64,000 bases of DNA from Lachnospiraceae bacterium. GTDB taxonomy: Bacteria > Bacillota > Clostridia > Lachnospirales > Lachnospiraceae. The stretch lies in the NCBI GenBank assembly GCA_022483465.1, contig JAKVNF010000003.1, forward strand, positions 186,001-250,000, given 5' to 3'. Below the pieces are notes generated by a model that was not told the DNA's origin, searched no databases, and was given only the letters and a program-made list of their open reading frames with translations. Shown piece after piece: positions 1-64,000 of the stretch (position 1 is the stretch's first letter; the number at the start of each line of letters is the position of its first letter). The position numbers and the translations under genes are program-made.

Positions 1-471
1 GACTGCCCGCTGGATCTGCACTGCCACTACACGAGAGACCAGATCTTTGTGGCACTCGACTATGAGAACACCGCGGCGGTCCGTCAGGGTGTCCTCTGGG
101 TGAAAGAGCACCGCATCGATGTGCTGATCAACACGCTGAACAAGACCGAGAAGGACTACTCGCCGAGTACCATGTACGAGGATTACTCGATCAATGAGCA
201 TCTGTTCCACTGGCAGAGCCAGGTCACCACCTCGGCGGATTCCCCCACCGGGCAGCGCTACATCCACCACGACAGGGAGAACAGCCAGGTGATCCTGTTT
301 GTGAAGGAGTACAAGAAGGACGCGTACGGCCATGCGGCGCCCTTTGTGTACCTGGGAAAAGCGTGCTACTTTTCCCACGAGGGTTCACGGCCGATGTCCA
401 TCATCTGGCGCCTGGAGGAGCCGATCCCCGCGGACTTCATCCGAAAGAGCGGAAAGCTCACGGCCCAGTGA
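1..471 (+). CDS. Superfamily II helicase, C-terminal DUF3427 part (5' end outside window)
   Basis: The frame is open from the first base of the window to the stop at 469-471, so this is the 3' end of a longer gene. The roughly 156 visible residues resemble the DUF3427 domain found at the C-terminus of large DEAD/DEAH or SNF2-like helicases that often also carry a phospholipase D-like nuclease domain. Supporting features are the early HYTRDQI segment, the STMYEDY segment followed by FHWQSQ, and the FVYLGKA motif near the end. No helicase motif can be seen because the N-terminal portion is missing. Such proteins are thought to act on nucleic acids, often in accessory or defence settings, but the role here is inferred. 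An internal GTG at 49 is not a start, since the domain extends upstream of it. The downstream NUDIX gene begins 34 bases later on the same strand. Confidence 0.72.
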   Translation, partial: DCPLDLHCHYTRDQIFVALDYENTAAVRQGVLWVKEHRIDVLINTLNKTEKDYSPSTMYEDYSINEHLFHWQSQVTTSADSPTGQRYIHHDRENSQVILFVKEYKKDAYGHAAPFVYLGKACYFSHEGSRPMSIIWRLEEPIPADFIRKSGKLTAQ

Positions 472-505
472 CGCAAGGAAAGAGATAAAGGAGAACATCG
501 CAGCG

Positions 506-913
506 ATGGAAGAGAAGAAAAAGACGGTCCGCGTGGTCTGCGCGCTGATCGAAGAGAAGGGAAAGATCTTTGCCGCCCAGCGGGGCTATGGGGAATGGAA
601 GGACTGGTGGGAGTTCCCCGGGGGAAAGATTGAGCCCGGGGAGACCCCAAAGGAGGCGATCATCCGGGAGATCCGGGAGGAGCTTGCGGCCACCATCGAG
701 CCCACGGAGGACCTTGGCACCATCGAGTGGGACTATCCCGATTTCCACCTCTTCATGCGCGCCTTCCGGGCTAAGATCGTCCAGGGAAGCCTTTCCCTCC
801 TGGAGGCGGAGGATGGCAGATGGCTGGAAAGGGAAGCGCTCTCCTCCCTGCACTTTCTCCCCGCCGACGAAGCGCTCCTTGAAAGACTCATGCAGCAGGA
901 CAGCAGGGAATAG
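506..913 (+). CDS. mutT: NUDIX hydrolase, MutT / 8-oxo-dGTP diphosphatase type
   Basis: A 135-residue protein, the usual size of MutT enzymes that hydrolyse oxidised dGTP to the monophosphate and so prevent misincorporation. The NUDIX box is intact at about residues 40-62 (G, five residues, E, seven residues, then REIREEL). The penultimate Gly of the consensus is Ala. The WWEFPGGK segment just before the box is characteristic of the (d)CTP/8-oxo-dGTP pyrophosphohydrolase branch. The ATG at 506 was chosen because the domain starts directly after it (KTVRVVCALI) and an AAAGGAG site lies about 12 bases upstream. The frame is open further upstream but that part overlaps the helicase gene. Substrate range cannot be read from sequence, and CTP or 5-methyl-CTP pyrophosphatase is an alternative. 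Confidence 0.88.
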   Translation: MEEKKKTVRVVCALIEEKGKIFAAQRGYGEWKDWWEFPGGKIEPGETPKEAIIREIREELAATIEPTEDLGTIEWDYPDFHLFMRAFRAKIVQGSLSLLEAEDGRWLEREALSSLHFLPADEALLERLMQQDSRE

Positions 914-1483
914 TGGGGAGTGCAGATAATAACGGAAACCAACCGGCAGATCCCTGCCTGGCACAGTGGTGCCAGCAAGGATTTTTCCGTTCACGAAGCC
1001 CACATAGTGTTGGAAAGGATATCACATCTCGTAATCAATACTCTGATATCCGGCAATGAGAACACAAACATTTCTCAATTTCGGGATAAATCGGCCAAAA
1101 ACATTTCTCATTTTCGGGATAAAAAGGCTAAAAACATTCCTCATTTTCGTTTTGCCGGCAGCGCCGATGCTGTGGAGCAAGCGGCTCTGCCGGTAAGATT
1201 GCCAGCGCCTGCCGTGTACAGAAGCCAAAAAGCGGATGGACAGATCGAGAGGACGATCAGGAGGAGGTCCAGATCTGGGAGAAAGCTCCTTTGGGCAGTT
1301 CTCCTGCGGATGCCGCAGAAAGACGCGGCACGGGGGACAGGTTAGAAAACCCTCACCTGACGCCTGATCCGAGGACAAGGTCTCCAACGGGGCCCGCTTT
1401 TCAGATCCGATACAGGCAGGGAAAACTAAGCACCACGGCAGAAATCACGAGGCAAACGGAGTTTCTCTTTCTGCACGCCTTCC
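914..1483. other. Gene-poor interval between mutT and the LysR gene
   Basis: About 570 bases with no convincing gene. Open frames exist on both strands but none has a ribosome site, a recognisable domain or the codon bias of the neighbours. The distinctive content is the AT-richer tandem repeat at 1067-1150. The rest looks like decayed sequence. Confidence 0.5.
1067..1150. repeat. 33-base tandem repeat, about 2.5 copies
   Basis: Unit 1 (1067-1099) and unit 2 (1100-1132) are each 33 bases and share the core ACATTTCTCA-TTTCGGGATAAA followed by GGC-AAA. A partial third unit (1133-1150) continues the register up to CATTTTCG and then diverges. Units 1 and 2 differ at only a few positions. The block is AT-richer than its surroundings and lies outside any gene. 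Multiple short repeats of this kind occur at the ends of IS21-family elements, where they bind transposase, so this may be an orphan element end. That is inference, since no istA or istB gene is present. Confidence 0.75.
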
Positions 1484-2452
1484 TCACGCACTGTGGGTGG
1501 CGGCCTCCTCCCCGGAGAGGAGCTCCCGGAACACCGAGAGGAAGACCTGCTGCGGCTCTGTGAGCTTCTGACTGCGCCCGCAGCAGAGGGAGAGCTGCGG
1601 CGTAACGCCGACGAGGCGAATGGGAAAGACAAGGAGCGGGTTGTTCTGCTCTCTGGAAAAGTCGGAGCCCTGGCCGAGGGTGCGCTGGAGATAGTCCCTC
1701 GGCGCAAGAAATACCCCGGATCCGCTCCGGCAGAGGGCAGCGTTGAGCTCACAGTTCTCCGAGGAGAAGGCGGCCTTTGGCGTAAAGCCCGCGGTGTCAA
1801 AGCAGGCCCGGTTGTCGATGGTAAGCTGCCCCTCCCCGTCCAGGAGCAGGATGAAGGGGAGTTCTTTGAGCAGGGAGAGGTCTCTCGTCTCCTCGAGACG
1901 TCTGCGCCTTGCCTCCCAGTTCTTTCCATAGCGGGCAAGGGCGAGCTGCTCCCGGAAACAGGCACAGAAAGGGGTCATGTCGATGGTGATGATCGGTTTT
2001 ACCTCCCGCGGCAGCGGGAAGTAGCTGAGGTAGAGGTCCATGTCCTGGATGCACCGGCTGATCTGGGCGTGGGGCCGGCGAACGACGCGCACGGCCGTGT
2101 CTGGGCAGACCCGTTGGAAGCGGGAGAGAAGCTCCGAGAGAAACGGCAGATGGGAGTAGGTGGAGATGCCCAGGGTGAGCGGGGCCCGGGAGGCGGTCGT
2201 GACCGCCTTCAGGTCGGTCAGCATGGTGTCGTAGTTCTGCAGCAGGACCCCGGCATCCCGAAACAGCACCTCCCCTGCGGGGGTGAGCCGAAGCGGCACA
2301 TCCCGGTAGAACAGGGGGCTTCCCGCCTCCTCCTCGAGCTTTTTGAGCTGTTCGCTCAGCGACTGCTGGGAGACGAAGAGCTTCCTGGCGGCGCCGCTGA
2401 TGCTGCGCTCCTGCGCGATCGCGACAAAATTTCGAATGCTATGGATGTTCAT
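1484..2452 (-). CDS. LysR-family transcriptional regulator
   Basis: A 322-residue protein of typical LysR length. The N-terminal winged helix-turn-helix (about residues 1-60) is clear, with the signature SISGAARKLFVSQQSLSEQL and then KKLEEEAGSPLF. The effector-binding periplasmic-fold domain follows from about residue 90 to the end. The ATG at 2452 was chosen because LysR proteins start a few residues before the helix-turn-helix (MNIHSIRNF); the open frame upstream to 2725 has no family similarity. The ribosome site is weak (a GGGGGC about 11 bases upstream). The gene faces away from the 2941 gene across a 488-base interval, a common arrangement for an autoregulated LysR gene with a divergent target. 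The inducer and target are unknown. Confidence 0.9.
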   Translation of the reverse strand: MNIHSIRNFVAIAQERSISGAARKLFVSQQSLSEQLKKLEEEAGSPLFYRDVPLRLTPAGEVLFRDAGVLLQNYDTMLTDLKAVTTASRAPLTLGISTYSHLPFLSELLSRFQRVCPDTAVRVVRRPHAQISRCIQDMDLYLSYFPLPREVKPIITIDMTPFCACFREQLALARYGKNWEARRRRLEETRDLSLLKELPFILLLDGEGQLTIDNRACFDTAGFTPKAAFSSENCELNAALCRSGSGVFLAPRDYLQRTLGQGSDFSREQNNPLLVFPIRLVGVTPQLSLCCGRSQKLTEPQQVFLSVFRELLSGEEAATHSA

Positions 2453-2596
2453 GCAAAAATCAGCCCCCTGTGCTGGTGGAGACCATTCCTCCACTGGAAG
2501 CAGTATACCACGGGCGGCGGATGCGGGCCACTGCATGTGGCGTCTTTTCATGTCTGCCCCACAGGAAAGAACCTGTGGGGGACCGGAAAAGAGTTG

Positions 2597-2626
2597 TTGG
2601 ACTTCATTCCGGGCCCTTCGTACAAT
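2597..2626 (+). promoter_or_regulatory. Promoter-like site, TTGGAC - 18 - TACAAT
   Basis: TTGGAC at 2597-2602 and TACAAT at 2621-2626 are separated by 18 bases, close to the sigma-A consensus. It would start a plus-strand transcript near 2633, upstream of the hairpin at 2773-2807 and, further on, the 2941 operon. Confidence 0.4.
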
Positions 2627-2772
2627 CTTCTGTGGTGGAGTCTGAACTCTCCGGGGACGTCCTTGTGGAAGACTAGAAGAAGGGGAGAGGGGCACACTGA
2701 CAATCAGGCAGTTCCCTGTTCCCATGGAGAGACAGCAGGTTGATACAGCGGCGGAACAGGAAATGCAGAAAC

Positions 2773-2807
2773 GGGCCGGGCTTTTCAGAGCCGGGTCCTT
2801 TCTTTTT
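2773..2807 (+). terminator. Intrinsic terminator-like hairpin
   Basis: A 10-base-pair stem (2773-2782 with 2789-2798, one G-U pair and one G-G mismatch) with a 6-base loop is followed by CTTTCTTTTTG-type U-rich sequence to 2807. No ORF ends just before it on the plus strand, which is what suggests a non-coding transcript. Confidence 0.55.
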
Positions 2808-2824
2808 GTCCGGGGACGAGATCG

Positions 2825-2857
2825 GGGACAGGGGGCAGCCCCCTGTCCCTTGTCTTT
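2825..2857 (+). terminator. GC-rich hairpin upstream of the 2941 operon
   Basis: A perfect 11-base-pair stem (2825-2835 with 2839-2849) with a CAG loop, then TTGTCTTT. It could be a second terminator or a leader structure for the downstream operon. The U-tract is imperfect. Confidence 0.45.
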
Positions 2858-2940
2858 GCCGGCAAAGTTTCGTATACTGTCCGGGCGCCGGAACGGCTTG
2901 TTGGGGGAAAGAACACAATGAGGCAGAAAGGGGAAGGCGT

Positions 2941-3324
2941 GTGAGTCAGGTCACAAGGACGCAAGAGGGGGAGCGGAGAAGAAACGAGATCCTGCTGGAT
3001 GATTTCTATGCGGATCTGCGAAAGAGCGGCACCCCGGCTGGGGAGGCGCTGCGGAAGAGAAAACAGGCAGAGCGCTTTCTGAACAGCTACCTGCTGGCGG
3101 AACAGGGTGAGCAGATGGAGCAGGGCGCAGGCCGCCTTCTTCCCTACTTGCGCACCTGCAAAAAGGGCGGCACCTCCTGCCAGGGGATCCGGGAGATCAC
3201 CGAGTCCCTGCGCCTGTTTTACTGCTGCATGGAGGACATGGGGTATCTGGATGCCAAGTCGAAAAACCGACTGGAAAAGCAGTGCTGGTTTGCCCTGCAT
3301 CTGGGTGCCGGGAGAGGACATTGA
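2941..3324 (+). CDS. Unassigned 127-residue protein, first gene of the YitT operon
   Basis: I do not recognise this protein. It is soluble, with no signal peptide or membrane helix, and charged (many Arg, Lys and Glu). It is probably all-helical, with three Cys residues in the middle and C-terminal thirds (YLRTCKKGG, SCQGIREI, FYCCMEDMG). The N-terminal part loosely resembles a small helical SAM-like or recombinase N-terminal fold, but that is weak. The GTG at 2941 is preferred because GGGGAAGG lies about 6 bases upstream and the next in-frame starts are far inside. The stop overlaps the spacer of the YitT gene by one base, so the two are almost certainly co-transcribed. Confidence 0.6.
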   Translation: MSQVTRTQEGERRRNEILLDDFYADLRKSGTPAGEALRKRKQAERFLNSYLLAEQGEQMEQGAGRLLPYLRTCKKGGTSCQGIREITESLRLFYCCMEDMGYLDAKSKNRLEKQCWFALHLGAGRGH

Positions 3325-3325
3325 G

Positions 3326-4327
3326 ATGAGCATCAAACGTGCGGCGCTGCCGGATTCCCGGGGGCGCCGTTTTGCAGAAAAAGACCTGGAACCGAAGATC
3401 CGCACGGCAGCCGCCGTGATCTTCGGAAACGTTCTCTACGCCCTGACGGTGCAGCTGTTTCTGGAGCCTTCGGGGCTCCCCACCGGCGGCACGACGGGCA
3501 TCGCCCTGTTCGTACGCGCGCTGACCGGGTTCCCCCTCTCGACCTTTGTGCTGTTGTTCAACACCGGAATGCTGATCTGGGGCGGTCTGGAACTTGGCCG
3601 CAAGTTCTTTTTGGCCACCATCCTCTCGACCCTCGTCTATCCCCTGGCCCTGGGGGCCTTTGAACACCTCCTTGCGGGCGTTGTCCTCACCGAAAACGTC
3701 TTCCTGAACACCGTGTTCTCGGGCCTTGGGATTGGCGCCTCCCTGGGGATTGTCATCCGGGAGGGCGCAAGCACCGGCGGCTGCGACATTCCGCCGCTGG
3801 TCCTCCACAAGAGGACGGGGATGCGCATCTCCGGGATCCTCTCCGGAATGGACTACGCAATCCTTTTGCTGCAGGCCCTCTCCAATCCCCCGGAGAAGAT
3901 CCTGTACGGTTTTCTCGTGATCCTGCTCTACTCCCTGACGATGGATCGAATCCTGCTCCTTGGCACCCAGAAGACCGAGGTGCGCGTCATCAGCCAACAT
4001 GCAGATGCAATCCGCAGGGAGATCCTGACAGAGGTGGACCGGGGCGTCACCATGCTTGCGGGATCGGGGGGCTTTACCGGGGCGGAGGAGACGCTCCTTG
4101 TCTCCGTCATCTCCAATCGGGAGCTCCCCGCAGTGGAGAAGATCATCCGGGCCCTGGACCCCGAGGCCTTTGTGGTGGTGAGCCGGGTCTCGGAGGTGTC
4201 GGGCCGCGGCTTTACGATGAAAAAGCGCTACCTGGATGCCCTGACCAGGGAGCCGGAGGGACGAAGCGGGGAAGAAGGAGATACGGGAAGTGAACGTGGA
4301 TCGGAAGATGGCCCTTGCGGCCTTTGA
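3326..4327 (+). CDS. YitT-family membrane protein (DUF161/DUF2179)
   Basis: A 333-residue protein with five or six hydrophobic helices in the first 210 residues. The family hallmarks are visible: FLEPSGLPTGGTTGIAL after the first helix, a REGASTGGCDI segment in the middle and a soluble C-terminal domain (roughly 215-310) containing GVTMLAGSGGFTG, which corresponds to DUF2179. YitT proteins are integral membrane proteins of unknown function that are common in Firmicutes; the C-terminal domain resembles ligand-binding modules. The start ATG at 3326 follows GGGAGAGG by about 8 bases and sits 1 base after the previous stop. The C-terminal tail (after about residue 310) is acidic, and its coding sequence overlaps the next gene by 38 bases. 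Confidence 0.87.
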   Translation: MSIKRAALPDSRGRRFAEKDLEPKIRTAAAVIFGNVLYALTVQLFLEPSGLPTGGTTGIALFVRALTGFPLSTFVLLFNTGMLIWGGLELGRKFFLATILSTLVYPLALGAFEHLLAGVVLTENVFLNTVFSGLGIGASLGIVIREGASTGGCDIPPLVLHKRTGMRISGILSGMDYAILLLQALSNPPEKILYGFLVILLYSLTMDRILLLGTQKTEVRVISQHADAIRREILTEVDRGVTMLAGSGGFTGAEETLLVSVISNRELPAVEKIIRALDPEAFVVVSRVSEVSGRGFTMKKRYLDALTREPEGRSGEEGDTGSERGSEDGPCGL

Positions 4328-5096
4328 GAGCTATGCAAAGGAGTACGATCTTCAAGACGTGAAGGTGCGCCTCAAGTACGACCACACCTTCCGGGTGGCA
4401 GAGAACGCAGAGCGGATCGCAAAGAGCTTATCCCTCCCGAATGAGGACGTAGACCTTGCCTGGCTCCTCGGGATTCTCCACGACATCGGCCGCTTCGAGC
4501 AGCTTCGCCGCTACGGGACCTTTCAGGACCGGGTGTCCGTGAACCACGCGGCCCTCTCCGCCGACATCCTGTTTTATGAAGGCCTGATCGAAAGGTTTCG
4601 GAAGGATACCAGTGAGGATCCCCTGATTGAGAAGGCGGTGCGCCTCCACAACGTGTTCCGCCTCCCCGCGATGTCCGACCGGGAGTTCACCTTCTGCGCG
4701 ATCCTCCGGGATGCGGACAAGGCGGACATCCTGCGGGTCAACTGCGAGACCCCCCGGACGGAGATCTACGACCTGCCGGAGGAGGCCTTCACGGAGTCGG
4801 AGATCACGAAGGAGGTCTATGAGAGTCTCCTTGACGGCACCAACGTGGACCGGCGCTTTTCGAAGACCGGCATCGACTTCGTTCTGGGGCACATCGCCTT
4901 CGTCTTTGGCATGGTGTACCCGGAGACGCTCCGGATCGCGAGGGAGCAGGGATATCTGGAGGAGCTCCTATCCTTCCAGAGCCATAACCCGGACACCCAA
5001 AAGAAGATGGAGGAGATCCGAAGCGCCGTGCACACCTACGTGGAAAGAAGAATTCGGGAGAACAGCACCCTGCCGCAGGACAGGCCGGCGGAGTGA
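4290..5096 (+). CDS. HD-domain metal-dependent phosphohydrolase
   Basis: A 268-residue cytoplasmic protein of the HD superfamily. The metal ligands are recognisable: DHTFRVAENA (first His), GILHDIGRFEQL (the HD pair near residue 67), a downstream His (NHAALSADIL) and an Asp (RDADKADILR near residue 145). Such proteins hydrolyse nucleotide phosphoesters, but the substrate cannot be inferred here. The GTG at 4290 is chosen because GAAGGAG lies about 9 bases upstream, and because the helix before the HD domain needs these residues. It overlaps the YitT gene by 38 bases, implying translational coupling. A bidirectional terminator follows at 5123-5149. Confidence 0.85.
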   Translation: MNVDRKMALAAFESYAKEYDLQDVKVRLKYDHTFRVAENAERIAKSLSLPNEDVDLAWLLGILHDIGRFEQLRRYGTFQDRVSVNHAALSADILFYEGLIERFRKDTSEDPLIEKAVRLHNVFRLPAMSDREFTFCAILRDADKADILRVNCETPRTEIYDLPEEAFTESEITKEVYESLLDGTNVDRRFSKTGIDFVLGHIAFVFGMVYPETLRIAREQGYLEELLSFQSHNPDTQKKMEEIRSAVHTYVERRIRENSTLPQDRPAE

Positions 5097-5122
5097 GAAA
5101 ATCTTCTGCAATATCGGTAATA

Positions 5123-5149
5123 AAAAAGTGCTCCATTGGAGCACTTTTT
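5123..5149. terminator. Bidirectional intrinsic terminator
   Basis: AAAAAGTGCTCC at the left pairs with GGAGCACTTTTT at the right, giving a 12-13 base-pair stem with U-tracts on both strands. It separates the plus-strand HD gene from the minus-strand VanZ-like gene, so it can serve both. Confidence 0.92.
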
Positions 5150-5177
5150 CTATTTCAGTCATGAAGCTGTCCTTCCC

Positions 5178-5690
5178 TCAGGAGACCAGTCCCGGGGCGA
5201 AGAGGTTCTGGAAGGCGGCGGCCACGTCCCCGCAGAGCGAGTATCCCAGCAGGGCACCCGCCATGTTCAGGATCATGTCGTCCACGTCGAAGGAGCCAAG
5301 GCCCGTCAGGAGCTGGATGAACTCCACCGAGAACGAGATGCTGAACATCCGCAGGGCAAAGTTCCCGGGCTTCTGACAGTTCTTGTTAAGGAGCGGCAGG
5401 TAGAATCCCATCGGCAGGAAGATCAGGATGTTGCCGGAGAGGTTCCAGAGGGCGATCTGCGCGTAGGCGTTGCCGGGAAAGAGGCAGGCCAGGTAGCAGG
5501 AGATGGTCCCAAAGGGGACGAGGTTCATCCCCGGAATGTCATCCGGATCCAGGCGTCCCACGATGTTCCAGAGGCAGATCGGGGTGTCCATCCTGGAAAA
5601 GAACAGAAGATACCCCACCACAGCCAGATAGACGACGAAAGAAAGATAAAAGCACCGCTGTGCGGTGCGCAGTTTTTTATGACTCAGCAT
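5178..5690 (-). CDS. VanZ-like family membrane protein
   Basis: A 170-residue protein with four predicted membrane helices. VanZ-like features are the first helix after RTAQRCFY, the NLVPFGTI motif, the NLSGNILIFLPMGFYLP segment and SVEFIQLLTGLGSFDVDDMILN near the C-terminus (acidic SFDVDD before the last helix). VanZ itself gives low-level teicoplanin resistance; most members have no assigned role. The ATG at 5690 was chosen because the hydrophobic segment begins about 12 residues later; the longer frame overlaps the promoter of ppk2. It is convergent with the HD gene and divergent from ppk2. Confidence 0.85.
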   Translation of the reverse strand: MLSHKKLRTAQRCFYLSFVVYLAVVGYLLFFSRMDTPICLWNIVGRLDPDDIPGMNLVPFGTISCYLACLFPGNAYAQIALWNLSGNILIFLPMGFYLPLLNKNCQKPGNFALRMFSISFSVEFIQLLTGLGSFDVDDMILNMAGALLGYSLCGDVAAAFQNLFAPGLVS

Positions 5691-5858
5691 GACGGCCCCC
5701 TTTGCGGAGAAATCTCTAACAGTATACTCCACAACGCCAGCCTGCGGGAACCGAAAAACCGGCGGGAAATTCGGCAGAACCGACAAATGTGCCGGCGCGG
5801 GCGGCAGGTGGGGGAAAAATGGGGTATACTCGGGAGAAAGAAAGGGAGGGCTGCACAG

Positions 5859-6782
5859 ATGAGGGCAGACAGATATCGGTTTGACGGCGAAAAGGAATGC
5901 CATCTTGGCAAGCTCCCAACCGGAGCGGGAGAGGATGGTGTCGAGAAAGAGGAGATCGTCCGGGCTTTTGAAAAGAATCAGGAAAAGCTCGATGCGCTCC
6001 AGAACGTGTTCTATGCGGACAAGCGGGAGGGCATCATTGTGGTGCTGCAGGCCCTGGACGCGGCGGGAAAGGACTCTTTGATCCGGAAGGTGGCAACGGG
6101 CCTCAATCCCCAGGGCGTGCACGTCGCCTGCTTTAAGAAGCCCTCGGAGGAGGAGCTCTCCCACGACTACCTTTGGCGCATCAACCAGGCGCTGCCCGCA
6201 AGGGGAGAGATTGCGATCTTCAACCGCTCCTACTATGAGGACGTGGTCACCGCGAAGGTGCACCACTTAAAGGACAGCTACCACATGGCGGAGCGGATCA
6301 CGCGGCAGAGCGAGGACGCGTTCATCGAAAAGCGGATGAAGCAGGTGAAGAACTACGAGTCCTACCTCTACGAGAACAGCTACCGGGTGGTGAAGATCTT
6401 CCTGCACGTCTCCAAGCAGGAGCAGAAGAAGCGCTTCCTCGAGCGGATCGACAGGAAGGAGAAGAACTGGAAGTTCAATGCGGATGACCTGACGGACCGG
6501 AAGCTCTTCGACACCTTCATGAAGGTCTTTGAGGACACCATCGACTGCACGGCGACGAAGGAGAGCCCCTGGTATGCCCTCCCCGCAGACGACAAGTGGT
6601 ACACGCGCTACCTCCTCTCCGAGATCCTGATCGACGTCATCGAAAAGACAAAGCCCGAGTATCCGGAGCTTCCCAAGGACCAGAGGGAGCGGCTCCAGAT
6701 CTGCCGGGAGGAGCTTACCGCAGAGAACGGCGGGAGGGGACCGAAGGCAAAAGACAGGGACAGAGGAAGCAGAGCGGACTGA
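5859..6782 (+). CDS. Polyphosphate kinase 2 family protein
   Basis: A 307-residue single-domain PPK2 protein. The P-loop DAAGKDS is at about residues 67-73, and the family motif FNRSYYEDV follows near 120-128, then the lid-region Arg residues (RITRQSEDAF) and KNWKFNADDL. PPK2 enzymes transfer phosphate between polyphosphate and nucleotides, and short single-domain members mostly use polyphosphate to phosphorylate AMP or ADP. The class cannot be fixed by eye. The ATG at 5859 is preceded by AAAGGGAGG at 5841-5849. The tail after about residue 285 is Lys/Arg-rich and probably disordered. A TATACT at 5825-5830 is a possible -10. A terminator follows directly. Confidence 0.9.
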   Translation: MRADRYRFDGEKECHLGKLPTGAGEDGVEKEEIVRAFEKNQEKLDALQNVFYADKREGIIVVLQALDAAGKDSLIRKVATGLNPQGVHVACFKKPSEEELSHDYLWRINQALPARGEIAIFNRSYYEDVVTAKVHHLKDSYHMAERITRQSEDAFIEKRMKQVKNYESYLYENSYRVVKIFLHVSKQEQKKRFLERIDRKEKNWKFNADDLTDRKLFDTFMKVFEDTIDCTATKESPWYALPADDKWYTRYLLSEILIDVIEKTKPEYPELPKDQRERLQICREELTAENGGRGPKAKDRDRGSRAD

Positions 6783-6789
6783 AAAAGCC

Positions 6790-6829
6790 GGGACGGGATG
6801 CCATGAGATGGGATCCTGTCCCCTTTTTT
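6790..6829 (+). terminator. Intrinsic terminator of ppk2
   Basis: GGGACGGGAT...ATCCTGTCCC forms a stem of about 13 base pairs (one G-U, one G-G mismatch, ATGAGAT loop) followed by six Ts at 6824-6829. Confidence 0.88.
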
Positions 6830-6954
6830 GCCCTTGATGGAGAGCGTTTCCCCCGCTATCATACATAGCGGCCTGCACGGTAGGAAAACGCCGGAAAAAG
6901 AGCCGGAAATTCCGGCAGGATCCCGCATTGGCGTTCCTTGTGCCTTGCAAAGTG

Positions 6955-6962
6955 GTATATAA
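6955..6962 (+). promoter_or_regulatory. Probable -10 element for the valS operon
   Basis: TATATAAT at 6955-6962 is an almost perfect -10 box; no good -35 is seen. It leaves a leader of about 60 bases that holds a small GCGGGC/GCCCGC hairpin. The leader is far too short for a T-box, so valS is not T-box controlled here. Confidence 0.55.
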
Positions 6963-7029
6963 TGTTGTTCTGAAACTGCGGGCCTGCCCGCACGCGCAGG
7001 CACCAAACCAGATCGAAGAGGAATACAAA

Positions 7030-9723
7030 ATGAAGAAAGAACTTGCCAAGACCTACGATCCCAAGGGCATTGAGGATCGGATCTACCAGAAGTGGGAGGA
7101 GAAGAAGTACTTCCACGCGGTGGTGGACCACTCCAAGCAGCCCTTTACCATTGTCATCCCGCCGCCGAACATCACCGGCCAGCTGCACATGGGCCATGCC
7201 CTGGATGAGACCATGCAGGACATCATCATCCGCTTCAAGAGGATGCAGGGATATGAGGCGCTCTGGCAGCCGGGCACCGACCATGCCTCCATCGCCACCG
7301 AGGTCAAGGTGATCAACGAGCTGAAGAAGCAGGGCATCACCAAGCAGGATCTGGGCCGCGAGGGCTTCCTCAAGAAGTGCTGGGAGTGGCGCGAGGAGTA
7401 CGGCCACCGCATCGTCAACCAGCTCAAGAAGCTCGGCGCCTCCTGCGACTGGGACCGCGAGCGCTTCACGATGGACGAGGGCTGCAGCAGAGCCGTCACG
7501 GAAACCTTCGTGCGCATGTATGAGAAGGGCTACATCTACAAGGGCAACCGCATTGTGAACTGGTGCCCGAAGTGCCAGACCTCCATCTCCGACGCAGAGG
7601 TGGAGTACAAGGAGCAGGCCTCCCACTTCTGGCACATCAAGTATCCGCTGGTCGAGGATGACGGCTCCATCTCCAAGACAAGATTCCTGGAGTTTGCAAC
7701 CACCCGTCCCGAGACCATGCTGGGCGATACCGCCCTCGCCGTGAACCCGGAGGACAAGAGATATCAGGACCTCATCGGCAAGTACGCATGGCTTCCCATC
7801 ATGAACCGGAAGATCCCGATCGTCGCCGATGAGCACGCCGATCCCGAGGAGGGAACCGGTGTCGTGAAGATCACCCCTGCCCACGACCCCAACGACTTTG
7901 AGGTCGGAAAGCGCCACAACCTGCCTGTCATCAACATCCTGAACGATGACGCTACGATCAACGAGAACGGCGGCAAATATCAGGGTATGGACCGGTATGA
8001 GGCGAGAGAGGCAATCGTCAAGGAACTCGATTCCATGGGGCTTCTGGTCGGCATTGAGAACCTGACGCACAACGTCGGCACCCATGACCGCTGCGGCACC
8101 ACCGTGGAGCCCATGGTGAAGGAGCAGTGGTTTGTCCGCATGGACGAGCTGATCAAGCCCGCCATCAAGGCCGTGGAGAACGGGGACATCCAGCTGGTGC
8201 CCGACTCCATGAAGAAGACCTACTTCAACTGGACGAACAACATCAAGGACTGGTGCATCTCGAGACAGCTCTGGTGGGGCCATCGTATCCCCGCCTGGTA
8301 CTGCGACGACTGCGGCGAGACCATTGTCGCGCGGACCGCGCCGGACAAGTGCCCCAAGTGCGGCAGCACGCACCTGCACCAGGATCCCGACACCCTGGAC
8401 ACCTGGTTCTCCTCCGCCCTCTGGCCGTTTGAGACCCTGGGCTGGCCGGATGAGACCGAGGACCTCAAGTACTTCTATCCGACGGATGTCCTGGTGACCG
8501 GATACGACATCATCTTCTTCTGGGTCATCCGCATGATCTTCTCGGGCTACGAGCAGATGGGAGAGCGGCCCTTCAAGACCGTCCTGTTCCACGGACTCGT
8601 CCGCGACGATCAGGGCAGAAAGATGTCCAAGTCCCTTGGAAACGGCATCGATCCTCTGGAGGTCATCGACAAGTACGGCGCAGATGCCCTGCGCCTGACG
8701 CTGATCACCGGCAATGCCCCCGGAAACGACATGCGCTTCTACTGGGAGCGTGTGGAGGCAAACCGCAACTTTGCAAACAAGGTCTGGAACGCCTCCCGCT
8801 TCATCATGATGAACATGCCGGTGGACGAGCAGGGCAACTGGATCGAGGCGGACTCCTCCGTGATGCCAAAGCACCTCGAGACCGAGGACAAGTGGATCCT
8901 CTCCCTCTACAACGACACCGTTCGGGAAGTCACCGACAACATGGAGAAGTACGAGCTCGGCATCGCCGTCTCCAAGGTCTATGACTTCATCTGGGGATCC
9001 TTCTGCGACTGGTACATCGAGATGGTCAAGCCCCGTCTGTATGAGACCGAGGACGCTGCCTCCAAGGAGGCCGCACTCTGGACGCTGCAGACCGTCCTGA
9101 AGGGCGCCTTAAAGCTCCTGCACCCCTACATGCCGTTCATCACCGAGGAGATCTTCACGACGATCCAGTCGAAGGAAGAGACCATCATGACCTCCGCATG
9201 GCCGGTCTATCAGGACGCCTGCCACTTCCCCGAGCAGGAGAAGGCGGTGGAGCGGATCATGGAGGCCGTCCGCGGCATCCGCACCGCCCGCACCGAGCAC
9301 AACGTGGCACCGTCCCGCAAGGCAAAGGTCATCGTGACCAGCGAGAAGGAGGAGGTCCGCCGGATCTTCGAGGACGGAAAACTCCTTTTCGCAAAGCTCG
9401 CCAACGCCTCTGAGGTCCAGACGGCAGCAGACGCGAAGGATGTCCCGGAGGGCTCCATCTCCGTGGTTCTTCCGGACGCCGTGCTCTACCTGCCTCTGGC
9501 AGACCTCGTGGACGTCGCCGCAGAGCTCGCCCGCCTGGAGAAGGAGGAGGCCCGCCTTGCCGGCGAGCTTGCCCGCTCCCAGAAGATGCTCTCCAACGAG
9601 CGATTCCTTGCCAAGGCTCCCAAGGCCAAGATCGACGAGGAGAAGGAGAAGCAGAAGAATTACGAGGCACAGATGGAGGGCGTCCGCAGAGAGCTCGCCC
9701 AGATGAGGGCTCTTTCGAAATGA
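7030..9723 (+). CDS. valS: Valyl-tRNA synthetase
   Basis: An 897-residue class I synthetase that charges tRNA-Val. The HIGH motif appears as LHMGH at about residues 53-57 after PPPNITG. The KMSKS motif is RKMSKSLGNG near residues 530-540. The CP1 editing domain lies between them, including the ATTRPETMLGDTA segment typical of ValRS/IleRS. The anticodon-binding domain and a C-terminal coiled coil (roughly residues 830-895) complete the protein, which distinguishes ValRS from IleRS and LeuRS. CPKC and CDDC/CPKC pairs suggest zinc sites. The ATG at 7030 follows GAAGAGGAA. Its stop overlaps the folC start (ATGA), the conserved Firmicute valS-folC pairing. Confidence 0.97.
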   Translation: MKKELAKTYDPKGIEDRIYQKWEEKKYFHAVVDHSKQPFTIVIPPPNITGQLHMGHALDETMQDIIIRFKRMQGYEALWQPGTDHASIATEVKVINELKKQGITKQDLGREGFLKKCWEWREEYGHRIVNQLKKLGASCDWDRERFTMDEGCSRAVTETFVRMYEKGYIYKGNRIVNWCPKCQTSISDAEVEYKEQASHFWHIKYPLVEDDGSISKTRFLEFATTRPETMLGDTALAVNPEDKRYQDLIGKYAWLPIMNRKIPIVADEHADPEEGTGVVKITPAHDPNDFEVGKRHNLPVINILNDDATINENGGKYQGMDRYEAREAIVKELDSMGLLVGIENLTHNVGTHDRCGTTVEPMVKEQWFVRMDELIKPAIKAVENGDIQLVPDSMKKTYFNWTNNIKDWCISRQLWWGHRIPAWYCDDCGETIVARTAPDKCPKCGSTHLHQDPDTLDTWFSSALWPFETLGWPDETEDLKYFYPTDVLVTGYDIIFFWVIRMIFSGYEQMGERPFKTVLFHGLVRDDQGRKMSKSLGNGIDPLEVIDKYGADALRLTLITGNAPGNDMRFYWERVEANRNFANKVWNASRFIMMNMPVDEQGNWIEADSSVMPKHLETEDKWILSLYNDTVREVTDNMEKYELGIAVSKVYDFIWGSFCDWYIEMVKPRLYETEDAASKEAALWTLQTVLKGALKLLHPYMPFITEEIFTTIQSKEETIMTSAWPVYQDACHFPEQEKAVERIMEAVRGIRTARTEHNVAPSRKAKVIVTSEKEEVRRIFEDGKLLFAKLANASEVQTAADAKDVPEGSISVVLPDAVLYLPLADLVDVAAELARLEKEEARLAGELARSQKMLSNERFLAKAPKAKIDEEKEKQKNYEAQMEGVRRELAQMRALSK

Positions 9724-11057
9724 CATATGACGAAGCGCAGGACTGGATCAATCACATCCCCCGCTTTGCGAAAAAGCATGACCCCGATACACTGACCGCC
9801 TACCTGGATGCGCTGGGCGCCCCGGATCGTTCCGGGAGCCTGGTGATCCATGTGGCGGGAACAAATGGGAAAGGCAGCACCTGTTGCTACCTTTCCCATT
9901 GTTTGCGGGAGGCGGGATGGAGCACCGCAGTGTTCCTCTCGCCGCACCTGGTCACCATGCGGGAGCGGATGCGCTATAACGGGGAGATGATCTCCGAGGA
10001 GGACTTTGTCCGGATCCACGAGCGGGTCATGGCCTTGCCAAAGGAGACCGGCCTCACCCCGCCCACGTTCTTTGAGCACCTGTTTCTCATGATGGAGATC
10101 TGGGCGGCCGAGAAGCACCCGGACGCACTGATTCTGGAGACCGGCCTCGGCGGCCGGCTCGATGCGACCAACAGCGTGCGGAAAAAGGACCTCTGCGTCC
10201 TGACGAGAATCGGCATGGACCACATGCAGATCCTGGGGGATACCATCGAGAAGATCGCCGGGGAGAAGGCGGGGATATTGCGCCCCGGGGTCCCCGCGGT
10301 CTGTCTCGATGCACCGAAGGAAGCGCGGGAGGTGTTTGAAAAGAGGGCAAAAGAGCTCTCTTTGCCACTCTACGTGCTGCACACAGACGGCATCACGGCG
10401 AAGCCCACAGGCGATGGCTCCATTGATTTTTCATATGATTTTTCATATGATAAACCGAATCCGGGGGTACCGGCCAAATTGACCCCTTCCCCGGTGCACG
10501 CAAAGCTTGCCTCCCCCGCGCTCTATCAGGGGGAGAATGCGGCGCTCGCGGCCCTTGCCGTGCAGGCGCTTCGGGACCTGGGACATTCCATCCCGGACGA
10601 GGCGATCTCTGCCGGCCTTTCGGCCACCCGCTGGGAGGGAAGGATGGAAGAGGTGGAGCCCGGCTTTTACGTCGACGGCGCCCACAACGGGGACGGCTTC
10701 CGCGCCTTTTTGGAGAGCGCATCGCCCCTTTCGAAAAACCGCCACACCCTTCTTCTCTACGCCGCGATGAGAGACAAGGACTACCGCACAGAGCTTTCAG
10801 AGCTCGCCGCGTCGAAAGTCGCGGACTGGGTGGTCTTTGTCCCCCTTGCCACCTCCCGCGCCGAGGACCCGAAGGTCCTTCGGGAGGCGGCTGCCGGGAT
10901 CCTGAACTGTCCCATTACAGTTCTCTCAGGCGATGAGGGAACCAAAGAGGCGGTCCGGATCGCCCGGCGCTATCTTCAGAAATATCCGAATGCACTGGTC
11001 CTTGCCGCCGGGTCTTTGTACCTCGTCGGCGAGATCAAAGAGGAAATCGCACCATGA
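9720..11057 (+). CDS. folC: Bifunctional folylpolyglutamate synthase / dihydrofolate synthase
   Basis: A 445-residue Mur-ligase-like enzyme that adds glutamate to folates. The P-loop HVAGTNGKGST is at about residues 42-52; FLSPHLVTMRERM and LETGLGGRLDATN are family signatures. The DGAHN motif of the C-terminal domain is near residue 318. The start overlaps the valS stop by four bases. An AT-rich 12-base tandem duplication (10425-10448) encodes a repeated DFSY unit in the linker between the two domains. The frame is kept, so the enzyme is probably active. The stop overlaps the next small gene (ATGA), continuing the operon. Confidence 0.95.
   Translation: MTYDEAQDWINHIPRFAKKHDPDTLTAYLDALGAPDRSGSLVIHVAGTNGKGSTCCYLSHCLREAGWSTAVFLSPHLVTMRERMRYNGEMISEEDFVRIHERVMALPKETGLTPPTFFEHLFLMMEIWAAEKHPDALILETGLGGRLDATNSVRKKDLCVLTRIGMDHMQILGDTIEKIAGEKAGILRPGVPAVCLDAPKEAREVFEKRAKELSLPLYVLHTDGITAKPTGDGSIDFSYDFSYDKPNPGVPAKLTPSPVHAKLASPALYQGENAALAALAVQALRDLGHSIPDEAISAGLSATRWEGRMEEVEPGFYVDGAHNGDGFRAFLESASPLSKNRHTLLLYAAMRDKDYRTELSELAASKVADWVVFVPLATSRAEDPKVLREAAAGILNCPITVLSGDEGTKEAVRIARRYLQKYPNALVLAAGSLYLVGEIKEEIAP
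10425..10448 (+). repeat. 12-base tandem duplication inside folC
   Basis: GATTTTTCATAT occurs twice in direct succession, followed by GAT. It adds four residues (DFSY) and is strikingly AT-rich for this gene. Confidence 0.9.
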
Positions 11058-11224
11058 TCAATTTTGACGAGGAACTGCGCAAGTTCCACCCCAGTCTGGA
11101 AGTCGAAGACGTGGAGGATGCCATCTACAACCAGGACATGCAGGACATGGTGGACGTGATGCTGCGGGTCACCAGAGAGGGCATGTCGGGCGCCGAGGGC
11201 TCCCCTGCCAAGGAAAAGAACTGA
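11054..11224 (+). CDS. Small acidic protein of 56 residues
   Basis: A short gene whose ATG overlaps the folC stop (ATGA) and whose stop is 12 bases before the next start. It encodes 56 residues: an acidic N-terminal half (INFDEELRKF, VEDVEDAIYNQD), a methionine-rich helix (MQDMVDVMLRV) and a polar tail. There is no signal peptide. The codon use matches its neighbours, and the tight fit between two genes supports real expression. I do not recognise a family. It may be a small adaptor or regulator, but nothing in the sequence shows that. Confidence 0.75.
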   Translation: MINFDEELRKFHPSLEVEDVEDAIYNQDMQDMVDVMLRVTREGMSGAEGSPAKEKN

Positions 11225-11236
11225 CCAGAGGTGGCT

Positions 11237-13228
11237 ATGTACTGTTATAAATGCGGCTGTGAACTCACGAACGCCGACACCTGCCCCAACTGCGGGGCCG
11301 ATGTGCGGCAGTACCGGGAGATCATCTACACCTCCAACTACCTGTACAACCAGGGCCTGGAAAAGGCCGGGGTCCGGGACCTGTCCGGCGCCATCCTCTG
11401 CCTCAAGCAGGCGCTGGTCTACAACAAGGACAACCTGGACGCGAGAAACCTCCTGGGCCTCGTGTACTTTGAGATCGGCGAGACCGTCGCCGCGATCTCC
11501 GAGTGGGTGATCTCCAAGAACTTAAACGACAGCAGGCTCCACCAGAAGCACAACCTGGCGGAGAGCTATCTGAATCAGGTCCAGAACGACCGGCAGGTGA
11601 TGGAGAACATCTCCTCGTCGATCCAGCGCTACAACCATGCCCTGGAGTGCTGCTACTCCGACAACCTGGACGTGGCCATGCTCCAGCTGCGCAAGGTGAT
11701 CAGCGTCAACCCCCACTACCTGCGGGCAAGACAGCTCCTTGCCCTGCTCCTGATCCGGCAGCAGGACTGGCGCAAGGCCGAGCGGGAACTCCAGAAGTGC
11801 CTGCGGCTTGACATCAACAACACGGACACCCTCCGCTACCTCAAAGAGGTGGAGGAGCGCTTGCAGCAGAGCCAGGAGGGCGAGACCTTAAGGAAGCGCA
11901 CGGCTTCTGCCAGGGAGAACACCGTCCGATCAAAGAGCAGCGGCAAGAACCGCAGTGCCGCCGCCCAGCAGGGGGGCGTTATCAAGTACAAGGCGGACAA
12001 TGAGACCATCATCCAGCCCGTGGGCGGCGGCATGCCCGGCATCGACGGGTTCCGAATCCCCGGCTGGATCTACGGCCTTGTCATCGGCGTGATCGCGGGC
12101 GCGGCAGCGGTCGCGTTCCTTGTCATGCCAAGCCGCGTGCAGAGCGTGCGCACCACCGCCGCCGAGCAGGTCCGGAGCCTCTCCGAGCAGGTGGGCAGCC
12201 AGCAGGACCAGATCGACTCCCTGACCAGCCAGCTGGCGGACACGGAGAGCACCGAGAGCGCGGAGGAGACGACGGAGAGCGGCGACGAGTCCACCGACAC
12301 GGTGCAAAAGGCGCAGGATGCGCTTCTTGCCTCCGCCAACCAGTGGGTCGCGGTGACAGACCTTGCCGACAGCGCCGACACGACGGATCTCACGGACAGC
12401 TTTGCCGCCCTGGATCCCTCCACCGCAAAGGACGGCCAGGACGATGCCTTCGGCACCCTCTACGACAGCCTGTACGCGAAGCTCCAGTCCCCGATGCTCG
12501 AGCGCTTTGCCTGGGACGGCATCAACGAGTACGAGAAGGACAGCCCGGACTACGCGACCGTGGTGACGGATCTGGAGATCGCAAACCGCTTTGAGGATCC
12601 CGACAACCTGTCCATGACCTACGTGGAGCGGCTCTGGTACCTGGGCGACTCCTACTACCGGGTCTACACGGCGGCCTCCGACGAGGACAAGAAGGGTGTC
12701 TGCGCCGACTACCTGACGAAGGCAAGAACCTGCCTCGAGACCGTGACCACCGACTATCCGGACTCCGAGTACGCCTCCAACTGTGAGTCGAGGCTCCTCG
12801 ACATCGCAACCAATGCAAATCTGACAAACGCCGACGCGGCATCGACGGGCACAAGCTCTGCAGTAGGCACCGGCACGAGCGGAAGTTCGAGCTCCAGTAC
12901 GGCGGCTTCTACGAGTGCGTCCCGCTCCACCGCGGCATCCAGCACCACCGCGGCAAGCACGACGGCAGCCAGCACGACAAACAGCGCCGCTGCCGCCAGT
13001 ACGACGACCACGAAGACTGCGGCCCCTGCCGCCTCCTCGGATGCGAATGCGGGCACCGCGGCGGCGGATGCCAACACCCCTGCGGTCTCTGTGCAGGATC
13101 CCACCGCCGCGGACCAGACTGCAGCGGATCAGACGGCAGCCGATCAGACCGCCGCAGACCAGATGGCGGCCGCAGCTGCTGCCCAGGCAGCTGCGGCAGC
13201 AGCGGCAAATGCGGCAGCCGGCCAGTAA
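11237..13228 (+). CDS. Zinc-ribbon, TPR and single-membrane-span protein with an Ala/Thr-rich tail
   Basis: About 663 residues in a clear modular order. Residues 1-17 form a zinc ribbon (CYKC then CPNC). TPR-like repeats follow to about residue 215 (the DLSGAILCLKQAL and NPHYLRARQLLALLL units). A basic linker precedes one membrane helix near 275-297 (WIYGLVIGVIAGAAAVAFLV). A coiled coil (EQVRSLSEQVGSQQDQIDSL) and a further helical region follow, and the last 120 residues are low-complexity Ala/Ser/Thr with tandem AADQT units. The cytoplasmic side would hold the ribbon and TPRs, the outside the coiled coil and tail. The ATG at 11237 fits the AGAGG at 11228-11232; a GTG at 11231 overlaps that site. 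Family unknown; an envelope scaffold is plausible. Confidence 0.85.
   Translation: MYCYKCGCELTNADTCPNCGADVRQYREIIYTSNYLYNQGLEKAGVRDLSGAILCLKQALVYNKDNLDARNLLGLVYFEIGETVAAISEWVISKNLNDSRLHQKHNLAESYLNQVQNDRQVMENISSSIQRYNHALECCYSDNLDVAMLQLRKVISVNPHYLRARQLLALLLIRQQDWRKAERELQKCLRLDINNTDTLRYLKEVEERLQQSQEGETLRKRTASARENTVRSKSSGKNRSAAAQQGGVIKYKADNETIIQPVGGGMPGIDGFRIPGWIYGLVIGVIAGAAAVAFLVMPSRVQSVRTTAAEQVRSLSEQVGSQQDQIDSLTSQLADTESTESAEETTESGDESTDTVQKAQDALLASANQWVAVTDLADSADTTDLTDSFAALDPSTAKDGQDDAFGTLYDSLYAKLQSPMLERFAWDGINEYEKDSPDYATVVTDLEIANRFEDPDNLSMTYVERLWYLGDSYYRVYTAASDEDKKGVCADYLTKARTCLETVTTDYPDSEYASNCESRLLDIATNANLTNADAASTGTSSAVGTGTSGSSSSSTAASTSASRSTAASSTTAASTTAASTTNSAAAASTTTTKTAAPAASSDANAGTAAADANTPAVSVQDPTAADQTAADQTAADQTAADQMAAAAAAQAAAAAAANAAAGQ
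13090..13170 (+). repeat. 15-base tandem repeat coding for AADQT units
   Basis: The 3' end of the TPR gene carries four or so degenerate copies of a 15-base unit encoding (T/A)ADQT, ending in an alanine run. DNA copies differ at third positions, so the repeat is old or under protein-level selection. Confidence 0.7.
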
Positions 13229-13241
13229 CCCCCCAAAACCC

Positions 13242-14594
13242 ATGAACAATATCGTTATTCTTTCCAGTATTGAATTTATCTTTCGGTTCCTTCCGGTCTG
13301 TCTGCTGGCGTACCTTCTGACGCCGGCAAAGTACCGGGACACCACCCTCTTTCTCGAGAGCCTGGTGTTCTACGCCGTGGGGGAACCGGTTTTTGTGCTG
13401 CTCCTTCTGGGGCTGACTTTGGTCAACTACCTGACGGGGGAGATCCTGTACCTGGACCGGGGGAAAACCCGCTCCCGGGGCGCGGTGGCGGCCACGATGA
13501 TCGCGATCGACGCCGGGGTCCTGACCCTGTGCAAGGTGCTGGCCCTCACCGTGGACAGTTCACTCCTTCCCATCGGCCTCTCCTTCTACATCTTCAAGAT
13601 GATCTCCTACCAGGCGGACCTGTACCGGGGAAAGATCCAGACAAGGCCCACCCTGATCCGCACGGCGGCCTACTTCATGCTCTTCCCCCAGGTGACCCAG
13701 GGCCCCATCATGCGCTACGGCGTCGGCTTTGACCGGGGCGAGCACCGCACAAGCCTCGACCAGTTCGAGGAGGGCCTTGTCTACGTGGTGATGGGCCTTG
13801 GCATGAAGCTCCTCCTCGCGGACCGCCTCGGCATCCTCTGGAACGAGATCCACAAGATCGGCTACGAGAGCATCTCCACGCCCCTTGCCTGGCTCGGTGC
13901 CTACGGCTACTCCCTGCAGCTCTACTTCGACTTCTGGGGATACAGCCTGATCGCCTCCGGCGTGCTTGTGATGATGGGCTTTCCCTTTGTGGAGAACTTC
14001 ATCCACCCCTACGCCGCGGGCAGCATCAGCGACTTCTACCGCAGATGGCACGCGACCCTGGGCAGCTGGTTTCGGGACTACATCTACTTCCCGCTGGGCG
14101 GCTCCAGGCGGGGGAATGCCAGGACCGTGGCAAACCTCCTCATCGTCTGGCTTGTCACCGGCCTCTGGCACGGCGGCACCCTGAACTTTGTCATCTGGGG
14201 CATGGTGCTTGGCGTCATCATCGTCCTCGAGAAGTTTGTCTTTCAGAAGATCCTGCCGGTCCTTGGCAGGTTCAACGTCCTGGTCCTGATCCCCCTGACC
14301 TGGGTGGTCTTTGCGATCCCGAACCTTCGGGAGCTTGGCACCTACTTTGGCCGGCTCTTCCCCTTCTTTGGGATCGGCAAGACCCTGGACCCCTCGGACT
14401 TTCAGCGGTATTGGGGCATGTTTTGGCCGTATTTTCTATCCGGCGGGGTCCTCTGCGTCCCCAAGGTCTATGAGATCCTGGTGAAGCACCGCAGAAATGT
14501 CCTCGTGGTGCTGCTTCTTGCCGCCGTCTTCTGGGTCAGCGTCTACTTCATGGCCAACTCCAGCGGCAACACGTTCATGTACTTCAACTTCTGA
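13242..14594 (+). CDS. MBOAT-family membrane-bound O-acyltransferase
   Basis: A 450-residue polytopic membrane protein (about 11 helices) of the MBOAT family, like AlgI, DltB or PatA. Signature segments are SFYIFKMISYQADLYRG, FPQVTQGPIMRY, QLYFDFWGYS, FYRRWHATLGSWFRDYIY and LVTGLWHGG, which carries the catalytic His in WHG near residue 307. Such proteins move acyl groups across the membrane to an exported polymer. The start at 13242 is only 13 bases after the previous stop and lacks a good ribosome site (C-rich CCCCCCAAAACCC), so it probably relies on translational coupling. The SGNH protein just downstream is the expected partner in acyl transfer. Confidence 0.93.
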   Translation: MNNIVILSSIEFIFRFLPVCLLAYLLTPAKYRDTTLFLESLVFYAVGEPVFVLLLLGLTLVNYLTGEILYLDRGKTRSRGAVAATMIAIDAGVLTLCKVLALTVDSSLLPIGLSFYIFKMISYQADLYRGKIQTRPTLIRTAAYFMLFPQVTQGPIMRYGVGFDRGEHRTSLDQFEEGLVYVVMGLGMKLLLADRLGILWNEIHKIGYESISTPLAWLGAYGYSLQLYFDFWGYSLIASGVLVMMGFPFVENFIHPYAAGSISDFYRRWHATLGSWFRDYIYFPLGGSRRGNARTVANLLIVWLVTGLWHGGTLNFVIWGMVLGVIIVLEKFVFQKILPVLGRFNVLVLIPLTWVVFAIPNLRELGTYFGRLFPFFGIGKTLDPSDFQRYWGMFWPYFLSGGVLCVPKVYEILVKHRRNVLVVLLLAAVFWVSVYFMANSSGNTFMYFNF

Positions 14595-14609
14595 GCGGGA
14601 GGGCAGGAA

Positions 14610-15875
14610 ATGCACTTTTTCAGGCGCGCACCGCTGTTTGCGGTGCTGATCCTCACCGGCATCCTCTTCACGGCGGCGGCCGTCGTCGGCAGGAGGAACG
14701 GCTACTACGACAGGTATGCGCAGAACGGGTGGGAAAAGCCCTTCTTCACCCAGGTCTTTTTGGGCATTCACGACAAGGTCTATCCATGGGGCGCTTCCGA
14801 GAGCAAGGCGGAGCAGGAGGCCCAGGCGCTTCTTGCGGACAATAGCTCCACCGAGGAAGCGGCTGCGGAGGCCTCCACAGAGACCGCTGCTGCAGAAGAA
14901 ACTGGCGCCGCGGCGTCCACGGAGGCGCCCGCGGTGGATTGGAACCTGCCCGCCTCCTCCACCAACGAGGTGGTGCAGGCCGTGGACTACGGCAACAGCG
15001 ACCCCAACTACGTCGCCCCCAAGGACACGGTCTGGGAGCGGGACACGGACCCCTCCAGCATCTTTGCCACCAACGGGACCTACTACCCGCTGCAGCAGGT
15101 GGATGACAGCTACTTCAAGGACGCGATCTTCATCGGCGACTCCCGCACGGAGGGCCTCTACGTCTACAGCAGCATGCGCAACGGCATCACGACCTTCGAC
15201 GCCAAGGACTCGGTGACGATCTACGGCATCTATGACACCGCCCTGGACTTCTACGGGGTGGATGGCACCACCGGCTCCAAGACCGCGATGGAGGCCCTGC
15301 AGGAGAAGCAGTACCGCAAGGTGTACTTCTCCGTCGGCGTCAACGAGCTGGGCATGCCCACGAAAGACTACTTCGAGCACTACAAGGAGTTCATCCAGGT
15401 CATCCGCAAGCTCCAGCCCGACGCGATCATCTACGTGGAGGGCATCATGCACGTGACGGGAAGCTACGCAAAGAGCAATTCCGTCTACAACAACACCAAC
15501 ATCGTGGGCCGGAACGAGGCCCTCTCGACGCTGGCCAACGGCCGGGACATCTTTTACATCGACATGAACTCCGCGGTCTGCGACGCGGACGGAAACCTGC
15601 CGGAGGACATCTCCTACGACGGCGTCCACCTGAAGGCCTCCGCCTACGAGACCTGGCACCAGTTCCTGCTGCAGAACGCCGCGGTTCGAAACAGCGATGA
15701 TTGGACGCCGCAGGCGCAAGGCGACGCGGCGTCCGGTGAGAGCACTGGCACGCAGACGCCTGGCACCGATACGCCCGCAGTGGACCAGAGCGCGGAGACG
15801 ACCGGGACGGACGAGACCGGTGTTTCGGCGACGGACGGTGTCTCGTCCCAGGCTTCCCAGGAGGCAGCGCAGTGA
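14610..15875 (+). CDS. Membrane-anchored SGNH/GDSL hydrolase, likely MBOAT partner
   Basis: A 421-residue protein with an N-terminal membrane anchor (about residues 7-27), a low-complexity Ala/Glu/Thr/Ser linker (about 65-110) and an SGNH domain from about 165 to 355. The nucleophile block is FIGDSRTEGL near residue 176, the GxxN block is GVNELGM, and the catalytic DxxH is DGVHL near 337-340. The C-terminal 60 residues are Thr/Ser/Ala-rich. The gene lies 15 bases after the MBOAT gene with GGAGGGCAGG before the ATG. In PatA/PatB-like systems the MBOAT exports acyl groups and the SGNH protein transfers them to wall or polysaccharide, which is the likely role here. It could be an esterase instead. 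Confidence 0.88.
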   Translation: MHFFRRAPLFAVLILTGILFTAAAVVGRRNGYYDRYAQNGWEKPFFTQVFLGIHDKVYPWGASESKAEQEAQALLADNSSTEEAAAEASTETAAAEETGAAASTEAPAVDWNLPASSTNEVVQAVDYGNSDPNYVAPKDTVWERDTDPSSIFATNGTYYPLQQVDDSYFKDAIFIGDSRTEGLYVYSSMRNGITTFDAKDSVTIYGIYDTALDFYGVDGTTGSKTAMEALQEKQYRKVYFSVGVNELGMPTKDYFEHYKEFIQVIRKLQPDAIIYVEGIMHVTGSYAKSNSVYNNTNIVGRNEALSTLANGRDIFYIDMNSAVCDADGNLPEDISYDGVHLKASAYETWHQFLLQNAAVRNSDDWTPQAQGDAASGESTGTQTPGTDTPAVDQSAETTGTDETGVSATDGVSSQASQEAAQ

Positions 15876-16114
15876 GAGAGATGGAATTCAAGATGGAGCG
15901 GCCGGGTCTTCTGCACGAGGGGGACGAGGTGACGGTCTCCGAGGGCGTTCTTCCCAGCAACTACTACTACACGATCGACCCGTCCCTTGCGATGAGCGGG
16001 AACATCCCGTTCCCCAAGCGCCTGCACGCCCGGAAGGGGACCGTCAAGGCGGTCATCCAGAACGAGCGGGGCTATTACGTGACCGCGGTCTTTGACGAGG
16101 AGGAGCCCGAATGA
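15872..16114 (+). CDS. Small unassigned protein (80 residues)
   Basis: A short gene overlapping the previous stop (GTGA), with AGGAGG about 7 bases before the GTG, so GTG 15872 is preferred over ATG 15881. The product is soluble and beta-rich in appearance (LLHEGDEVTVSEGVLPSNYYY; GTVKAVIQNERGYYVTAVFDE), resembling a small SH3-like or KOW-like barrel. The stop overlaps the EamA start. The family is not recognised. Its place between the acyltransfer genes and the transporter suggests co-expression only. Confidence 0.7.
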   Translation: MREMEFKMERPGLLHEGDEVTVSEGVLPSNYYYTIDPSLAMSGNIPFPKRLHARKGTVKAVIQNERGYYVTAVFDEEEPE

Positions 16115-16746
16115 TGCCCGCAAAGAATGCACTCTTCTGCATCCTGGCGGCCCTGATCTGGGGCACGGCCTTCTCCGCCCAGAAGGTGGGCGGGGATGTG
16201 ATGGGGCCCCTTCTGTTCAACGGCACGCGGTCGATTTTGGGGTTCCTTGCCCTGATCCCTCTGGCGGCCCTATCGCTGCAGCGTCGCAAAAAGAGCGAGG
16301 AGGCGGGGAAGGTCCCTGCGCTTGCCCTTCGCAAAAACCTCCTCGGCGGGGCGGCCTGCGGCCTGGTCCTCTTTGCGGCCAGCACCACCCAGCAGCTCGG
16401 CATCGTGACGGAGAACGTGGGCAAGGCGGGGTTTCTGACCGCCATGTACATCATCATCGTCCCGGTGATGGACCTGATCGTCCACCGGCGCTCCAGCGCA
16501 AGAGTCTGGGTGTCGGTGCTCCTGTGCCTCTTGGGCCTGTACTTTCTGTCCTTTTCCGGAGCGGCGGGGTTTTCCGCGGGGGACGGGCTCCTCGTGGTGT
16601 GCGCCGTGATGTTCTCTCTGCACATCATGGTGATTGACCACTTCACCGGGGCGGACACTGATCCGGTGCTCCTATCCTGCGTGCAGTTTCTGACCTGTGG
16701 GATCCTGGGCATGGCATCGGCCGCCCTGACCGAGGGCATTTCTTTT
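16111..16746 (+). pseudogene. EamA/DMT-family transporter, 5' part, disrupted by insertion
   Basis: The first 212 codons of a drug/metabolite transporter: seven membrane helices, with the first EamA domain (LAALIWGTAFSAQKVG; QQLGIVTENVGKAGFLTAMY) and the beginning of the second. At 16747 an ISL3-type element interrupts the gene, and the frame reads eight codons into it before a stop at 16768-16770. The missing 95 codons follow the element at 20590-20874. Joining 16111-16746 to 20590-20874 gives one uninterrupted frame of 306 residues, the normal length for a ten-helix EamA protein. The start ATG at 16111 has GAGGAGG about 9 bases upstream and overlaps the preceding stop. Confidence 0.95.
16739..16746. 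repeat. Target-site duplication, left copy (outer element)
   Basis: TTTCTTTT directly before the element; the identical 8 bases occur at 20582-20589. Eight bases is the size made by ISL3-family elements. Confidence 0.95.
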
Positions 16747-16775
16747 GGGTCTTTCATTTTTCTTGTGTGATGCAC
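16747..16775 (+). repeat. Left terminal inverted repeat, outer ISL3 element
   Basis: Begins GGGTCTTTCATTTTTC; pairs with 20553-20581 at 22 of 29 positions. Confidence 0.88.
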
Positions 16776-16889
16776 TAAAAGAAGGCAGCCTATAGAGAAT
16801 ATCTTCTATTTACAAAAAGAGATTTCCTGATATCATCTCGATTGCACGTCGACCAAGATATGCAATACGGGATAAAAAGGAAACCTCTT

Positions 16890-17592
16890 ATGAATCAGAA
16901 TTATACATACACCGAGGCGAATGGGCAAATGTCTTTTGCTGCCCGGACTCAAAATGACTATCTGATGTTCCCAAGCCACCTGACGGGGTTCCATCAGGAG
17001 AGCGTTGAAGAGGTTCCTATTCGAGACGTCAGGCCCTTCCACTCCATGCGGAAGAGCAAACTGAGTGAGAATACCTTCAAAAGGGCTTATATTCTGCGCG
17101 GTAAATTGGACCAGCTGGACCATCCTGTATGCTCTTGCTGCGGGCGCAGAATGTACAAGAATCAGACCTACCACACGAAGATCAAACACATTCCCTTTCA
17201 GGCATGCCAAACCATCATTGAGTGCGACAAGTACCAGTGGAGATGCAATCTCTGTGGCAAGACCATCACACCGGATGTCGCGTTCAAGGCAGATGATTCG
17301 ATGATTACAAAGGAGCTTGAGCAGCTGATCATTCGCTATCTTTCTATGGATGAATTTACCCTTACGGACACGGCAATCATTACTGGCGTCAACATCAATA
17401 CGATCAAGAAGATCGATCTTAAGCGTCTGAAGAGTCTTTACGCGGATGAGAATGGCAAGCTCAAAAAGCCTGCCGCCTATGCAAGGTATCTTGCCATTGA
17501 CGAGTTCAAGCTGCATAACGGACACAAATATGCGACGCACATCATAGACCTGATAACCGGTGCGGTGCTGTTCATCCAAGCAGGCAAAACAA
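16890..17592 (+). pseudogene. ISL3-family transposase, 5' part (interrupted)
   Basis: Codons for the first 234 residues of an ISL3 transposase. Features are an N-terminal zinc-finger region (CSCCGRRMYKNQTY and later CNLCGKTI), a helix-turn-helix (TDTAIITGVNINTIKKID) and the start of the DDE domain (LAIDEFKLHNGHKYATHIID, first catalytic Asp in AIDEF). The ATG at 16890 follows AAAAGGAAA by about 9 bases. The frame then enters the nested element and stops at 17631-17633. Joined to 19674-20419 it gives a 482-residue transposase, so inactivation here is due only to the insertion. Confidence 0.92.
17587..17592. repeat. Target-site duplication, left copy (inner element)
   Basis: AAACAA before the inner element, repeated at 19668-19673. 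With one copy removed the ISL3 transposase frame reads GKTKAVVEEF across the junction. Confidence 0.93.
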
Positions 17593-17620
17593 CCTCAACT
17601 TACTGCAATAATATAGGCTC
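17593..17620 (+). repeat. Left terminal inverted repeat, inner IS
   Basis: Pairs with 19640-19667; 22 of 28 positions match on reverse complement. Confidence 0.88.
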
Positions 17621-17765
17621 TCCCCTCTGGTAAACCGCAGAATAGGGTGAGCAAGCAGCAGTTGCCAAACTAAATCAGATTCCTCGGAAATGCCGTAAAT
17701 AGGGCATTCCTGAGGCATTGGTAAAAGCTGAATATGCGGCATTCTGACCAGATGAAAATGTCAGG

Positions 17766-17794
17766 TTGACATCCTCAATACGAGCCCATAATAT
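17766..17794 (+). promoter_or_regulatory. Transposase promoter, TTGACA - 17 - TAATAT
   Basis: TTGACA at 17766-17771 and TAATAT at 17789-17794 with ideal spacing. The -10 overlaps the subterminal copy of the inverted-repeat motif, so transposase binding there could repress its own gene. Confidence 0.7.
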
Positions 17795-17815
17795 AGGCTC
17801 TAAGGAGGAACCTCT

Positions 17816-19603
17816 ATGGCCAGGATTAAGAAGGTACCAGGTAACCTGTTTCCGCTGCCCACAGGTGCGTACATTGTCGGCAAAGGGTATGTTTACGTGA
17901 ACACCAGCTCGAAGTACATCAGTGCTTCAGAGCGAAAATCCGACGGTAAAGGTTACACCACTCACACCGGCGAGTGTATTGGCGTCCTGGAAAAACCAGA
18001 GGACAAAAAATGCCGCATGTTCTATGCAAACGATAAGTATCGTTCCAATCATCAGCTTGAAGAACTTCCTGATCCTCCGGATATCGCCGACAGTATTGCT
18101 GTTGGGCTGCTTGCTGTTGTCCGCGAATTCAGTGAAAGTTCCGGACTCGCCGAGGATCTCACAACAGCTTTCGGCTCAACAGATGCCGCTCTTGTGCTCG
18201 ATCTCGCTTCCTATATGGTCTCAAGGGAATCCGCCGTCATGCAGCATTTCCCCGCATGGGCACGTGAACATGCCCACTTTTCGGGGGACATACGCAGTGA
18301 CAGCTATATCGGTATGTTCCTGAAAGAGCATCTGACAATTCCGAAGATCAAAATATTCCGCAAGCTATGGCTTTCCAGAAACATTGGCACTGGGTATGTC
18401 TACCTCTGCTATGACTCTACGAATGTCAATTCGCAGGCCGAGGGTGTTGCCATCGTACAGCGGGGACATGCCAAGGATGACCCTACACTGGATCAGGTAA
18501 ACACCGATTATGTCATCCGGCAGGAAGATGGACTGCCACTGACATATCTCCATTCTCCGGGATCGGTAACCGACATCGTACAGGCCGGGGAGATGATCCG
18601 GTTCATTGATGATACAAAGAAGCTCACCCAGATTGATGTGACGCTGTGTCTCATCTGCGACCGGGGCTACATTTCCGTCGCCAATCTGAAGAAGATGGAT
18701 CAGGCAGGCATCAGCTATCTGATGATGCTTAGGTCGGATCTGCGCCTTTTTCAGGATCTTGCCGATTCGTACATTGACACAATCCGTTCCTATAAGAACG
18801 TCATTGTAACGGCTGACGATGATGAGCGGTACGGTATCACGGTGCCGCGCCAGATGTACGAGGATGGTCCTCTGTGCTATGCCCACTTATACTGGAGTGC
18901 CAGTTACTATAGCAAAAAGCGCAAGGCAGCGATGGCAGCGATTGAATGCAAACGTGCTGAACTGGAGCAATTCATCCAGTCTCAGGGCACCGGAACAGAT
19001 CCGAAGGAACTCGAGAACAGGTTTCCTGCTTACTTCAGGCTGAAGACAGCTCCCGGTAAGCCCAGGGTTGTTATACAGAAAAAGCGCGGCCGCGGTGAAG
19101 GAACCAAGGAGGTTGAGAAACCAACCGTCCTAATCACCGGATATGAAGATGACGAAGCCGCAATCAACCGTGAGATCATGAAGGCTGGCATCATCGTGAT
19201 GCTGTCGCGTGATGAGATGACTGCACAGGAAGCTGAGATACGGTACCACAAACGCGACTGCGTAGAGAAAGCGTTCGAGGCTCTGAAGAGTCATCTCGGG
19301 ATGGACAAGATCAGCGTCACAACTGAAGAGGCGATTCATGGCAAGGGGCTGGTCTGGTTCACTGCGTCCATCATGCACGCGCTGTTGTTCAACCTCACAG
19401 ATAAGCTTCGTGCAACAGACAGAAAGAGCTACACAACAGAGTCCATGGTAGACCAACTGGAGGCAATCAAGGCTGACCGGGAACTGCCAGGCCATACATA
19501 CAAACGACGGTACAAGCTCACCCGAAAGCAAAACAGCATTTTGGGATGCTTTGGGCTGAGCGAAACAGACATCGATGAGCAATGCAAGCAACTTTCACAG
19601 TAA
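17816..19603 (+). CDS. IS1634-like (IS4-superfamily) DDE transposase
   Basis: A full 595-residue DDE transposase. Likely catalytic residues are Asp in LCYDSTNVNS (near residue 202), Asp in LICDRGYIS (near 282) and Glu in RDCVEKAFEALKSHLGM (near 482), with the Y-(2)-R-(3)-E-(6)-K type signature around the last. An AAGGAGG site at 17802-17808 lies 7 bases before the ATG at 17816. The gene looks intact and has good start signals, so the element may still be mobile. Its codon use is less GC-biased than the surrounding operon. A decayed relative is at 62.7-64 kb. Confidence 0.92.
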   Translation: MARIKKVPGNLFPLPTGAYIVGKGYVYVNTSSKYISASERKSDGKGYTTHTGECIGVLEKPEDKKCRMFYANDKYRSNHQLEELPDPPDIADSIAVGLLAVVREFSESSGLAEDLTTAFGSTDAALVLDLASYMVSRESAVMQHFPAWAREHAHFSGDIRSDSYIGMFLKEHLTIPKIKIFRKLWLSRNIGTGYVYLCYDSTNVNSQAEGVAIVQRGHAKDDPTLDQVNTDYVIRQEDGLPLTYLHSPGSVTDIVQAGEMIRFIDDTKKLTQIDVTLCLICDRGYISVANLKKMDQAGISYLMMLRSDLRLFQDLADSYIDTIRSYKNVIVTADDDERYGITVPRQMYEDGPLCYAHLYWSASYYSKKRKAAMAAIECKRAELEQFIQSQGTGTDPKELENRFPAYFRLKTAPGKPRVVIQKKRGRGEGTKEVEKPTVLITGYEDDEAAINREIMKAGIIVMLSRDEMTAQEAEIRYHKRDCVEKAFEALKSHLGMDKISVTTEEAIHGKGLVWFTASIMHALLFNLTDKLRATDRKSYTTESMVDQLEAIKADRELPGHTYKRRYKLTRKQNSILGCFGLSETDIDEQCKQLSQ

Positions 19604-19639
19604 CTGTGCTCAGCATTGGAAGTAAGCCGAGAGGCCTAC

Positions 19640-19667
19640 GAGCCTATATTTTTTCAAGAAGTTAGGG
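19640..19667 (-). repeat. Right terminal inverted repeat, inner IS
   Basis: Reverse complement of the left end at 22 of 28 positions. Confidence 0.88.
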
Positions 19668-19673
19668 AAACAA
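19668..19673. repeat. Target-site duplication, right copy (inner element)
   Basis: AAACAA, identical to 17587-17592. Confidence 0.93.
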
Positions 19674-20419
19674 AGGCCGTTGTAGAAGAATTCATGGAGC
19701 TGGTGGGTGACGACTGGATGCATCATGTAGAGGCCGTTGCCATGGATATGAACAGCGACTTCCAGGAGGCTTTCAAGGCAAAATGCGGTTGGATCCAGAT
19801 CGTTTATGATCATTTCCACATCGTCAAGAACTTCAACGAGAAGGTCATTGCCGAGGTTCGGAAGGAGGAACAGATCCGCCTGAAGAAGGAAGGCCTGGTC
19901 GAGGAAGCTGCTATCCTGAAGGGGTCAAGGAAGATACTCTGTGCCAGCAGGGAGTCCCTGCAGAAACACGATCAGGAAGCCCGTGAGGGCAAGGTGTGCC
20001 GCAAGGGATCTGCGATCTTCGGTACGACCGATTACAGGCATACCCATGACGATTTCGAGCGGCGATACGACGACATCATCAACTCGAACAAGCTGCTGTT
20101 CACCTGTGATCTGATCAAGCAGGCCATGCAGGAAGCATATGCCTCAGCCAATCAGGCGACGATGATCGAGAAGTTTACAGATATCATCGACTGGTGCAGG
20201 GGCACGAAAAATGAGCACTTTCTCTGGTTTGCCAGGCTCATTGAGAACCACTTTGACGGCATTGTGGGATACGGGCTCTGTCCGATCAGCTCCGGGAAGA
20301 TAGAGGGGATCAACGCACACATCAAGGTCATCCGCAGGAAAGCCTATGGCCTTCCAGATGATGAGTACTTTTTCCTAAAGATCATGGATGCATCCAGAAA
20401 TCCGTACAAGCGGATCTGA
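19674..20419 (+). pseudogene. ISL3-family transposase, 3' part (interrupted)
   Basis: The remaining 248 codons of the outer transposase, in frame with the 5' part once the inner element and one duplication copy are removed. It carries the second catalytic Asp (EAVAMDMNSDFQEAF), the YDHFHIVKNFN motif typical of ISL3 transposases and the C-terminal Glu region (SSGKIEGINAHIKVIRRKA). An apparent ORF starting at 19616 reads from the inner IS end and is not a gene of its own. Confidence 0.92.
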
Positions 20420-20552
20420 TGGAGAACGCTGTTCCGAGACCGTGGGCCCCTCGGCGATGCTCCCACGGTCCGCCCGGGAGTACAGATACACGGAGAGCAG
20501 AGGGCACCTGTGGAGGACCGGGGGCAGAGGACCTCGGAGACGGTCAGGAAGG

Positions 20553-20581
20553 GCTCATCCCACAAAAAAAGTGAAAGGGCC
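20553..20581 (-). repeat. Right terminal inverted repeat, outer ISL3 element
   Basis: Reverse complement begins GGCCCTTTCAC; matches the left end at 22 of 29 positions. Confidence 0.88.
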
Positions 20582-20589
20582 TTTCTTTT
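20582..20589. repeat. Target-site duplication, right copy (outer element)
   Basis: TTTCTTTT, identical to 16739-16746. Confidence 0.95.
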
Positions 20590-20874
20590 TCCCAAATGAG
20601 CCCAGCCGGTGTGGTATCATTGATCTATGCAGGTGTCTTTTCCAGCGGCATCGCCTACACGCTCCAGATCCTGGGGCAGAAGGGCGCGGATCCCTCGATC
20701 TGCTCCCTTCTTCTCTCGCTGGAGTCGGTGATCAGCCTACTGGCGGGCATCCTGATCCTGCACCAGGTGCCCACCGCCCGGGAGCTTTCGGGCTGCGCCC
20801 TGATGGCAGCGGCCATCGTCCTGGTGCAGCTGCCGGTGGGCCGGGAGAACAAATACGAGGTAATCGAGCAGTGA
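20590..20874 (+). pseudogene. EamA/DMT-family transporter, 3' part
   Basis: Codons for the last 94 residues of the transporter interrupted at 16747: SLIYAGVFSSGIAYTLQILGQ, then LLLSLESVISLLAGILIL and a last helix, all typical of the end of the second EamA domain. On its own it could start at ATG 20596, but three or four helices cannot make a transporter. The stop overlaps the GTG of the lipoprotein gene, which shows that the split gene belongs to the same operon as its flanks. Confidence 0.93.
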
Positions 20875-21929
20875 AGATGAGACGAATGGGACTTGTCCTT
20901 CCCCTTCTTCTTGCGGGCCTTGCCCTGACCTCCTGTGCCTCCTCCTCGGGGGAGAGCAGCCAGGGTTCCTCCTACAGCGGGATGGACTACCTGGAGGCGG
21001 GGGACTATGAGACCGCCAAGGAGACCTTTTCGGCCCAGATCGACGCGGGGAGCAGCCTGGAGGAGGCCTACCGGGGCCTGGGCCTTGCCTGCATGGGACT
21101 GGGGGACTACGAGTCGGCGGCGAGCGCCTTTGAGAACGCTCTGGACGCCGCGGGGGCCTTCCCCAGGACCCTGGAGTACGACATCAACTACTACCTGGGG
21201 ACCTGCTACTACAAGCTGGGGGAGTACGACAAGGCCAAGGAGGTCTACGACGCGATCGTAAACCTGCGCCCGAATGACGCGGACGCCTACGTGCTGCGGG
21301 GCACGGTTCTTGCCGCCCAGGGGGACACCGAGGGGATGGAGCAGGATTACCAGACGGCCATCGACCTGGATCCCACGGACTACGACCGGGTGGTGCAGAT
21401 CTATGACAAGATGGCGGAGGCCGGCGACGAGGAGAACGCCAAGACCATGGTCTCCCAGGTGCTGGAGGACCAGGCGAACTCCATCGACGACTACAACGCG
21501 GGGCGCCTTGCCTACTGCATCGGCGACTACGACACCGCCAAGAGCCACCTGGAGAACATCAGCACCAACCGGACCTATGAGGTGACGATCCTCCTCGGCA
21601 AGACCTATGAGGCCCTGGGGGATTACAACTACGCGATCAGCGTCTACCAGGGCTTTTTGGACAGCGACCAGACCCACGCGGAGGTCTACAACCAGCTGGG
21701 GCTGTGCCAGCTGCAGATGGGAAACTACCAGGACGCGCTGACGGCCTTCCAGAACGGGATCAACGTGGGGGACAGCGACATCACCCAGAGCCTGGAGTTC
21801 AACCAGATCGTGGCCTATGAGTACCTGGAGGACTTCCAGAAGGCCAAGGTCCTGATGGAGGACTACTTAAAGACCTATCCGGGGGATGAGAGTGCAAAGC
21901 GGGAATATGCTTTCCTGAAGACCCGCTGA
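20871..21929 (+). CDS. TPR-repeat lipoprotein
   Basis: About 352 residues beginning with a lipoprotein signal: KMRRMG, a hydrophobic stretch, and a lipobox LTSC with the Cys near residue 22. A Ser/Gly-rich spacer follows, then at least seven TPR units (YLEAGDYETAKETF; GLGDYESAASAFENAL; KLGEYDKAKEVYDAI; LGDYNYAISVYQGFL). It should sit on the outer face of the membrane and bind partner proteins. The start may be GTG 20871 (overlapping the EamA stop in GTGA) or ATG 20877; the overlap pattern matches other genes in this operon. Transcription may be affected by the transposons upstream. Confidence 0.88.
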   Translation: MKMRRMGLVLPLLLAGLALTSCASSSGESSQGSSYSGMDYLEAGDYETAKETFSAQIDAGSSLEEAYRGLGLACMGLGDYESAASAFENALDAAGAFPRTLEYDINYYLGTCYYKLGEYDKAKEVYDAIVNLRPNDADAYVLRGTVLAAQGDTEGMEQDYQTAIDLDPTDYDRVVQIYDKMAEAGDEENAKTMVSQVLEDQANSIDDYNAGRLAYCIGDYDTAKSHLENISTNRTYEVTILLGKTYEALGDYNYAISVYQGFLDSDQTHAEVYNQLGLCQLQMGNYQDALTAFQNGINVGDSDITQSLEFNQIVAYEYLEDFQKAKVLMEDYLKTYPGDESAKREYAFLKTR

Positions 21930-21947
21930 CGCTAAGGGGAACGGCGA

Positions 21948-22637
21948 ATGAGAAAGAGGGAGATTGGGAAACAAGACCGGGGGAGGGTCCCGGGATGGCG
22001 GGGGGTTGCCGCCCTCGCGCTGGCCGTCTTGACCGCCTTCGCCCTGCCCCTTGGGGCAGAGGCCGCAGCGCGCAAGACCGTGTTTATCGGCGACTCCCGG
22101 ACCGTTGGCTACTATGTCGCGGGCACCGGGGGGAATGCGGTGTCCAAGGTCTGCACGACGGATGGAAACGGGGACTTCTGGGTCGCCAGGACCGGCCAGG
22201 GGATCGACTGGGCGCAGAAAACCGCGGTCCCGAAGGCGGATTCCAAAGTCGGGGCGGACACAGATGTAATCTTCTGCATCGGCATCAACGACACCTTCAG
22301 CACCAAGGGCCGCGCCAAGACCGTCAAGCTGGTGAACCAGAAGGCCGCCGCCTGGAAGGAGCGGGGCGCCCGCACCTTCTTCGTGTCCATCCTGCCCATC
22401 AAGAGCGACGGGGAGGGGTACACCAACAAAGAAGTCACCGCCTGGAACACCTATCTTCGCGAAAACCTGTCCGAGGACGTCTACTGGATTGACCTTGTCA
22501 CCCCGACAAGCGGCATCCTGCAGTACGCGGACCGCTTTCACTTCCAATACACAACGTACCGGATGATCTACCAGTACCTCAAAATCGTGGCGCAGTACAC
22601 CGCCGCCGTGGAGGACGGACAAGGAGAACATACATGA
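21948..22637 (+). CDS. Secreted SGNH/GDSL-family hydrolase
   Basis: A 229-residue protein with a basic N-terminus, a hydrophobic signal segment (about residues 19-36, GVAALALAVLTAFALPLG) and a probable cleavage after AEA. The SGNH nucleophile block is TVFIGDSRTVGYY near residue 48. The GxND block is CIGINDTFSTKG, and a C-terminal DRFHF supplies the Asp and His. It resembles the first SGNH protein at 14610 but has no linker or tail. Its stop overlaps the pyrF start. It may act with the MBOAT upstream as a second acyl transferase or as an esterase. Confidence 0.85.
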   Translation: MRKREIGKQDRGRVPGWRGVAALALAVLTAFALPLGAEAAARKTVFIGDSRTVGYYVAGTGGNAVSKVCTTDGNGDFWVARTGQGIDWAQKTAVPKADSKVGADTDVIFCIGINDTFSTKGRAKTVKLVNQKAAAWKERGARTFFVSILPIKSDGEGYTNKEVTAWNTYLRENLSEDVYWIDLVTPTSGILQYADRFHFQYTTYRMIYQYLKIVAQYTAAVEDGQGEHT

Positions 22638-23605
22638 TTGCAAAACTGATTGAAGCCATCAAGGAAAAGGACGCCCCGGTTGTGGTGGGGCTTGACCCCC
22701 AGCTGAAGTTTCTGCCCAAGCACCTCTTGGATGAGGCCATGCGTCATCACCCGGAGACTGTGTACGGGGACGACGAGCTGGCCGGGGTCGCCGAGGCGGT
22801 GTTCCGGTTCAACAAGGACATCGTGGACGCGGTCTGCGACCTGGTGCCGGCGGTGAAGCCCCAGGTGGCCATGTATGAGCAGTTCGGCATCCCGGGCATG
22901 GCGGCCTACTGGCGCACGGTCCGGTACTGCCAGGAGAAGGGCCTGATCGTCATCGGCGATGTGAAGCGCGGCGACATCGGCTCCACCTCCGAGGCCTATG
23001 CAAGGGCCCATCTGGGAAGTGTCACGGTGAACGGCCACCGGTGCCGGGCCTTCCACGAGGACTTTGCGACGGTCAACCCCTACCTTGGGAGCGACGGCAT
23101 CCAGCCCTTCATCGACGTCTGCAACGAGGAGGACAAGGGCATCTTCGTGCTGGTGAAGACCTCCAACCCCTCCTCCGGGGAGTTCCAGGACGTGAAGATG
23201 GAGGACGGCCGGCACCTGTATGAGCTCGTCGGCGAGAAGGTCGCCCAGTGGGGCGAGCAGTCCATGGACGGCGACTACTCCAACGTGGGCGCTGTCGTGG
23301 GCGCCACCTATCCGGAGCAGGCAAAGACCCTCCGGGCCCTGATGCCCCACACCTTCATCCTGGCACCAGGGTACGGAGCCCAGGGCGCCACGGCAAAGGA
23401 CCTGACCGGGTTCTTTGACAAGGACGGCCTCGGCGCCATCGTGAACTCGAGCCGCGGCATCATTGCGGCCTATACGAAGGAGAAGTACGCAAGGTTTGGC
23501 AGCGAGGGCTTTGCGGAGGCGGCCCGGGCGGCGACCAAGGACATGATCGAAGACTTAAGAAGCGCCCTCGCTTCGAGAGAGCGCGGGGAAGAGCCCAAGG
23601 AGTGA
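22634..23605 (+). CDS. pyrF: Orotidine 5'-phosphate decarboxylase (PyrF, long type)
   Basis: A 323-residue decarboxylase making UMP from OMP, the last step of pyrimidine synthesis. It belongs to the longer PyrF subfamily. Signatures are VVVGLDPQLKFLP near residue 17, NKDIVDAV, KPQVAMYEQFG, and the catalytic IGDVKRGDIGSTSEAYA near residue 108. NPYLGSDGIQPF and APGYGAQG form the phosphate-binding end. ATG 22634 overlaps the previous stop (ATGA), which ties the envelope genes and the pyr genes in one operon. pyrE follows after three bases. Confidence 0.96.
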   Translation: MIAKLIEAIKEKDAPVVVGLDPQLKFLPKHLLDEAMRHHPETVYGDDELAGVAEAVFRFNKDIVDAVCDLVPAVKPQVAMYEQFGIPGMAAYWRTVRYCQEKGLIVIGDVKRGDIGSTSEAYARAHLGSVTVNGHRCRAFHEDFATVNPYLGSDGIQPFIDVCNEEDKGIFVLVKTSNPSSGEFQDVKMEDGRHLYELVGEKVAQWGEQSMDGDYSNVGAVVGATYPEQAKTLRALMPHTFILAPGYGAQGATAKDLTGFFDKDGLGAIVNSSRGIIAAYTKEKYARFGSEGFAEAARAATKDMIEDLRSALASRERGEEPKE

Positions 23606-23608
23606 GCG

Positions 23609-24298
23609 ATGGAACAGTACAAGAAGCAGTTCATTGACTTTATGATGGAGTCAAAAGTCTTAAAGTTCGGCGAGTTCACGTTAAAGTCCGGGCGAAAGAG
23701 CCCCTTCTTCATGAACGCCGGCCTCTACCAGACGGGGAGCGAGCTGACCAAGCTCGGCGAGTACTACGCCCGGGCGATCCACGACACCTATGGCCTCGAC
23801 TTTGACGTCCTCTTCGGACCCGCCTACAAGGGCATTCCCCTGTCGGTGGCGACGGTCATGGCGATCTCGAAACTCTACGGCAAGGATGTCCGCTACTGCG
23901 CAAACCGGAAGGAGGCAAAGGACCACGGCGAGACCGGATCCCTCCTTGGCGCCAGCCTCAAGGACGGCGACCGCGTTGTCATCATCGAGGATGTGACGAC
24001 CTCCGGCGCCTCCATGGAGGAGACGGTGCCGATCCTGCGGGCACAGGGCGATGTGAAGATCCTGGGCCTTATGGTCTCCTTAAACCGCGAGGAGGTGGGC
24101 CTTGGCGGCAAGGTCTCCGCCCTGCAGGAGATCGAGGCAAAGTGGGGTTTCCCTGCCCATGCCATTGTCACGATGTCCGAGGTCATCGAGTACCTTGGCA
24201 ATCCCGCCGAGCGGGAGGAGGGCGCGCCGGTTCTCACCGACGACCTGAAGAAGGCCCTCGCAGACTACTACGCCGCCTACGGCGCAAAGAAGGCATAA
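23609..24298 (+). CDS. pyrE: Orotate phosphoribosyltransferase
   Basis: A 229-residue enzyme adding ribose phosphate from PRPP to orotate. The PRPP-binding motif VVIIEDVTTSGAS lies at about residues 124-136. The N-terminal KFGEFTLKSGRKSPFF and the FGPAYKGIPLS segment are classic. AAGGAG lies about 7 bases before the ATG. Co-transcribed with pyrF. No PyrR attenuator was seen in the segment. Confidence 0.96.
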   Translation: MEQYKKQFIDFMMESKVLKFGEFTLKSGRKSPFFMNAGLYQTGSELTKLGEYYARAIHDTYGLDFDVLFGPAYKGIPLSVATVMAISKLYGKDVRYCANRKEAKDHGETGSLLGASLKDGDRVVIIEDVTTSGASMEETVPILRAQGDVKILGLMVSLNREEVGLGGKVSALQEIEAKWGFPAHAIVTMSEVIEYLGNPAEREEGAPVLTDDLKKALADYYAAYGAKKA

Positions 24299-24316
24299 AA
24301 AGGAGCAGACAAGGCC

Positions 24317-24634
24317 TTGAGACGACCCCACAGCTATCTGTTTAATTCGAAGAAGCAGTCCACCACCGCAGGCATCGCCTGCATCCTGGGGGGAATTTCG
24401 CTCCTTTCCTGCGTCCTGATGTACGATGAGGCATACCGAAACGGCGGCGAGGCGAGTGCCAACGACGCTGCCGTTGTCATCGTGTGTCTCATTTTTTCGT
24501 TGGTGGGACTGATCCTCGCGATCCTCTCCCGCAGGGAGCCGGACCGGATCTACTTCTTCTCGTACCTGGGCATGGCCTTAAACGGCGTGACCCTGGTTCT
24601 CTGCTTTGTCACCATGTATCTGGGCCTTGTCTGA
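24317..24634 (+). CDS. Small membrane protein, DUF6142-like
   Basis: A 105-residue protein with three hydrophobic helices: STTAGIACILGGISLLSCVLM-type first helix, a second (AVVIVCLIFSLVGLILAIL) and a third at the C-terminus. A short soluble segment (YDEAYRNGGEASANDA) separates helices one and two. It starts at TTG 24317, with AGGAG 11 bases upstream, a rare start codon here. Similar proteins accompany pyr genes in related Clostridia, and the match to DUF6142 is from memory rather than a search. It may be a small transporter partner or stress protein; no function is shown. Confidence 0.72.
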   Translation: MRRPHSYLFNSKKQSTTAGIACILGGISLLSCVLMYDEAYRNGGEASANDAAVVIVCLIFSLVGLILAILSRREPDRIYFFSYLGMALNGVTLVLCFVTMYLGLV

Positions 24635-24647
24635 GGAGGTGTGTTGG

Positions 24648-26783
24648 ATGGAAAATCAATTGGAAAACCTGCGCTTTGGGCTTGCCCTGAATCGGATCCG
24701 GGAGATCCCGCAGGAGACGGGCGCCGTCTCCGGCATCTTCCAGAACTACTTTCAGGACACGGCCCGGGAGATTGCAAACTTCGTGGATACGGCGGCGTAC
24801 CTGACCTCGAAGGAGGCCGAAAAGGCAGACCTTGACGTCCTTGCCGATAAGAACCGGCTCCTCTACGCGGACATCCTGCCGGACCACTACGGGAGCAGCT
24901 GGTGCTGCCCGGACTACGCCAAAAAGAACCTCGGTGACGAGCTGGGGCCCATCCTCTGCGCCCTCGCCTTTGAGATGCGCAGCATGATCCCCTTCCTGTT
25001 CGAGGGGGAGGACGACCACGCCCTGATCCGCATGGAGGTGTTCCTGGAGGTCTACCGCTGCTTTGAGAACGCGAAAAAGGACGCGGACGATCTTTTGGAG
25101 CGGGGCGACAAGGAGGGCGCCGAGGCGGCAGCTGCCCCGAGGGCAAGGTTTGTCCGGGGGATCCTCGCGGGGTACCTTGCGGACTACGCCCAGGACGAGC
25201 TGACCTATGACCTCAACGCGCGGCTTGTGGATGGAAGCCCCTCCTTAAACCGCATGATCGCGGAGGCGGACCTGTCGAATTCCGGCTACCTCTACCGGAG
25301 CGGCCTTTTTATCGGGCCCAACGAGACCGGCACCGCAAAGCACCTGGCGGGTCTTACCGAGGAGAAGGTCCAAAAGATGGCGGACACCTTCACGGAAGGA
25401 TACCGGATCGGCTTTGTGACCACCGGGAAGGACCTGTCGAAGAAAAAGACCGTGGACCTTGTCTACACCGCGGGCTTTGAGCGGATGATGCGGAAGGCCA
25501 GGGAGAACTTCGCGGCCCTTGGAAAGACCTGCATCGCCCATAGGGAGCTCTCCTCGATGTTCCTGCAGATGGGGAGAACAAATGGGGTCACAGGCGGCGC
25601 CGCCAACCGGCAGGCCGACTACGACCACCGGGAGGACCTCGCCCTGTTTCTCGACGACACCCTGGCGAACCGGATGACGGAGAGCCTTGCCCTTGCCTTC
25701 CGGGCGGTGGCAGAGCGGGCAAAGGACTACGCGGGCCCCGCCGTGGTGGAGCCCTATGGCGAGGCGCCCTTTGCCCCGAAGGAGAGCGGCGCCAGGAGCA
25801 CCTTCGACAAGGTGCAGAACCGCATGGTGACCCGCTACCGGCAGAAGTTCACCGACCTCTACAACGAGGCGGTCATCGGGGAGAACCGGAGCTTTACCAT
25901 CATCTCCTTTCCGCTCCCGGAGATCGCGGAGGATGAGACAACCTACGGGGAGATCTTCGACGAGACGATCCGCCTGAACACCCTGGACTACCACCTCTAC
26001 CAGACGATCCAGGGAAAGATCATCGACGCCCTGAACGAGTGCACGAAAGTTGTGGTGAAGGGCCGCGGGGACAACCGGACGGACCTCACCGTACAGCTCT
26101 ATCAGCCGAAAAACCGGGACGAGGAGGACATCTTTGAGAACTGCGTCGCGGATGTCAACATCCCGGTGGGCGAGGTGTTCACGACACCGGTGCTCACGGG
26201 GACCAACGGCCTCCTGCACGTGACCGGCGTCTACCTAAACGGCCTCTACTACAAGGACCTTGCCATCACCTTCCGGGACGGCTGCACGGACACCTACGCC
26301 TGCGGCAACTTTGCCGGGGAGGAGGACGGGGACGAGAAGGGCCGCGCCTACATCGAGGAGAACATCCTGTTCCACCACAAGTCCCTCCCGATGGGCGAGT
26401 GCGCCATCGGCACCAACACCACCGCCTACGCGGTGGGGGAGAAGTACGGCATCAGCGGCCGATACGGGATCCTGATTGCCGAGAAGACAGGACCCCACTT
26501 CGCCGTCGGCGACACCTGTTACTCCCACGAGGAGGACCTCGTCACGAAAAACCCCGACGGGAAGCGGATCGCGGCCCGGGACAACGAGATCTCGATCAAG
26601 CGCAAGGACCATCCGGAGGAGGCCTACTTTGGCTGCCACACGGACATCACGATCCCCTACCGGGAGCTCGGCCTCTTTGCGGGGGTGAGAGAGGATGGGA
26701 TGCAGGTTCCCATCATCCGGGATGGGAAGTTTGTCCTTCCCGGGACCGATGCGCTGAACGAGCCCCTTGCGGGAATCGTCTGA
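24648..26783 (+). CDS. M29-family aminopeptidase (AmpS-like), large form
   Basis: A 711-residue protein. The C-terminal third has M29 metallopeptidase features: NIPVGEVFTTPV near residue 505, ECAIGTNTTAYAVGEKYG near 587, and EKTGPHFAVGDTCYSHEED just after, which supply the Glu, His and Asp ligands for two metals. The N-terminal 350 residues are longer than in classical AmpS proteins (about 410 residues) and include an added helical domain. GAGGAGG ends 8 bases before ATG 24648. It is likely a cytoplasmic aminopeptidase, with some sequence variation that leaves specificity unknown. It ends the operon, and purE starts about 130 bases later. Confidence 0.82.
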   Translation: MENQLENLRFGLALNRIREIPQETGAVSGIFQNYFQDTAREIANFVDTAAYLTSKEAEKADLDVLADKNRLLYADILPDHYGSSWCCPDYAKKNLGDELGPILCALAFEMRSMIPFLFEGEDDHALIRMEVFLEVYRCFENAKKDADDLLERGDKEGAEAAAAPRARFVRGILAGYLADYAQDELTYDLNARLVDGSPSLNRMIAEADLSNSGYLYRSGLFIGPNETGTAKHLAGLTEEKVQKMADTFTEGYRIGFVTTGKDLSKKKTVDLVYTAGFERMMRKARENFAALGKTCIAHRELSSMFLQMGRTNGVTGGAANRQADYDHREDLALFLDDTLANRMTESLALAFRAVAERAKDYAGPAVVEPYGEAPFAPKESGARSTFDKVQNRMVTRYRQKFTDLYNEAVIGENRSFTIISFPLPEIAEDETTYGEIFDETIRLNTLDYHLYQTIQGKIIDALNECTKVVVKGRGDNRTDLTVQLYQPKNRDEEDIFENCVADVNIPVGEVFTTPVLTGTNGLLHVTGVYLNGLYYKDLAITFRDGCTDTYACGNFAGEEDGDEKGRAYIEENILFHHKSLPMGECAIGTNTTAYAVGEKYGISGRYGILIAEKTGPHFAVGDTCYSHEEDLVTKNPDGKRIAARDNEISIKRKDHPEEAYFGCHTDITIPYRELGLFAGVREDGMQVPIIRDGKFVLPGTDALNEPLAGIV

Positions 26784-26912
26784 GAGAGGCGGAAAATTCC
26801 GGAAAGCCAAAAAATCGTCACAAATAAGTAAGAGCGGGGGAGTATCATAGTACCCGCAGGCAATCAACCAGGCAGGGATAAAGCCCCGCCGGCATTGAGG
26901 AAGGAGAGCAGC
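26784..26912 (+). promoter_or_regulatory. Leader of the pur operon with a GCGGG/CCCGC hairpin
   Basis: 129 bases upstream of purE. GCGGGGG...TACCCGC (about 26833-26856) can form a hairpin, and a second pairing CAGGG/GCCCCGCC region follows. TATCAT at 26844-26849 may be a -10. I see no purine riboswitch core and no clear PurBox. The regulatory mode is unresolved. Confidence 0.35.
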
Positions 26913-27419
26913 ATGGCAGCAGCGAAAGTGGGAATCGTGATGGGCTCGGACTCCGACATGGGAGTCATGTCCAAGGCAGCAGAGATCCTGGAGGAGTTCG
27001 GCATTGACTATGAGATGCACATCATCTCGGCGCACCGGGAGCCCGATGTCTTCTTTGACTGGGCGAAGGGATGCGAGGCGCGGGGCATCAAGGTCATCAT
27101 CGCCGGCGCCGGCATGGCAGCCCATCTGCCCGGCATGTGCGCGGCCCTGTTCCCGCTCCCGGTCATCGGCATCCCGATGCACACGAAATCCCTGGGCGGC
27201 CGGGACTCCCTCTACAGCATCGTCCAGATGCCCAGCGGCATTCCGGTGGCGACCGTTGCCATTGACGGCGGCAAGAACGCAGGTCTGCTCGCGGTGAAGA
27301 TGCTGGCGATGTCGGACGAGAAGCTCCTTGCCAAGCTCAAGGACTATACGAAGGAGATGAAGGAGGGCGTCGAGAAGAAGGATGCCCACCTGCAGGAAGT
27401 CGGATACAAGAACTATTGA
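26913..27419 (+). CDS. purE: N5-carboxyaminoimidazole ribonucleotide mutase
   Basis: A 168-residue class I PurE converting N5-CAIR to CAIR. The GSDSDM motif is at residues 11-16, ISAHREPD near residue 43, and IAGAGMAAHLPG and LGGRDSLYSIVQMP complete the active site. The ATG at 26913 is preceded by AGGAAGGAG. No purK is adjacent. First gene of purE-purM-purN-purD. Confidence 0.96.
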   Translation: MAAAKVGIVMGSDSDMGVMSKAAEILEEFGIDYEMHIISAHREPDVFFDWAKGCEARGIKVIIAGAGMAAHLPGMCAALFPLPVIGIPMHTKSLGGRDSLYSIVQMPSGIPVATVAIDGGKNAGLLAVKMLAMSDEKLLAKLKDYTKEMKEGVEKKDAHLQEVGYKNY

Positions 27420-27458
27420 TCGAACCGGAAAACTACCCCGAGAAAAAGGAGACGACAC

Positions 27459-28541
27459 ATGGGAATGGATTACAAGAGCTCCGGCGTTGACATTGAGGCC
27501 GGCTATGAGTCCGTGGAGCGGATGAAGCAGTACGTGGCAAAGACCATGCGGAAGGAGGTCCTGGGGGGCATTGGCGGCTTCTCCGGCGCCTTCTCCCTGG
27601 CAGATATCAAAAACATGGAGGATCCGGTGCTGCTCTCCGGCACCGACGGCGTCGGCACGAAGATCAAGCTGGCCTTCCTTCTGGACAAGCACGACACGGT
27701 GGGCATCGACTGCGTCGCCATGTGCGTGAACGACGTGGCCTGCGCGGGCGGCGACCCGCTGTTCTTCCTGGACTACATCGCCTGCGGGCGCAACTTCCCG
27801 GAGAAGATCGCGGCGATCGTCAAGGGCGTCGCGGAGGGGTGCGTCCAGGCGGACTCCGCCCTGATCGGCGGCGAGACCGCAGAGCACCCCGGCCTGATGC
27901 CGGAGGAGGAGTATGACCTCGCGGGCTTTTCCGTGGGCGTTGTGGACCGCAAGGACATGATCACCGGGCAGGACATCCGCCCCGGCGATGTGCTGGTGGG
28001 CGTGGCCTCCACCGGTGTCCACTCCAACGGCTTCTCCCTGGTCCGGAAGGTCTTCGGCATTGACAACCGGGCGGTGCTGGACAAGTACTATGACGAGCTC
28101 GGGGCGACCCTGGGCGAGACCCTCCTCACCCCCACGAGAATCTATGTCCACTGCCTCAAGGCGATCCGCAAGGCCGGCATCCGCGTCAAGGGCTGCAGCC
28201 ACGTGACGGGCGGCGGCTTCTATGAGAACATCCCGAGAATGCTCCCGGACGGCACGGTGGCAAGAATCAAGAAGGACAGCTATCCGATGCTGCCCATCTT
28301 CCCGCTCCTGCAGAAGACCGGCAGCATCGACGAGAAGATCATGTACAACACCTTCAACATGGGCATCGGCCTCTGCCTTGCCGTTGCCCCGGAGGATGCG
28401 GACGCGGTGATCCGCGCCGCAGCGTCCACCGGCGACAAGGCCTATGTCATCGGCGAGATCGTGGCGGCCGATGCGGCCAAGGACGCGGTCTTTGGCGGCA
28501 ACACCAAGGCCGAGAGCAGAAAGGGCGTCGAGTTATGCTGA
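27459..28541 (+). CDS. purM: Phosphoribosylformylglycinamidine cyclo-ligase (AIR synthetase)
   Basis: A 360-residue enzyme closing FGAM to AIR. Signatures are LLSGTDGVGTK near residue 60, AMCVNDVACAGGDPLFFLDY, IGGETAEHPGL and HVTGGGFYENIPRM. AAAGGAG lies 6-7 bases before the ATG. The stop overlaps purN by seven bases. Confidence 0.97.
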   Translation: MGMDYKSSGVDIEAGYESVERMKQYVAKTMRKEVLGGIGGFSGAFSLADIKNMEDPVLLSGTDGVGTKIKLAFLLDKHDTVGIDCVAMCVNDVACAGGDPLFFLDYIACGRNFPEKIAAIVKGVAEGCVQADSALIGGETAEHPGLMPEEEYDLAGFSVGVVDRKDMITGQDIRPGDVLVGVASTGVHSNGFSLVRKVFGIDNRAVLDKYYDELGATLGETLLTPTRIYVHCLKAIRKAGIRVKGCSHVTGGGFYENIPRMLPDGTVARIKKDSYPMLPIFPLLQKTGSIDEKIMYNTFNMGIGLCLAVAPEDADAVIRAAASTGDKAYVIGEIVAADAAKDAVFGGNTKAESRKGVELC

Positions 28542-29167
28542 GAGTGGCAGTCTGCGTGTCGGGCGGCGGGACCAACCTGCAGCACATCCTGGACCGGATC
28601 GCGGACGGCACCGTCAAGAACGCGCAGGTCGTCCGGGTCATCTGCAACAACCCGGGGGCCTATGCCCTGGAGCGGGCAAAGAAGGCAGGAGTCGAGGCCG
28701 TCTGCGTAAGCCCCAAGTCCTTTGCTTCGCGGGATGACTTCAACAAGGCCCTCCTTGCAGGACTCAAGGCCTGCAGCCCGGACCTCGTGGTCCTGGCGGG
28801 CTTTCTTGTTGCGATCCCGGAGGAGGTCATCCTGGCCTTCCCGAACCGGATCATCAACATCCACCCGTCCCTGATCCCGTCCTTTTGCGGGAAGGGGTAC
28901 TACGGCCTCCACGTGCACGAGAAGGTGCTCGAGCGGGGCGTGAAGGTGACGGGCGCCACGGTCCACTTCGTGGACACGGGGCTCGACTCCGGGCCGATCC
29001 TTCTGCAGAAGGCCGTAGAAGTGAAGGAAGGCGACACCCCCGAGGTGCTGCAGAAGCGCGTGATGGAGCAGGCGGAGTGGATCCTCCTGCCGGAGGCGAT
29101 CTCCCTGATCGCCCAGGGGCGCGTCGTGGTCGAGGGCAGAAAGACGAGAATTCTCCCAGAGGCGTGA
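28535..29167 (+). CDS. purN: Phosphoribosylglycinamide formyltransferase
   Basis: A 210-residue transformylase using 10-formyl-THF to formylate GAR. SGGGTNLQHILD at the start binds phosphate. NIHPSLIPSFCGKGYYG near residue 108 holds the catalytic Asn-His, and HFVDTGLDSGPIL near 145 the catalytic Asp. Translation is coupled to purM through a seven-base overlap. Confidence 0.96.
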   Translation: MLRVAVCVSGGGTNLQHILDRIADGTVKNAQVVRVICNNPGAYALERAKKAGVEAVCVSPKSFASRDDFNKALLAGLKACSPDLVVLAGFLVAIPEEVILAFPNRIINIHPSLIPSFCGKGYYGLHVHEKVLERGVKVTGATVHFVDTGLDSGPILLQKAVEVKEGDTPEVLQKRVMEQAEWILLPEAISLIAQGRVVVEGRKTRILPEA

Positions 29168-29203
29168 GGACAGCACGAGGTTCCAGAAATTAGGAGGAAA
29201 AAG

Positions 29204-30481
29204 ATGAAGGTTCTTCTGATCGGCGGCGGCGGGCGTGAGGCCGCCATTGCAGCATCACTGAAAAAATCAAAGCACGTGGACGAGCTCTACTGCGCTCCCG
29301 GCAATGCCGGCATCGCGAAGATCGCGACCTGCGTCCCGATCGGCGTCATGGAGTTCGACAAGCTGATCGCCTTTGCAAAGGAAAAGGCCATCGATCTTGC
29401 GGTCTGCAGCCAGGACGATCCCCTGTGCGCCGGCATCGTGGATGCCTTTGAGGCGGCCGGGCTGAAGATCTTCGGCACGAGAAAGAACGCAGCCATCATC
29501 GAGGGGTCCAAGGCCTTCTCGAAGCAGCTGATGAAGAAGTACGGCATCCCCACGGCGGCCTATGAGATTTTCACGGACGCAGACAAGGCGGAGGAGTACT
29601 TAAAGAAAGAGGCTTCCTTCCCGATCGTCCTCAAGGCCTCGGGCCTTGCCCTCGGAAAGGGCGTTCTCATCTGCCAGAACCTCCAGGAAGCCTTAGACGG
29701 CGTGAAGGAGATCATGCTGGATCGGAAGTTCGGCGCAGCCGGCGCGGAGCTTGTCATCGAGGAGTTCATGACGGGCCGCGAGGTCTCCGCCCTTGCCTTC
29801 TGTGACGGCAAGTCCTACCAGCTGATGAGCTCCTCCCAGGACCACAAGCGGATCGGGGACGGCGACACCGGCCTCAACACCGGCGGCATGGGAACCTTCT
29901 CCCCGAGCCCGTTCTACACCAAGGAGATCGACCAGATCTGCCGGGAGACGATCTACCAGAAGACCATCGACGCGATGGCGGCGGAGGGGCGGCCCTTCAC
30001 CGGCGTCCTCTACTTTGGCCTGATGCTCACGAAGGACGGCCCGAAGGTCGTGGAGTACAACACCCGCTTTGGCGATCCCGAGACCCAGGTCGTGCTGCCG
30101 CGCATGAAGACCGACCTTGTGGAGGTCATGCAGGCCTGCATGGCGGGAACGCTCGACCAGATCCACCTGGAGTTTGAGGACAACGCCGCAGTCTGCGTGG
30201 TCCTTGCCTCCGGCGGCTACCCGGAGCACTACGAGAAGGGGAAGGTCATCGAGGGCCTCGAGAACTTCGAGGGCCGGGACGACATCTTCTGCTTCCACGC
30301 GGGGACGAAGTTCGACGAGAACGGGAACGTCTGTACGAACGGCGGCCGGGTCCTGGACGTCGTCGCCAAGGCGAAGGACTTAAAGAGCGCCCGGGCAAAG
30401 GCCTACGAGGCGGTGCAGCTTGTCCACTTCGACAAGATGTACTACCGCCACGACATCGGCAAGGCCCTGGACGAGATCTGA
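29204..30481 (+). CDS. purD: Phosphoribosylamine-glycine ligase
   Basis: A 425-residue ATP-grasp enzyme joining glycine to phosphoribosylamine. GGGGREAAIA at the N-terminus, VLKASGLALGKGVLIC, VIEEFMTGREVSALAFCDG and YNTRFGDPETQVVLPRM are diagnostic. TTAGGAGG lies about 7 bases before the ATG. It closes the purEMND operon. Confidence 0.97.
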   Translation: MKVLLIGGGGREAAIAASLKKSKHVDELYCAPGNAGIAKIATCVPIGVMEFDKLIAFAKEKAIDLAVCSQDDPLCAGIVDAFEAAGLKIFGTRKNAAIIEGSKAFSKQLMKKYGIPTAAYEIFTDADKAEEYLKKEASFPIVLKASGLALGKGVLICQNLQEALDGVKEIMLDRKFGAAGAELVIEEFMTGREVSALAFCDGKSYQLMSSSQDHKRIGDGDTGLNTGGMGTFSPSPFYTKEIDQICRETIYQKTIDAMAAEGRPFTGVLYFGLMLTKDGPKVVEYNTRFGDPETQVVLPRMKTDLVEVMQACMAGTLDQIHLEFEDNAAVCVVLASGGYPEHYEKGKVIEGLENFEGRDDIFCFHAGTKFDENGNVCTNGGRVLDVVAKAKDLKSARAKAYEAVQLVHFDKMYYRHDIGKALDEI

Positions 30482-30493
30482 CACAAGGGCCGA

Positions 30494-30521
30494 TTGACGA
30501 AACCGGTCATTGGTGTAGAAT
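30494..30521 (+). promoter_or_regulatory. Promoter, TTGACG - 16 - TAGAAT
   Basis: TTGACG at 30494-30499 and TAGAAT at 30516-30521 give a near-consensus promoter starting directly after purD, feeding the SH3b gene. Confidence 0.65.
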
Positions 30522-30570
30522 GTAAAAGGACGATCGTGTCCACTGCAAACGATTCGAGGTACAGATCAGA

Positions 30571-31740
30571 ATGAACAGATTGGAAAAGAAATTTAAGATC
30601 ATGACGGCGGCCGCAGCCCTGAGTGCGTGCCTGGCAATGCCGGGCATGGCCGTCTTTGCAGCCACCGCCACGGTCACCGCATCGGATGTCAACGTGCGCG
30701 CGGATGCTTCCACCACCGCCGACATCGTCGGAACCGCCGCCAGCGGCGAGGCCTACGACATCGGCGAGGAGAAGCAGGATGCCGACGGCAACACCTGGTA
30801 CCAGATCACCCTTGCCGACGGCTCGGTCGGCTACATCCGCAACGACTTCGTGACCGTGTCGGATGACACCGCCACCACCGGCACCACCGACAGCGCCGCG
30901 GCTGACTCCACCGAGGCTGCCGCCACCACCGACACCTCCTCCACGGACACCGGAGACTACTCGATCCAGAACGCACCGGATGAGAACGGCGATTACTACT
31001 ACTACCTGTACGACAACGCCGCCGGCAAGCGCATGAAGATCGATGACATCGAGACGCTGCAGACCCAGGTGACGGATCTCCAGTCTCAGGTCGCCAGCGC
31101 CGGCAACCGCTACCGCGTGCTGATCATTGTCCTGGCCGTCCTTCTGGTGGCTGCTGTGGCAGCCGCCATCGCCATGTTTGTGCGCCTTCGGGATGCCCTG
31201 ACCAACGGAAGACGCGAGCGGGATCTGACCAGTGAGCGCCGCCAGGAGAGAAACGCCAATCCTGAGGCTGACAACCTGGACAGCCTGCGCAGAACCGCCC
31301 CGAGAACCCGGGATCCCAGAAACAGCGCCTATCCCTCCGGACAGGCGAGAGACCCGCAGCGCGAGGGCGTGCGGCGTCCCGCACCTCAGCAGCGCCCGGT
31401 CCAGGGCGAGACGGGAAGAGCGCCGGTCCGCGGAACCGCAGACGGTCGTCCCGTGCAGCAGGCACCCCGTGAGGGTGTGCGCCGTCCTGTGACGAATGGC
31501 ACCCAGGGCCAGGCCGTTCGCCGTCCGGTGCAGCCCGGTCAGCAGCCGGTGCGCCGCCCCGTGCAGCAGCAGGGCCAGCAGGCACCGTACCGCGAGCAGC
31601 AGCCGGTGCGCCGTCCCGCACAGAATCCCGCATCCAATCCTCAGCCGCAGCAGCAGGCTGCAAGACAGAAGCAGGCCAGGGACTTTGCCGGGGATGACGA
31701 TTTCGACTACGATTTCATCAGCCTGGATGACAACAAGTAA
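30571..31740 (+). CDS. SH3b-domain membrane protein with Pro/Arg/Gln-rich cytoplasmic tail
   Basis: A 389-residue protein. The first 30 residues are a signal peptide (KKFKIMTAAAALSACLAMPG, cut after VFA). An extracellular bacterial SH3 domain covers about 33-98 (VTASDVNVRADAS; GNTWYQITLADGSVGYIRND), followed by a Thr/Ser-rich linker. A membrane helix spans about 182-204 (VLIIVLAVLLVAAVAAAIAMF). The C-terminal 180 residues are basic, with repeated VRRPVQ and VRRPAPQ-type units, and end acidic (DDDFDYDFISLDD). SH3b domains commonly bind peptidoglycan peptides. The architecture suggests a sensor or scaffold linking wall and cytoplasm, but this is inference. Terminator at 31771-31804. Confidence 0.85.
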   Translation: MNRLEKKFKIMTAAAALSACLAMPGMAVFAATATVTASDVNVRADASTTADIVGTAASGEAYDIGEEKQDADGNTWYQITLADGSVGYIRNDFVTVSDDTATTGTTDSAAADSTEAAATTDTSSTDTGDYSIQNAPDENGDYYYYLYDNAAGKRMKIDDIETLQTQVTDLQSQVASAGNRYRVLIIVLAVLLVAAVAAAIAMFVRLRDALTNGRRERDLTSERRQERNANPEADNLDSLRRTAPRTRDPRNSAYPSGQARDPQREGVRRPAPQQRPVQGETGRAPVRGTADGRPVQQAPREGVRRPVTNGTQGQAVRRPVQPGQQPVRRPVQQQGQQAPYREQQPVRRPAQNPASNPQPQQQAARQKQARDFAGDDDFDYDFISLDDNK

Positions 31741-31770
31741 GACAAACCAGGTCGCAACAAGGCAGAAACA

Positions 31771-31804
31771 GGCGGCACCGGCAATCCCGGGGCCGCCGTT
31801 TTTT
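31771..31804 (+). terminator. Intrinsic terminator after the SH3b gene
   Basis: GGCGGC-A-CCGG / CCGG-G-GCCGCC stem with CAATC loop, then six Ts at 31799-31804. Confidence 0.88.
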
Positions 31805-31828
31805 GCGCTCCGGATGGGCTCCGTTCCA

Positions 31829-31866
31829 TTGACAGCCAACTTGCTCTGTTATATTATGTCTATAAC
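31829..31866 (+). promoter_or_regulatory. Promoter and inverted-repeat operator of the GntR-clpC-radA operon
   Basis: TTGACA at 31829-31834 and TATTAT at 31852-31857 are 17 bases apart. GTTATA (31848-31853) and TATAAC (31861-31866) form an inverted repeat with a 7-base spacer over the -10 and start site. This is the expected binding geometry for a short GntR/YtrA-type repressor, probably the product of the first gene (autoregulation, inferred). Confidence 0.72.
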
Positions 31867-31931
31867 AAATGTTGCGAAGGTAAATCCGGCGCAGAACGCG
31901 CCTTTTGCAAGGCGGATGGAAAGGAGCGGAT

Positions 31932-32330
31932 ATGTATATCGAGATCGATTTTAACAGTGATGAGGCGATCTACCAGCAGCTCTGTAACCAGATCATCTAT
32001 GGCATTGCGACATCCCAGTATGAGGAGGGGCAGACCCTGCCCTCGGTGCGGGAGCTGGCGGATGAGATTGGCATCAACATGCACACGGTCAACAAGGCCT
32101 ACTCGCTGCTTAGGGAACAGGGCTTTGTGAAGGTGGACCGCCGGCGCGGCGCGGTCATCTCGGTGGATGACAACCGGGACCGCGCCCTGGAGGTCATCCG
32201 CAAGGAGATCGTGCCGATCCTGGCAGAGAGCTACAGCCGGGGCGTGCCGCGGCAAACCGTGCATGATCTGGTGGACGAAATTTACAACGCGTACGAGGGA
32301 TACGGGACTGACAGCAACCCAAAAGCGTGA
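31932..32330 (+). CDS. GntR-family regulator, YtrA type (short)
   Basis: A 132-residue regulator with an N-terminal winged helix-turn-helix: YQQLCNQIIYGIATSQYEEG, then LPSVRELADEIGINMHTVNKAYSLLREQGFV in consecutive parts, and a short C-terminal helical region for dimerisation. This is the YtrA-type layout, which lacks a large effector domain. AAGGAG lies five bases before ATG 31932. It precedes clpC, the position held in many Firmicutes by ctsR-mcsA-mcsB, so it may be the stress-related repressor of clpC here. That role is inference from position and the operator at 31848-31866. Confidence 0.9.
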   Translation: MYIEIDFNSDEAIYQQLCNQIIYGIATSQYEEGQTLPSVRELADEIGINMHTVNKAYSLLREQGFVKVDRRRGAVISVDDNRDRALEVIRKEIVPILAESYSRGVPRQTVHDLVDEIYNAYEGYGTDSNPKA

Positions 32331-32375
32331 GCGCTGCGGACAGCGGCGTTTCCCCCGGAGACGATTGGAGGAAGA

Positions 32376-34868
32376 ATGGAAAGACCAAATTACACGAAGG
32401 CAGCGGAGAACGTGCTGAAGAACGCGGAGAAGATCGCAGCCAAGAGCGGCTCTCCGTACATCGGGACGGAACATCTGCTGGTTTCGCTGATCGAGGAGAC
32501 GGAAGGAACCGCGTCGCAGGTACTGCGGGACGACGGCGCCTCCGCACAGAAGATCCTGAGCATGATCAGCACCCTGCGGGCACCGGCGTCGGACACGGCG
32601 CTGGCGGACCGGAGCGGGTATACCCCGAGACTCACCGCAGTCCTGCAGCTGGCCCGGGAACAGGCAGCAAAGTATGGAAGCAGTGAGATCGGAACGGAGC
32701 ACCTGCTGCTCGGCCTGATCCTGGAGCGCAACAACGTCGCCCTCAAGGTCCTCGAGACCGCGGGGGTGCACATCCCCAAGGTCTACTACAACGTGCTCCT
32801 TGCGATGAACGTGGACCCGAACCAGCACCGCAATGACCTGGCACCCCAGCAGGGCGCCGGGGCAAACGCAAAGGGCGGGCTCCTGGCTCAGTTCACGAGA
32901 GACCTGACCGAGGACGCGAGAGAGGGGAAGCTCGACCCGGTGATCGGGCGCGAGAAGGAGACCACACGGCTCCTCGAGATTCTCTCGAGAAGAACGAAGA
33001 ACAACCCGTGCCTCATCGGAGATCCGGGCGTCGGCAAGACCGCCATCGTGGAGGGCCTTGCGGAGAAGATCGCAGAGGATGCGGTGCCCGCAGGCCTTCG
33101 CGGCAAGCGGGTCCTGATGCTGGATCTTGCGGGCATGGTCGCCGGGACCAAGTACCGCGGCGAGTTTGAGGAGCGCATCAAGGGCGTCATCAGCGAGGTC
33201 ATTGCGGCGGGGGATGTGATCCTCTTTGCCGACGAGATGCACACGCTGATCGGCGCGGGCAGCTCCGAGGGGGCGCTGGACGCCTCCAACATCTTAAAGC
33301 CCTCCCTGGCAAGGGGAGAGCTGCAGCTGATCGGTGCCACCACCGAGAAGGAATTCCGCAGGATCGTGGGCAAGGACTCCGCGCTGGAGCGCCGGTTCCA
33401 GCCCATCGAGGTGGGCGAGCCCACTAGGGAGGAGACCCTTGCCATCTTAAAGGGCATCGCACCCCGGTATGAGGCCTTCCACCACGTGCAGATCACCGAG
33501 GATGCCCTGCAGGCGGCGGTCAACCTGACCGACCGCTACATCAACGATCGGTGCCTGCCGGACAAGGCGATCGACGCCATCGACGAGGCCTGCGCCTCGG
33601 CAAGACTCCTGGCCGCCCAGAAGGGGGAGAACCCTCAGGTGACCGGTGAGCTCTCCGAGATCGACAACGAGCTGGCAAAGGCCGTGAAGGAGGGCCGCAT
33701 TGACGATGCGCGCTCCCTTCGCAGCCGCTACCAGACGGTGGAGGCGGGGGCCAAGAAGGCGGCCTCCCAGAAGGAGAAGAAGGACGAGAAGAGCCTTCGG
33801 GTCACCGAGGGCGACGTCGCCCGGGTGGTCTCCCTCTGGTCCCAGGTGCCGGTTTCCCGGCTCACGGAGAAGGAGAGCACCAGGCTCTTAAAGCTGGAGA
33901 GCACGCTTCACAAGCGGGTCATCGGCCAGGAGGATGCGGTGACGGCGGTGGCAAAGGCCATCCGCAGGGGCCGTGTCGGCCTGCAGGACCCGAAGCGCCC
34001 CATCGGCACCTTCCTGTTTTTGGGACCCACCGGTGTCGGCAAGACTGAGCTCTCGAAGGCCCTGGCGGAGGCGGTGTTTGGGGATGAGAAGAGCCTCATC
34101 CGCATCGACATGTCGGAGTACTCCGAGCGCATCGCAGTGACCCGTCTCACCGGCTCCGCACCGGGGTATGTGGGCTACGAGGAGGGCGGCCAGCTGACCG
34201 AGGAGGTCCGGCGCCATCCCTACTCGGTGGTCCTCTTCGATGAGATCGAGAAGGCAAACCCCGAGGTCTACAACCTGCTTTTGCAGATCATGGACGAGGG
34301 GCGGCTGACCGACGGCAAGGGTTCCACCGTGAACTTCCGCAACACCATTCTGATCATGACCTCCAACCTGGGGGCCCGGCAGATCGCAGAGCCCAAGACG
34401 CTGGGCTTTGCGCCGGCGCTCACCGCGAAGGAGAGCTATGAGAAGATGAAGAGCGGGGTCATGGAGGAGCTCGGCCGCACCTTCCGCCCGGAGTTCATCA
34501 ACCGGATCGACGGGATCGAGGTCTTCCACACCCTCTCCAAGGAGGACATGAAGAAGATCTGCGCCCTGCAGTGCAATGAGTTCTCGAAGCGGGCCGAGGG
34601 GTCCCTGGGCATCCGCGTCAGCGTGACGCCCAGCATGCGGGACCACCTGGTGGACAAGTACTACAACCAGAAGATGGGCGCCCGGCCGTTGAAGCGCGCC
34701 ATGCAGACCGAGGTGGAGGATCCCTTCGCCGACCGGGTCCTGGAGGGCGAGTTCCAGGCGGGCGATACCGTCAAGGTGGGTTACTCCCGGGACAAGGTGA
34801 CCTTCTCGAAGGCAGAGTCGGAGAAGAAGGCCGAGGCCGCTTCGAAAGAGGAGAGCCATGCCGAATAA
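32376..34868 (+). CDS. clpC: ClpC-type AAA+ ATPase / unfoldase
   Basis: An 830-residue HSP100 unfoldase. Two Clp_N repeats occupy about residues 1-145. The first AAA+ module has [13 protein letters not shown] near 215 and a Walker B. A middle coiled-coil region lies about 410-470, and the second AAA+ module has [13 protein letters not shown] near 548 and the LGARQIA-type sensor region. The C-terminus ends in a D2-small domain and a Lys/Glu/Ala-rich tail. ClpC feeds substrates to ClpP, usually with McsB as the adaptor kinase. No mcsA/mcsB is adjacent here. GGAGGAAG sits three bases before the ATG. It overlaps radA by 11 bases. Confidence 0.95.
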
Positions 34869-36261
34869 GAAGCGGACCACGGCGTTTTACTGCAGCGAGT
34901 GCGGCTATGAGTCCTCCCGCTGGGTGGGGCAGTGCCCCGCCTGCCACGCCTGGAACACCATGGTGGAGGCACCGGTGCGGGAGAGCGGCGGCACCGCCAA
35001 GGCGATCGCCCGGGGCGGCACCGCCCGGGCCGGGATCGGCCTCTCCGACCGGCGCACGAAGCCGGTGTCCCTCAATGAGGTGGAGGATGCCCCGTCCCTT
35101 CGCTGGTCCAGCGGCTACGGCGAGCTGGACCGGGTGCTCGGGGGCGGCATCGTCCGGGGCGCCATGGTCCTGGTAGGCGGCGACCCCGGCATCGGCAAGT
35201 CGACGCTCCTTCTGCAGGTGACGAAGAACCTCGCGGCAGCGGGGCACACGGTGCTCTACGTCTCGGGCGAGGAGTCCCTGCAGCAGATCAAGCTCCGGGC
35301 GCGCCGCATCGGCGCCGTGCCGGATAACCTGAAATTCATGTGTGAGACCGACCTGGACACGATCTCGGAGATTCTCCTGGAGGAGAAGCCCGAGATCTGC
35401 GTCATCGACTCGATCCAGACGATGTACAACAGCTCGGTGGATTCCGCCCCGGGCTCCGTCACCCAGGTGCGGGAGACGACAGGTGTCTTGATGCGCCTTG
35501 CCAAGGAGCAGGGCATCACCTTCTTTGTGATCGGACACGTGACGAAGGAGGGAACCGTCGCCGGCCCCCGGGTGCTGGAGCACATGGTGGACACGGTGCT
35601 CTACTTTGAGGGCGACCGCTACGCCTCCTACCGGATCATCCGCGGGGTGAAGAACCGCTTCGGCTCCACCAATGAGATCGGCGTCTTTGAGATGCGAAGC
35701 GAAGGCCTCCGGGAGGTGGAAAACCCCTCGGAGTTCATGCTGTCCGGAAGGCCTGAGGACGCCTCGGGGTCCGTGGTGTCCTGCACCGTGGACGGTACGC
35801 GGGCGATGCTGATCGAGGTCCAGGGGCTTGTCTGCCCCACCAACTTCGGCTATCCCAAGCGCCAGGCGACGGGAACCGACTACAACCGGGTCTCCCTCCT
35901 TCTGGCGGTTCTGGAGAAGCGGCTGAACATCCCGCTCTCCTCCTATGACGCCTACGTCAACCTGGCGGGCGGCATCCGGCAGACGGAGCCCGCGCTGGAT
36001 CTGGGGATCTGCCTGGCGATCCTCTCGAGCTTTCGCAACCGCCCCATCGGGGACCGGACCGTCGCCTTTGGCGAGGTGGGTCTCTCCGGGGAGGTCCGCA
36101 TGGTCTCAATGGCGGACATCCGGGTCGCAGAGGCCGCAAAGCTCGGCTTTACCACCTGCATCCTGCCGGCGAGCAACCTCCGGGGCCTCAAGCGCCCGGA
36201 GGGCATGGAGCTTGTCGGCGTGAGGAGCATGCAGGAGGCAGCTGATCTCATCCAGCGGTGA
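34858..36261 (+). CDS. radA: DNA repair protein RadA (Sms)
   Basis: A 467-residue RecA-like protein acting in recombination and branch migration. It has a four-Cys zinc finger at about residues 10-30 (CSECGYESSRW; CPACHAW). The Walker A is GGDPGIGKST near 108, the RadA-specific KNRFG motif near 265, and a C-terminal Lon-protease-like domain from about 300. It overlaps clpC by 11 bases, the usual clpC-radA pairing in Firmicutes. A strong terminator follows at 36291. Confidence 0.97.
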   Translation: MPNKKRTTAFYCSECGYESSRWVGQCPACHAWNTMVEAPVRESGGTAKAIARGGTARAGIGLSDRRTKPVSLNEVEDAPSLRWSSGYGELDRVLGGGIVRGAMVLVGGDPGIGKSTLLLQVTKNLAAAGHTVLYVSGEESLQQIKLRARRIGAVPDNLKFMCETDLDTISEILLEEKPEICVIDSIQTMYNSSVDSAPGSVTQVRETTGVLMRLAKEQGITFFVIGHVTKEGTVAGPRVLEHMVDTVLYFEGDRYASYRIIRGVKNRFGSTNEIGVFEMRSEGLREVENPSEFMLSGRPEDASGSVVSCTVDGTRAMLIEVQGLVCPTNFGYPKRQATGTDYNRVSLLLAVLEKRLNIPLSSYDAYVNLAGGIRQTEPALDLGICLAILSSFRNRPIGDRTVAFGEVGLSGEVRMVSMADIRVAEAAKLGFTTCILPASNLRGLKRPEGMELVGVRSMQEAADLIQR

Positions 36262-36290
36262 GAGGAGCTGCCAGGGACATATCAAACAAC

Positions 36291-36326
36291 AAAGAGGATG
36301 GAACAATTTCGTTCCATCCTCTTTTT
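36291..36326 (+). terminator. Intrinsic terminator after radA
   Basis: A perfect 14-base-pair stem (36291-36304 with 36311-36324, loop AATTTC), ending in a five-T run. Confidence 0.95.
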
Positions 36327-36382
36327 GCGTGCCTTGAAAAAGGAACTGCAACAATAAAAACCGCACGGGAAAGCCGTGCAGT

Positions 36383-36720
36383 TTGCGCGGCTTTGACTTT
36401 CACCTGACCCTCTCGGATCGTCGGGGCTTTCAGCCTGCGCGGATCGGAACCTCCTCGGTTGCCGGCATGCTGACGCAGGACGGGACGGACTTTTCCGAAA
36501 AGACCGCTGGCCCCAACGGCATCGGCACGGCCCTTGCCCTGGGGCGGCCGGTCCGGATCTTCGGGGCAGAGCACTACAGCCCCCTCTACCACGACTTTGT
36601 CTGCTGCACCGCGCCGGCGGGGAGGCCGCGGCGGCAGCCAGGGAGCTGCATCTTCCCGTCAGCACGTTTGATAGGAGGTGCCGGGCGCGAGGGATCCGCA
36701 TCCGGGGACGCATTGAGACC
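36383..36720 (+). pseudogene. Remnant of a sigma-54-dependent (AcoR/Fis-type) regulator
   Basis: Two joined fragments of a larger gene. In one frame, about 36383-36615, IGTSSVAGML, DFSEKTAGPNGIGTALA, FGAEHYSPLYHDF and CCTAPA match the GAF sensor domain of AcoR-like activators (wsE-x-GtNaIGtal ... EHy ... C-x-AP). In a second frame, from about 36616 to 36700, AAAARELHLPVSTFDRRC RARGI resembles a Fis-type helix-turn-helix (read as one stretch across the space). The AAA+ domain that should lie between is missing, and the frames do not match, so this is an internal deletion. No start or ribosome site remains. A GCACGG/CCGTGC hairpin precedes it. Confidence 0.6.
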
Positions 36721-36737
36721 AAAAGAAGCGAAAAGAC

Positions 36738-36773
36738 AAAAAAGAGCCGGGAGCGGAAGATCCGTTCCCGGCT
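36738..36773 (-). terminator. Intrinsic terminator of the tRNA-Trp transcript
   Basis: On the minus strand, AGCCGGGAACGGA pairs with the complementary arm across a 3-base loop (36745-36773), followed by a run of Ts (36738-36743). Confidence 0.85.
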
Positions 36774-36782
36774 ATTCGTGCG

Positions 36783-36854
36783 CAGAGGTGGAGAGATTCG
36801 AACTCCCATTGGCGGTTTTGGAGACCGCAGTCTTAGCCCTTCGACGACACCTCT
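36783..36854 (-). tRNA. tRNA-Trp (anticodon CCA)
   Basis: A 72-base cloverleaf on the minus strand. The acceptor AGAGGTG/CACCTCT (7 pairs) is followed by a 3-pair D stem. The anticodon stem is GCGGT/ACCGC with loop CTCCAAA (anticodon CCA). A 5-pair T stem carries TTCGAAT, and the discriminator is G. The 3' CCA is not encoded. It lies between two decayed regulators. Confidence 0.93.
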
Positions 36855-36955
36855 ATTTGGCTGCTGTTTGTCAGCAACAAGGAGTATAGCACAGAGACGG
36901 GGGTCGGGCAACGGGAAAATAAAAGACAGACTACTCGGCGGATTCCGGCGGGATT

Positions 36956-37489
36956 TTGGCACAACGGCGGAAGCATATGCTGCGCCGCCTGCCGTCCAAG
37001 TGGCGCGAAATGATGATCCGGCCGCTTCACGTTGAGATGACAGCGCTTCCGAAGGATTCTGCCTTTGCGGACTTTGCGGGGACTGCGCCGGAAGCGGGGG
37101 CGGAGAATGCCATCACCTTCTCCCTGCCAGATCTTCACGTGCCGTTTGTCTCCTTCCACGGCGCCATGCGGAGCTACTTTGAGCCGGAGCTCCTCCCCGG
37201 CGGGGCCGGCACCATCGAGGACGTGTCGGAAAAGCTCGGCCTCTCCCGGAGGACCCTTCAGCCAAAACGCGCCGAGGAGAACACGACCTTCCAAAAGCAG
37301 CGCAACTCCACCCGGGAGATCCTGGCAATCCACGACATCCGAAACACCGACATGTCCACCAATGACATGGCGTACCTTCCTGGCTATGCGGAGCGCAACT
37401 CCTTTCTGCGGGCCTTTGCGGTCTGGACCGGAAAGAGCATCACCGAGTACCGGAAGGGCCTGGAAGAGGAGGCCAGGGCGCAGGGATAA
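36956..37489 (+). pseudogene. Remnant of an AraC-family regulator (arabinose-binding-type N-domain)
   Basis: The open frame keeps recognisable pieces of an AraC regulator: FSLPDLHVPFVSF and SYFEPELL from the sensor domain, then directly GGAGTIEDVSEKLGLSRRTL of the helix-turn-helix domain and FLRAFAVWTGKSITEYRKG at its end. Residues that should link EPELL and the domain are missing (internal deletion), and the N-terminal two thirds of the sensor domain is gone. Several conserved leucines are replaced by Pro or Arg (RTLQPKR for RTLQRKL; AYLPGY for AYLLGY; AERNSF for AELNSF), which should break the fold. No ribosome site is seen. I call it a pseudogene although the frame is open. Confidence 0.68.
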
Positions 37490-37539
37490 GAGGCAGGCAC
37501 TGAACAAAGAAAGAGATTTCCTTCCTCTGCTTTCTGCCG

Positions 37540-37545
37540 TATAAT
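37540..37545 (+). promoter_or_regulatory. Perfect -10 box (TATAAT) upstream of the 37607 gene
   Basis: TATAAT at 37540-37545; the -35 region is poor. It lies 60 bases before the small gene's start. Confidence 0.5.
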
Positions 37546-37606
37546 AGGGGAATCATGAGGGGTAATGGGGTGCCCGGAAACATGGGCAGAAAGGCGGAAT
37601 AGGATT

Positions 37607-37858
37607 ATGGAAGAAAAGAAGTTTGAGGAACTCTACCGCGAGACGCTGTATACGCTGATGAGCCGGTCTTATGACGGATTCGTCCCGGCCACGCAGGTGC
37701 GCGGGGCGACGTCCGTGGCGGACATCCGGGCCATCGGTGACAGGATGGTGGCGGATCACATCATCGACGGCTACACGGTAGCCGGCAGCAATGCGATCCA
37801 GTGCATCGGCTTTGAGAAGAACATGGCTGCGGCGGCATTGGGGGCTGCCGGGCTGTAA
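37607..37858 (+). CDS. Unassigned 83-residue protein
   Basis: A short soluble protein: an acidic N-terminus (MEEKKFEELYRETLYTLM), a central VADIRAIGDRMVADHIIDGY and a C-terminal Ala/Gly-rich end. It has no membrane helix or signal. The ATG at 37607 was chosen because upstream frame sequence lies in the promoter; ribosome binding would use AAGGCGGAATAGGA. A terminator follows. Family not recognised. It may be a real monocistronic gene. Confidence 0.6.
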   Translation: MEEKKFEELYRETLYTLMSRSYDGFVPATQVRGATSVADIRAIGDRMVADHIIDGYTVAGSNAIQCIGFEKNMAAAALGAAGL

Positions 37859-37872
37859 GGAGAACGCAGCAA

Positions 37873-37918
37873 AAGAGCGGACAGCGACCGAGGATGGTCT
37901 CTGCCCGCTCCTTTTGTC
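37873..37918. terminator. Bidirectional terminator between the 37607 gene and the VanZ gene
   Basis: AAAAGAGCGG...CCGCTCCTTTT stem with an inner GACC/GGTC hairpin; A- and T-runs on both sides. It separates convergent genes. Confidence 0.8.
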
Positions 37919-37924
37919 ATGTGC

Positions 37925-38494
37925 TCAGGCGGCCTTGTCCCGCCGCGCCTTCAGGACATTTGCCCGAAAGGAGACAAGGCCCCGAAAAAGGGAGCTCCTG
38001 CCCCGCCGGTAGATGGCGCGGGCGAGGAGTATTCCGATGAGGGCGCCGCAGGTGTCGATGCAGACGTCCCGCACCCCCGGGGAGCGCCCCGGGGAGAGAA
38101 ACTGGTGCAGCTCGTCGCTGGTGGCATAGCAGGCGGCAATGAGAAGGGCTGTCAGGACGAGCCTCTTCCCAACAAGGCCGCAGAGGTACAGCGGCAGGAC
38201 GAGGAGCAGGCCGAAGATCAGGTACTCGGTGAAGTGGGCGGCCTTGCGCACCCAGAACTCCCAGAAGGACTCGTAGTAGAGGATCTGAGCTTTGGACCAG
38301 CCCGCCGAGAAGGCATCGTTTGCCCCCTCGATGAGGGCGGCGGTCACCTTCTGGGAGAGGCCGGAGGACTCCTGCGCGTTCTGGGAGGAGAACCCGAAGA
38401 TCAGGCTCCCCCAGAGGCAGGCCGGGATCACGGAGAGCACCTGGAGTGCCCGCGTCCTCTTGTGGTTATATTTTTGCGGATTATCTGCTGCCAA
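37925..38494 (-). CDS. VanZ-family protein
   Basis: A 189-residue protein with three or four membrane helices and the VanZ hallmarks: IPACLWGSLIFGFSSQNAQESSGLS after the first helix (in segments), VRKAAHFTEYLIFGLLL, and the conserved YATSDELHQFLSPGRSPGVRDV near residue 140. These residues are typical of VanZ proteins, including those unlinked to glycopeptide resistance. The start ATG at 38494 faces the TetR gene. The C-terminal tail is basic (RRGRSS ... KARRDKAA). Confidence 0.9.
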   Translation of the reverse strand: MAADNPQKYNHKRTRALQVLSVIPACLWGSLIFGFSSQNAQESSGLSQKVTAALIEGANDAFSAGWSKAQILYYESFWEFWVRKAAHFTEYLIFGLLLVLPLYLCGLVGKRLVLTALLIAACYATSDELHQFLSPGRSPGVRDVCIDTCGALIGILLARAIYRRGRSSLFRGLVSFRANVLKARRDKAA

Positions 38495-38632
38495 ATCTTC
38501 GTTCCCCTTTCTGTCAGAACCCTCATCCTAGCAGGAAACCGGCCGCTTGGCAACGAGAAAGGGGAATTCCAGGGGATCTGTCGGCCGTCTGCAAATCTCG
38601 CGGCGGGTTCTCCCAAATTTTACCCGGTATGC

Positions 38633-38638
38633 TATAAT
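38633..38638 (+). promoter_or_regulatory. Extended -10 (TGC-TATAAT) for the TetR gene
   Basis: TATAAT at 38633-38638 preceded by TGC, an extended -10. It lies in the divergent VanZ-TetR spacer, a likely site of autoregulation. Confidence 0.6.
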
Positions 38639-38701
38639 CGCTTCAGCATCCCGGGCGGTGGGGAAGAAACGCTGCCGCCCGGAGCGTGATACGGGAAGGA
38701 C

Positions 38702-39298
38702 ATGGGACAAAAATCTGAGGAAAAGCGGCGCTATATCCTGGAGAAGGCGCGGGGGGTCTTTGCCGCCCGGGGCTACCGGTCAGTGACGATGGCGGACATC
38801 GTGGAGGCCTGCGGCATCTCCCGGGGCGGCCTCTATCTCTACTTTCACAGCACCGAGGAGATCCTGCTGACCCTTTTGCGGGAGCAGGAGGAACAGGAGA
38901 GCGACCTCGTGTCGGAGGCGGTCCGGGAGCGGACCTCCTCTGCCGAGATCCTCAGCCGGTGCCTTGGGCAGAAGGTGGAGGACCTCTTTTCCGGGAAGGC
39001 CCTCTGCGCCGCCGAGTACGAGTACGTCTTTGCCGGCGGAGAGGATGATTTTCTGCGGGAGCGCACCGCCTCGATGCAGCGCACCCTGGAGTACCTGCTC
39101 CGGGTGGGGAGCCGCCGCGGGGAGCTCTCCTGTAAGGACCCGGCTGCCTCAGCCAGAACCCTTGTCCTTGCCCTGGAGGGGATGCGCATCCTCTCCTGCA
39201 CCGGCCGCCTGTCGCGGGAAGCGGCCGCGCGTGATCTTGCCGATCTGCTTGGGAGTCTGGGCATCCAGCCCCCGGCTTTGGACCGAATAAACCGGTGA
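38702..39298 (+). CDS. TetR-family transcriptional regulator
   Basis: A 198-residue regulator. The N-terminal helix-turn-helix (about residues 8-55) has the pattern RRYILEKARGVFAARGYRSVTMADIVEACGISRGGLYLYF (read in pieces of fewer than 20). The C-terminal domain is helical and variable. The start ATG at 38702 is preceded by GGGAAGGAC. It faces VanZ and precedes purL by about 50 bases; a link to either is not shown. Confidence 0.9.
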   Translation: MGQKSEEKRRYILEKARGVFAARGYRSVTMADIVEACGISRGGLYLYFHSTEEILLTLLREQEEQESDLVSEAVRERTSSAEILSRCLGQKVEDLFSGKALCAAEYEYVFAGGEDDFLRERTASMQRTLEYLLRVGSRRGELSCKDPAASARTLVLALEGMRILSCTGRLSREAAARDLADLLGSLGIQPPALDRINR

Positions 39299-39346
39299 AA
39301 ACCGGACCAGCCAACCATCATTTCTGCAACACGAGAAGGAGACAAC

Positions 39347-42300
39347 ATGCCAACCAAGGTCAGAAGAGTCTATGTTGAGAAAAAGCCCCCCTATGCGGTG
39401 AAGGCGAGCCAGCGCCTCGAGGAGATCCGCACCTTCCTCGGCGTGCCGGGCATTCGGAGCCTTCGGCTTCTCATCCGCTACGACATCGAGGGAATCCGGG
39501 ACGACGTCTTTGAGACTGCCTGCCGATGCGTCTTCTCCGAGCCCCCGGTCGATGTGCTCTACCGGGATACGATCGACATCCCCGCGGGGAGCCGGGTCTT
39601 TGCCGTGGAGGCACTTCCCGGACAGTTCGACCAGCGGGCAGACTCCGCGGTCCAGTGCATCCAGCTCTTAAACCCCGACTCCCATGTCATCATCCGCACC
39701 GCCGAGGTCTACATCCTCGAGGGTGACATCTCCGATGACGAGTTCGCGAGAATCCGCAAGGATGTCATCAACCCCGTGGACTCCCGGGAGACCTCGATGG
39801 ATCTGCCGGACACCCTCCTGACCGACTACCCGGAGGCACCGGATGTGGCAGTCTTCACCGGCTTTACGGCGATGGGCGAGGCGGAGCTCAAAGAGCTCTA
39901 TGACTCCCTGGGCCTTGCCATGACCTTCCGGGACTTCCAGTTCATCCAGGATTACTTCAAAAATGAGGAGCACCGCGATCCCACCATGACCGAGATCCGC
40001 GTGCTCGACACCTACTGGTCCGATCACTGCCGCCACACGACCTTCGCGACGGAGATCACGGACGTCACCTTCGACGACGGCTACTACAAGGTCCCCATGG
40101 AGACCGCATACCAGAGCTATCAGGACACCCGGGCCGAGCTCTTCTCAAACCGCCCGGACAAGTACCCGTGTCTGATGGACCTTGCCCTCATCGGCGCAAA
40201 GAAGCTCAAGGCCGAGGGCAAGCTCACCGACCAGGAGGAGTCCGACGAGAACAACGCCTGCTCCGTCGTCGTCCCCATCGAGGCGGACTACGGACAGGGA
40301 CCGGTGCGGGAGGAGTGGCTTCTCTTTTTCAAGAACGAGACCCACAACCACCCCACCGAGATTGAGCCCTTCGGCGGCGCTGCCACCTGCCTCGGCGGTG
40401 CCATCCGCGATCCGCTCTCCGGCCGCGGCTATGTGTACCAGGCCATGCGTGTCACTGGCGCAGCGGATCCCACCCGCCCCGTCTCCGAGACCCTCGAGGG
40501 GAAGCTCCCCCAGAAGAAGCTCGTGACCGGCGCGGCCCAGGGCTACTCCAGCTACGGCAACCAGATCGGCCTGGCGACCGGTGAGGTCACCGAGTTCTAT
40601 CACCCGGGGTATGTCGCAAAGCGCATGGAGATCGGTGCCGTGATGGGCGCTGCAGCCCGCAAGAACGTGGTGCGGGAGAACTCCGCCCCCGGCGACATCA
40701 TCATTCTCCTCGGCGGCCGGACCGGACGTGACGGCATGGGCGGCGCCACCGGCGCCTCCAAGGCCCACACCGAGAAGTCCCTCTCCACCTGCGGTGCCGA
40801 GGTTCAGAAGGGCAACGCGCCCACAGAGCGCAAGCTCCAGCGCCTCTTCCGCCGGCCTGAGGTCTCAAAGCTCATCAAGAAGTGCAATGACTTCGGCGCA
40901 GGCGGCGTCTCCGTCGCCATCGGCGAGCTCGCCGACGGCCTCTCCGTGAACCTCGACCTCGTGCCCAAGAAGTACGAGGGCCTCGACGGCACGGAGCTTG
41001 CCATCTCCGAGTCACAGGAGCGGATGGCCGTCGTGGTCGATCCCAAGGATGAGGAGACCTTCCTTCGCTATGCCGCAGAGGAGAACCTCGAGGCAACACC
41101 GGTCGCCGTCGTGACCAAGGAGCCCCGCCTTGTGCTCAACTGGCGCGGCAAGTCCATCGTCGACATCTCCCGCGCGTTCCTCAACACCAACGGCGCGCAC
41201 CAGGAGACGAAGGTCGAGGTGGAGGCACCGAAGAAGGAGGACAACTACTTCGACAAGGTCGCGGCGCAGAAGACCGCCGAGGATCTGAAGGACGGCAAGG
41301 GCTTTGCCGCCGCCTTCACGGACACCCTCTCCGATCTCAATGTCTGCTCCCAGAAGGGCCTCGTGGAGCGCTTTGACTCCTCCATCGGCGCAGGAACCGT
41401 GGAGATGCCCTACGGCGGAACCTACCAGCTGACCAAGACCCAGGCGATGACGGCAAAGCTCCCGGTCGCCGGCGGCACCACCGGAACGGTCAGCATGATG
41501 GCCTTTGGCTTTGATCCCTACCTGTCCAGCTGGAGCCCGTACCACGGCGCGGTCTATGCGGTGACCGAGTCGGTGGCAAAGCTCATCGCGACCGGCGGCG
41601 ACTTTGACAAGATCCACTTCACCTTCCAGGAGTACTTCAAGCGCATGAACGAGGAGCCCGCCCGCTGGAGCCAGCCCTTCTCGGCTCTGCTCGGCGCCTA
41701 TGACGCCCAGGTCGGCTTTGGAAAGGCTGCCATCGGCGGCAAGGACTCCATGTCCGGCTCCTTTGAGGACCAGGGAACGGAGATCAACGTGCCCCCGACT
41801 CTCGTCTCCTTCGCCGTCGACGTGGCAGACCAGTCGGACATTCTCTCCAACGAGTGCAAGGAGGCGGGCGACAAGCTGATCCGCTTCCACATCCGCAAGG
41901 ATGACTACGACATCCCGGTCTACGATGACGTCATCGACCTGTACCAGAAGGTGACAGGCCTGATCCGCAGCGGCATCGCCCGCGCGGCCTACGCCCTGGA
42001 TTCCTACGGCGTCGCCCCGGCGGCTGCCAAGATGGCCTTCGGCAACCGCTTCGGCATCGACTTCTCGGAGGCAAAGAATCTTTCCGCCCTCTTTGACAAC
42101 GGCCTGGGCGATCTCCTCGTCGAGGTGAAACCCGAGGATGTGACCGAGGTCCTTCGCATGGACGTGGACGCCGAGGTGGTGGCCACGGTCACCAAGGACA
42201 GCGCCTTCACCTTTCACGGTGAGAGCGTCTCCCAGGACAAGGCGCTGGCGGCCTGGAAGGCACCTCTCGAGTCCGTCTTCCCGTCGGTTGCCCCGGCGGC

Positions 42301-43174
42301 CAAGGAAGAGGTTGCCTCTCCGCTCTACGATGTGGCGGCCCACGGCGGCGTCGCGGTTTGCACCCACAAGCTGGGCCAGCCCACGGTGTTCATCCCCGTG
42401 TTCCCCGGCACCAACTGCGAGTACGACTCCGCGCGGGCCTTTGAGAAGGCCGGCGCACGGACCGTCATCCGGGTCTTCCGCAACATCACCCCGGAGGGCA
42501 TCCGCGAGTCCGTGGAGGAGTTCCAGCGGGCGATCGATGGATCCCAGATCATCATGTTCCCGGGCGGCTTCTCCGCAGGTGATGAGCCCGACGGCTCGGC
42601 CAAGTTCTTTGCGGCAAGCTTCCGCAATGCCAAGATCCAGGAGGCGGTGACAGATCTTCTGGAGAACCGCGACGGCCTGTGCCTTGGCATCTGCAACGGC
42701 TTCCAGGCCCTGATCAAGCTGGGCCTTGTGCCCGGCGGCAAGCTGACCGGCCAGGAGGCCGACAGCCCGACCCTGACCTTCAACACGATCGGCCGCCACA
42801 TCTCCAAGGAGGCCTACATCAAGGTGGTCTCCAACAAGAGCCCCTGGCTTCAGGAGGCGAAGCTTGGCGGCGTCTATGTGAATCCCGCTTCCCACGGCGA
42901 GGGCCGGTTCGTGGCACCGAAGGAGTGGCTGGACCGCCTGTTTGCAAACGGCCAGGTCGCGACCCAGTACTGCGATCCCGACGGAAACGTGACCATGGAC
43001 GGCGAGTGGAACATCAACGGCTCCTTCGACGCCATCGAGGGCATCACCAGCCCGGACGGCAGAGTCCTGGGCAAGATGTGCCACGCCGAGCGAATCGGCG
43101 ATCACATCGCCATCAACATCAGCGGAGCGCAGGACCTTCGGATCTTCGAATCCGGTGTCAAGTATTTTGCCTGA
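39347..43174 (+). CDS. purL: Phosphoribosylformylglycinamidine synthase, single-chain PurL
   Basis: A 1275-residue enzyme converting FGAR to FGAM, in the long form where the synthetase and glutaminase are fused. The N-terminal domain, the linker and two AIRS-like halves (SDHCRHTTF near residue 225; NETHNHPTEIEPFGGAAT; GGTTGTVSMM) are followed by a C-terminal glutaminase with CLGICNGFQALIKLG near residue 1113 (nucleophile Cys) and HGEGRF. The ATG at 39347 follows AGAAGGAG by about 7 bases. It lies apart from purEMND. Unlike PurL/PurQ/PurS sets of many Firmicutes, this is the long PurL type found in Clostridia and Proteobacteria. Confidence 0.97.
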   Translation: MPTKVRRVYVEKKPPYAVKASQRLEEIRTFLGVPGIRSLRLLIRYDIEGIRDDVFETACRCVFSEPPVDVLYRDTIDIPAGSRVFAVEALPGQFDQRADSAVQCIQLLNPDSHVIIRTAEVYILEGDISDDEFARIRKDVINPVDSRETSMDLPDTLLTDYPEAPDVAVFTGFTAMGEAELKELYDSLGLAMTFRDFQFIQDYFKNEEHRDPTMTEIRVLDTYWSDHCRHTTFATEITDVTFDDGYYKVPMETAYQSYQDTRAELFSNRPDKYPCLMDLALIGAKKLKAEGKLTDQEESDENNACSVVVPIEADYGQGPVREEWLLFFKNETHNHPTEIEPFGGAATCLGGAIRDPLSGRGYVYQAMRVTGAADPTRPVSETLEGKLPQKKLVTGAAQGYSSYGNQIGLATGEVTEFYHPGYVAKRMEIGAVMGAAARKNVVRENSAPGDIIILLGGRTGRDGMGGATGASKAHTEKSLSTCGAEVQKGNAPTERKLQRLFRRPEVSKLIKKCNDFGAGGVSVAIGELADGLSVNLDLVPKKYEGLDGTELAISESQERMAVVVDPKDEETFLRYAAEENLEATPVAVVTKEPRLVLNWRGKSIVDISRAFLNTNGAHQETKVEVEAPKKEDNYFDKVAAQKTAEDLKDGKGFAAAFTDTLSDLNVCSQKGLVERFDSSIGAGTVEMPYGGTYQLTKTQAMTAKLPVAGGTTGTVSMMAFGFDPYLSSWSPYHGAVYAVTESVAKLIATGGDFDKIHFTFQEYFKRMNEEPARWSQPFSALLGAYDAQVGFGKAAIGGKDSMSGSFEDQGTEINVPPTLVSFAVDVADQSDILSNECKEAGDKLIRFHIRKDDYDIPVYDDVIDLYQKVTGLIRSGIARAAYALDSYGVAPAAAKMAFGNRFGIDFSEAKNLSALFDNGLGDLLVEVKPEDVTEVLRMDVDAEVVATVTKDSAFTFHGESVSQDKALAAWKAPLESVFPSVAPAAKEEVASPLYDVAAHGGVAVCTHKLGQPTVFIPVFPGTNCEYDSARAFEKAGARTVIRVFRNITPEGIRESVEEFQRAIDGSQIIMFPGGFSAGDEPDGSAKFFAASFRNAKIQEAVTDLLENRDGLCLGICNGFQALIKLGLVPGGKLTGQEADSPTLTFNTIGRHISKEAYIKVVSNKSPWLQEAKLGGVYVNPASHGEGRFVAPKEWLDRLFANGQVATQYCDPDGNVTMDGEWNINGSFDAIEGITSPDGRVLGKMCHAERIGDHIAINISGAQDLRIFESGVKYFA

Positions 43175-43184
43175 GTCAGTGTGC

Positions 43185-43290
43185 AGAGAGCGGGCCGGCG
43201 TACCAGAACCGGTGCGCTCTCTCATGCTGTCCGTTTCCCGAAATCTGCAGCGAGAACAATTCGCCGGGACCGCCTTGGCGGTGCCCGGCG
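43185..43290 (+). promoter_or_regulatory. Structured leader between purL and carA
   Basis: Two strong inverted repeats: AGAGAGCG/CGCTCTCT (43185-43192 with 43215-43222, inner CCGG/CCGG) and a near-perfect CGCCGGG-CCGCC/GGCGG-CCCGGCG hairpin (43262-43290). Neither has a T-run, so they are not simple terminators. The PyrR-type attenuator motif was not seen. They could be a transcript-processing site or a leader regulating carA. Confidence 0.5.
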
Positions 43291-43321
43291 CACGGGGCCG
43301 AAGAACGGCCATGGAGGAAAG

Positions 43322-44528
43322 ATGAAGTCATTTCTGATACTCGAGGACGGAACCGTGTTCGAGGGAACCCATTTCGGTGCGGTGAAGGACGTGATCAGCG
43401 AGATCGTGTTCAACACCTCAATGGCGGGGTATCCCGAGGTCCTGACCGACCCCAGCTATGCGGGACAGGCGGTGTGCATGACCTATCCGCTGATCGGCAA
43501 TTACGGCGTGTGTCGGGAGGATCTGGAGTCCAGACGCCCCTGGCCGGACGCTCTGATCGTGCGGGAAGCCTGCCGCGTCCCCTCCAACTTCCGCTCCGAT
43601 GACACCCTGTCCCGGTTCCTGGAGAGCTACGGCGTGCCGGGCATCGAGGGGATCGACACGAGGCGCCTGACGAGAATCCTTCGGGAGAAGGGCACGATGA
43701 ACGGCTGCATCACGACCGATGAGAACTACGATCTGCCGAAGATCCTCCACAAGCTCTCTGCCTACACCTGCGGCAAGGTGGTGGAGAAGGTGACGGCCCA
43801 GGAGCCCTATACCGTCAAGGGCGTAAAGGATCTTGCCGAGAACGGCCCGCTCTCCGGAAAGGCCGTCTTCTCCGAGGACGACTGGGAGGAGTACAAGGCA
43901 GGCAATACCTCCAAGAAGGAGAAGAAGCCGAGCCTGGTGAAAGAGCTGAACGGCAAAGGATTACACATCGCCCTGTTGGATGTGGGCGCAAAGCACAACA
44001 TCATTCAGTCCCTGACATCCCGTGGGTGCGACGTCACGGTGTACCCCGCCACCACGCCCGCCAGGGAGATCCTCGCCGCCCATCCGGACGGGATCATGCT
44101 CTCCAACGGCCCGGGCGATCCGAAGGAGTGCACGGAGATCATCGCCGAGGTCAGGAAGCTTTATGACAGCGGCGTGCCGATCTTTGCGATCTGCCTTGGC
44201 CACCAGCTGATGGCCCTTGCCACCGGCGCGGACACCTACAAGCTCAAGTACGGCCACCGGGGCGGCAACCACCCGGTGAAGGATCTGTCGACCGGACGGG
44301 TCTACATCACCTCCCAGAACCACGGCTATGCGGTGGATGAGAAGAGCCTGGATCCGAAGGTGGCGGTCCCCTCCTTTGTGAACGTCAACGACGGGACCAA
44401 CGAGGGCCTCAACTACGTGGGCAGGAACATCTTCACGGTCCAGTTCCACCCGGAAGCCTGCCCGGGCCCGCAGGACACCGGATTTTTGTTTGACCGCTTC
44501 ATTTCGAACATCAGGGAGGACAAGAAGA

Positions 44529-44536
<8 letters not shown>
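43322..44536 (+). CDS. carA: Carbamoyl-phosphate synthase small subunit
   Basis: A 404-residue glutaminase supplying ammonia to CarB. The N-terminal domain (FLILEDGTVFEG; MAGYPEVLTDPSYAGQ) precedes a class I glutaminase with FAICLGHQLMALA near residue 290 (nucleophile Cys) and the His-x-Glu of FTVQFHPEACPGP. GGAGGAAAG lies directly before ATG 43322. The last 8 bases overlap carB. Confidence 0.96.
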
Positions 44537-47754
<3,218 letters not shown>

Positions 47755-47771
<17 letters not shown>

Positions 47772-48465
47772 TTATCAGAGGGAGCTGGAGCAGCTCGTCG
47801 ACAAAAGGGAAAAGGCGGGGCTGCCCCGCCCGACACTCCTCCTGCAGGCCTGCTGCGCCCCCTGCTCCAGCGCCTGCCTCGAGTACCTGCGGCAGCACTT
47901 TGCCGTCACGGTTCTCTACTACAACCCGAACATCACCGACAACGCCGAGTATCAGAAGCGAAAAGAGGAAGAAATCCGGCTCATTCGGACGTATAATGAA
48001 CAGGTGCAGACCGGAAACTTTGCCGGCATGCACTCGGATGCGGGTGCCGCACTGATTCAGGTCATGGACTGCGACCACGAGGCGGAGAGGTTCGAGGAGA
48101 TGGCAAAGGGGTACGAGACCTGCCCGGAGGGCGGGGAGCGGTGTGTCCGCTGCTTTTCGCTTCGCCTCGGGGAGACCGCAAGGCGGGCTGCGAAGGGGGG
48201 CTATGACTACTTCTCGACGACCCTGACGATCTCGCCCTTAAAGAGCGCGGAGACCCTCAACCAGATCGGGGAGGAGATGGGGGCGCGCTTTGGCGTTGCC
48301 TTTTTGCCGAGCGACTTCAAGAAGAAAAACGGCTACCAGCGCTCCATCGAGCTCTCGCGGGAGTTTGACCTCTACCGGCAGGACTACTGCGGCTGCCGCT
48401 TCTCGAAGGAGGAGGCCAGAAGGCGCAGACAGGCCCGGGAAGCAGAGAACCAGAGAACCTCATAA
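47755..48465 (+). CDS. queH: Epoxyqueuosine reductase QueH
   Basis: A 236-residue protein of the QueH (DUF208) family, the iron-sulfur enzyme that performs the last step of queuosine synthesis on tRNA. It carries LLLQACCAPCSSACLEYL near residue 28 (adjacent Cys pair and CxxC), an ETCPEGGERCVRCF motif near residue 120, and DYCGCRFSKEEA at the C-terminus. Those cysteines supply the cluster and metal ligands. The C-terminal tail is Arg/Glu-rich. It overlaps carB by 17 bases, so it is co-transcribed with pyrimidine genes. Confidence 0.95.
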
Positions 48466-48477
48466 GAACACAAAATT

Positions 48478-48499
48478 GGCCGGATGCCGGCCGTTGGGA
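48478..48499 (+). promoter_or_regulatory. Small hairpin just before the argS ribosome site
   Basis: GGCCGG-ATG-CCGGCC (48478-48492) is followed immediately by GGGAG at 48495-48499. It may modulate access to the argS ribosome site. Confidence 0.4.
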
Positions 48500-48509
48500 G
48501 AATTTGTAA

Positions 48510-50279
48510 ATGCAATCAATACCGGAATACATGGATCAGGAGATGGGAAGGGCCTTTGCCGCGGCGGGCTATGATGCCGCCCTCGGCAGGGTGTCGGTCT
48601 CGACGCGGCCCGACCTCGCCCAGTACAGCTGCAACGGCGCCATGGCGGGCGCAAAGCAGTACCACAAGGCACCGCTGGCGATCGCCGGGGAGGTGGCGGA
48701 GCAGCTGAAGAATTCGGAGATCTTCACCGATGTCACGGTGGTGAAGCCAGGATTCCTAAACCTGAACCTCAACAACACCTTCCTCGCCCACTACCTCGAG
48801 GAGGAGCGGACGGCGGACAAGTTTGGCTTTGAGACCAGCAAGACCCCGCGCACCGTGGTCCTGGACTACGGCGGACCGAACGTGGCAAAGCCCCTGCACG
48901 TGGGACATCTTCGCAGCGCGGTCATCGGCGAGTCCGTGAAGCGGATCGTCCGCTTCCACGGGGACACCGCGATCGGCGACATCCACCTGGGGGACTGGGG
49001 CCTGCAGATGGGCCTTGTCATCACGGAGTTAAAGCACCGGAAGCCGGACCTTCCCTACTTTGATGACAGCTACACCGGTGACTACCCGGAGGAGGCGCCC
49101 TTTACGGTCTCGGATCTCGAGGAGATCTACCCCTTTGCCTCCGGAAAGAGCAAGGAGGATCCCGCCTACTACGAGGAGGCCCTGGCCAACACCCACCTTC
49201 TGCAGGAGGGAAAGCGGGGCTACCGCGCCCTCTGGGAGCAGATCATGAAGGTGTCGGTCGCCGACATGAAGCGAAACTACGAGCGGCTCGATGTCTCCTT
49301 CGACCTCTGGAACGGCGAGTCCACGGTCAACGACCTGATCGCCCCGATGGCAGAGAAGATGAAGCGGGACGGCTACGCCTATGAGAGCGAGGGCGCTCTT
49401 GTCGTGGATGTGGCGGATCCGAAGGATCCCAAGGAGATCCCGCCCTGCATGATCTTAAAGTCGGACGGCGCAGCCCTGTATACGACGACGGACCTTGCCA
49501 CCATCGAGGACCGGGTGGACAAGTACCATCCGGATGAGATCATCTACATCACCGACAAGCGGCAGGAGCTGCACTTCACCCAGGTCTTCCGCGCGGCGAG
49601 AAAGTGTGGCCTCATCCCGGACAGCACCAAGCTCTCCCACATCGGCTTCGGCACGGTCAACGGCAAGGACGGAAAGCCCTTCAAGACGAGACAGGGCGGC
49701 GTCATGCGCCTCGAGACCCTGATCGACGACATCGACGCGGCCATGCTCGAGAAGATCCGCGCCAACGAGGAGATCCCGGAGGCGGAGGCCGAAAAGACCG
49801 CAAAGACCGTGGCCCTTGCCGCCCTCAAGTACGGCGATCTCCAGAACCAGGCGTCGAAGGACTACATCTTCGACATCGACAAGTTTACGTCCTTTGAGGG
49901 GAACACCGGCCCCTACATCCTCTACACAATCGTCCGGATCCACTCGATCCTGACAAGGTACCTGGCAGAGGGCGGAAGCGACCCGGCAACACTCTCCATC
50001 CAGCTGCCCCAGAGCGCCCAGGAGGCCGCGCTGATGCGGGATCTTTCGGGCTTTGGCGCGATGATGGAGGACGCCTTCGAGAACCTGGCGCCCCACCGGA
50101 TCTGCAGCTACATCTACCAGCTCTCCAACGACTTCAACAGCTTCTACCACGGGACGAGAATCCTCTCCGAGGAGGATGTCCAGAAGAAGAACGGCTGGAT
50201 CGCCCTGCTGAAGCTGACCATGGACATCCTGAACACCTGCATCCAGGTGCTGGGCTTCTCCGCACCGGACCGCATGTGA
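48510..50279 (+). CDS. argS: Arginyl-tRNA synthetase
   Basis: A 589-residue class I synthetase. The HIGH-type motif is PLHVGHLRSAVIGES near residue 129 after the conserved YGGPNVAKP. The KMSKS equivalent is in KPFKTRQGGVMRL near 395, typical of ArgRS variants lacking a canonical KMSKS. The N-terminal additional domain and the C-terminal anticodon-binding domain (residues 450-589) are in place. The ATG at 48510 is preceded by GGGAG. It sits alone between queH and xpaC. Confidence 0.95.
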   Translation: MQSIPEYMDQEMGRAFAAAGYDAALGRVSVSTRPDLAQYSCNGAMAGAKQYHKAPLAIAGEVAEQLKNSEIFTDVTVVKPGFLNLNLNNTFLAHYLEEERTADKFGFETSKTPRTVVLDYGGPNVAKPLHVGHLRSAVIGESVKRIVRFHGDTAIGDIHLGDWGLQMGLVITELKHRKPDLPYFDDSYTGDYPEEAPFTVSDLEEIYPFASGKSKEDPAYYEEALANTHLLQEGKRGYRALWEQIMKVSVADMKRNYERLDVSFDLWNGESTVNDLIAPMAEKMKRDGYAYESEGALVVDVADPKDPKEIPPCMILKSDGAALYTTTDLATIEDRVDKYHPDEIIYITDKRQELHFTQVFRAARKCGLIPDSTKLSHIGFGTVNGKDGKPFKTRQGGVMRLETLIDDIDAAMLEKIRANEEIPEAEAEKTAKTVALAALKYGDLQNQASKDYIFDIDKFTSFEGNTGPYILYTIVRIHSILTRYLAEGGSDPATLSIQLPQSAQEAALMRDLSGFGAMMEDAFENLAPHRICSYIYQLSNDFNSFYHGTRILSEEDVQKKNGWIALLKLTMDILNTCIQVLGFSAPDRM

Positions 50280-50303
50280 TCAGAGGGAAAGGAAGAAGTG
50301 CCA

Positions 50304-51563
50304 ATGGGAATGGGGGAATGGTTTGACGCGGGGAGTGAGATCCTGGACGCCGTCTCCGATGCGGTGGACCGGGCGGACTTCTCCCGTCTGGGGGATTCCG
50401 TCAACGACTCCCTGCGCCGTGCCTTCGGCACTGACACCGGCCGCGAGGCCGCGGCCCCGCCGAAGAAAAACTACTTTCTCGTGCGCAATCCCTCCCGGAG
50501 CGAGGGGACCTCGAAGAAGATCCTGGGCCTTGTGGGCGAGGTGTTCACGGGGGCATTGACCTTTTTCAACCTCGTCGGCCTCGCGGCAGTGCCGGGGGTC
50601 GGCGTGAAGATCACGTTTCTGGTTCTCACCGCGATCACGGTGGGCCTCTTCTTCTCTGCGAGGAAGGCGCGAAAGGACGGCGACCGCAAGAACGACCTCG
50701 TCCGGCGCTACTACCGCTACGGGGAGCTCTTGGGGCCCGGGAAGGAGTTCTTTGCGGTGAAGGACCTCGCCGCCCTCTCCGGGGAGAGCGAGGACCAGGT
50801 CCGAAGCGACATCGACGAGATGAAGCGGGCGGGGTACCTGCCCTACGCGATGTTTGATACCGGCAGGACGACGGTCATGCTGACCAGCGACGCCTACCTG
50901 CTCTACAAAAAGGCGGAGGAGGCAAGAAGACGCCGGGAGGAGGCGCAGCGCACGGAGGACCTCAAGAACGGCATCCGGCAGAGCCAGGAAGCAGCGGGTA
51001 AGACCACAGGACAATCCTCTGAGGTCGCAAAGATCCTCTCCGAGGGGGAGACCTACATCCGGGAGATCCGGGCCGCCAACGACCAGATCCCGGACACCGA
51101 CCGCATGTCGGACAAGCTCTATCAGCTCGAGGCGATCGTGCGCAAGATCTTCGAGGAGGTGCGCAAGCACCCCGAGAAGGCCCCGAACATCCGAAAGCTC
51201 CTGAGCTACTACCTGCCCACCACGCAGAAGCTCCTGGACGCCTACGTGAACCTGTACCGGCAGCCGCAGACCGAGAACATCGCGAAGACCCGGCACGAGA
51301 TCGAGGACGCGATGGACGCGATCCTTGCCGCCTACGGGAAGATCTTCGACGACCTGTTCCAGGATGAGGCCTGGGACATCGCCTCCGACATCAGCGTCAT
51401 GAAGACCGTGATGGCCCAGGACGGGCTGACCGATGGGGTCAACACCGCAAAGCAAGCAAAGACCGAGCAAGCACCGAAAAAGACCGCCGTCCCGGCCGGG
51501 GCAGATGGGGACCTGGACGAGGGCGTAGATGAGGGGGAGGAGAGTCCCCTTCACTTCGGGTAA
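50304..51563 (+). CDS. xpaC: XpaC-like (5-bromo-4-chloroindolyl phosphate hydrolysis) family protein
   Basis: A 419-residue protein. After a variable N-terminus it has one or two membrane helices near residues 80-115 (FTGALTFFNLVGLAAVPG; ITFLVLTAITVGLFFSA). Next come a helical region (YYRYGELLGPGKEFFAVKDLA) and a long charged coiled-coil-like C-terminal half that ends in SYYLPTTQKLLDAYVNLYRQ, the conserved XpaC signature. The name comes from a phenotype in Bacillus; no enzyme activity is established. ATG 50304 was taken because AGGAAG lies about 8 bases upstream; a GTG at 50298 is also possible. It pairs with telA, as in many Firmicutes. Confidence 0.87.
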   Translation: MGMGEWFDAGSEILDAVSDAVDRADFSRLGDSVNDSLRRAFGTDTGREAAAPPKKNYFLVRNPSRSEGTSKKILGLVGEVFTGALTFFNLVGLAAVPGVGVKITFLVLTAITVGLFFSARKARKDGDRKNDLVRRYYRYGELLGPGKEFFAVKDLAALSGESEDQVRSDIDEMKRAGYLPYAMFDTGRTTVMLTSDAYLLYKKAEEARRRREEAQRTEDLKNGIRQSQEAAGKTTGQSSEVAKILSEGETYIREIRAANDQIPDTDRMSDKLYQLEAIVRKIFEEVRKHPEKAPNIRKLLSYYLPTTQKLLDAYVNLYRQPQTENIAKTRHEIEDAMDAILAAYGKIFDDLFQDEAWDIASDISVMKTVMAQDGLTDGVNTAKQAKTEQAPKKTAVPAGADGDLDEGVDEGEESPLHFG

Positions 51564-51591
51564 CAAGCAAAGGAAGAAAAAGGAGGGTACC

Positions 51592-52761
51592 ATGTCAGAG
51601 AACGAGTTTACCGGTTCCATGCAGGAGGCCCCTGCAGCGCCGACCCTCTCCTTCGGGGAGGAGACCAAGGAGCAGGAGGCACCGGCACCGAAGGAGGCCA
51701 AGGCCCCGGAGATGCCCAAGCAGGAGGATCTCTCCGAGACCCTCACCGCCGAGGAGCTTGCGCAGGTCCGGGCCTTTGAGAAGTCCATCGACCTCTCCAA
51801 CACCAACGGCATCCTGAACTACGGCGCCGGCACCCAGAAGAAGATGGCCGACTTCTCCCAGAAGACCCTGGACGATGTCCGCACCAAGGATATGGGCGAG
51901 GTCGGGGACATGCTGACGAACCTCGTCACGCAGCTCAAGAACTTCGACGTGGACGAGGAGGAGAAGGGCCTGCGCGGGTTCTTCCACCGCCAGCAGAACA
52001 AGGCGGAGGCGCTCAAGGCCAGATATGCGAAGGTGGAGACCAACGTCGACACCGTGACCAGCCAGCTCGAGCAGCACCAGGTGCGGCTGATGAAGGACGC
52101 GGACCTGATGGACCGGATGTACGAGCTCAACCTCTCCTACTTCAAGGAGCTGACCATGTACATCGTGGCCGGCAAGGAGAAGCTCGCCGAGGAGCGAAGC
52201 ACTACCCTGGTGCAGCTCCAGCAGAAGGCCCAGGTCTCGGGGCTTCCGGAGGATGCCCAGAAGGCAAAGGACTACGCCGCCCAGTGCGACCGGTTTGAAA
52301 AGAAGCTCTACGACCTCGAGCTGACCCGGACCATCGCGATGCAGCAGGCGCCCCAGATCCGCATGGTGCAGACCGCGGACATCACGATGGCGGAGAAGAT
52401 CCAGAGCACCATCGTCAACACGATCCCGCTGTGGAAGAACCAGATGGTGATCGCCATGGGCCTCGAGCACTCGAACCAGGCGGCGAAGGCAGAGCAGGAG
52501 GTCAGTGAGATGACCAACGAGCTCTTAAAGAAGAACGCCGACGCGTTAAAGACCGCGACGGTCACCGCCGCAAAGGAATCCGAGCGCGGCATCGTTGACA
52601 TCGAGACCTTAAAGCACACCAACGAGAGCCTGATCTCTGCGATGGATGAGATCCTCACCATCCAGAAGGAGGGGAAGGAAAAGCGGGCGGCCGCCGAGGG
52701 CGAGCTGTCCCAGATCGAGGACGAGCTCAAGAAGAAGCTCCTCGAGGCCGCAAAGAGCTGA
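51592..52761 (+). CDS. telA: Toxic anion resistance (TelA-family) protein
   Basis: A 389-residue soluble protein, mostly helical. A disordered acidic N-terminus (about 50 residues) is followed by a TelA core: DLSNTNGILNYGAGTQKKMADFS, LTMYIVAGKEKL, then MQQAPQIRMVQTAD near 265, IVNTIPLWKNQMVIAMGL and the C-terminal LIDTIEEV-like coiled coil. TelA proteins are associated with resistance to tellurite or to peptides, by an unknown mechanism. AGGAGG sits five bases before ATG 51592. With XpaC it forms a two-gene unit. Confidence 0.9.
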   Translation: MSENEFTGSMQEAPAAPTLSFGEETKEQEAPAPKEAKAPEMPKQEDLSETLTAEELAQVRAFEKSIDLSNTNGILNYGAGTQKKMADFSQKTLDDVRTKDMGEVGDMLTNLVTQLKNFDVDEEEKGLRGFFHRQQNKAEALKARYAKVETNVDTVTSQLEQHQVRLMKDADLMDRMYELNLSYFKELTMYIVAGKEKLAEERSTTLVQLQQKAQVSGLPEDAQKAKDYAAQCDRFEKKLYDLELTRTIAMQQAPQIRMVQTADITMAEKIQSTIVNTIPLWKNQMVIAMGLEHSNQAAKAEQEVSEMTNELLKKNADALKTATVTAAKESERGIVDIETLKHTNESLISAMDEILTIQKEGKEKRAAAEGELSQIEDELKKKLLEAAKS

Positions 52762-52770
52762 TGCCGCCCG

Positions 52771-52800
52771 TTTACAAGAAGGCGCATGACATGGTAGATT
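52771..52800 (+). promoter_or_regulatory. Promoter-like site, TTTACA - 18 - TAGATT
   Basis: TTTACA at 52771-52776 and TAGATT at 52795-52800, just downstream of telA; it would feed the adenosyltransferase-dapA-dapB-HisA run. Confidence 0.5.
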
Positions 52801-52849
52801 TAGGAAAAACAGATCTGGGGGGATGACAGACACTTCGATGGAGGAAGAC

Positions 52850-53377
52850 ATGGCAGAGGGCAGAATCCGGATCTTTACCGGGAACGGCCGCGGCAAGACC
52901 TCCGCGGCATTCGGCTGCGCGCTGCGCCGGGCTGCCCGGGGCGAGAGCGTGGTGATCATCCAGTTTTTGAAGCAGAAGGCGGACGAGAAGGAGCTGGCGT
53001 TTTACCAGCGCCTGGAGCCGGAGATCCGGATCTTCCGCTTTGAGCGGGGGAATGACGCCTTCCTGTCCTGTGACGAGGACACCCGCCGGGAGGAGACCGC
53101 AAACATCCGCAACGGCCTGGCCTTCGCCAGGAAGGTTCTGGACACCGCCGAGTGTGACCTCCTGGTCATGGACGAGGTTCTGGGCCTGGTGGACAACCAC
53201 ATCATCACGACTAGGGAATTGGGAGAGATCCTGGGCCATCGCGGCGAGACGCAGGTCATTCTGACCGGCATCACGATGGACGATGAGATGCTCTCCTATG
53301 CAGACGAGATCTCAGAGATCTCGCCGGTCAATTTCAGAAGGTTCGGGCAAAAGGAGGATAACAATGTCAGTATTTAA
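52850..53377 (+). CDS. cobO: Corrinoid adenosyltransferase (CobO/BtuR family)
   Basis: A 175-residue P-loop enzyme that adds the adenosyl group to cobalamin-type corrinoids. The modified Walker A is TGNGRGKTSAAFG at about residues 10-22 with the CobO-type FTGNGRGKT. The VVIIQFLK motif follows, and MDEVLGLVDNHII carries the Walker B-like Asp. The ATG at 52850 was chosen because GGAGG lies five bases before it and the domain starts directly after. Longer starts (52823, 52838) exist. No other cobalamin gene is near. It overlaps dapA by 14 bases. Confidence 0.9.
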   Translation: MAEGRIRIFTGNGRGKTSAAFGCALRRAARGESVVIIQFLKQKADEKELAFYQRLEPEIRIFRFERGNDAFLSCDEDTRREETANIRNGLAFARKVLDTAECDLLVMDEVLGLVDNHIITTRELGEILGHRGETQVILTGITMDDEMLSYADEISEISPVNFRRFGQKEDNNVSI

Positions 53378-54260
53378 GGGTTCCGCAGTAGCCATCATCA
53401 CGCCGTTCCACGACGACCCCGAGAAGACCGTCAACTACGATGCCTTCGCGGACTTCATTGACTACCAGATCGAGAACGGGACCGACGCCATCGTTGTGTG
53501 CGGTTCCACCGGCGAGGCAGCCACCATGACCGAGCAGGAGCACCTGCAGGTGTGCAAGTTCTGCATTGAGCACGTGAACCACCGGGTTCCCGTCATTGCG
53601 GGGAGCGGTTCCAACTGCACGAAGACCGCCCAGCAGCTCTCCAAGGCAATCGCAGGCTTCGGCGCGGACGCCCTGCTGGTGCTGACCCCCTACTACAACA
53701 AGGCAACCCAGAAGGGCCTTGCCGCCCACTACACGATGGTCGCGAACGAGGTGCCGAACACCCCGATCATCATGTACAACGTGCCCTCGCGGACAGGCTG
53801 CAACCTCCTGCCCGAGACCGTCGCGACGATCGTGAAGGACGTCCCGAACGTCGTCGGCATCAAGGAGGCCAGCGGGAATCTCAGCCAGATCGTGAAGCTC
53901 GAGACCCTGACCGATGGCAACATCGAGCTCTACTCCGGCAACGACGACCAGACCGTGCCGATCATGTCGGTGGGCGGTCTTGGCGTCATCTCCGTGGTCG
54001 CCAACGTCGCGCCGAAGGCCATGCACGATCTGACCGCGAAGTTTTTCGCGGGCGATGTGGCAGGTGCCATGCAGCTGCAGCGCAAGACCGAGGAGCTGTT
54101 TGAATGTCTCTTCTCCGAAGTCAACCCGATCCCGGTCAAGAAGGCCGTGGAACTGCTCGGCTTTGCCGCAGGACCGCTTCGCATGCCGCTGACCGAGATG
54201 GAGCCCGCCCACGCCGAGAAGCTTGCCGAGGCGATGCAGCGCTTTGGCTGCCACAGATAA
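53364..54260 (+). CDS. dapA: 4-hydroxy-tetrahydrodipicolinate synthase
   Basis: A 298-residue lysine/diaminopimelate pathway enzyme condensing pyruvate with aspartate semialdehyde. The GSTGEAATMTEQEH motif lies near residue 45, PYYNKATQKGL near 110, the YNVPSRTGCNL Tyr near 135, and the Schiff-base Lys in VGIKEASGN near residue 166. AAAGGAGG lies about 6 bases before the ATG, and the start overlaps the previous gene. Precedes dapB. Confidence 0.96.
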   Translation: MSVFKGSAVAIITPFHDDPEKTVNYDAFADFIDYQIENGTDAIVVCGSTGEAATMTEQEHLQVCKFCIEHVNHRVPVIAGSGSNCTKTAQQLSKAIAGFGADALLVLTPYYNKATQKGLAAHYTMVANEVPNTPIIMYNVPSRTGCNLLPETVATIVKDVPNVVGIKEASGNLSQIVKLETLTDGNIELYSGNDDQTVPIMSVGGLGVISVVANVAPKAMHDLTAKFFAGDVAGAMQLQRKTEELFECLFSEVNPIPVKKAVELLGFAAGPLRMPLTEMEPAHAEKLAEAMQRFGCHR

Positions 54261-54301
54261 TCTAATCTAGAGAAATTGAAGATCAACGAAGACCAGAGAC
54301 G

Positions 54302-54332
54302 GGAGCGGGGAGCGGGGGCTCCCCGCTCCTTT
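54302..54332 (+). terminator. Strong hairpin between dapA and dapB
   Basis: An 11-base-pair perfect stem (54302-54312 with 54319-54329, loop CGGGGG) followed by only TTTGG. It is probably a partial terminator or mRNA stabiliser that sets the dapA:dapB ratio. Confidence 0.6.
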
Positions 54333-54351
54333 GGTAAAAAGGAGGATAGCC

Positions 54352-55107
54352 ATGGTAAAAGTGCTGCTGCACGGCTGCTGCGGAAGAATGGGACATCGAA
54401 TTGCGGAGATGGCGACGCAGGATCCGGACGTTGTGATCACCGCCGGGGTGGATGCCGGGGGAGAGAAGTATGCGGACTTCCCGGTGTACCACAGCCTGGA
54501 CGACGTGAGGGAGGATGTGGATGTCGTCATCGACTTCTCCACCGCGGCCGCGGTGCCGGAACTTCTCGACTGGTGCAAGGAGACGAAGACCCCGGTCATC
54601 GTCTGCACCACGGGCCTTTCGGAGGAGGAGATGGAGCACCTGCACGCGGTCTCGGACCAGGTGGCAGTGCTCAAGAGCGCAAACATGTCGGTGGGCATCA
54701 ACCTCATCGAGCAGATCCTGCGGGAGGCTGCGACGAAGCTTTTGGCCGCCGGCTTTGACTGCGAGATCGTGGAGAAGCACCACAACCAGAAGCTGGATGC
54801 CCCCAGCGGCACCGCCATTGCCCTTGCCGATGCGGTCAACGAGGCGGCTGGCGGGGATTACGACTACGTCTTTGACCGGTCCCAGCGGCGCGAGAAGCGC
54901 CCGAAGAAGGAGATCGGCATCTCCAGCGTGCGGGCCGGCACCATCGTCGGGGACCACGACGTGATCTTTGCGGGCGAGGATGAGGTCATCACCTTCTCCC
55001 ACACGGCCTACTCCCGGGCAATCTTTGCCAAGGGCGCTCTGACCGCGGCGAAGTTCCTCGCGGGCAAGTCCGCGGGCTTCTACGACATGCAGGACGTGCT
55101 GGCATGA
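54352..55107 (+). CDS. dapB: 4-hydroxy-tetrahydrodipicolinate reductase
   Basis: A 251-residue NAD(P)H-dependent reductase. The Rossmann motif HGCCGRMGHRI is at the start (a Gly-x-Gly-x-x-Gly variant with Cys), and VIDFSTAAAVPELL follows. The catalytic EKHHNQKLDAPSGTA holds the proton donor His and Lys near residue 145. AGGAGG lies six bases before ATG 54352. Its stop overlaps the following gene (ATGA). Confidence 0.95.
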   Translation: MVKVLLHGCCGRMGHRIAEMATQDPDVVITAGVDAGGEKYADFPVYHSLDDVREDVDVVIDFSTAAAVPELLDWCKETKTPVIVCTTGLSEEEMEHLHAVSDQVAVLKSANMSVGINLIEQILREAATKLLAAGFDCEIVEKHHNQKLDAPSGTAIALADAVNEAAGGDYDYVFDRSQRREKRPKKEIGISSVRAGTIVGDHDVIFAGEDEVITFSHTAYSRAIFAKGALTAAKFLAGKSAGFYDMQDVLA

Positions 55108-55889
55108 GACTGCGGCCCTGTATCGACATCCACGACGGGAAGGTGAAGCAGATCGTGGGGTCGTCCCTGCGGGATGACAAGGATGCCCCTTCCCAGAACT
55201 TTGTCTCTGCCAGGGGCGCGGAATTCTTTGCGGAGATTTACCGCAAAAGAGACCTCCCCGGCGGACACATCATCCTGCTAAACCCCGCGGGGACCCCCGC
55301 CTATGAGGCGGACGCCGCCGAGGCAAGGCAAGCCCTGGCCGCCTACCCGGGCGGCATGCAGGTCGGGGGCGGCATCTGGCCGGAGAACGCAAAAGCCTGG
55401 CTCGACGCCGGCGCCTCCCACGTCATTGTGACAAGCTATGTGTTCCGGGAGGGGCGGCTTGACAAAGAGCGCCTGCACGAGCTCCTTGCCGTCACGGGCC
55501 GCGAGCACCTGGTGCTGGACCTCTCCTGCCGAAAAGACCCTTCCGGCGACTACGTGGTGGTCACGGACCGCTGGCAGAAGAAGACCTCCCTTGTGGTCAA
55601 CGAAGAGACGCTGGAAGTGCTCTCCCAGGATGCGGATGAGTTTTTGATTCACGCCGCGGACGTCGAGGGAAAGCGGGGCGGCGTGGAGGAGGACCTTGTC
55701 CGGATCCTCGGCGCCTTTGCCAAAAATTCCGGCTTTCCCGTCACCTACGCGGGCGGCGTCCATGCTCTGGAGGACCTCGCCCTTCTGAAAAAGGCCTCCG
55801 GCGGCGCCCTGGACGTCACCGTGGGGAGCGCCCTGGACCTCTTTGGCGGGGACCTCTCCCTGGAGGAGCTGGAAGCGGCCTGCCGTTGA
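55104..55889 (+). CDS. hisA: HisA-like phosphoribosyl-ProFAR isomerase, eukaryotic type
   Basis: A 261-residue TIM-barrel protein of the eukaryotic HIS6-like branch of ProFAR isomerases. RPCIDIHDGKVKQIVG has the first catalytic Asp, HVIVTSYVFREGRL and VLDLSCRK follow, and FLIHAADVEGKRGG and VTYAGGVHALEDLALL form the second half with the other catalytic Asp and the phosphate-binding loops. The gene starts inside the dapB stop (ATGA). The rest of the histidine operon is not in this window. It should supply the fourth histidine pathway step, but its association with dapB is unusual. Confidence 0.88.
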   Translation: MRLRPCIDIHDGKVKQIVGSSLRDDKDAPSQNFVSARGAEFFAEIYRKRDLPGGHIILLNPAGTPAYEADAAEARQALAAYPGGMQVGGGIWPENAKAWLDAGASHVIVTSYVFREGRLDKERLHELLAVTGREHLVLDLSCRKDPSGDYVVVTDRWQKKTSLVVNEETLEVLSQDADEFLIHAADVEGKRGGVEEDLVRILGAFAKNSGFPVTYAGGVHALEDLALLKKASGGALDVTVGSALDLFGGDLSLEELEAACR

Positions 55890-55915
55890 CTGCGGCACCG
55901 AAACTTTACAGAATC

Positions 55916-55945
55916 AAAAAGAGATCGCGCAGCGATCTCTTTTTT
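55916..55945. terminator. Bidirectional terminator between the HisA and GGDEF/EAL genes
   Basis: AAAAAGAGATCGC pairs with GCGATCTCTTTTT across a 3-base loop; T-runs on both strands suit convergent genes. Confidence 0.92.
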
Positions 55946-55970
55946 CATGTTCAAAATGAAGTTTTCGATC

Positions 55971-58766
55971 TTACGTGAACGATAGGGTGAAGTTGGTGAG
56001 GTTCAGGATGTAGACGTCCCGGCGGTGCTCCGGGTCCGCGGCGATGACGGCAAGCTGCCCGTGCTCCTGCTGGCCGTCCAGAGGAACCGGGAAGTCGGCA
56101 ACGGCCTGGGTGCCTGCAAGGCTCTCGACAGCCCTCGTCAGGGTGGCGGCAAAATCGCTGCTTCGCCGGATGGTGAGGTCCGAGTCGCGCTGCTCCATGC
56201 AGTGGAGGCGATCGAGGACCTGGAGCATCTGGTCGTCTGCCCGCAGGATGTGGATGTCATCGCCTGCCTCGAGCACGGCCCGGCAGACCAGAACCTCATG
56301 CGTTCCCGCGAGGTAGAAGGGCGGCGCCGAGACGGAGCAGAGATGCACCTCCGCGGCGGCCTGGTAGAACCGGTCGGTGAGGGCATTCGTGAGGTTTGCG
56401 ACAAAGGGGCTTTCCAGGAGCTTCTCCAGCGGCAGGGGCCTGCTGTAGTAGAAGCCCTGGATGAAGTTGATGCCCCACTGGCGGGCGCACTGGAGCTGCG
56501 CCAGGTTCTCGATGCCCTCCGCGATCATCATGCAGTTCGTCTCGTGGCTCATGTCGATGAGGCCCCGGATGATGATCTGCGACCTGGGATTGGCCACATC
56601 CGCAAAGAAGGACTGGTCGAGCTTGACGCCGTCCACCTTTCGGCTCATAAAGGCGGAGAGGGAGGACTCGCCCACGCCGAAGTCATCCATCCAAAGCCGG
56701 AAGCCGTAGACCTGGAGCCGGCCGATGGCCGCCTTGACAAGGCCCGTATCCGCAAAGGCGGACTCGGTGATCTCCAGTTGGAGCTGGCGGCAGGAGACGC
56801 CGTAGCGCTCGGTGATCTGCAGGATCTCCTCCGGCAGGTCTGCCAGCTGAAAGTCCCGCTGGGAGAGGTTGACGTTCACAAAGATGTTGTCGGGGATCTG
56901 GTCCCGATGATCCCGAAGATCCCGGCAGACCCGCTCCAGGATGGCAAGGTCCAGGTGGTAGATCTCGCCGGTCTTCTCCAGGTACGGGATGAAATCCCCG
57001 GGGGAGATCATGCCCTTCTCGGGGTCGATCCAGCGGCAGAGGGCCTCGTACCCGCAGGTGGTGCCGCTCAAAGACCCCACGATGGGTTGGTAGTAGGGGA
57101 CGAGGGCACCGGTCCGAAGCGCCTCGGGAAAGGCGTTGTGGACGAAGATCTCCTTGGCCCGCTTCTGCTCCATGTCGACGTCGTACCAGCAGAGGGGCTC
57201 CCGCCGCACCGCGGCATCGCGGATCGTGTCCGCCGCGTACTTGGCCCGGTACATGCCGGTCGCAAAGTCCATCGGCGGGTCGGTTGCCTCGTGGCGAAGG
57301 AGTCCTGCGCGCAGGACGACCATGTGCCGCTCCTCCAGGTGGAAGACCTCGGCCTGCATGCTGCGCAGGGTCTTCTCAAAGTCCTCCTTGGAGAGGGTGG
57401 AGAGGAGCACGAAGTGGTCCTCCTCGCGGTTGACCAAAACGTCGTTCGGGAAATACCGGAAGATCGTCTTGATGATGTTCTCGAGCAGGGTCCGCCCCTC
57501 CCGGGAGCCCAGCTTCTCGTGGATCTCGCCGAACCGGTCCACGTCGAGGTAGGCCATGTCCCACGCCTTGTCCTGCCGGTTGTTCTTCGAGAACTGCTCG
57601 GCGGCCTCGTCCAGGTCCTGGAGGCGGTTTAAGTTTTTGTCCGCCGACTGGGAGAGGAGGTCATCCGCATAGACGGGGGCGGCGCTTCCGATCAGCTGTC
57701 CGGGGCCCGCCGCCTTTGCCTGGTACAGGTGCCGGTCCGCGAGCCGGATCAAAGAGCGCAGTTCCCGCTCCGTGTGGGCGGTCCCGAGACAGTAGCCGAT
57801 GTCGCAGGTGACCTTCGCATCCTCCTGCGTCTTTCCCAGAAAATCCGTAAAGCCTGAGAGCTTTTCGGCAAAGGAGGCGCCGTCCTCGTCCATGGAGATG
57901 ACGAGAAACTCATCCCCGCCGTAGCGGTAGCACCGGTCACGGCTCGAGTCAAAGACCTGCAGGAGCCGGACGCCCACCTCGTGGAGGAGCTTGTCACCAT
58001 AGGCATGGCCGTAGGTGTCGTTGCACTGCTTGAAGGAGTCGATGTCCATCAGGGCGACGGCGAGGGTCTTCCCGAGAAAACCGGGGTAATCATCCCGGAG
58101 GGCGGTCCGGTTTAGGATCCCGGTCAGATCGTCGGTGCGGCTCTCCTGGTACAGCTCGTCCTTTCTCTTCTCCTCGGCAAACTTTGCCGACTCCGTCCGA
58201 AGGAAGCTCAGCCACCGCAGCCAGTTGACAAAGCCGCAGATGAAAAACAGCACCCCGATATCCAGCTCGTCCTGCCAGGCGATTTGATGCCGGGAGCAGA
58301 TGAGAACCACGATGACGCTGATGATGTTGAGGCCGACGTTGTGGACAAACGTCGGGACCCGGGTGTTGGGGATGAGCAGGATGGTGACCGTGACCAGGAT
58401 GTACTCGAAGAAGAAAGAGCTGTTTTGCTGGGTCGAGAAGAAGGTCAGGCTCGCGAAGACCATGTTGATGCCCATGAAGAAGTCAAAGATCACTCGGGTC
58501 CGCCGCTTTGCCACGCCGTGGAAGTGCTGGAGCTCCCGAAAGAGCAGCCCCACGAAGACCAGGTTGGTGACGAAGATGACCAGGTAGACAAAGGTCGCAT
58601 TGATCAGGGGGAGCACAGAGCCCACGGAGAAGGGTGCATAGGTGCCGACCAGCGAGATGAACGAGAGGACGCACAAAAGCAGGCTTGTTATTTCATGACA
58701 TATATCATATACTGTGGTCAGGAGGTGTACTATGCCAGTCAGCCCCGAGACCAAAGAATTCGTCAC
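55971..58766 (-). CDS. GGDEF-EAL protein with N-terminal membrane region; 5' end cut by an insertion sequence
   Basis: As read, 931 residues, but the start is uncertain because an ISAzo13-type element sits at the 5' end and the first residues (up to about DICHEI) are read from or next to it. Five or six membrane helices (about 25-190) are followed by a GGDEF domain with an intact RYGGDEFLVI near residue 280. A second GGDEF-like domain (about 400-520) has the motif degenerated to NREEDHF. An EAL domain starts at YEALCRW near 571, with IFVNVNLSQ, ITESAF, WMDDFGVGESSL and NFIQGFYYSRPL. The protein should be able to make and break cyclic di-GMP. Its own promoter may be lost. Confidence 0.85.
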   Translation of the reverse strand: MTNSLVSGLTGIVHLLTTVYDICHEITSLLLCVLSFISLVGTYAPFSVGSVLPLINATFVYLVIFVTNLVFVGLLFRELQHFHGVAKRRTRVIFDFFMGINMVFASLTFFSTQQNSSFFFEYILVTVTILLIPNTRVPTFVHNVGLNIISVIVVLICSRHQIAWQDELDIGVLFFICGFVNWLRWLSFLRTESAKFAEEKRKDELYQESRTDDLTGILNRTALRDDYPGFLGKTLAVALMDIDSFKQCNDTYGHAYGDKLLHEVGVRLLQVFDSSRDRCYRYGGDEFLVISMDEDGASFAEKLSGFTDFLGKTQEDAKVTCDIGYCLGTAHTERELRSLIRLADRHLYQAKAAGPGQLIGSAAPVYADDLLSQSADKNLNRLQDLDEAAEQFSKNNRQDKAWDMAYLDVDRFGEIHEKLGSREGRTLLENIIKTIFRYFPNDVLVNREEDHFVLLSTLSKEDFEKTLRSMQAEVFHLEERHMVVLRAGLLRHEATDPPMDFATGMYRAKYAADTIRDAAVRREPLCWYDVDMEQKRAKEIFVHNAFPEALRTGALVPYYQPIVGSLSGTTCGYEALCRWIDPEKGMISPGDFIPYLEKTGEIYHLDLAILERVCRDLRDHRDQIPDNIFVNVNLSQRDFQLADLPEEILQITERYGVSCRQLQLEITESAFADTGLVKAAIGRLQVYGFRLWMDDFGVGESSLSAFMSRKVDGVKLDQSFFADVANPRSQIIIRGLIDMSHETNCMMIAEGIENLAQLQCARQWGINFIQGFYYSRPLPLEKLLESPFVANLTNALTDRFYQAAAEVHLCSVSAPPFYLAGTHEVLVCRAVLEAGDDIHILRADDQMLQVLDRLHCMEQRDSDLTIRRSSDFAATLTRAVESLAGTQAVADFPVPLDGQQEHGQLAVIAADPEHRRDVYILNLTNFTLSFT

Positions 58767-60031
58767 AAAGATAAGTACCGAAATGATGCCTTACCTCAAT
58801 GAGAAGCAAAAACGCATCTTTGTAGGCATCATCGCAAATGCAATCGGTTATGGTGGAATTGAAACTGTCAAAGATATGACAGGCAAGTCACGCACAACTA
58901 TCGCAGCCGGTGCATCCGAAATGAAAGCAGCTGCCACAGTATCCGATGCCACTAAGAAGACGGACAGTGTTAAGCCAAATGGCGCTCCGCGCCTCAGAAA
59001 ACCAGGAGGCGGAAGAAAGAGTGCTGTCTCAAAGAATCCGGATTTGCCGAAGTGGATCGAGGAAATCATCGATAACAGTACATATGGGGTGCCAACAAAG
59101 GTACTGCGCTGGACTACGATGAGCCTTCGCAAAATCGCAGAGCAAGTCAATACAGATCACAATGTAAAGATCAGTCAGAACATCGTAAGCGATGTATTGG
59201 ATCAGCTGGGGTATAGCAAGCAGCAGAATCAGAAGAGCCTCCAGCTGGGTGAGCAGCACCCCGATCGGAACGCACAGTTTGAATTTATCAACAACAAGTC
59301 AGAATCTTTTTTGAATGAGAATCAACCGGTTATTTCAGTCGACACCAAGAAGAAAGAGCTGGTTGGCAATTTCAAGAATAATGGCCAGGAATACCGAAAA
59401 TCCAAGGATCCCAGGAAGGTTTTGGATCATGACTTTACCATTGAAGGACTGGGAAAGGTCGCACCATATGGCATCTACGTTGTGAACGATAACACTGGTT
59501 TTGTTAACCTTGGAACAGACCATGATACGGCCGAATTCGCATCAGAAAGCATACTCCGCTGGTGGGAAGCTGTAGGAAAGAATACTTTCCCCGATGCAAA
59601 AAAACTGTACATTACCGCAGACAGCGGTGGAAGCAATGGCGTGCGCGTGCGGTTGTGGAAGTACGAACTGCAACAGATCGCGGATTATACCGGCCTTGAA
59701 CTACACATATCGCATTATCCATCTGGTACATCCAAATGGAACAAGGTTGAGCATCGTCTTTTCTGCTATATCTCAAAGAATTGGCAGAGCAAGCCGTTGA
59801 TCGATATTGAAACGATAGTGAGCCTTATTTCCTCAACAACGACAAACAAAGGTCTCAAGGTAATCTGCAAGGTTGATGAAAACCATTACGAATTGAAACG
59901 TAAGGTTAGCGACGAGGAAATGAATTCCATTTGTCTTGAACGATGCGAGCCCCTTGGCTATTGGAATTACATCATTCGTCCTCACAAAACTTGAGGTATT
60001 TGTTTCGTTACAGTTCCTTAGAATCGAAAGA
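58686..60031 (+). mobile_element. ISAzo13-type insertion sequence (ends approximate)
   Basis: The element surrounds one transposase gene. Ends are not sharp: GTTATTTCATGA (58687 on) and the reverse complement of GAATCGAAAGAAAC (60020-60033) are weakly alike, and only a 2-base duplication could be present. Its AT content and codon use differ from the host genes. Joining the sequence after 60031 to that before 58686 gives a plausible start for the GGDEF/EAL gene (ATG at 60045-60043, minus strand). Confidence 0.6.
58732..59994 (+). CDS. ISAzo13-family transposase
   Basis: A 420-residue DDE transposase. It has an N-terminal helix-turn-helix (YGGIETVKDMTGKSRTTIAAGA) with a RLRKPGGGRKS basic patch, and a second DNA-binding segment (MSLRKIAEQVNTDHNVKISQ). 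The DDE core has QPVISVDTKKKELVGNF (first Asp), LYITADSGGSNG (second Asp) and SHYPSGTSKWNKVEHRLF (Glu), all typical of ISAzo13. AGGAGG sits 6 bases before ATG 58732. It is intact, so the copy may be active. Confidence 0.92.
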   Translation: MPVSPETKEFVTKISTEMMPYLNEKQKRIFVGIIANAIGYGGIETVKDMTGKSRTTIAAGASEMKAAATVSDATKKTDSVKPNGAPRLRKPGGGRKSAVSKNPDLPKWIEEIIDNSTYGVPTKVLRWTTMSLRKIAEQVNTDHNVKISQNIVSDVLDQLGYSKQQNQKSLQLGEQHPDRNAQFEFINNKSESFLNENQPVISVDTKKKELVGNFKNNGQEYRKSKDPRKVLDHDFTIEGLGKVAPYGIYVVNDNTGFVNLGTDHDTAEFASESILRWWEAVGKNTFPDAKKLYITADSGGSNGVRVRLWKYELQQIADYTGLELHISHYPSGTSKWNKVEHRLFCYISKNWQSKPLIDIETIVSLISSTTTNKGLKVICKVDENHYELKRKVSDEEMNSICLERCEPLGYWNYIIRPHKT

Positions 60032-60062
60032 AACTTTACGTGCATTTTGCCAAGGCCATGAA

Positions 60063-60092
60063 AAAGGCCGGACAGCATCGTTCGGCCTTCTA
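60063..60092 (-). terminator. Intrinsic terminator of the asparagine synthetase gene
   Basis: On the minus strand AAGGCCG...CGGCCTTTTTC with an AACGATGCTGTC loop gives a stem with a T-run. Confidence 0.8.
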
Positions 60093-60118
60093 CTTCATTA
60101 TTCGAGGTCAGAAAGGAC

Positions 60119-62104
60119 TCAGCCAAGGCCGGTCTCCTGGAGCCACTGCTGGAACATCAGCACGTACCAGACCTGGGGCTTCCACTCACCGCCCGCCTTG
60201 CGGTCCTGCCAGAGGGCGGAAACCTCGGCCTCGTCGAGGATGCCCTGCCGCCGGATCTTCTCCGGGGAGAGGAGGTCCTCCGCCCAGGAGCGGAGCGGCT
60301 CCTCCAAGAGCCACTGGTCGATGGGGATGGAAAAGCCCTTCTTGGGCCGGTCCATCAGCTCTTTCGGTACGTGCTGATAGAGGATGTCCCGCAGGACGAG
60401 CTTCCCCCTGGTGTCGTCCCGGAGGTAGTCGTCCGGCAAAGACCAGGCAAAGGCGATGACGTCCCGGTCCAGGAAGGGGACTCTCGTCTCCAGGGAGACC
60501 GCCATGGCGGTCCGGTCCACCTTGGCGAGGATGTCGTCCGGGTGGTAGAGGAGAAGATCCGTCAGCATCGTCTCCCGAAGCGGGGAGAGGTGCGGATCCC
60601 CCTGCAGGGTGTTGCCGGTGTAGAGAAAGCCCTCGGGGTACGCCGCGGGGCGGGTGATGCCGCTGTCCCGGACGAGGCGCCCGCCCAGGTTCCAGGGGTC
60701 CTGCTCGATCATGTGCAGGTCGTGGGGGGAGGCGGCCCGAAGGAGGGCGTTCTTCACCTTTGCGGTATCGCCCCTGGCGGAGCCCTTGAGCACCGCGGCG
60801 GCCGCCTGGCGAAGACCCACCGGAAGCCGCCCAATCTTGCCCCAGATCCGCTCGATGGAGCGATAGGAGGTGTAGCCCGCAAAGAGCTCGTCACCGGCGT
60901 CGCCGGAGAGGGCGACGGTGACATGCTGCCTTGTCAGCTTGCTCACAAGGTACGTTGGGATCTGGGAGCTGTCCGCAAAGGGCTCTCCGAACATGCCGGG
61001 AAGGAGCGGGATCACGTTCTTGGCGTCCTGCTCCGTGATGTCCATGCGGGTGTGGCGGGTGCCGAGGATCCCTGCGATCTGCCCCGCGATCTCGGCCTCG
61101 TTGTACTTCGGGTCCTCCATGCCGATCGTGTAGGTCTGCACGGTGCCCGGGGAGACGGCCTGCATCAGGGAGACGATGGTGCTGGAGTCGATGCCCGCGG
61201 AGAGGAAGGCCCCGAGGGGCACATCGGAGATCATCTGGCCCTGAATGGCCTTCTTGAGAAGGCGCTCGAGCTCTTGCGCGGCCTCCTTTCTGCTCCCCGC
61301 AAAGGGCTGGGACTGGCCCTTTTTTGCGGTCTCCTTCATGGAGTAGAAGAGCTGGAAGGCGTGGCCGGAGGAAGCATGCTGCGCCCCCGCCTGCTCCTGC
61401 TGGTAGTACCAGGCGATGTCCCCGTCCGCCCTGGGATCAAAGTGGGCGTAGGGTGCCTTCACGGTCAGGATGGTGCCGGGTTCCAGCTTCCAGACGTCCT
61501 CATAGATGGAATAGGGGGCCGGGATGTAGCCGTGGCTGAAGTAGAAGGGCAGGATCTCCCTCCGGATGTTTGCGGGAAAGCCCGGGATCTCCCGGAAGGC
61601 GCCCACGTCGGAGGCAAAGGCGAAGGTGTCCCCGGAAAAGCCGTAGTAGAGGGGCTTTTCCCCGACCCGGTCTCTTGCGAGGGAGAGGGTCCCCGAGGAG
61701 AGGTCGTAGAAGGCGATGGCAAACATGCCCACCGCCCGGGCGAGGGTTTTGGCAAGGCCGAAGGCCTCCGCGTGCTCGAGGAGAATCTCGGTGTCCGAGG
61801 TGCCCCGGAAGGGGCCGCAGTCGGTGCCCGCAAGGTCGGCCTTGAGCTCCGCCGCGTTGTAGACCTCCCCGTTGTAGACCATCAAGGACTTTCCGCTGTG
61901 GGAGCGCATGGGCTGGGCGCCGTTGGCGGAGAGGTCCCGGATCGCCAGCCGCACATGGCCAAACACCACCGCCCGCGCGGGATCGCTCCAGACGCCCCTT
62001 GCGTCGGGACCCCGGTCCTTCATGTGTTCATTCATGGCGGCGATCACCGCCCGTCCGTCATAAGAGGTGCTGCTGCCGCACAAGATTCCGCAGATTCCGC
62101 ACAA
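60119..62104 (-). CDS. asnB: Asparagine synthetase (glutamine-hydrolysing)
   Basis: A 661-residue enzyme. The N-terminal glutaminase begins MCGICGILCG (Cys2 is the nucleophile) with RGPDARGVW and YNGEVYNAAEL. The synthetase domain has GAFLSAGIDSSTIVSLMQ near residue 295 (ATP pyrophosphate loop) and VALSGDAGDELFAGYTSYR. It is longer than the housekeeping form and close to AsnB relatives found in polysaccharide and peptide loci, so it may modify another acid. No ribosome site of note was resolved; the ATG gives the obligate Cys at position 2. Confidence 0.93.
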   Translation of the reverse strand: MCGICGILCGSSTSYDGRAVIAAMNEHMKDRGPDARGVWSDPARAVVFGHVRLAIRDLSANGAQPMRSHSGKSLMVYNGEVYNAAELKADLAGTDCGPFRGTSDTEILLEHAEAFGLAKTLARAVGMFAIAFYDLSSGTLSLARDRVGEKPLYYGFSGDTFAFASDVGAFREIPGFPANIRREILPFYFSHGYIPAPYSIYEDVWKLEPGTILTVKAPYAHFDPRADGDIAWYYQQEQAGAQHASSGHAFQLFYSMKETAKKGQSQPFAGSRKEAAQELERLLKKAIQGQMISDVPLGAFLSAGIDSSTIVSLMQAVSPGTVQTYTIGMEDPKYNEAEIAGQIAGILGTRHTRMDITEQDAKNVIPLLPGMFGEPFADSSQIPTYLVSKLTRQHVTVALSGDAGDELFAGYTSYRSIERIWGKIGRLPVGLRQAAAAVLKGSARGDTAKVKNALLRAASPHDLHMIEQDPWNLGGRLVRDSGITRPAAYPEGFLYTGNTLQGDPHLSPLRETMLTDLLLYHPDDILAKVDRTAMAVSLETRVPFLDRDVIAFAWSLPDDYLRDDTRGKLVLRDILYQHVPKELMDRPKKGFSIPIDQWLLEEPLRSWAEDLLSPEKIRRQGILDEAEVSALWQDRKAGGEWKPQVWYVLMFQQWLQETGLG

Positions 62105-62188
62105 ACCAAGTCTCCTTCCTGCAGCCCGGGGGCTGCGAGAACCGTTTCAAACAGTATACCCGCTGCCCGGGCCCCTGTCACGGCGGAC

Positions 62189-62224
62189 AAAAAATCTCCC
62201 CGGAGGAGACCCCCAGGGAGATTT
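62189..62224 (-). terminator. Intrinsic terminator of the cold-shock gene
   Basis: On the minus strand AAATCTCCC pairs with GGGAGATTT across a 15-base loop, followed by Ts (62189-62191). Confidence 0.82.
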
Positions 62225-62324
62225 CAATTGCTCATTTACAAAAACACTTTAGTCAAATTAGTTTTACATCTATATCTGATAAAAAGGTACTTTGTGGATG
62301 ATCAATTAATGTGTTGGCTCAACT

Positions 62325-62528
62325 TCAGTTGATCTTGGTCACGTTGACAGCCTGAGGTCCCTTCTGACCCTGGATGACATCGTACTCCACTTCCTGGCCC
62401 TCGTCGAGAGACTTGAAGCCGTCAGAGTTGATTCCGGAATAGTGTACGAAAACATCGTTTCCCTCGGAATCAGAAATGAAGCCGTAGCCCTTCTGGTTGT
62501 TGAACCACTTAACAGTACCCTTGTTCAT
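62325..62528 (-). CDS. csp: Cold-shock domain protein (CspA family)
   Basis: A 67-residue single-domain RNA chaperone. The RNP1 motif KGYGFIS and RNP2 motif VFVHYSGI are in place after GTVKWFN. GGAGG lies about 10 bases before the ATG on the minus strand. The leader of about 60 bases contains a hairpin and is typical of cold-shock genes. It has its own promoter and terminator. Confidence 0.97.
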
Positions 62529-62597
62529 TATTGAACTACCTCCAAAAAAATGAAAAAATATCGCTTCGCTGCGAAATTCGACTTTCGCAACAAAGTG

Positions 62598-62626
62598 ACC
62601 TTAGCACATCGAATTTCAAAAGTAAA
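62598..62626 (-). promoter_or_regulatory. Promoter of the cold-shock gene, TTTACT - 17 - TAAGGT
   Basis: On the minus strand TTTACT (62626-62621) and TAAGGT (62603-62598) are 17 bases apart, and TGC precedes the -10 (extended -10). The leader includes GCGAAA-GTCGAA-TTTCGC (62572-62589). Confidence 0.65.
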
Positions 62627-62696
62627 GAAAAATTCTGGAAAAGAAATTTGCAACCTGTAAGCTTGAATGCCCGGGTGTCAGTTCGTACTACACTAT

Positions 62697-64000
62697 TTAA
62701 GCACCACTATCGCACGCTTTTGCAAGATGATATTGTAATACCAACTTTCCTTCAGATCGATCCATGCTGATAGGACACTTAATTCCGGCTTTGCTATAGA
62801 GCTCATTCGCAATCCGCTGTGGTTCCCCGGTCATGATTTTCGACTTGTACACAATGCATTTCTGATTCCGAAGAGACATGAACAGCTCTGTCCTCTCTGT
62901 TGCTGCTTTCTTTGTGAGTTTCTGAATATACGTTGATCGTTGATGCGATCATCGGGAGCAGCAAATGCCCGCGGAGTGCCTCCTCACTGTGTATCCGCAG
63001 CGGCGTCAGCTTTGAGATTCCCTTGCCAATGTCAAAGTACTGCTCCACCAGCTGCCTTGTATAGTATGCCGGGAGGATATCCTCCGTTGTATAGCACAGG
63101 GAAGTCAGGAGTACAAAGTATCCTGCTTTGTCCAGACGCTTTCCGACCTGTGACAGATTTTGCTTATTTTTCATCGCAGATGCGGTCACCTTCCGTGTCT
63201 CGTCAGCAGCACGCTCCACGTCATAGCCAAGATATGCATGGGCTTGATGATCGAGTTTTGCATCGACTTTTACCGGAACCTGCTTGATATACACATACCG
63301 GTCAAGGTACTGTACCGGATTTTCCGATCGTTTCAGCGCGTCTGCCTGATTCCTCACAAGGTCCCTGTAGATGGATGTGTTATCCGGGAGTCTTGTGAGC
63401 CAATCGATATTCGCACCGTATAGCTCATCAAGATTCGGTGCAGTGCAGTAGCCGGCATCAGGAATCGCCATATCTACTTTCATGCCACGTTCATTGGCTT
63501 CATTGATGATCGGGTTAAGGTAGAGCAGTCCACGATATTTCCTGGATTGACGCGGAACATCAGCGGGTATCCGCTGTCTCTCTGCAAGATGGTTGTCATT
63601 CGAACTTCCCGACTGATCCTGCCGTTGTGATTGCTTACTGCGGTCAGCGGAAAATGAATACTGTTTGGAAGCCCTGTACTGTCAATCAGTACAGCGGGAT
63701 TGTCATATGCATTCTCTTTGACCCACTTGAGATGGGCATCGAAGTATGTGCTGAGGTTTTCCTCTTTGCCTAGTGAGGCAAGAAAGTCGGAGATTTTCTG
63801 CGAGGTGAGGTTTGCGTTGGGATACAGAACATTTGCATAATTCCCTTCATATCACCCTTTGGCATGGCCGTTTGCCTCATTCCAAAGGGTGTAATACTGG
63901 ATCATGGCGTACAGTGTATCCTTGTTCCGGCAGTCGATGGTGTTAAGAACATCGCTGTACTTCATCTTCTTGAGAAGCTCATCAACGAAAAACGAATCTC
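62697..64000 (-). pseudogene. Decayed IS1634-like transposase (runs off the window end)
   Basis: On the minus strand the pieces of one DDE transposase lie in three frames. The first segment, from the window edge to about 63510, has VLIDSTGLPNSIHF (first Asp) and an in-frame TGA at 63852-63854. A frameshift near 63510 leads to the second segment (MAIPDAGYCTAP, YYTRQLVEQYFDIGKG), and another near 62930 to the third (FMSLRNQKCIVYKSK), ending at 62697. At least three lesions mean it is dead. It is related to the intact transposase at 17816 by fold but is a different element. Confidence 0.85.

Follow-up and report, generated by a model that had tools for sequence, protein, structure and literature searches.

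How did an eamA gene of a Lachnospiraceae bacterium come to be split by two transposable elements, one inside the other, and what does the inner element carry in front of its transposase gene? The window analyzed here is a stretch of 64,000 nucleotides (G000:C3:186001-250000) from a host genome of 4.30 Mb in 4 contigs. An initial annotation had described an IS1634-like element within an ISL3 element within the gene of an EamA transporter. Neither nested insertions nor target duplications of these lengths (6 and 8 bp) are new; taken by itself, the nesting is a clear trace of transposition, though an ordinary one in a genome rich in IS elements. We consider weightier a motif of the terminal repeat of the inner element that recurs over the predicted promoter of its transposase gene.

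A transporter gene split by nested elements

The 5' part of eamA, a gene of the DMT transporter type, is found at 16111-16746 on the plus strand (212 codons when the first target copy is counted; Pfam EamA, 57.2 bits), and its 3' part is found at 20590-20874 on the same strand (94 codons and the stop; Pfam EamA, 44 bits on 20596-20874). Each gene fragment has one Pfam EamA match, the second of which is partial; two EamA domains are usual for EamA/DMT transporters. Between both parts, at 16747-20581 (plus strand), there is an ISL3-family element of 3835 bp, the terminal repeats of which begin with GGGTCTTTCA and GGCCCTTTCA, and which is flanked by the 8-bp target duplication TTTCTTTT at 16739-16746 and 20582-20589. 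Its transposase gene is in turn divided into an N-terminal part at 16890-17592 (plus strand; Pfam Zn_ribbon_ISL3; 98-100% identity to the other main matches in the genome) and a C-terminal part at 19674-20419 (plus strand; Pfam DDE_Tnp_ISL3, 128.5 bits on 19616-20419). The IS1634-related element of 2075 bp that separates them occupies 17593-19667 (plus strand). Its left terminal inverted repeat is at 17593-17620 (plus strand), the right one is at 19640-19667 (minus strand), and the 6-bp target duplication AAACAA of its insertion into ISL3 is present at 17587-17592 and 19668-19673. The outer element measures 1754 bp once the inner element and one copy of AAACAA are subtracted. The G+C content dips to 51-53% in two 2-kb steps at the elements, versus 60-62% in the flanking steps.

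The boundaries, the terminal repeats, and both target duplications had been annotated correctly almost to the base. Joining the ISL3 frame from MNQ restores the transposase of 482 residues that had been proposed, a length shared by the 16 uninterrupted copies that were aligned, and AAACAA occurs singly at the corresponding place in all three of these copies that were read there. The joined eamA flanks likewise give the proposed protein of 306 residues, and both family assignments agree with NCBIfam scores above the respective cut-offs. The inner transposase scores 172.6 bits with the IS1634 model (cut-off, 100), and the intact ISL3 copy L027 scores 222.1 bits with the ISL3 transposase model (cut-off, 180), with which the split halves in the window singly reach 86.8 and 122.2 bits.

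To follow the fate of the transporter gene, we compared the neighborhood with loci of other genomes. The nearest named relative found was uncultured Lachnospiraceae RUG433 (locus L082), in which all 10 query pieces of the neighborhood, including both eamA parts, matched in the same order; among the other 14 loci compared, L083 has seven of the 10 pieces and 13 have eamA alone. The eamA gene of RUG433, with which the 3' part in the window shares 77% identity, is uninterrupted: the match to the N part extends to locus base 6531, and that to the C part starts at the next base, 6532. The initial annotation had suggested looking for such a gene in related genomes, and the junction in RUG433 contains TTACTTTT once, with no gap and with seven of eight bases identical. 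The proposed loss of the transporter gene is borne out; its syntenic partners are still present in the host genome. The surrounding operon had been considered intact, which is true of its reading frames and, beyond these, is more than a sequence can tell. The eamA gene of RUG433 (about 6001-6819) lacks 105 nt, in frame, relative to the gene in the window, and this gap may be due to decay or to an assembly fault.

In five of five same-genus relatives (L099-L103), eamA adjoins the partner genes. A match at an E value of ≤1e-30 was obtained in 22 of 24 same-genus genomes (host excluded), the open frame being 300-367 codons long each time, and no match at this threshold was obtained in 16 genomes from other families of the order, many genomes being incomplete drafts. 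Because eamA is uninterrupted in RUG433 and in most same-genus genomes, its loss is probably confined to a single lineage. At L063 and L002 (C2:534283-534590), a MITE is inserted at the start codon of the sole other EamA homologue (31% identical) that this query found in the host genome; the duplication of 8 bp there, TTTTCATT, includes the ATG on the other strand.

ISL3 copies and the order of the insertions

Two ordinary DDE transpositions almost certainly account for the locus. An ISL3-family element would have entered eamA, duplicating 8 bp, and an IS1634-related element would have entered the transposase gene of this ISL3 copy, duplicating 6 bp. We observed nothing that contradicts these two insertions, and both empty sites are represented, one by intact ISL3 copies of the same genome and the other by the eamA gene of RUG433. 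Both ends are present in both elements. The inner element is probably still able to make its own transposase, whereas the interrupted ISL3 element is unable to do so and could be mobilized by the proteins of other, intact copies.

The search with the N-terminal part of the ISL3 transposase gave 26 matches in the genome, corresponding to 25 copies, since an IS1595 element has divided one copy into two matching pieces. Eighteen copies are full length and uninterrupted (L279 and L280 among them). Element nesting is ordinary in this genome, since six of the 25 copies, the one in the window included, carry another element between their halves: a 308-bp MITE splits L138, L139, and L141, an IS1595-type element splits L142, and L143 is split by a 1740-bp element that has a 6-bp duplication and a 533-amino-acid frame matching the IS1634 model. 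In the stretch examined, copy L140 is without its first 146 bases and adjoins an IS1595-type element. Perfect 8-bp duplications, mostly AT rich, were found at 24 of the 25 copies, the exception being L140 with its missing left end, and this frequency excludes a chance origin of the target duplications. Terminal repeats starting with GG and 8-bp duplications are features of the ISL3 family. The element in the window, whose terminal inverted repeats begin with GG, shares both with this family, along with the type of transposase, and differs from the intact members in being interrupted. In three copies (L138, L139, and L140) the break falls on one and the same 8-bp stretch at the start of the transposase gene (ISL3 positions 147-154). 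The MITEs in L138 and L139 are opposite in orientation to each other, and the break in L140 is at the IS1595-type element, which suggests that a hot spot was hit independently each time.

Both insertions had been described as recent. The ISL3 element in the window differs from L029 at 1 of 1754 bases, and, among 397 host-family genomes, this one alone was found to contain the DNA of this ISL3 element (E value of ≤1e-50; two best candidates scored per genome); on these grounds the events do look recent.

The order initially proposed, ISL3 first and the IS1634-like element later, holds insofar as this ISL3 copy received the inner element; that the copy was by then in eamA exceeds what the sequence alone can establish. 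The ISL3 copy was nevertheless likely already in eamA when the inner element arrived: a second copy of the ISL3::IS1634 pair is absent among the 25 ISL3 copies, which favors insertion in place. The pair might instead have been assembled elsewhere and have entered eamA as a unit, moved by the ISL3 transposase of intact copies, which are a possible source of this protein. The movement of a nested pair has a precedent in this genome, where an IS91-type element with an ISL3 element inside is found, identical over 4657 bp, at two places, so that nested pairs can travel here. However, the mover in that case was more likely the Y2 transposase of the IS91-type element than that of ISL3, and only one ISL3 copy of the 25, that in the window, contains an IS1634-related element of this kind, so we consider entry as a unit unlikely. 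The IS91-type composite, which encodes the Y2 transposase and an integrase-family protein, is located at 4244-8900 of L097 and at 3537-8509 of L098; one of the two was later hit by a MITE, and blastn gave no match to a plasmid relative of the composite.

The inner element and its promoter

The inner element has five copies in the genome, namely, that in the window, L004, L005, L006, and L007. Identity to the window's copy over most of the length is 99.5% for L007, 99.1% for L005, and 98.3% for L006, whereas L004 is present in two pieces around a MITE, with 99.5% and 100% identity. Perfect 6-bp duplications were observed at three of the five copies; L007 has none and L005 lacks the right end. 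In a phylogenetic tree the inner element did not group with the top-scoring (canonical) IS1634 members and was placed opposite to them across a split with a support of 0.992, a split chosen after seeing the sets as the one that best separates them. We therefore refer to the element as IS1634 related. The IS1634 model has 118 matches in the genome, many of which are below the cut-off and some of which are pieces of one element; a fragment of another IS1634-type transposase is found within the window at 62803-63483 (minus strand). For ISPfe2, of the IS1634 family, the table row ends in a 6, which we take as the repeat length (PMC3281130), and the legend for the Acidiphilium IS1634 gives six-base repeats, termed inverted repeats, at three insertion sites (PMC4549789). 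The inner element shares with the family a model score above the cut-off, 6-bp duplications, and a single long transposase gene. It differs from the canonical side of IS1634, where none of 10 testable elements has the terminal-repeat motif at the promoter.

The transposase gene of the inner element is intact and encodes 595 amino acids (17816-19603, plus strand). Its predicted promoter, TTGACA-17-TAATAT at 17766-17794 (plus strand), was obtained by a consensus scan only and ends 21 bp before the ATG at 17816; the region contains five consensus promoter sites, compared to a mean of 3.8 in shuffled sequences, and is thus not clearly enriched. The inner motif of the left terminal repeat, ATAATATAGGCTCT at 17608-17621, recurs as an exact 14-base copy at 17788-17801, forming a direct repeat 180 bp apart, and the predicted -10 element lies within the putative operator GAGCC-9-GGCTC at 17782-17801 (plus strand). 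It is just the inner part of the terminal repeat that recurs at the promoter. The palindrome of this element is weak, the best-scoring inverted repeat of the region being located elsewhere (p = 0.343).

Correspondence between ends and promoters

To determine how general this arrangement is, we compared the 75-nt promoter region of each element with the ends of every subfamily in the same genome. From the 19 elements considered, Q was left out for being cut off and R and T for resembling N and K, and five of the remaining 16 (A, B, K, O, and P) had no terminal repeat that scored better than shuffled sequences, leaving 11 subfamilies. The end search in this comparison covered the promoter region, yet all 11 ends are located at -94 or farther upstream. 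In eight of the 11 subfamilies the promoter was best matched by the ends of the same element, the exceptions being D, I, and N. The observed sum was attained in none of 200000 permutations, and in 7 of 50000 once the three subfamilies that had prompted the idea were removed. Mismatched pairs of ends and promoters averaged 6.4-7.35, and the ISL3 element and one IS1595 element scored 7.5 and 6, respectively, close to these averages. The motifs vary among subfamilies, yet they match the own ends; examples are GGCTC, GCTAGTA, GTACCTAAA, CTCACTAC, TTACACTAAA, and TATACCAAGG. In subfamily C, the promoter match begins at the outer side of the aligned terminal repeat.

Elements from other genomes were then analyzed in the same manner, with the promoter region excluded from the end search, as was also done in the order-wide and per-element tests. 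For lower-scoring elements from other genomes of the host family, 32 of which were hand-picked for long frames and flanks and 13 of which were usable, a sum as high as that observed was obtained in none of 100000 permutations, with the own ends ranking first in seven of 13. The 30 top-scoring canonical IS1634 elements, chosen automatically, gave a null result with the eight usable ones (61131 of 100000 permutations; first rank in none of eight). The elements dropped beforehand (19 of 32 and 22 of 30, respectively) mostly lacked a terminal repeat that beat the shuffles. An order-wide set, in which nine of 25 loci were used, gave a weaker signal (19 of 100000 permutations): three same-family members match over 13-16 nt, the first ranks of L193 and L200 are due to AT-rich matches, which we do not trust, L199 was counted with a score of 0, and L197, L202, and L203 had no match between ends and promoter.

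The 19 operator labels used in the tree include those of B and O, which had been assigned by eye. A shuffle test of each element made no use of these labels and took from the tree only the split. On the side of the inner element, 16 of 20 elements passed at p ≤ 0.05 and 13 at p ≤ 0.01, versus none of 10 on the canonical IS1634 side. Eight own-genome subfamilies passed, and D, I, N, and L251 failed. Some of the elements have similar motifs (L259, L261, L262, and L267), so that not all are independent, and the acceptance of ends depends on random shuffles, with usable sets that differ by a few elements between the test on other genomes and the shuffle test of each element (e.g., L252, L278, L233, and L236). 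Promoter palindromes at p < 0.05 were detected in nine of 15 own subfamilies, in 12 of 30 elements of the lower-scoring set, and in none of 29 of the top-scoring set; two of eight host genes of the window also passed this test.

We propose, with a probability of roughly 60%, that elements of the IS1634-related clade carry a second, often palindromic copy of a terminal-repeat motif over the promoter, that the transposase acts as its own repressor, and that each subfamily limits its own copy number independently. The inner transposase would bind the motif copy over its own promoter and so limit its own production. Since the motif varies among subfamilies in step with the ends, the transposase probably represses itself, and a protein that reads both the ends and the promoter would be the simplest cause of the matching motifs.

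The palindrome may alternatively act as RNA, with no protein operator involved, by masking the ribosome site in read-in transcripts, as occurs for the transposase ribosome site of IS10 and IS50. This reading is doubtful. Among the related subfamilies, two have strongly folding leaders (z = -6.37 and -4.11), and the translation of ISPpu9 is under the control of a leader structure (PMC8450116). The fold of the inner element's own leader, however, is not clearly above that of shuffled sequences (z = -1.09), on which ground we rejected RNA masking as the only account of the leader, and an RNA role leaves unexplained that the motif matches each element's own ends. Both roles could coexist. A search of Rfam gave no family at the gathering score in the inner leader or in the MITE (L003 and L062). 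Very improbable is that the promoter copy, which directly repeats 14 nt of the left end at a distance of 180 bp, is the relic of an older left end that persisted after the capture of a new outer end, since the promoter of the inner element repeats no more than the inner part of the terminal repeat and since other subfamilies, many promoter regions of which are palindromic, show the feature with motifs that differ.

Self-repression by the transposase is known in other families. In IS1, IS911, and IS30, the transposase is autoregulated by binding to the terminal repeat, and the promoter is within the end itself. The arrangement proposed for the inner element shares with them the idea of an end-binding protein that, here putatively, also touches the promoter; it differs in that the promoter has a separate, internal copy of the motif, located 180 bp away from the one in the left end. 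We found no description of such a separate copy at an IS1634-related promoter in the literature searched, which covered few subscription journals. If self-repression is true, the coexisting element families form a natural set of paired protein and site specificities, copy-number control is directly testable with promoter fusions, and the finding bears on how many IS subfamilies coexist in one chromosome.

Several other mobile elements were noticed. An ISAzo13-family transposase gene is present at 58714-59994 of the window, where a quick alignment gave only a weak match of the ends. The 308-bp MITE (e.g., L062, L145, and L146) is absent from the window; its 32-nt left end has 90 exact matches in the 4.3-Mb genome, and at least 40 full copies are 100% identical (40 of 219 candidates scored), with others at about 94-97%. 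The ends of a 1187-bp IS1595-type element at C1:635737-636923 are nearly the same as those of the MITE, and this element is likely its parent. At L145 (C1:1013500-1017500) and L146 (C2:927500-930000) the MITE forms head-to-tail arrays, four copies in one and two in the other, with an exact spacing of 316 bp (308 + 8), as if each insertion had reused the same 8-bp target.
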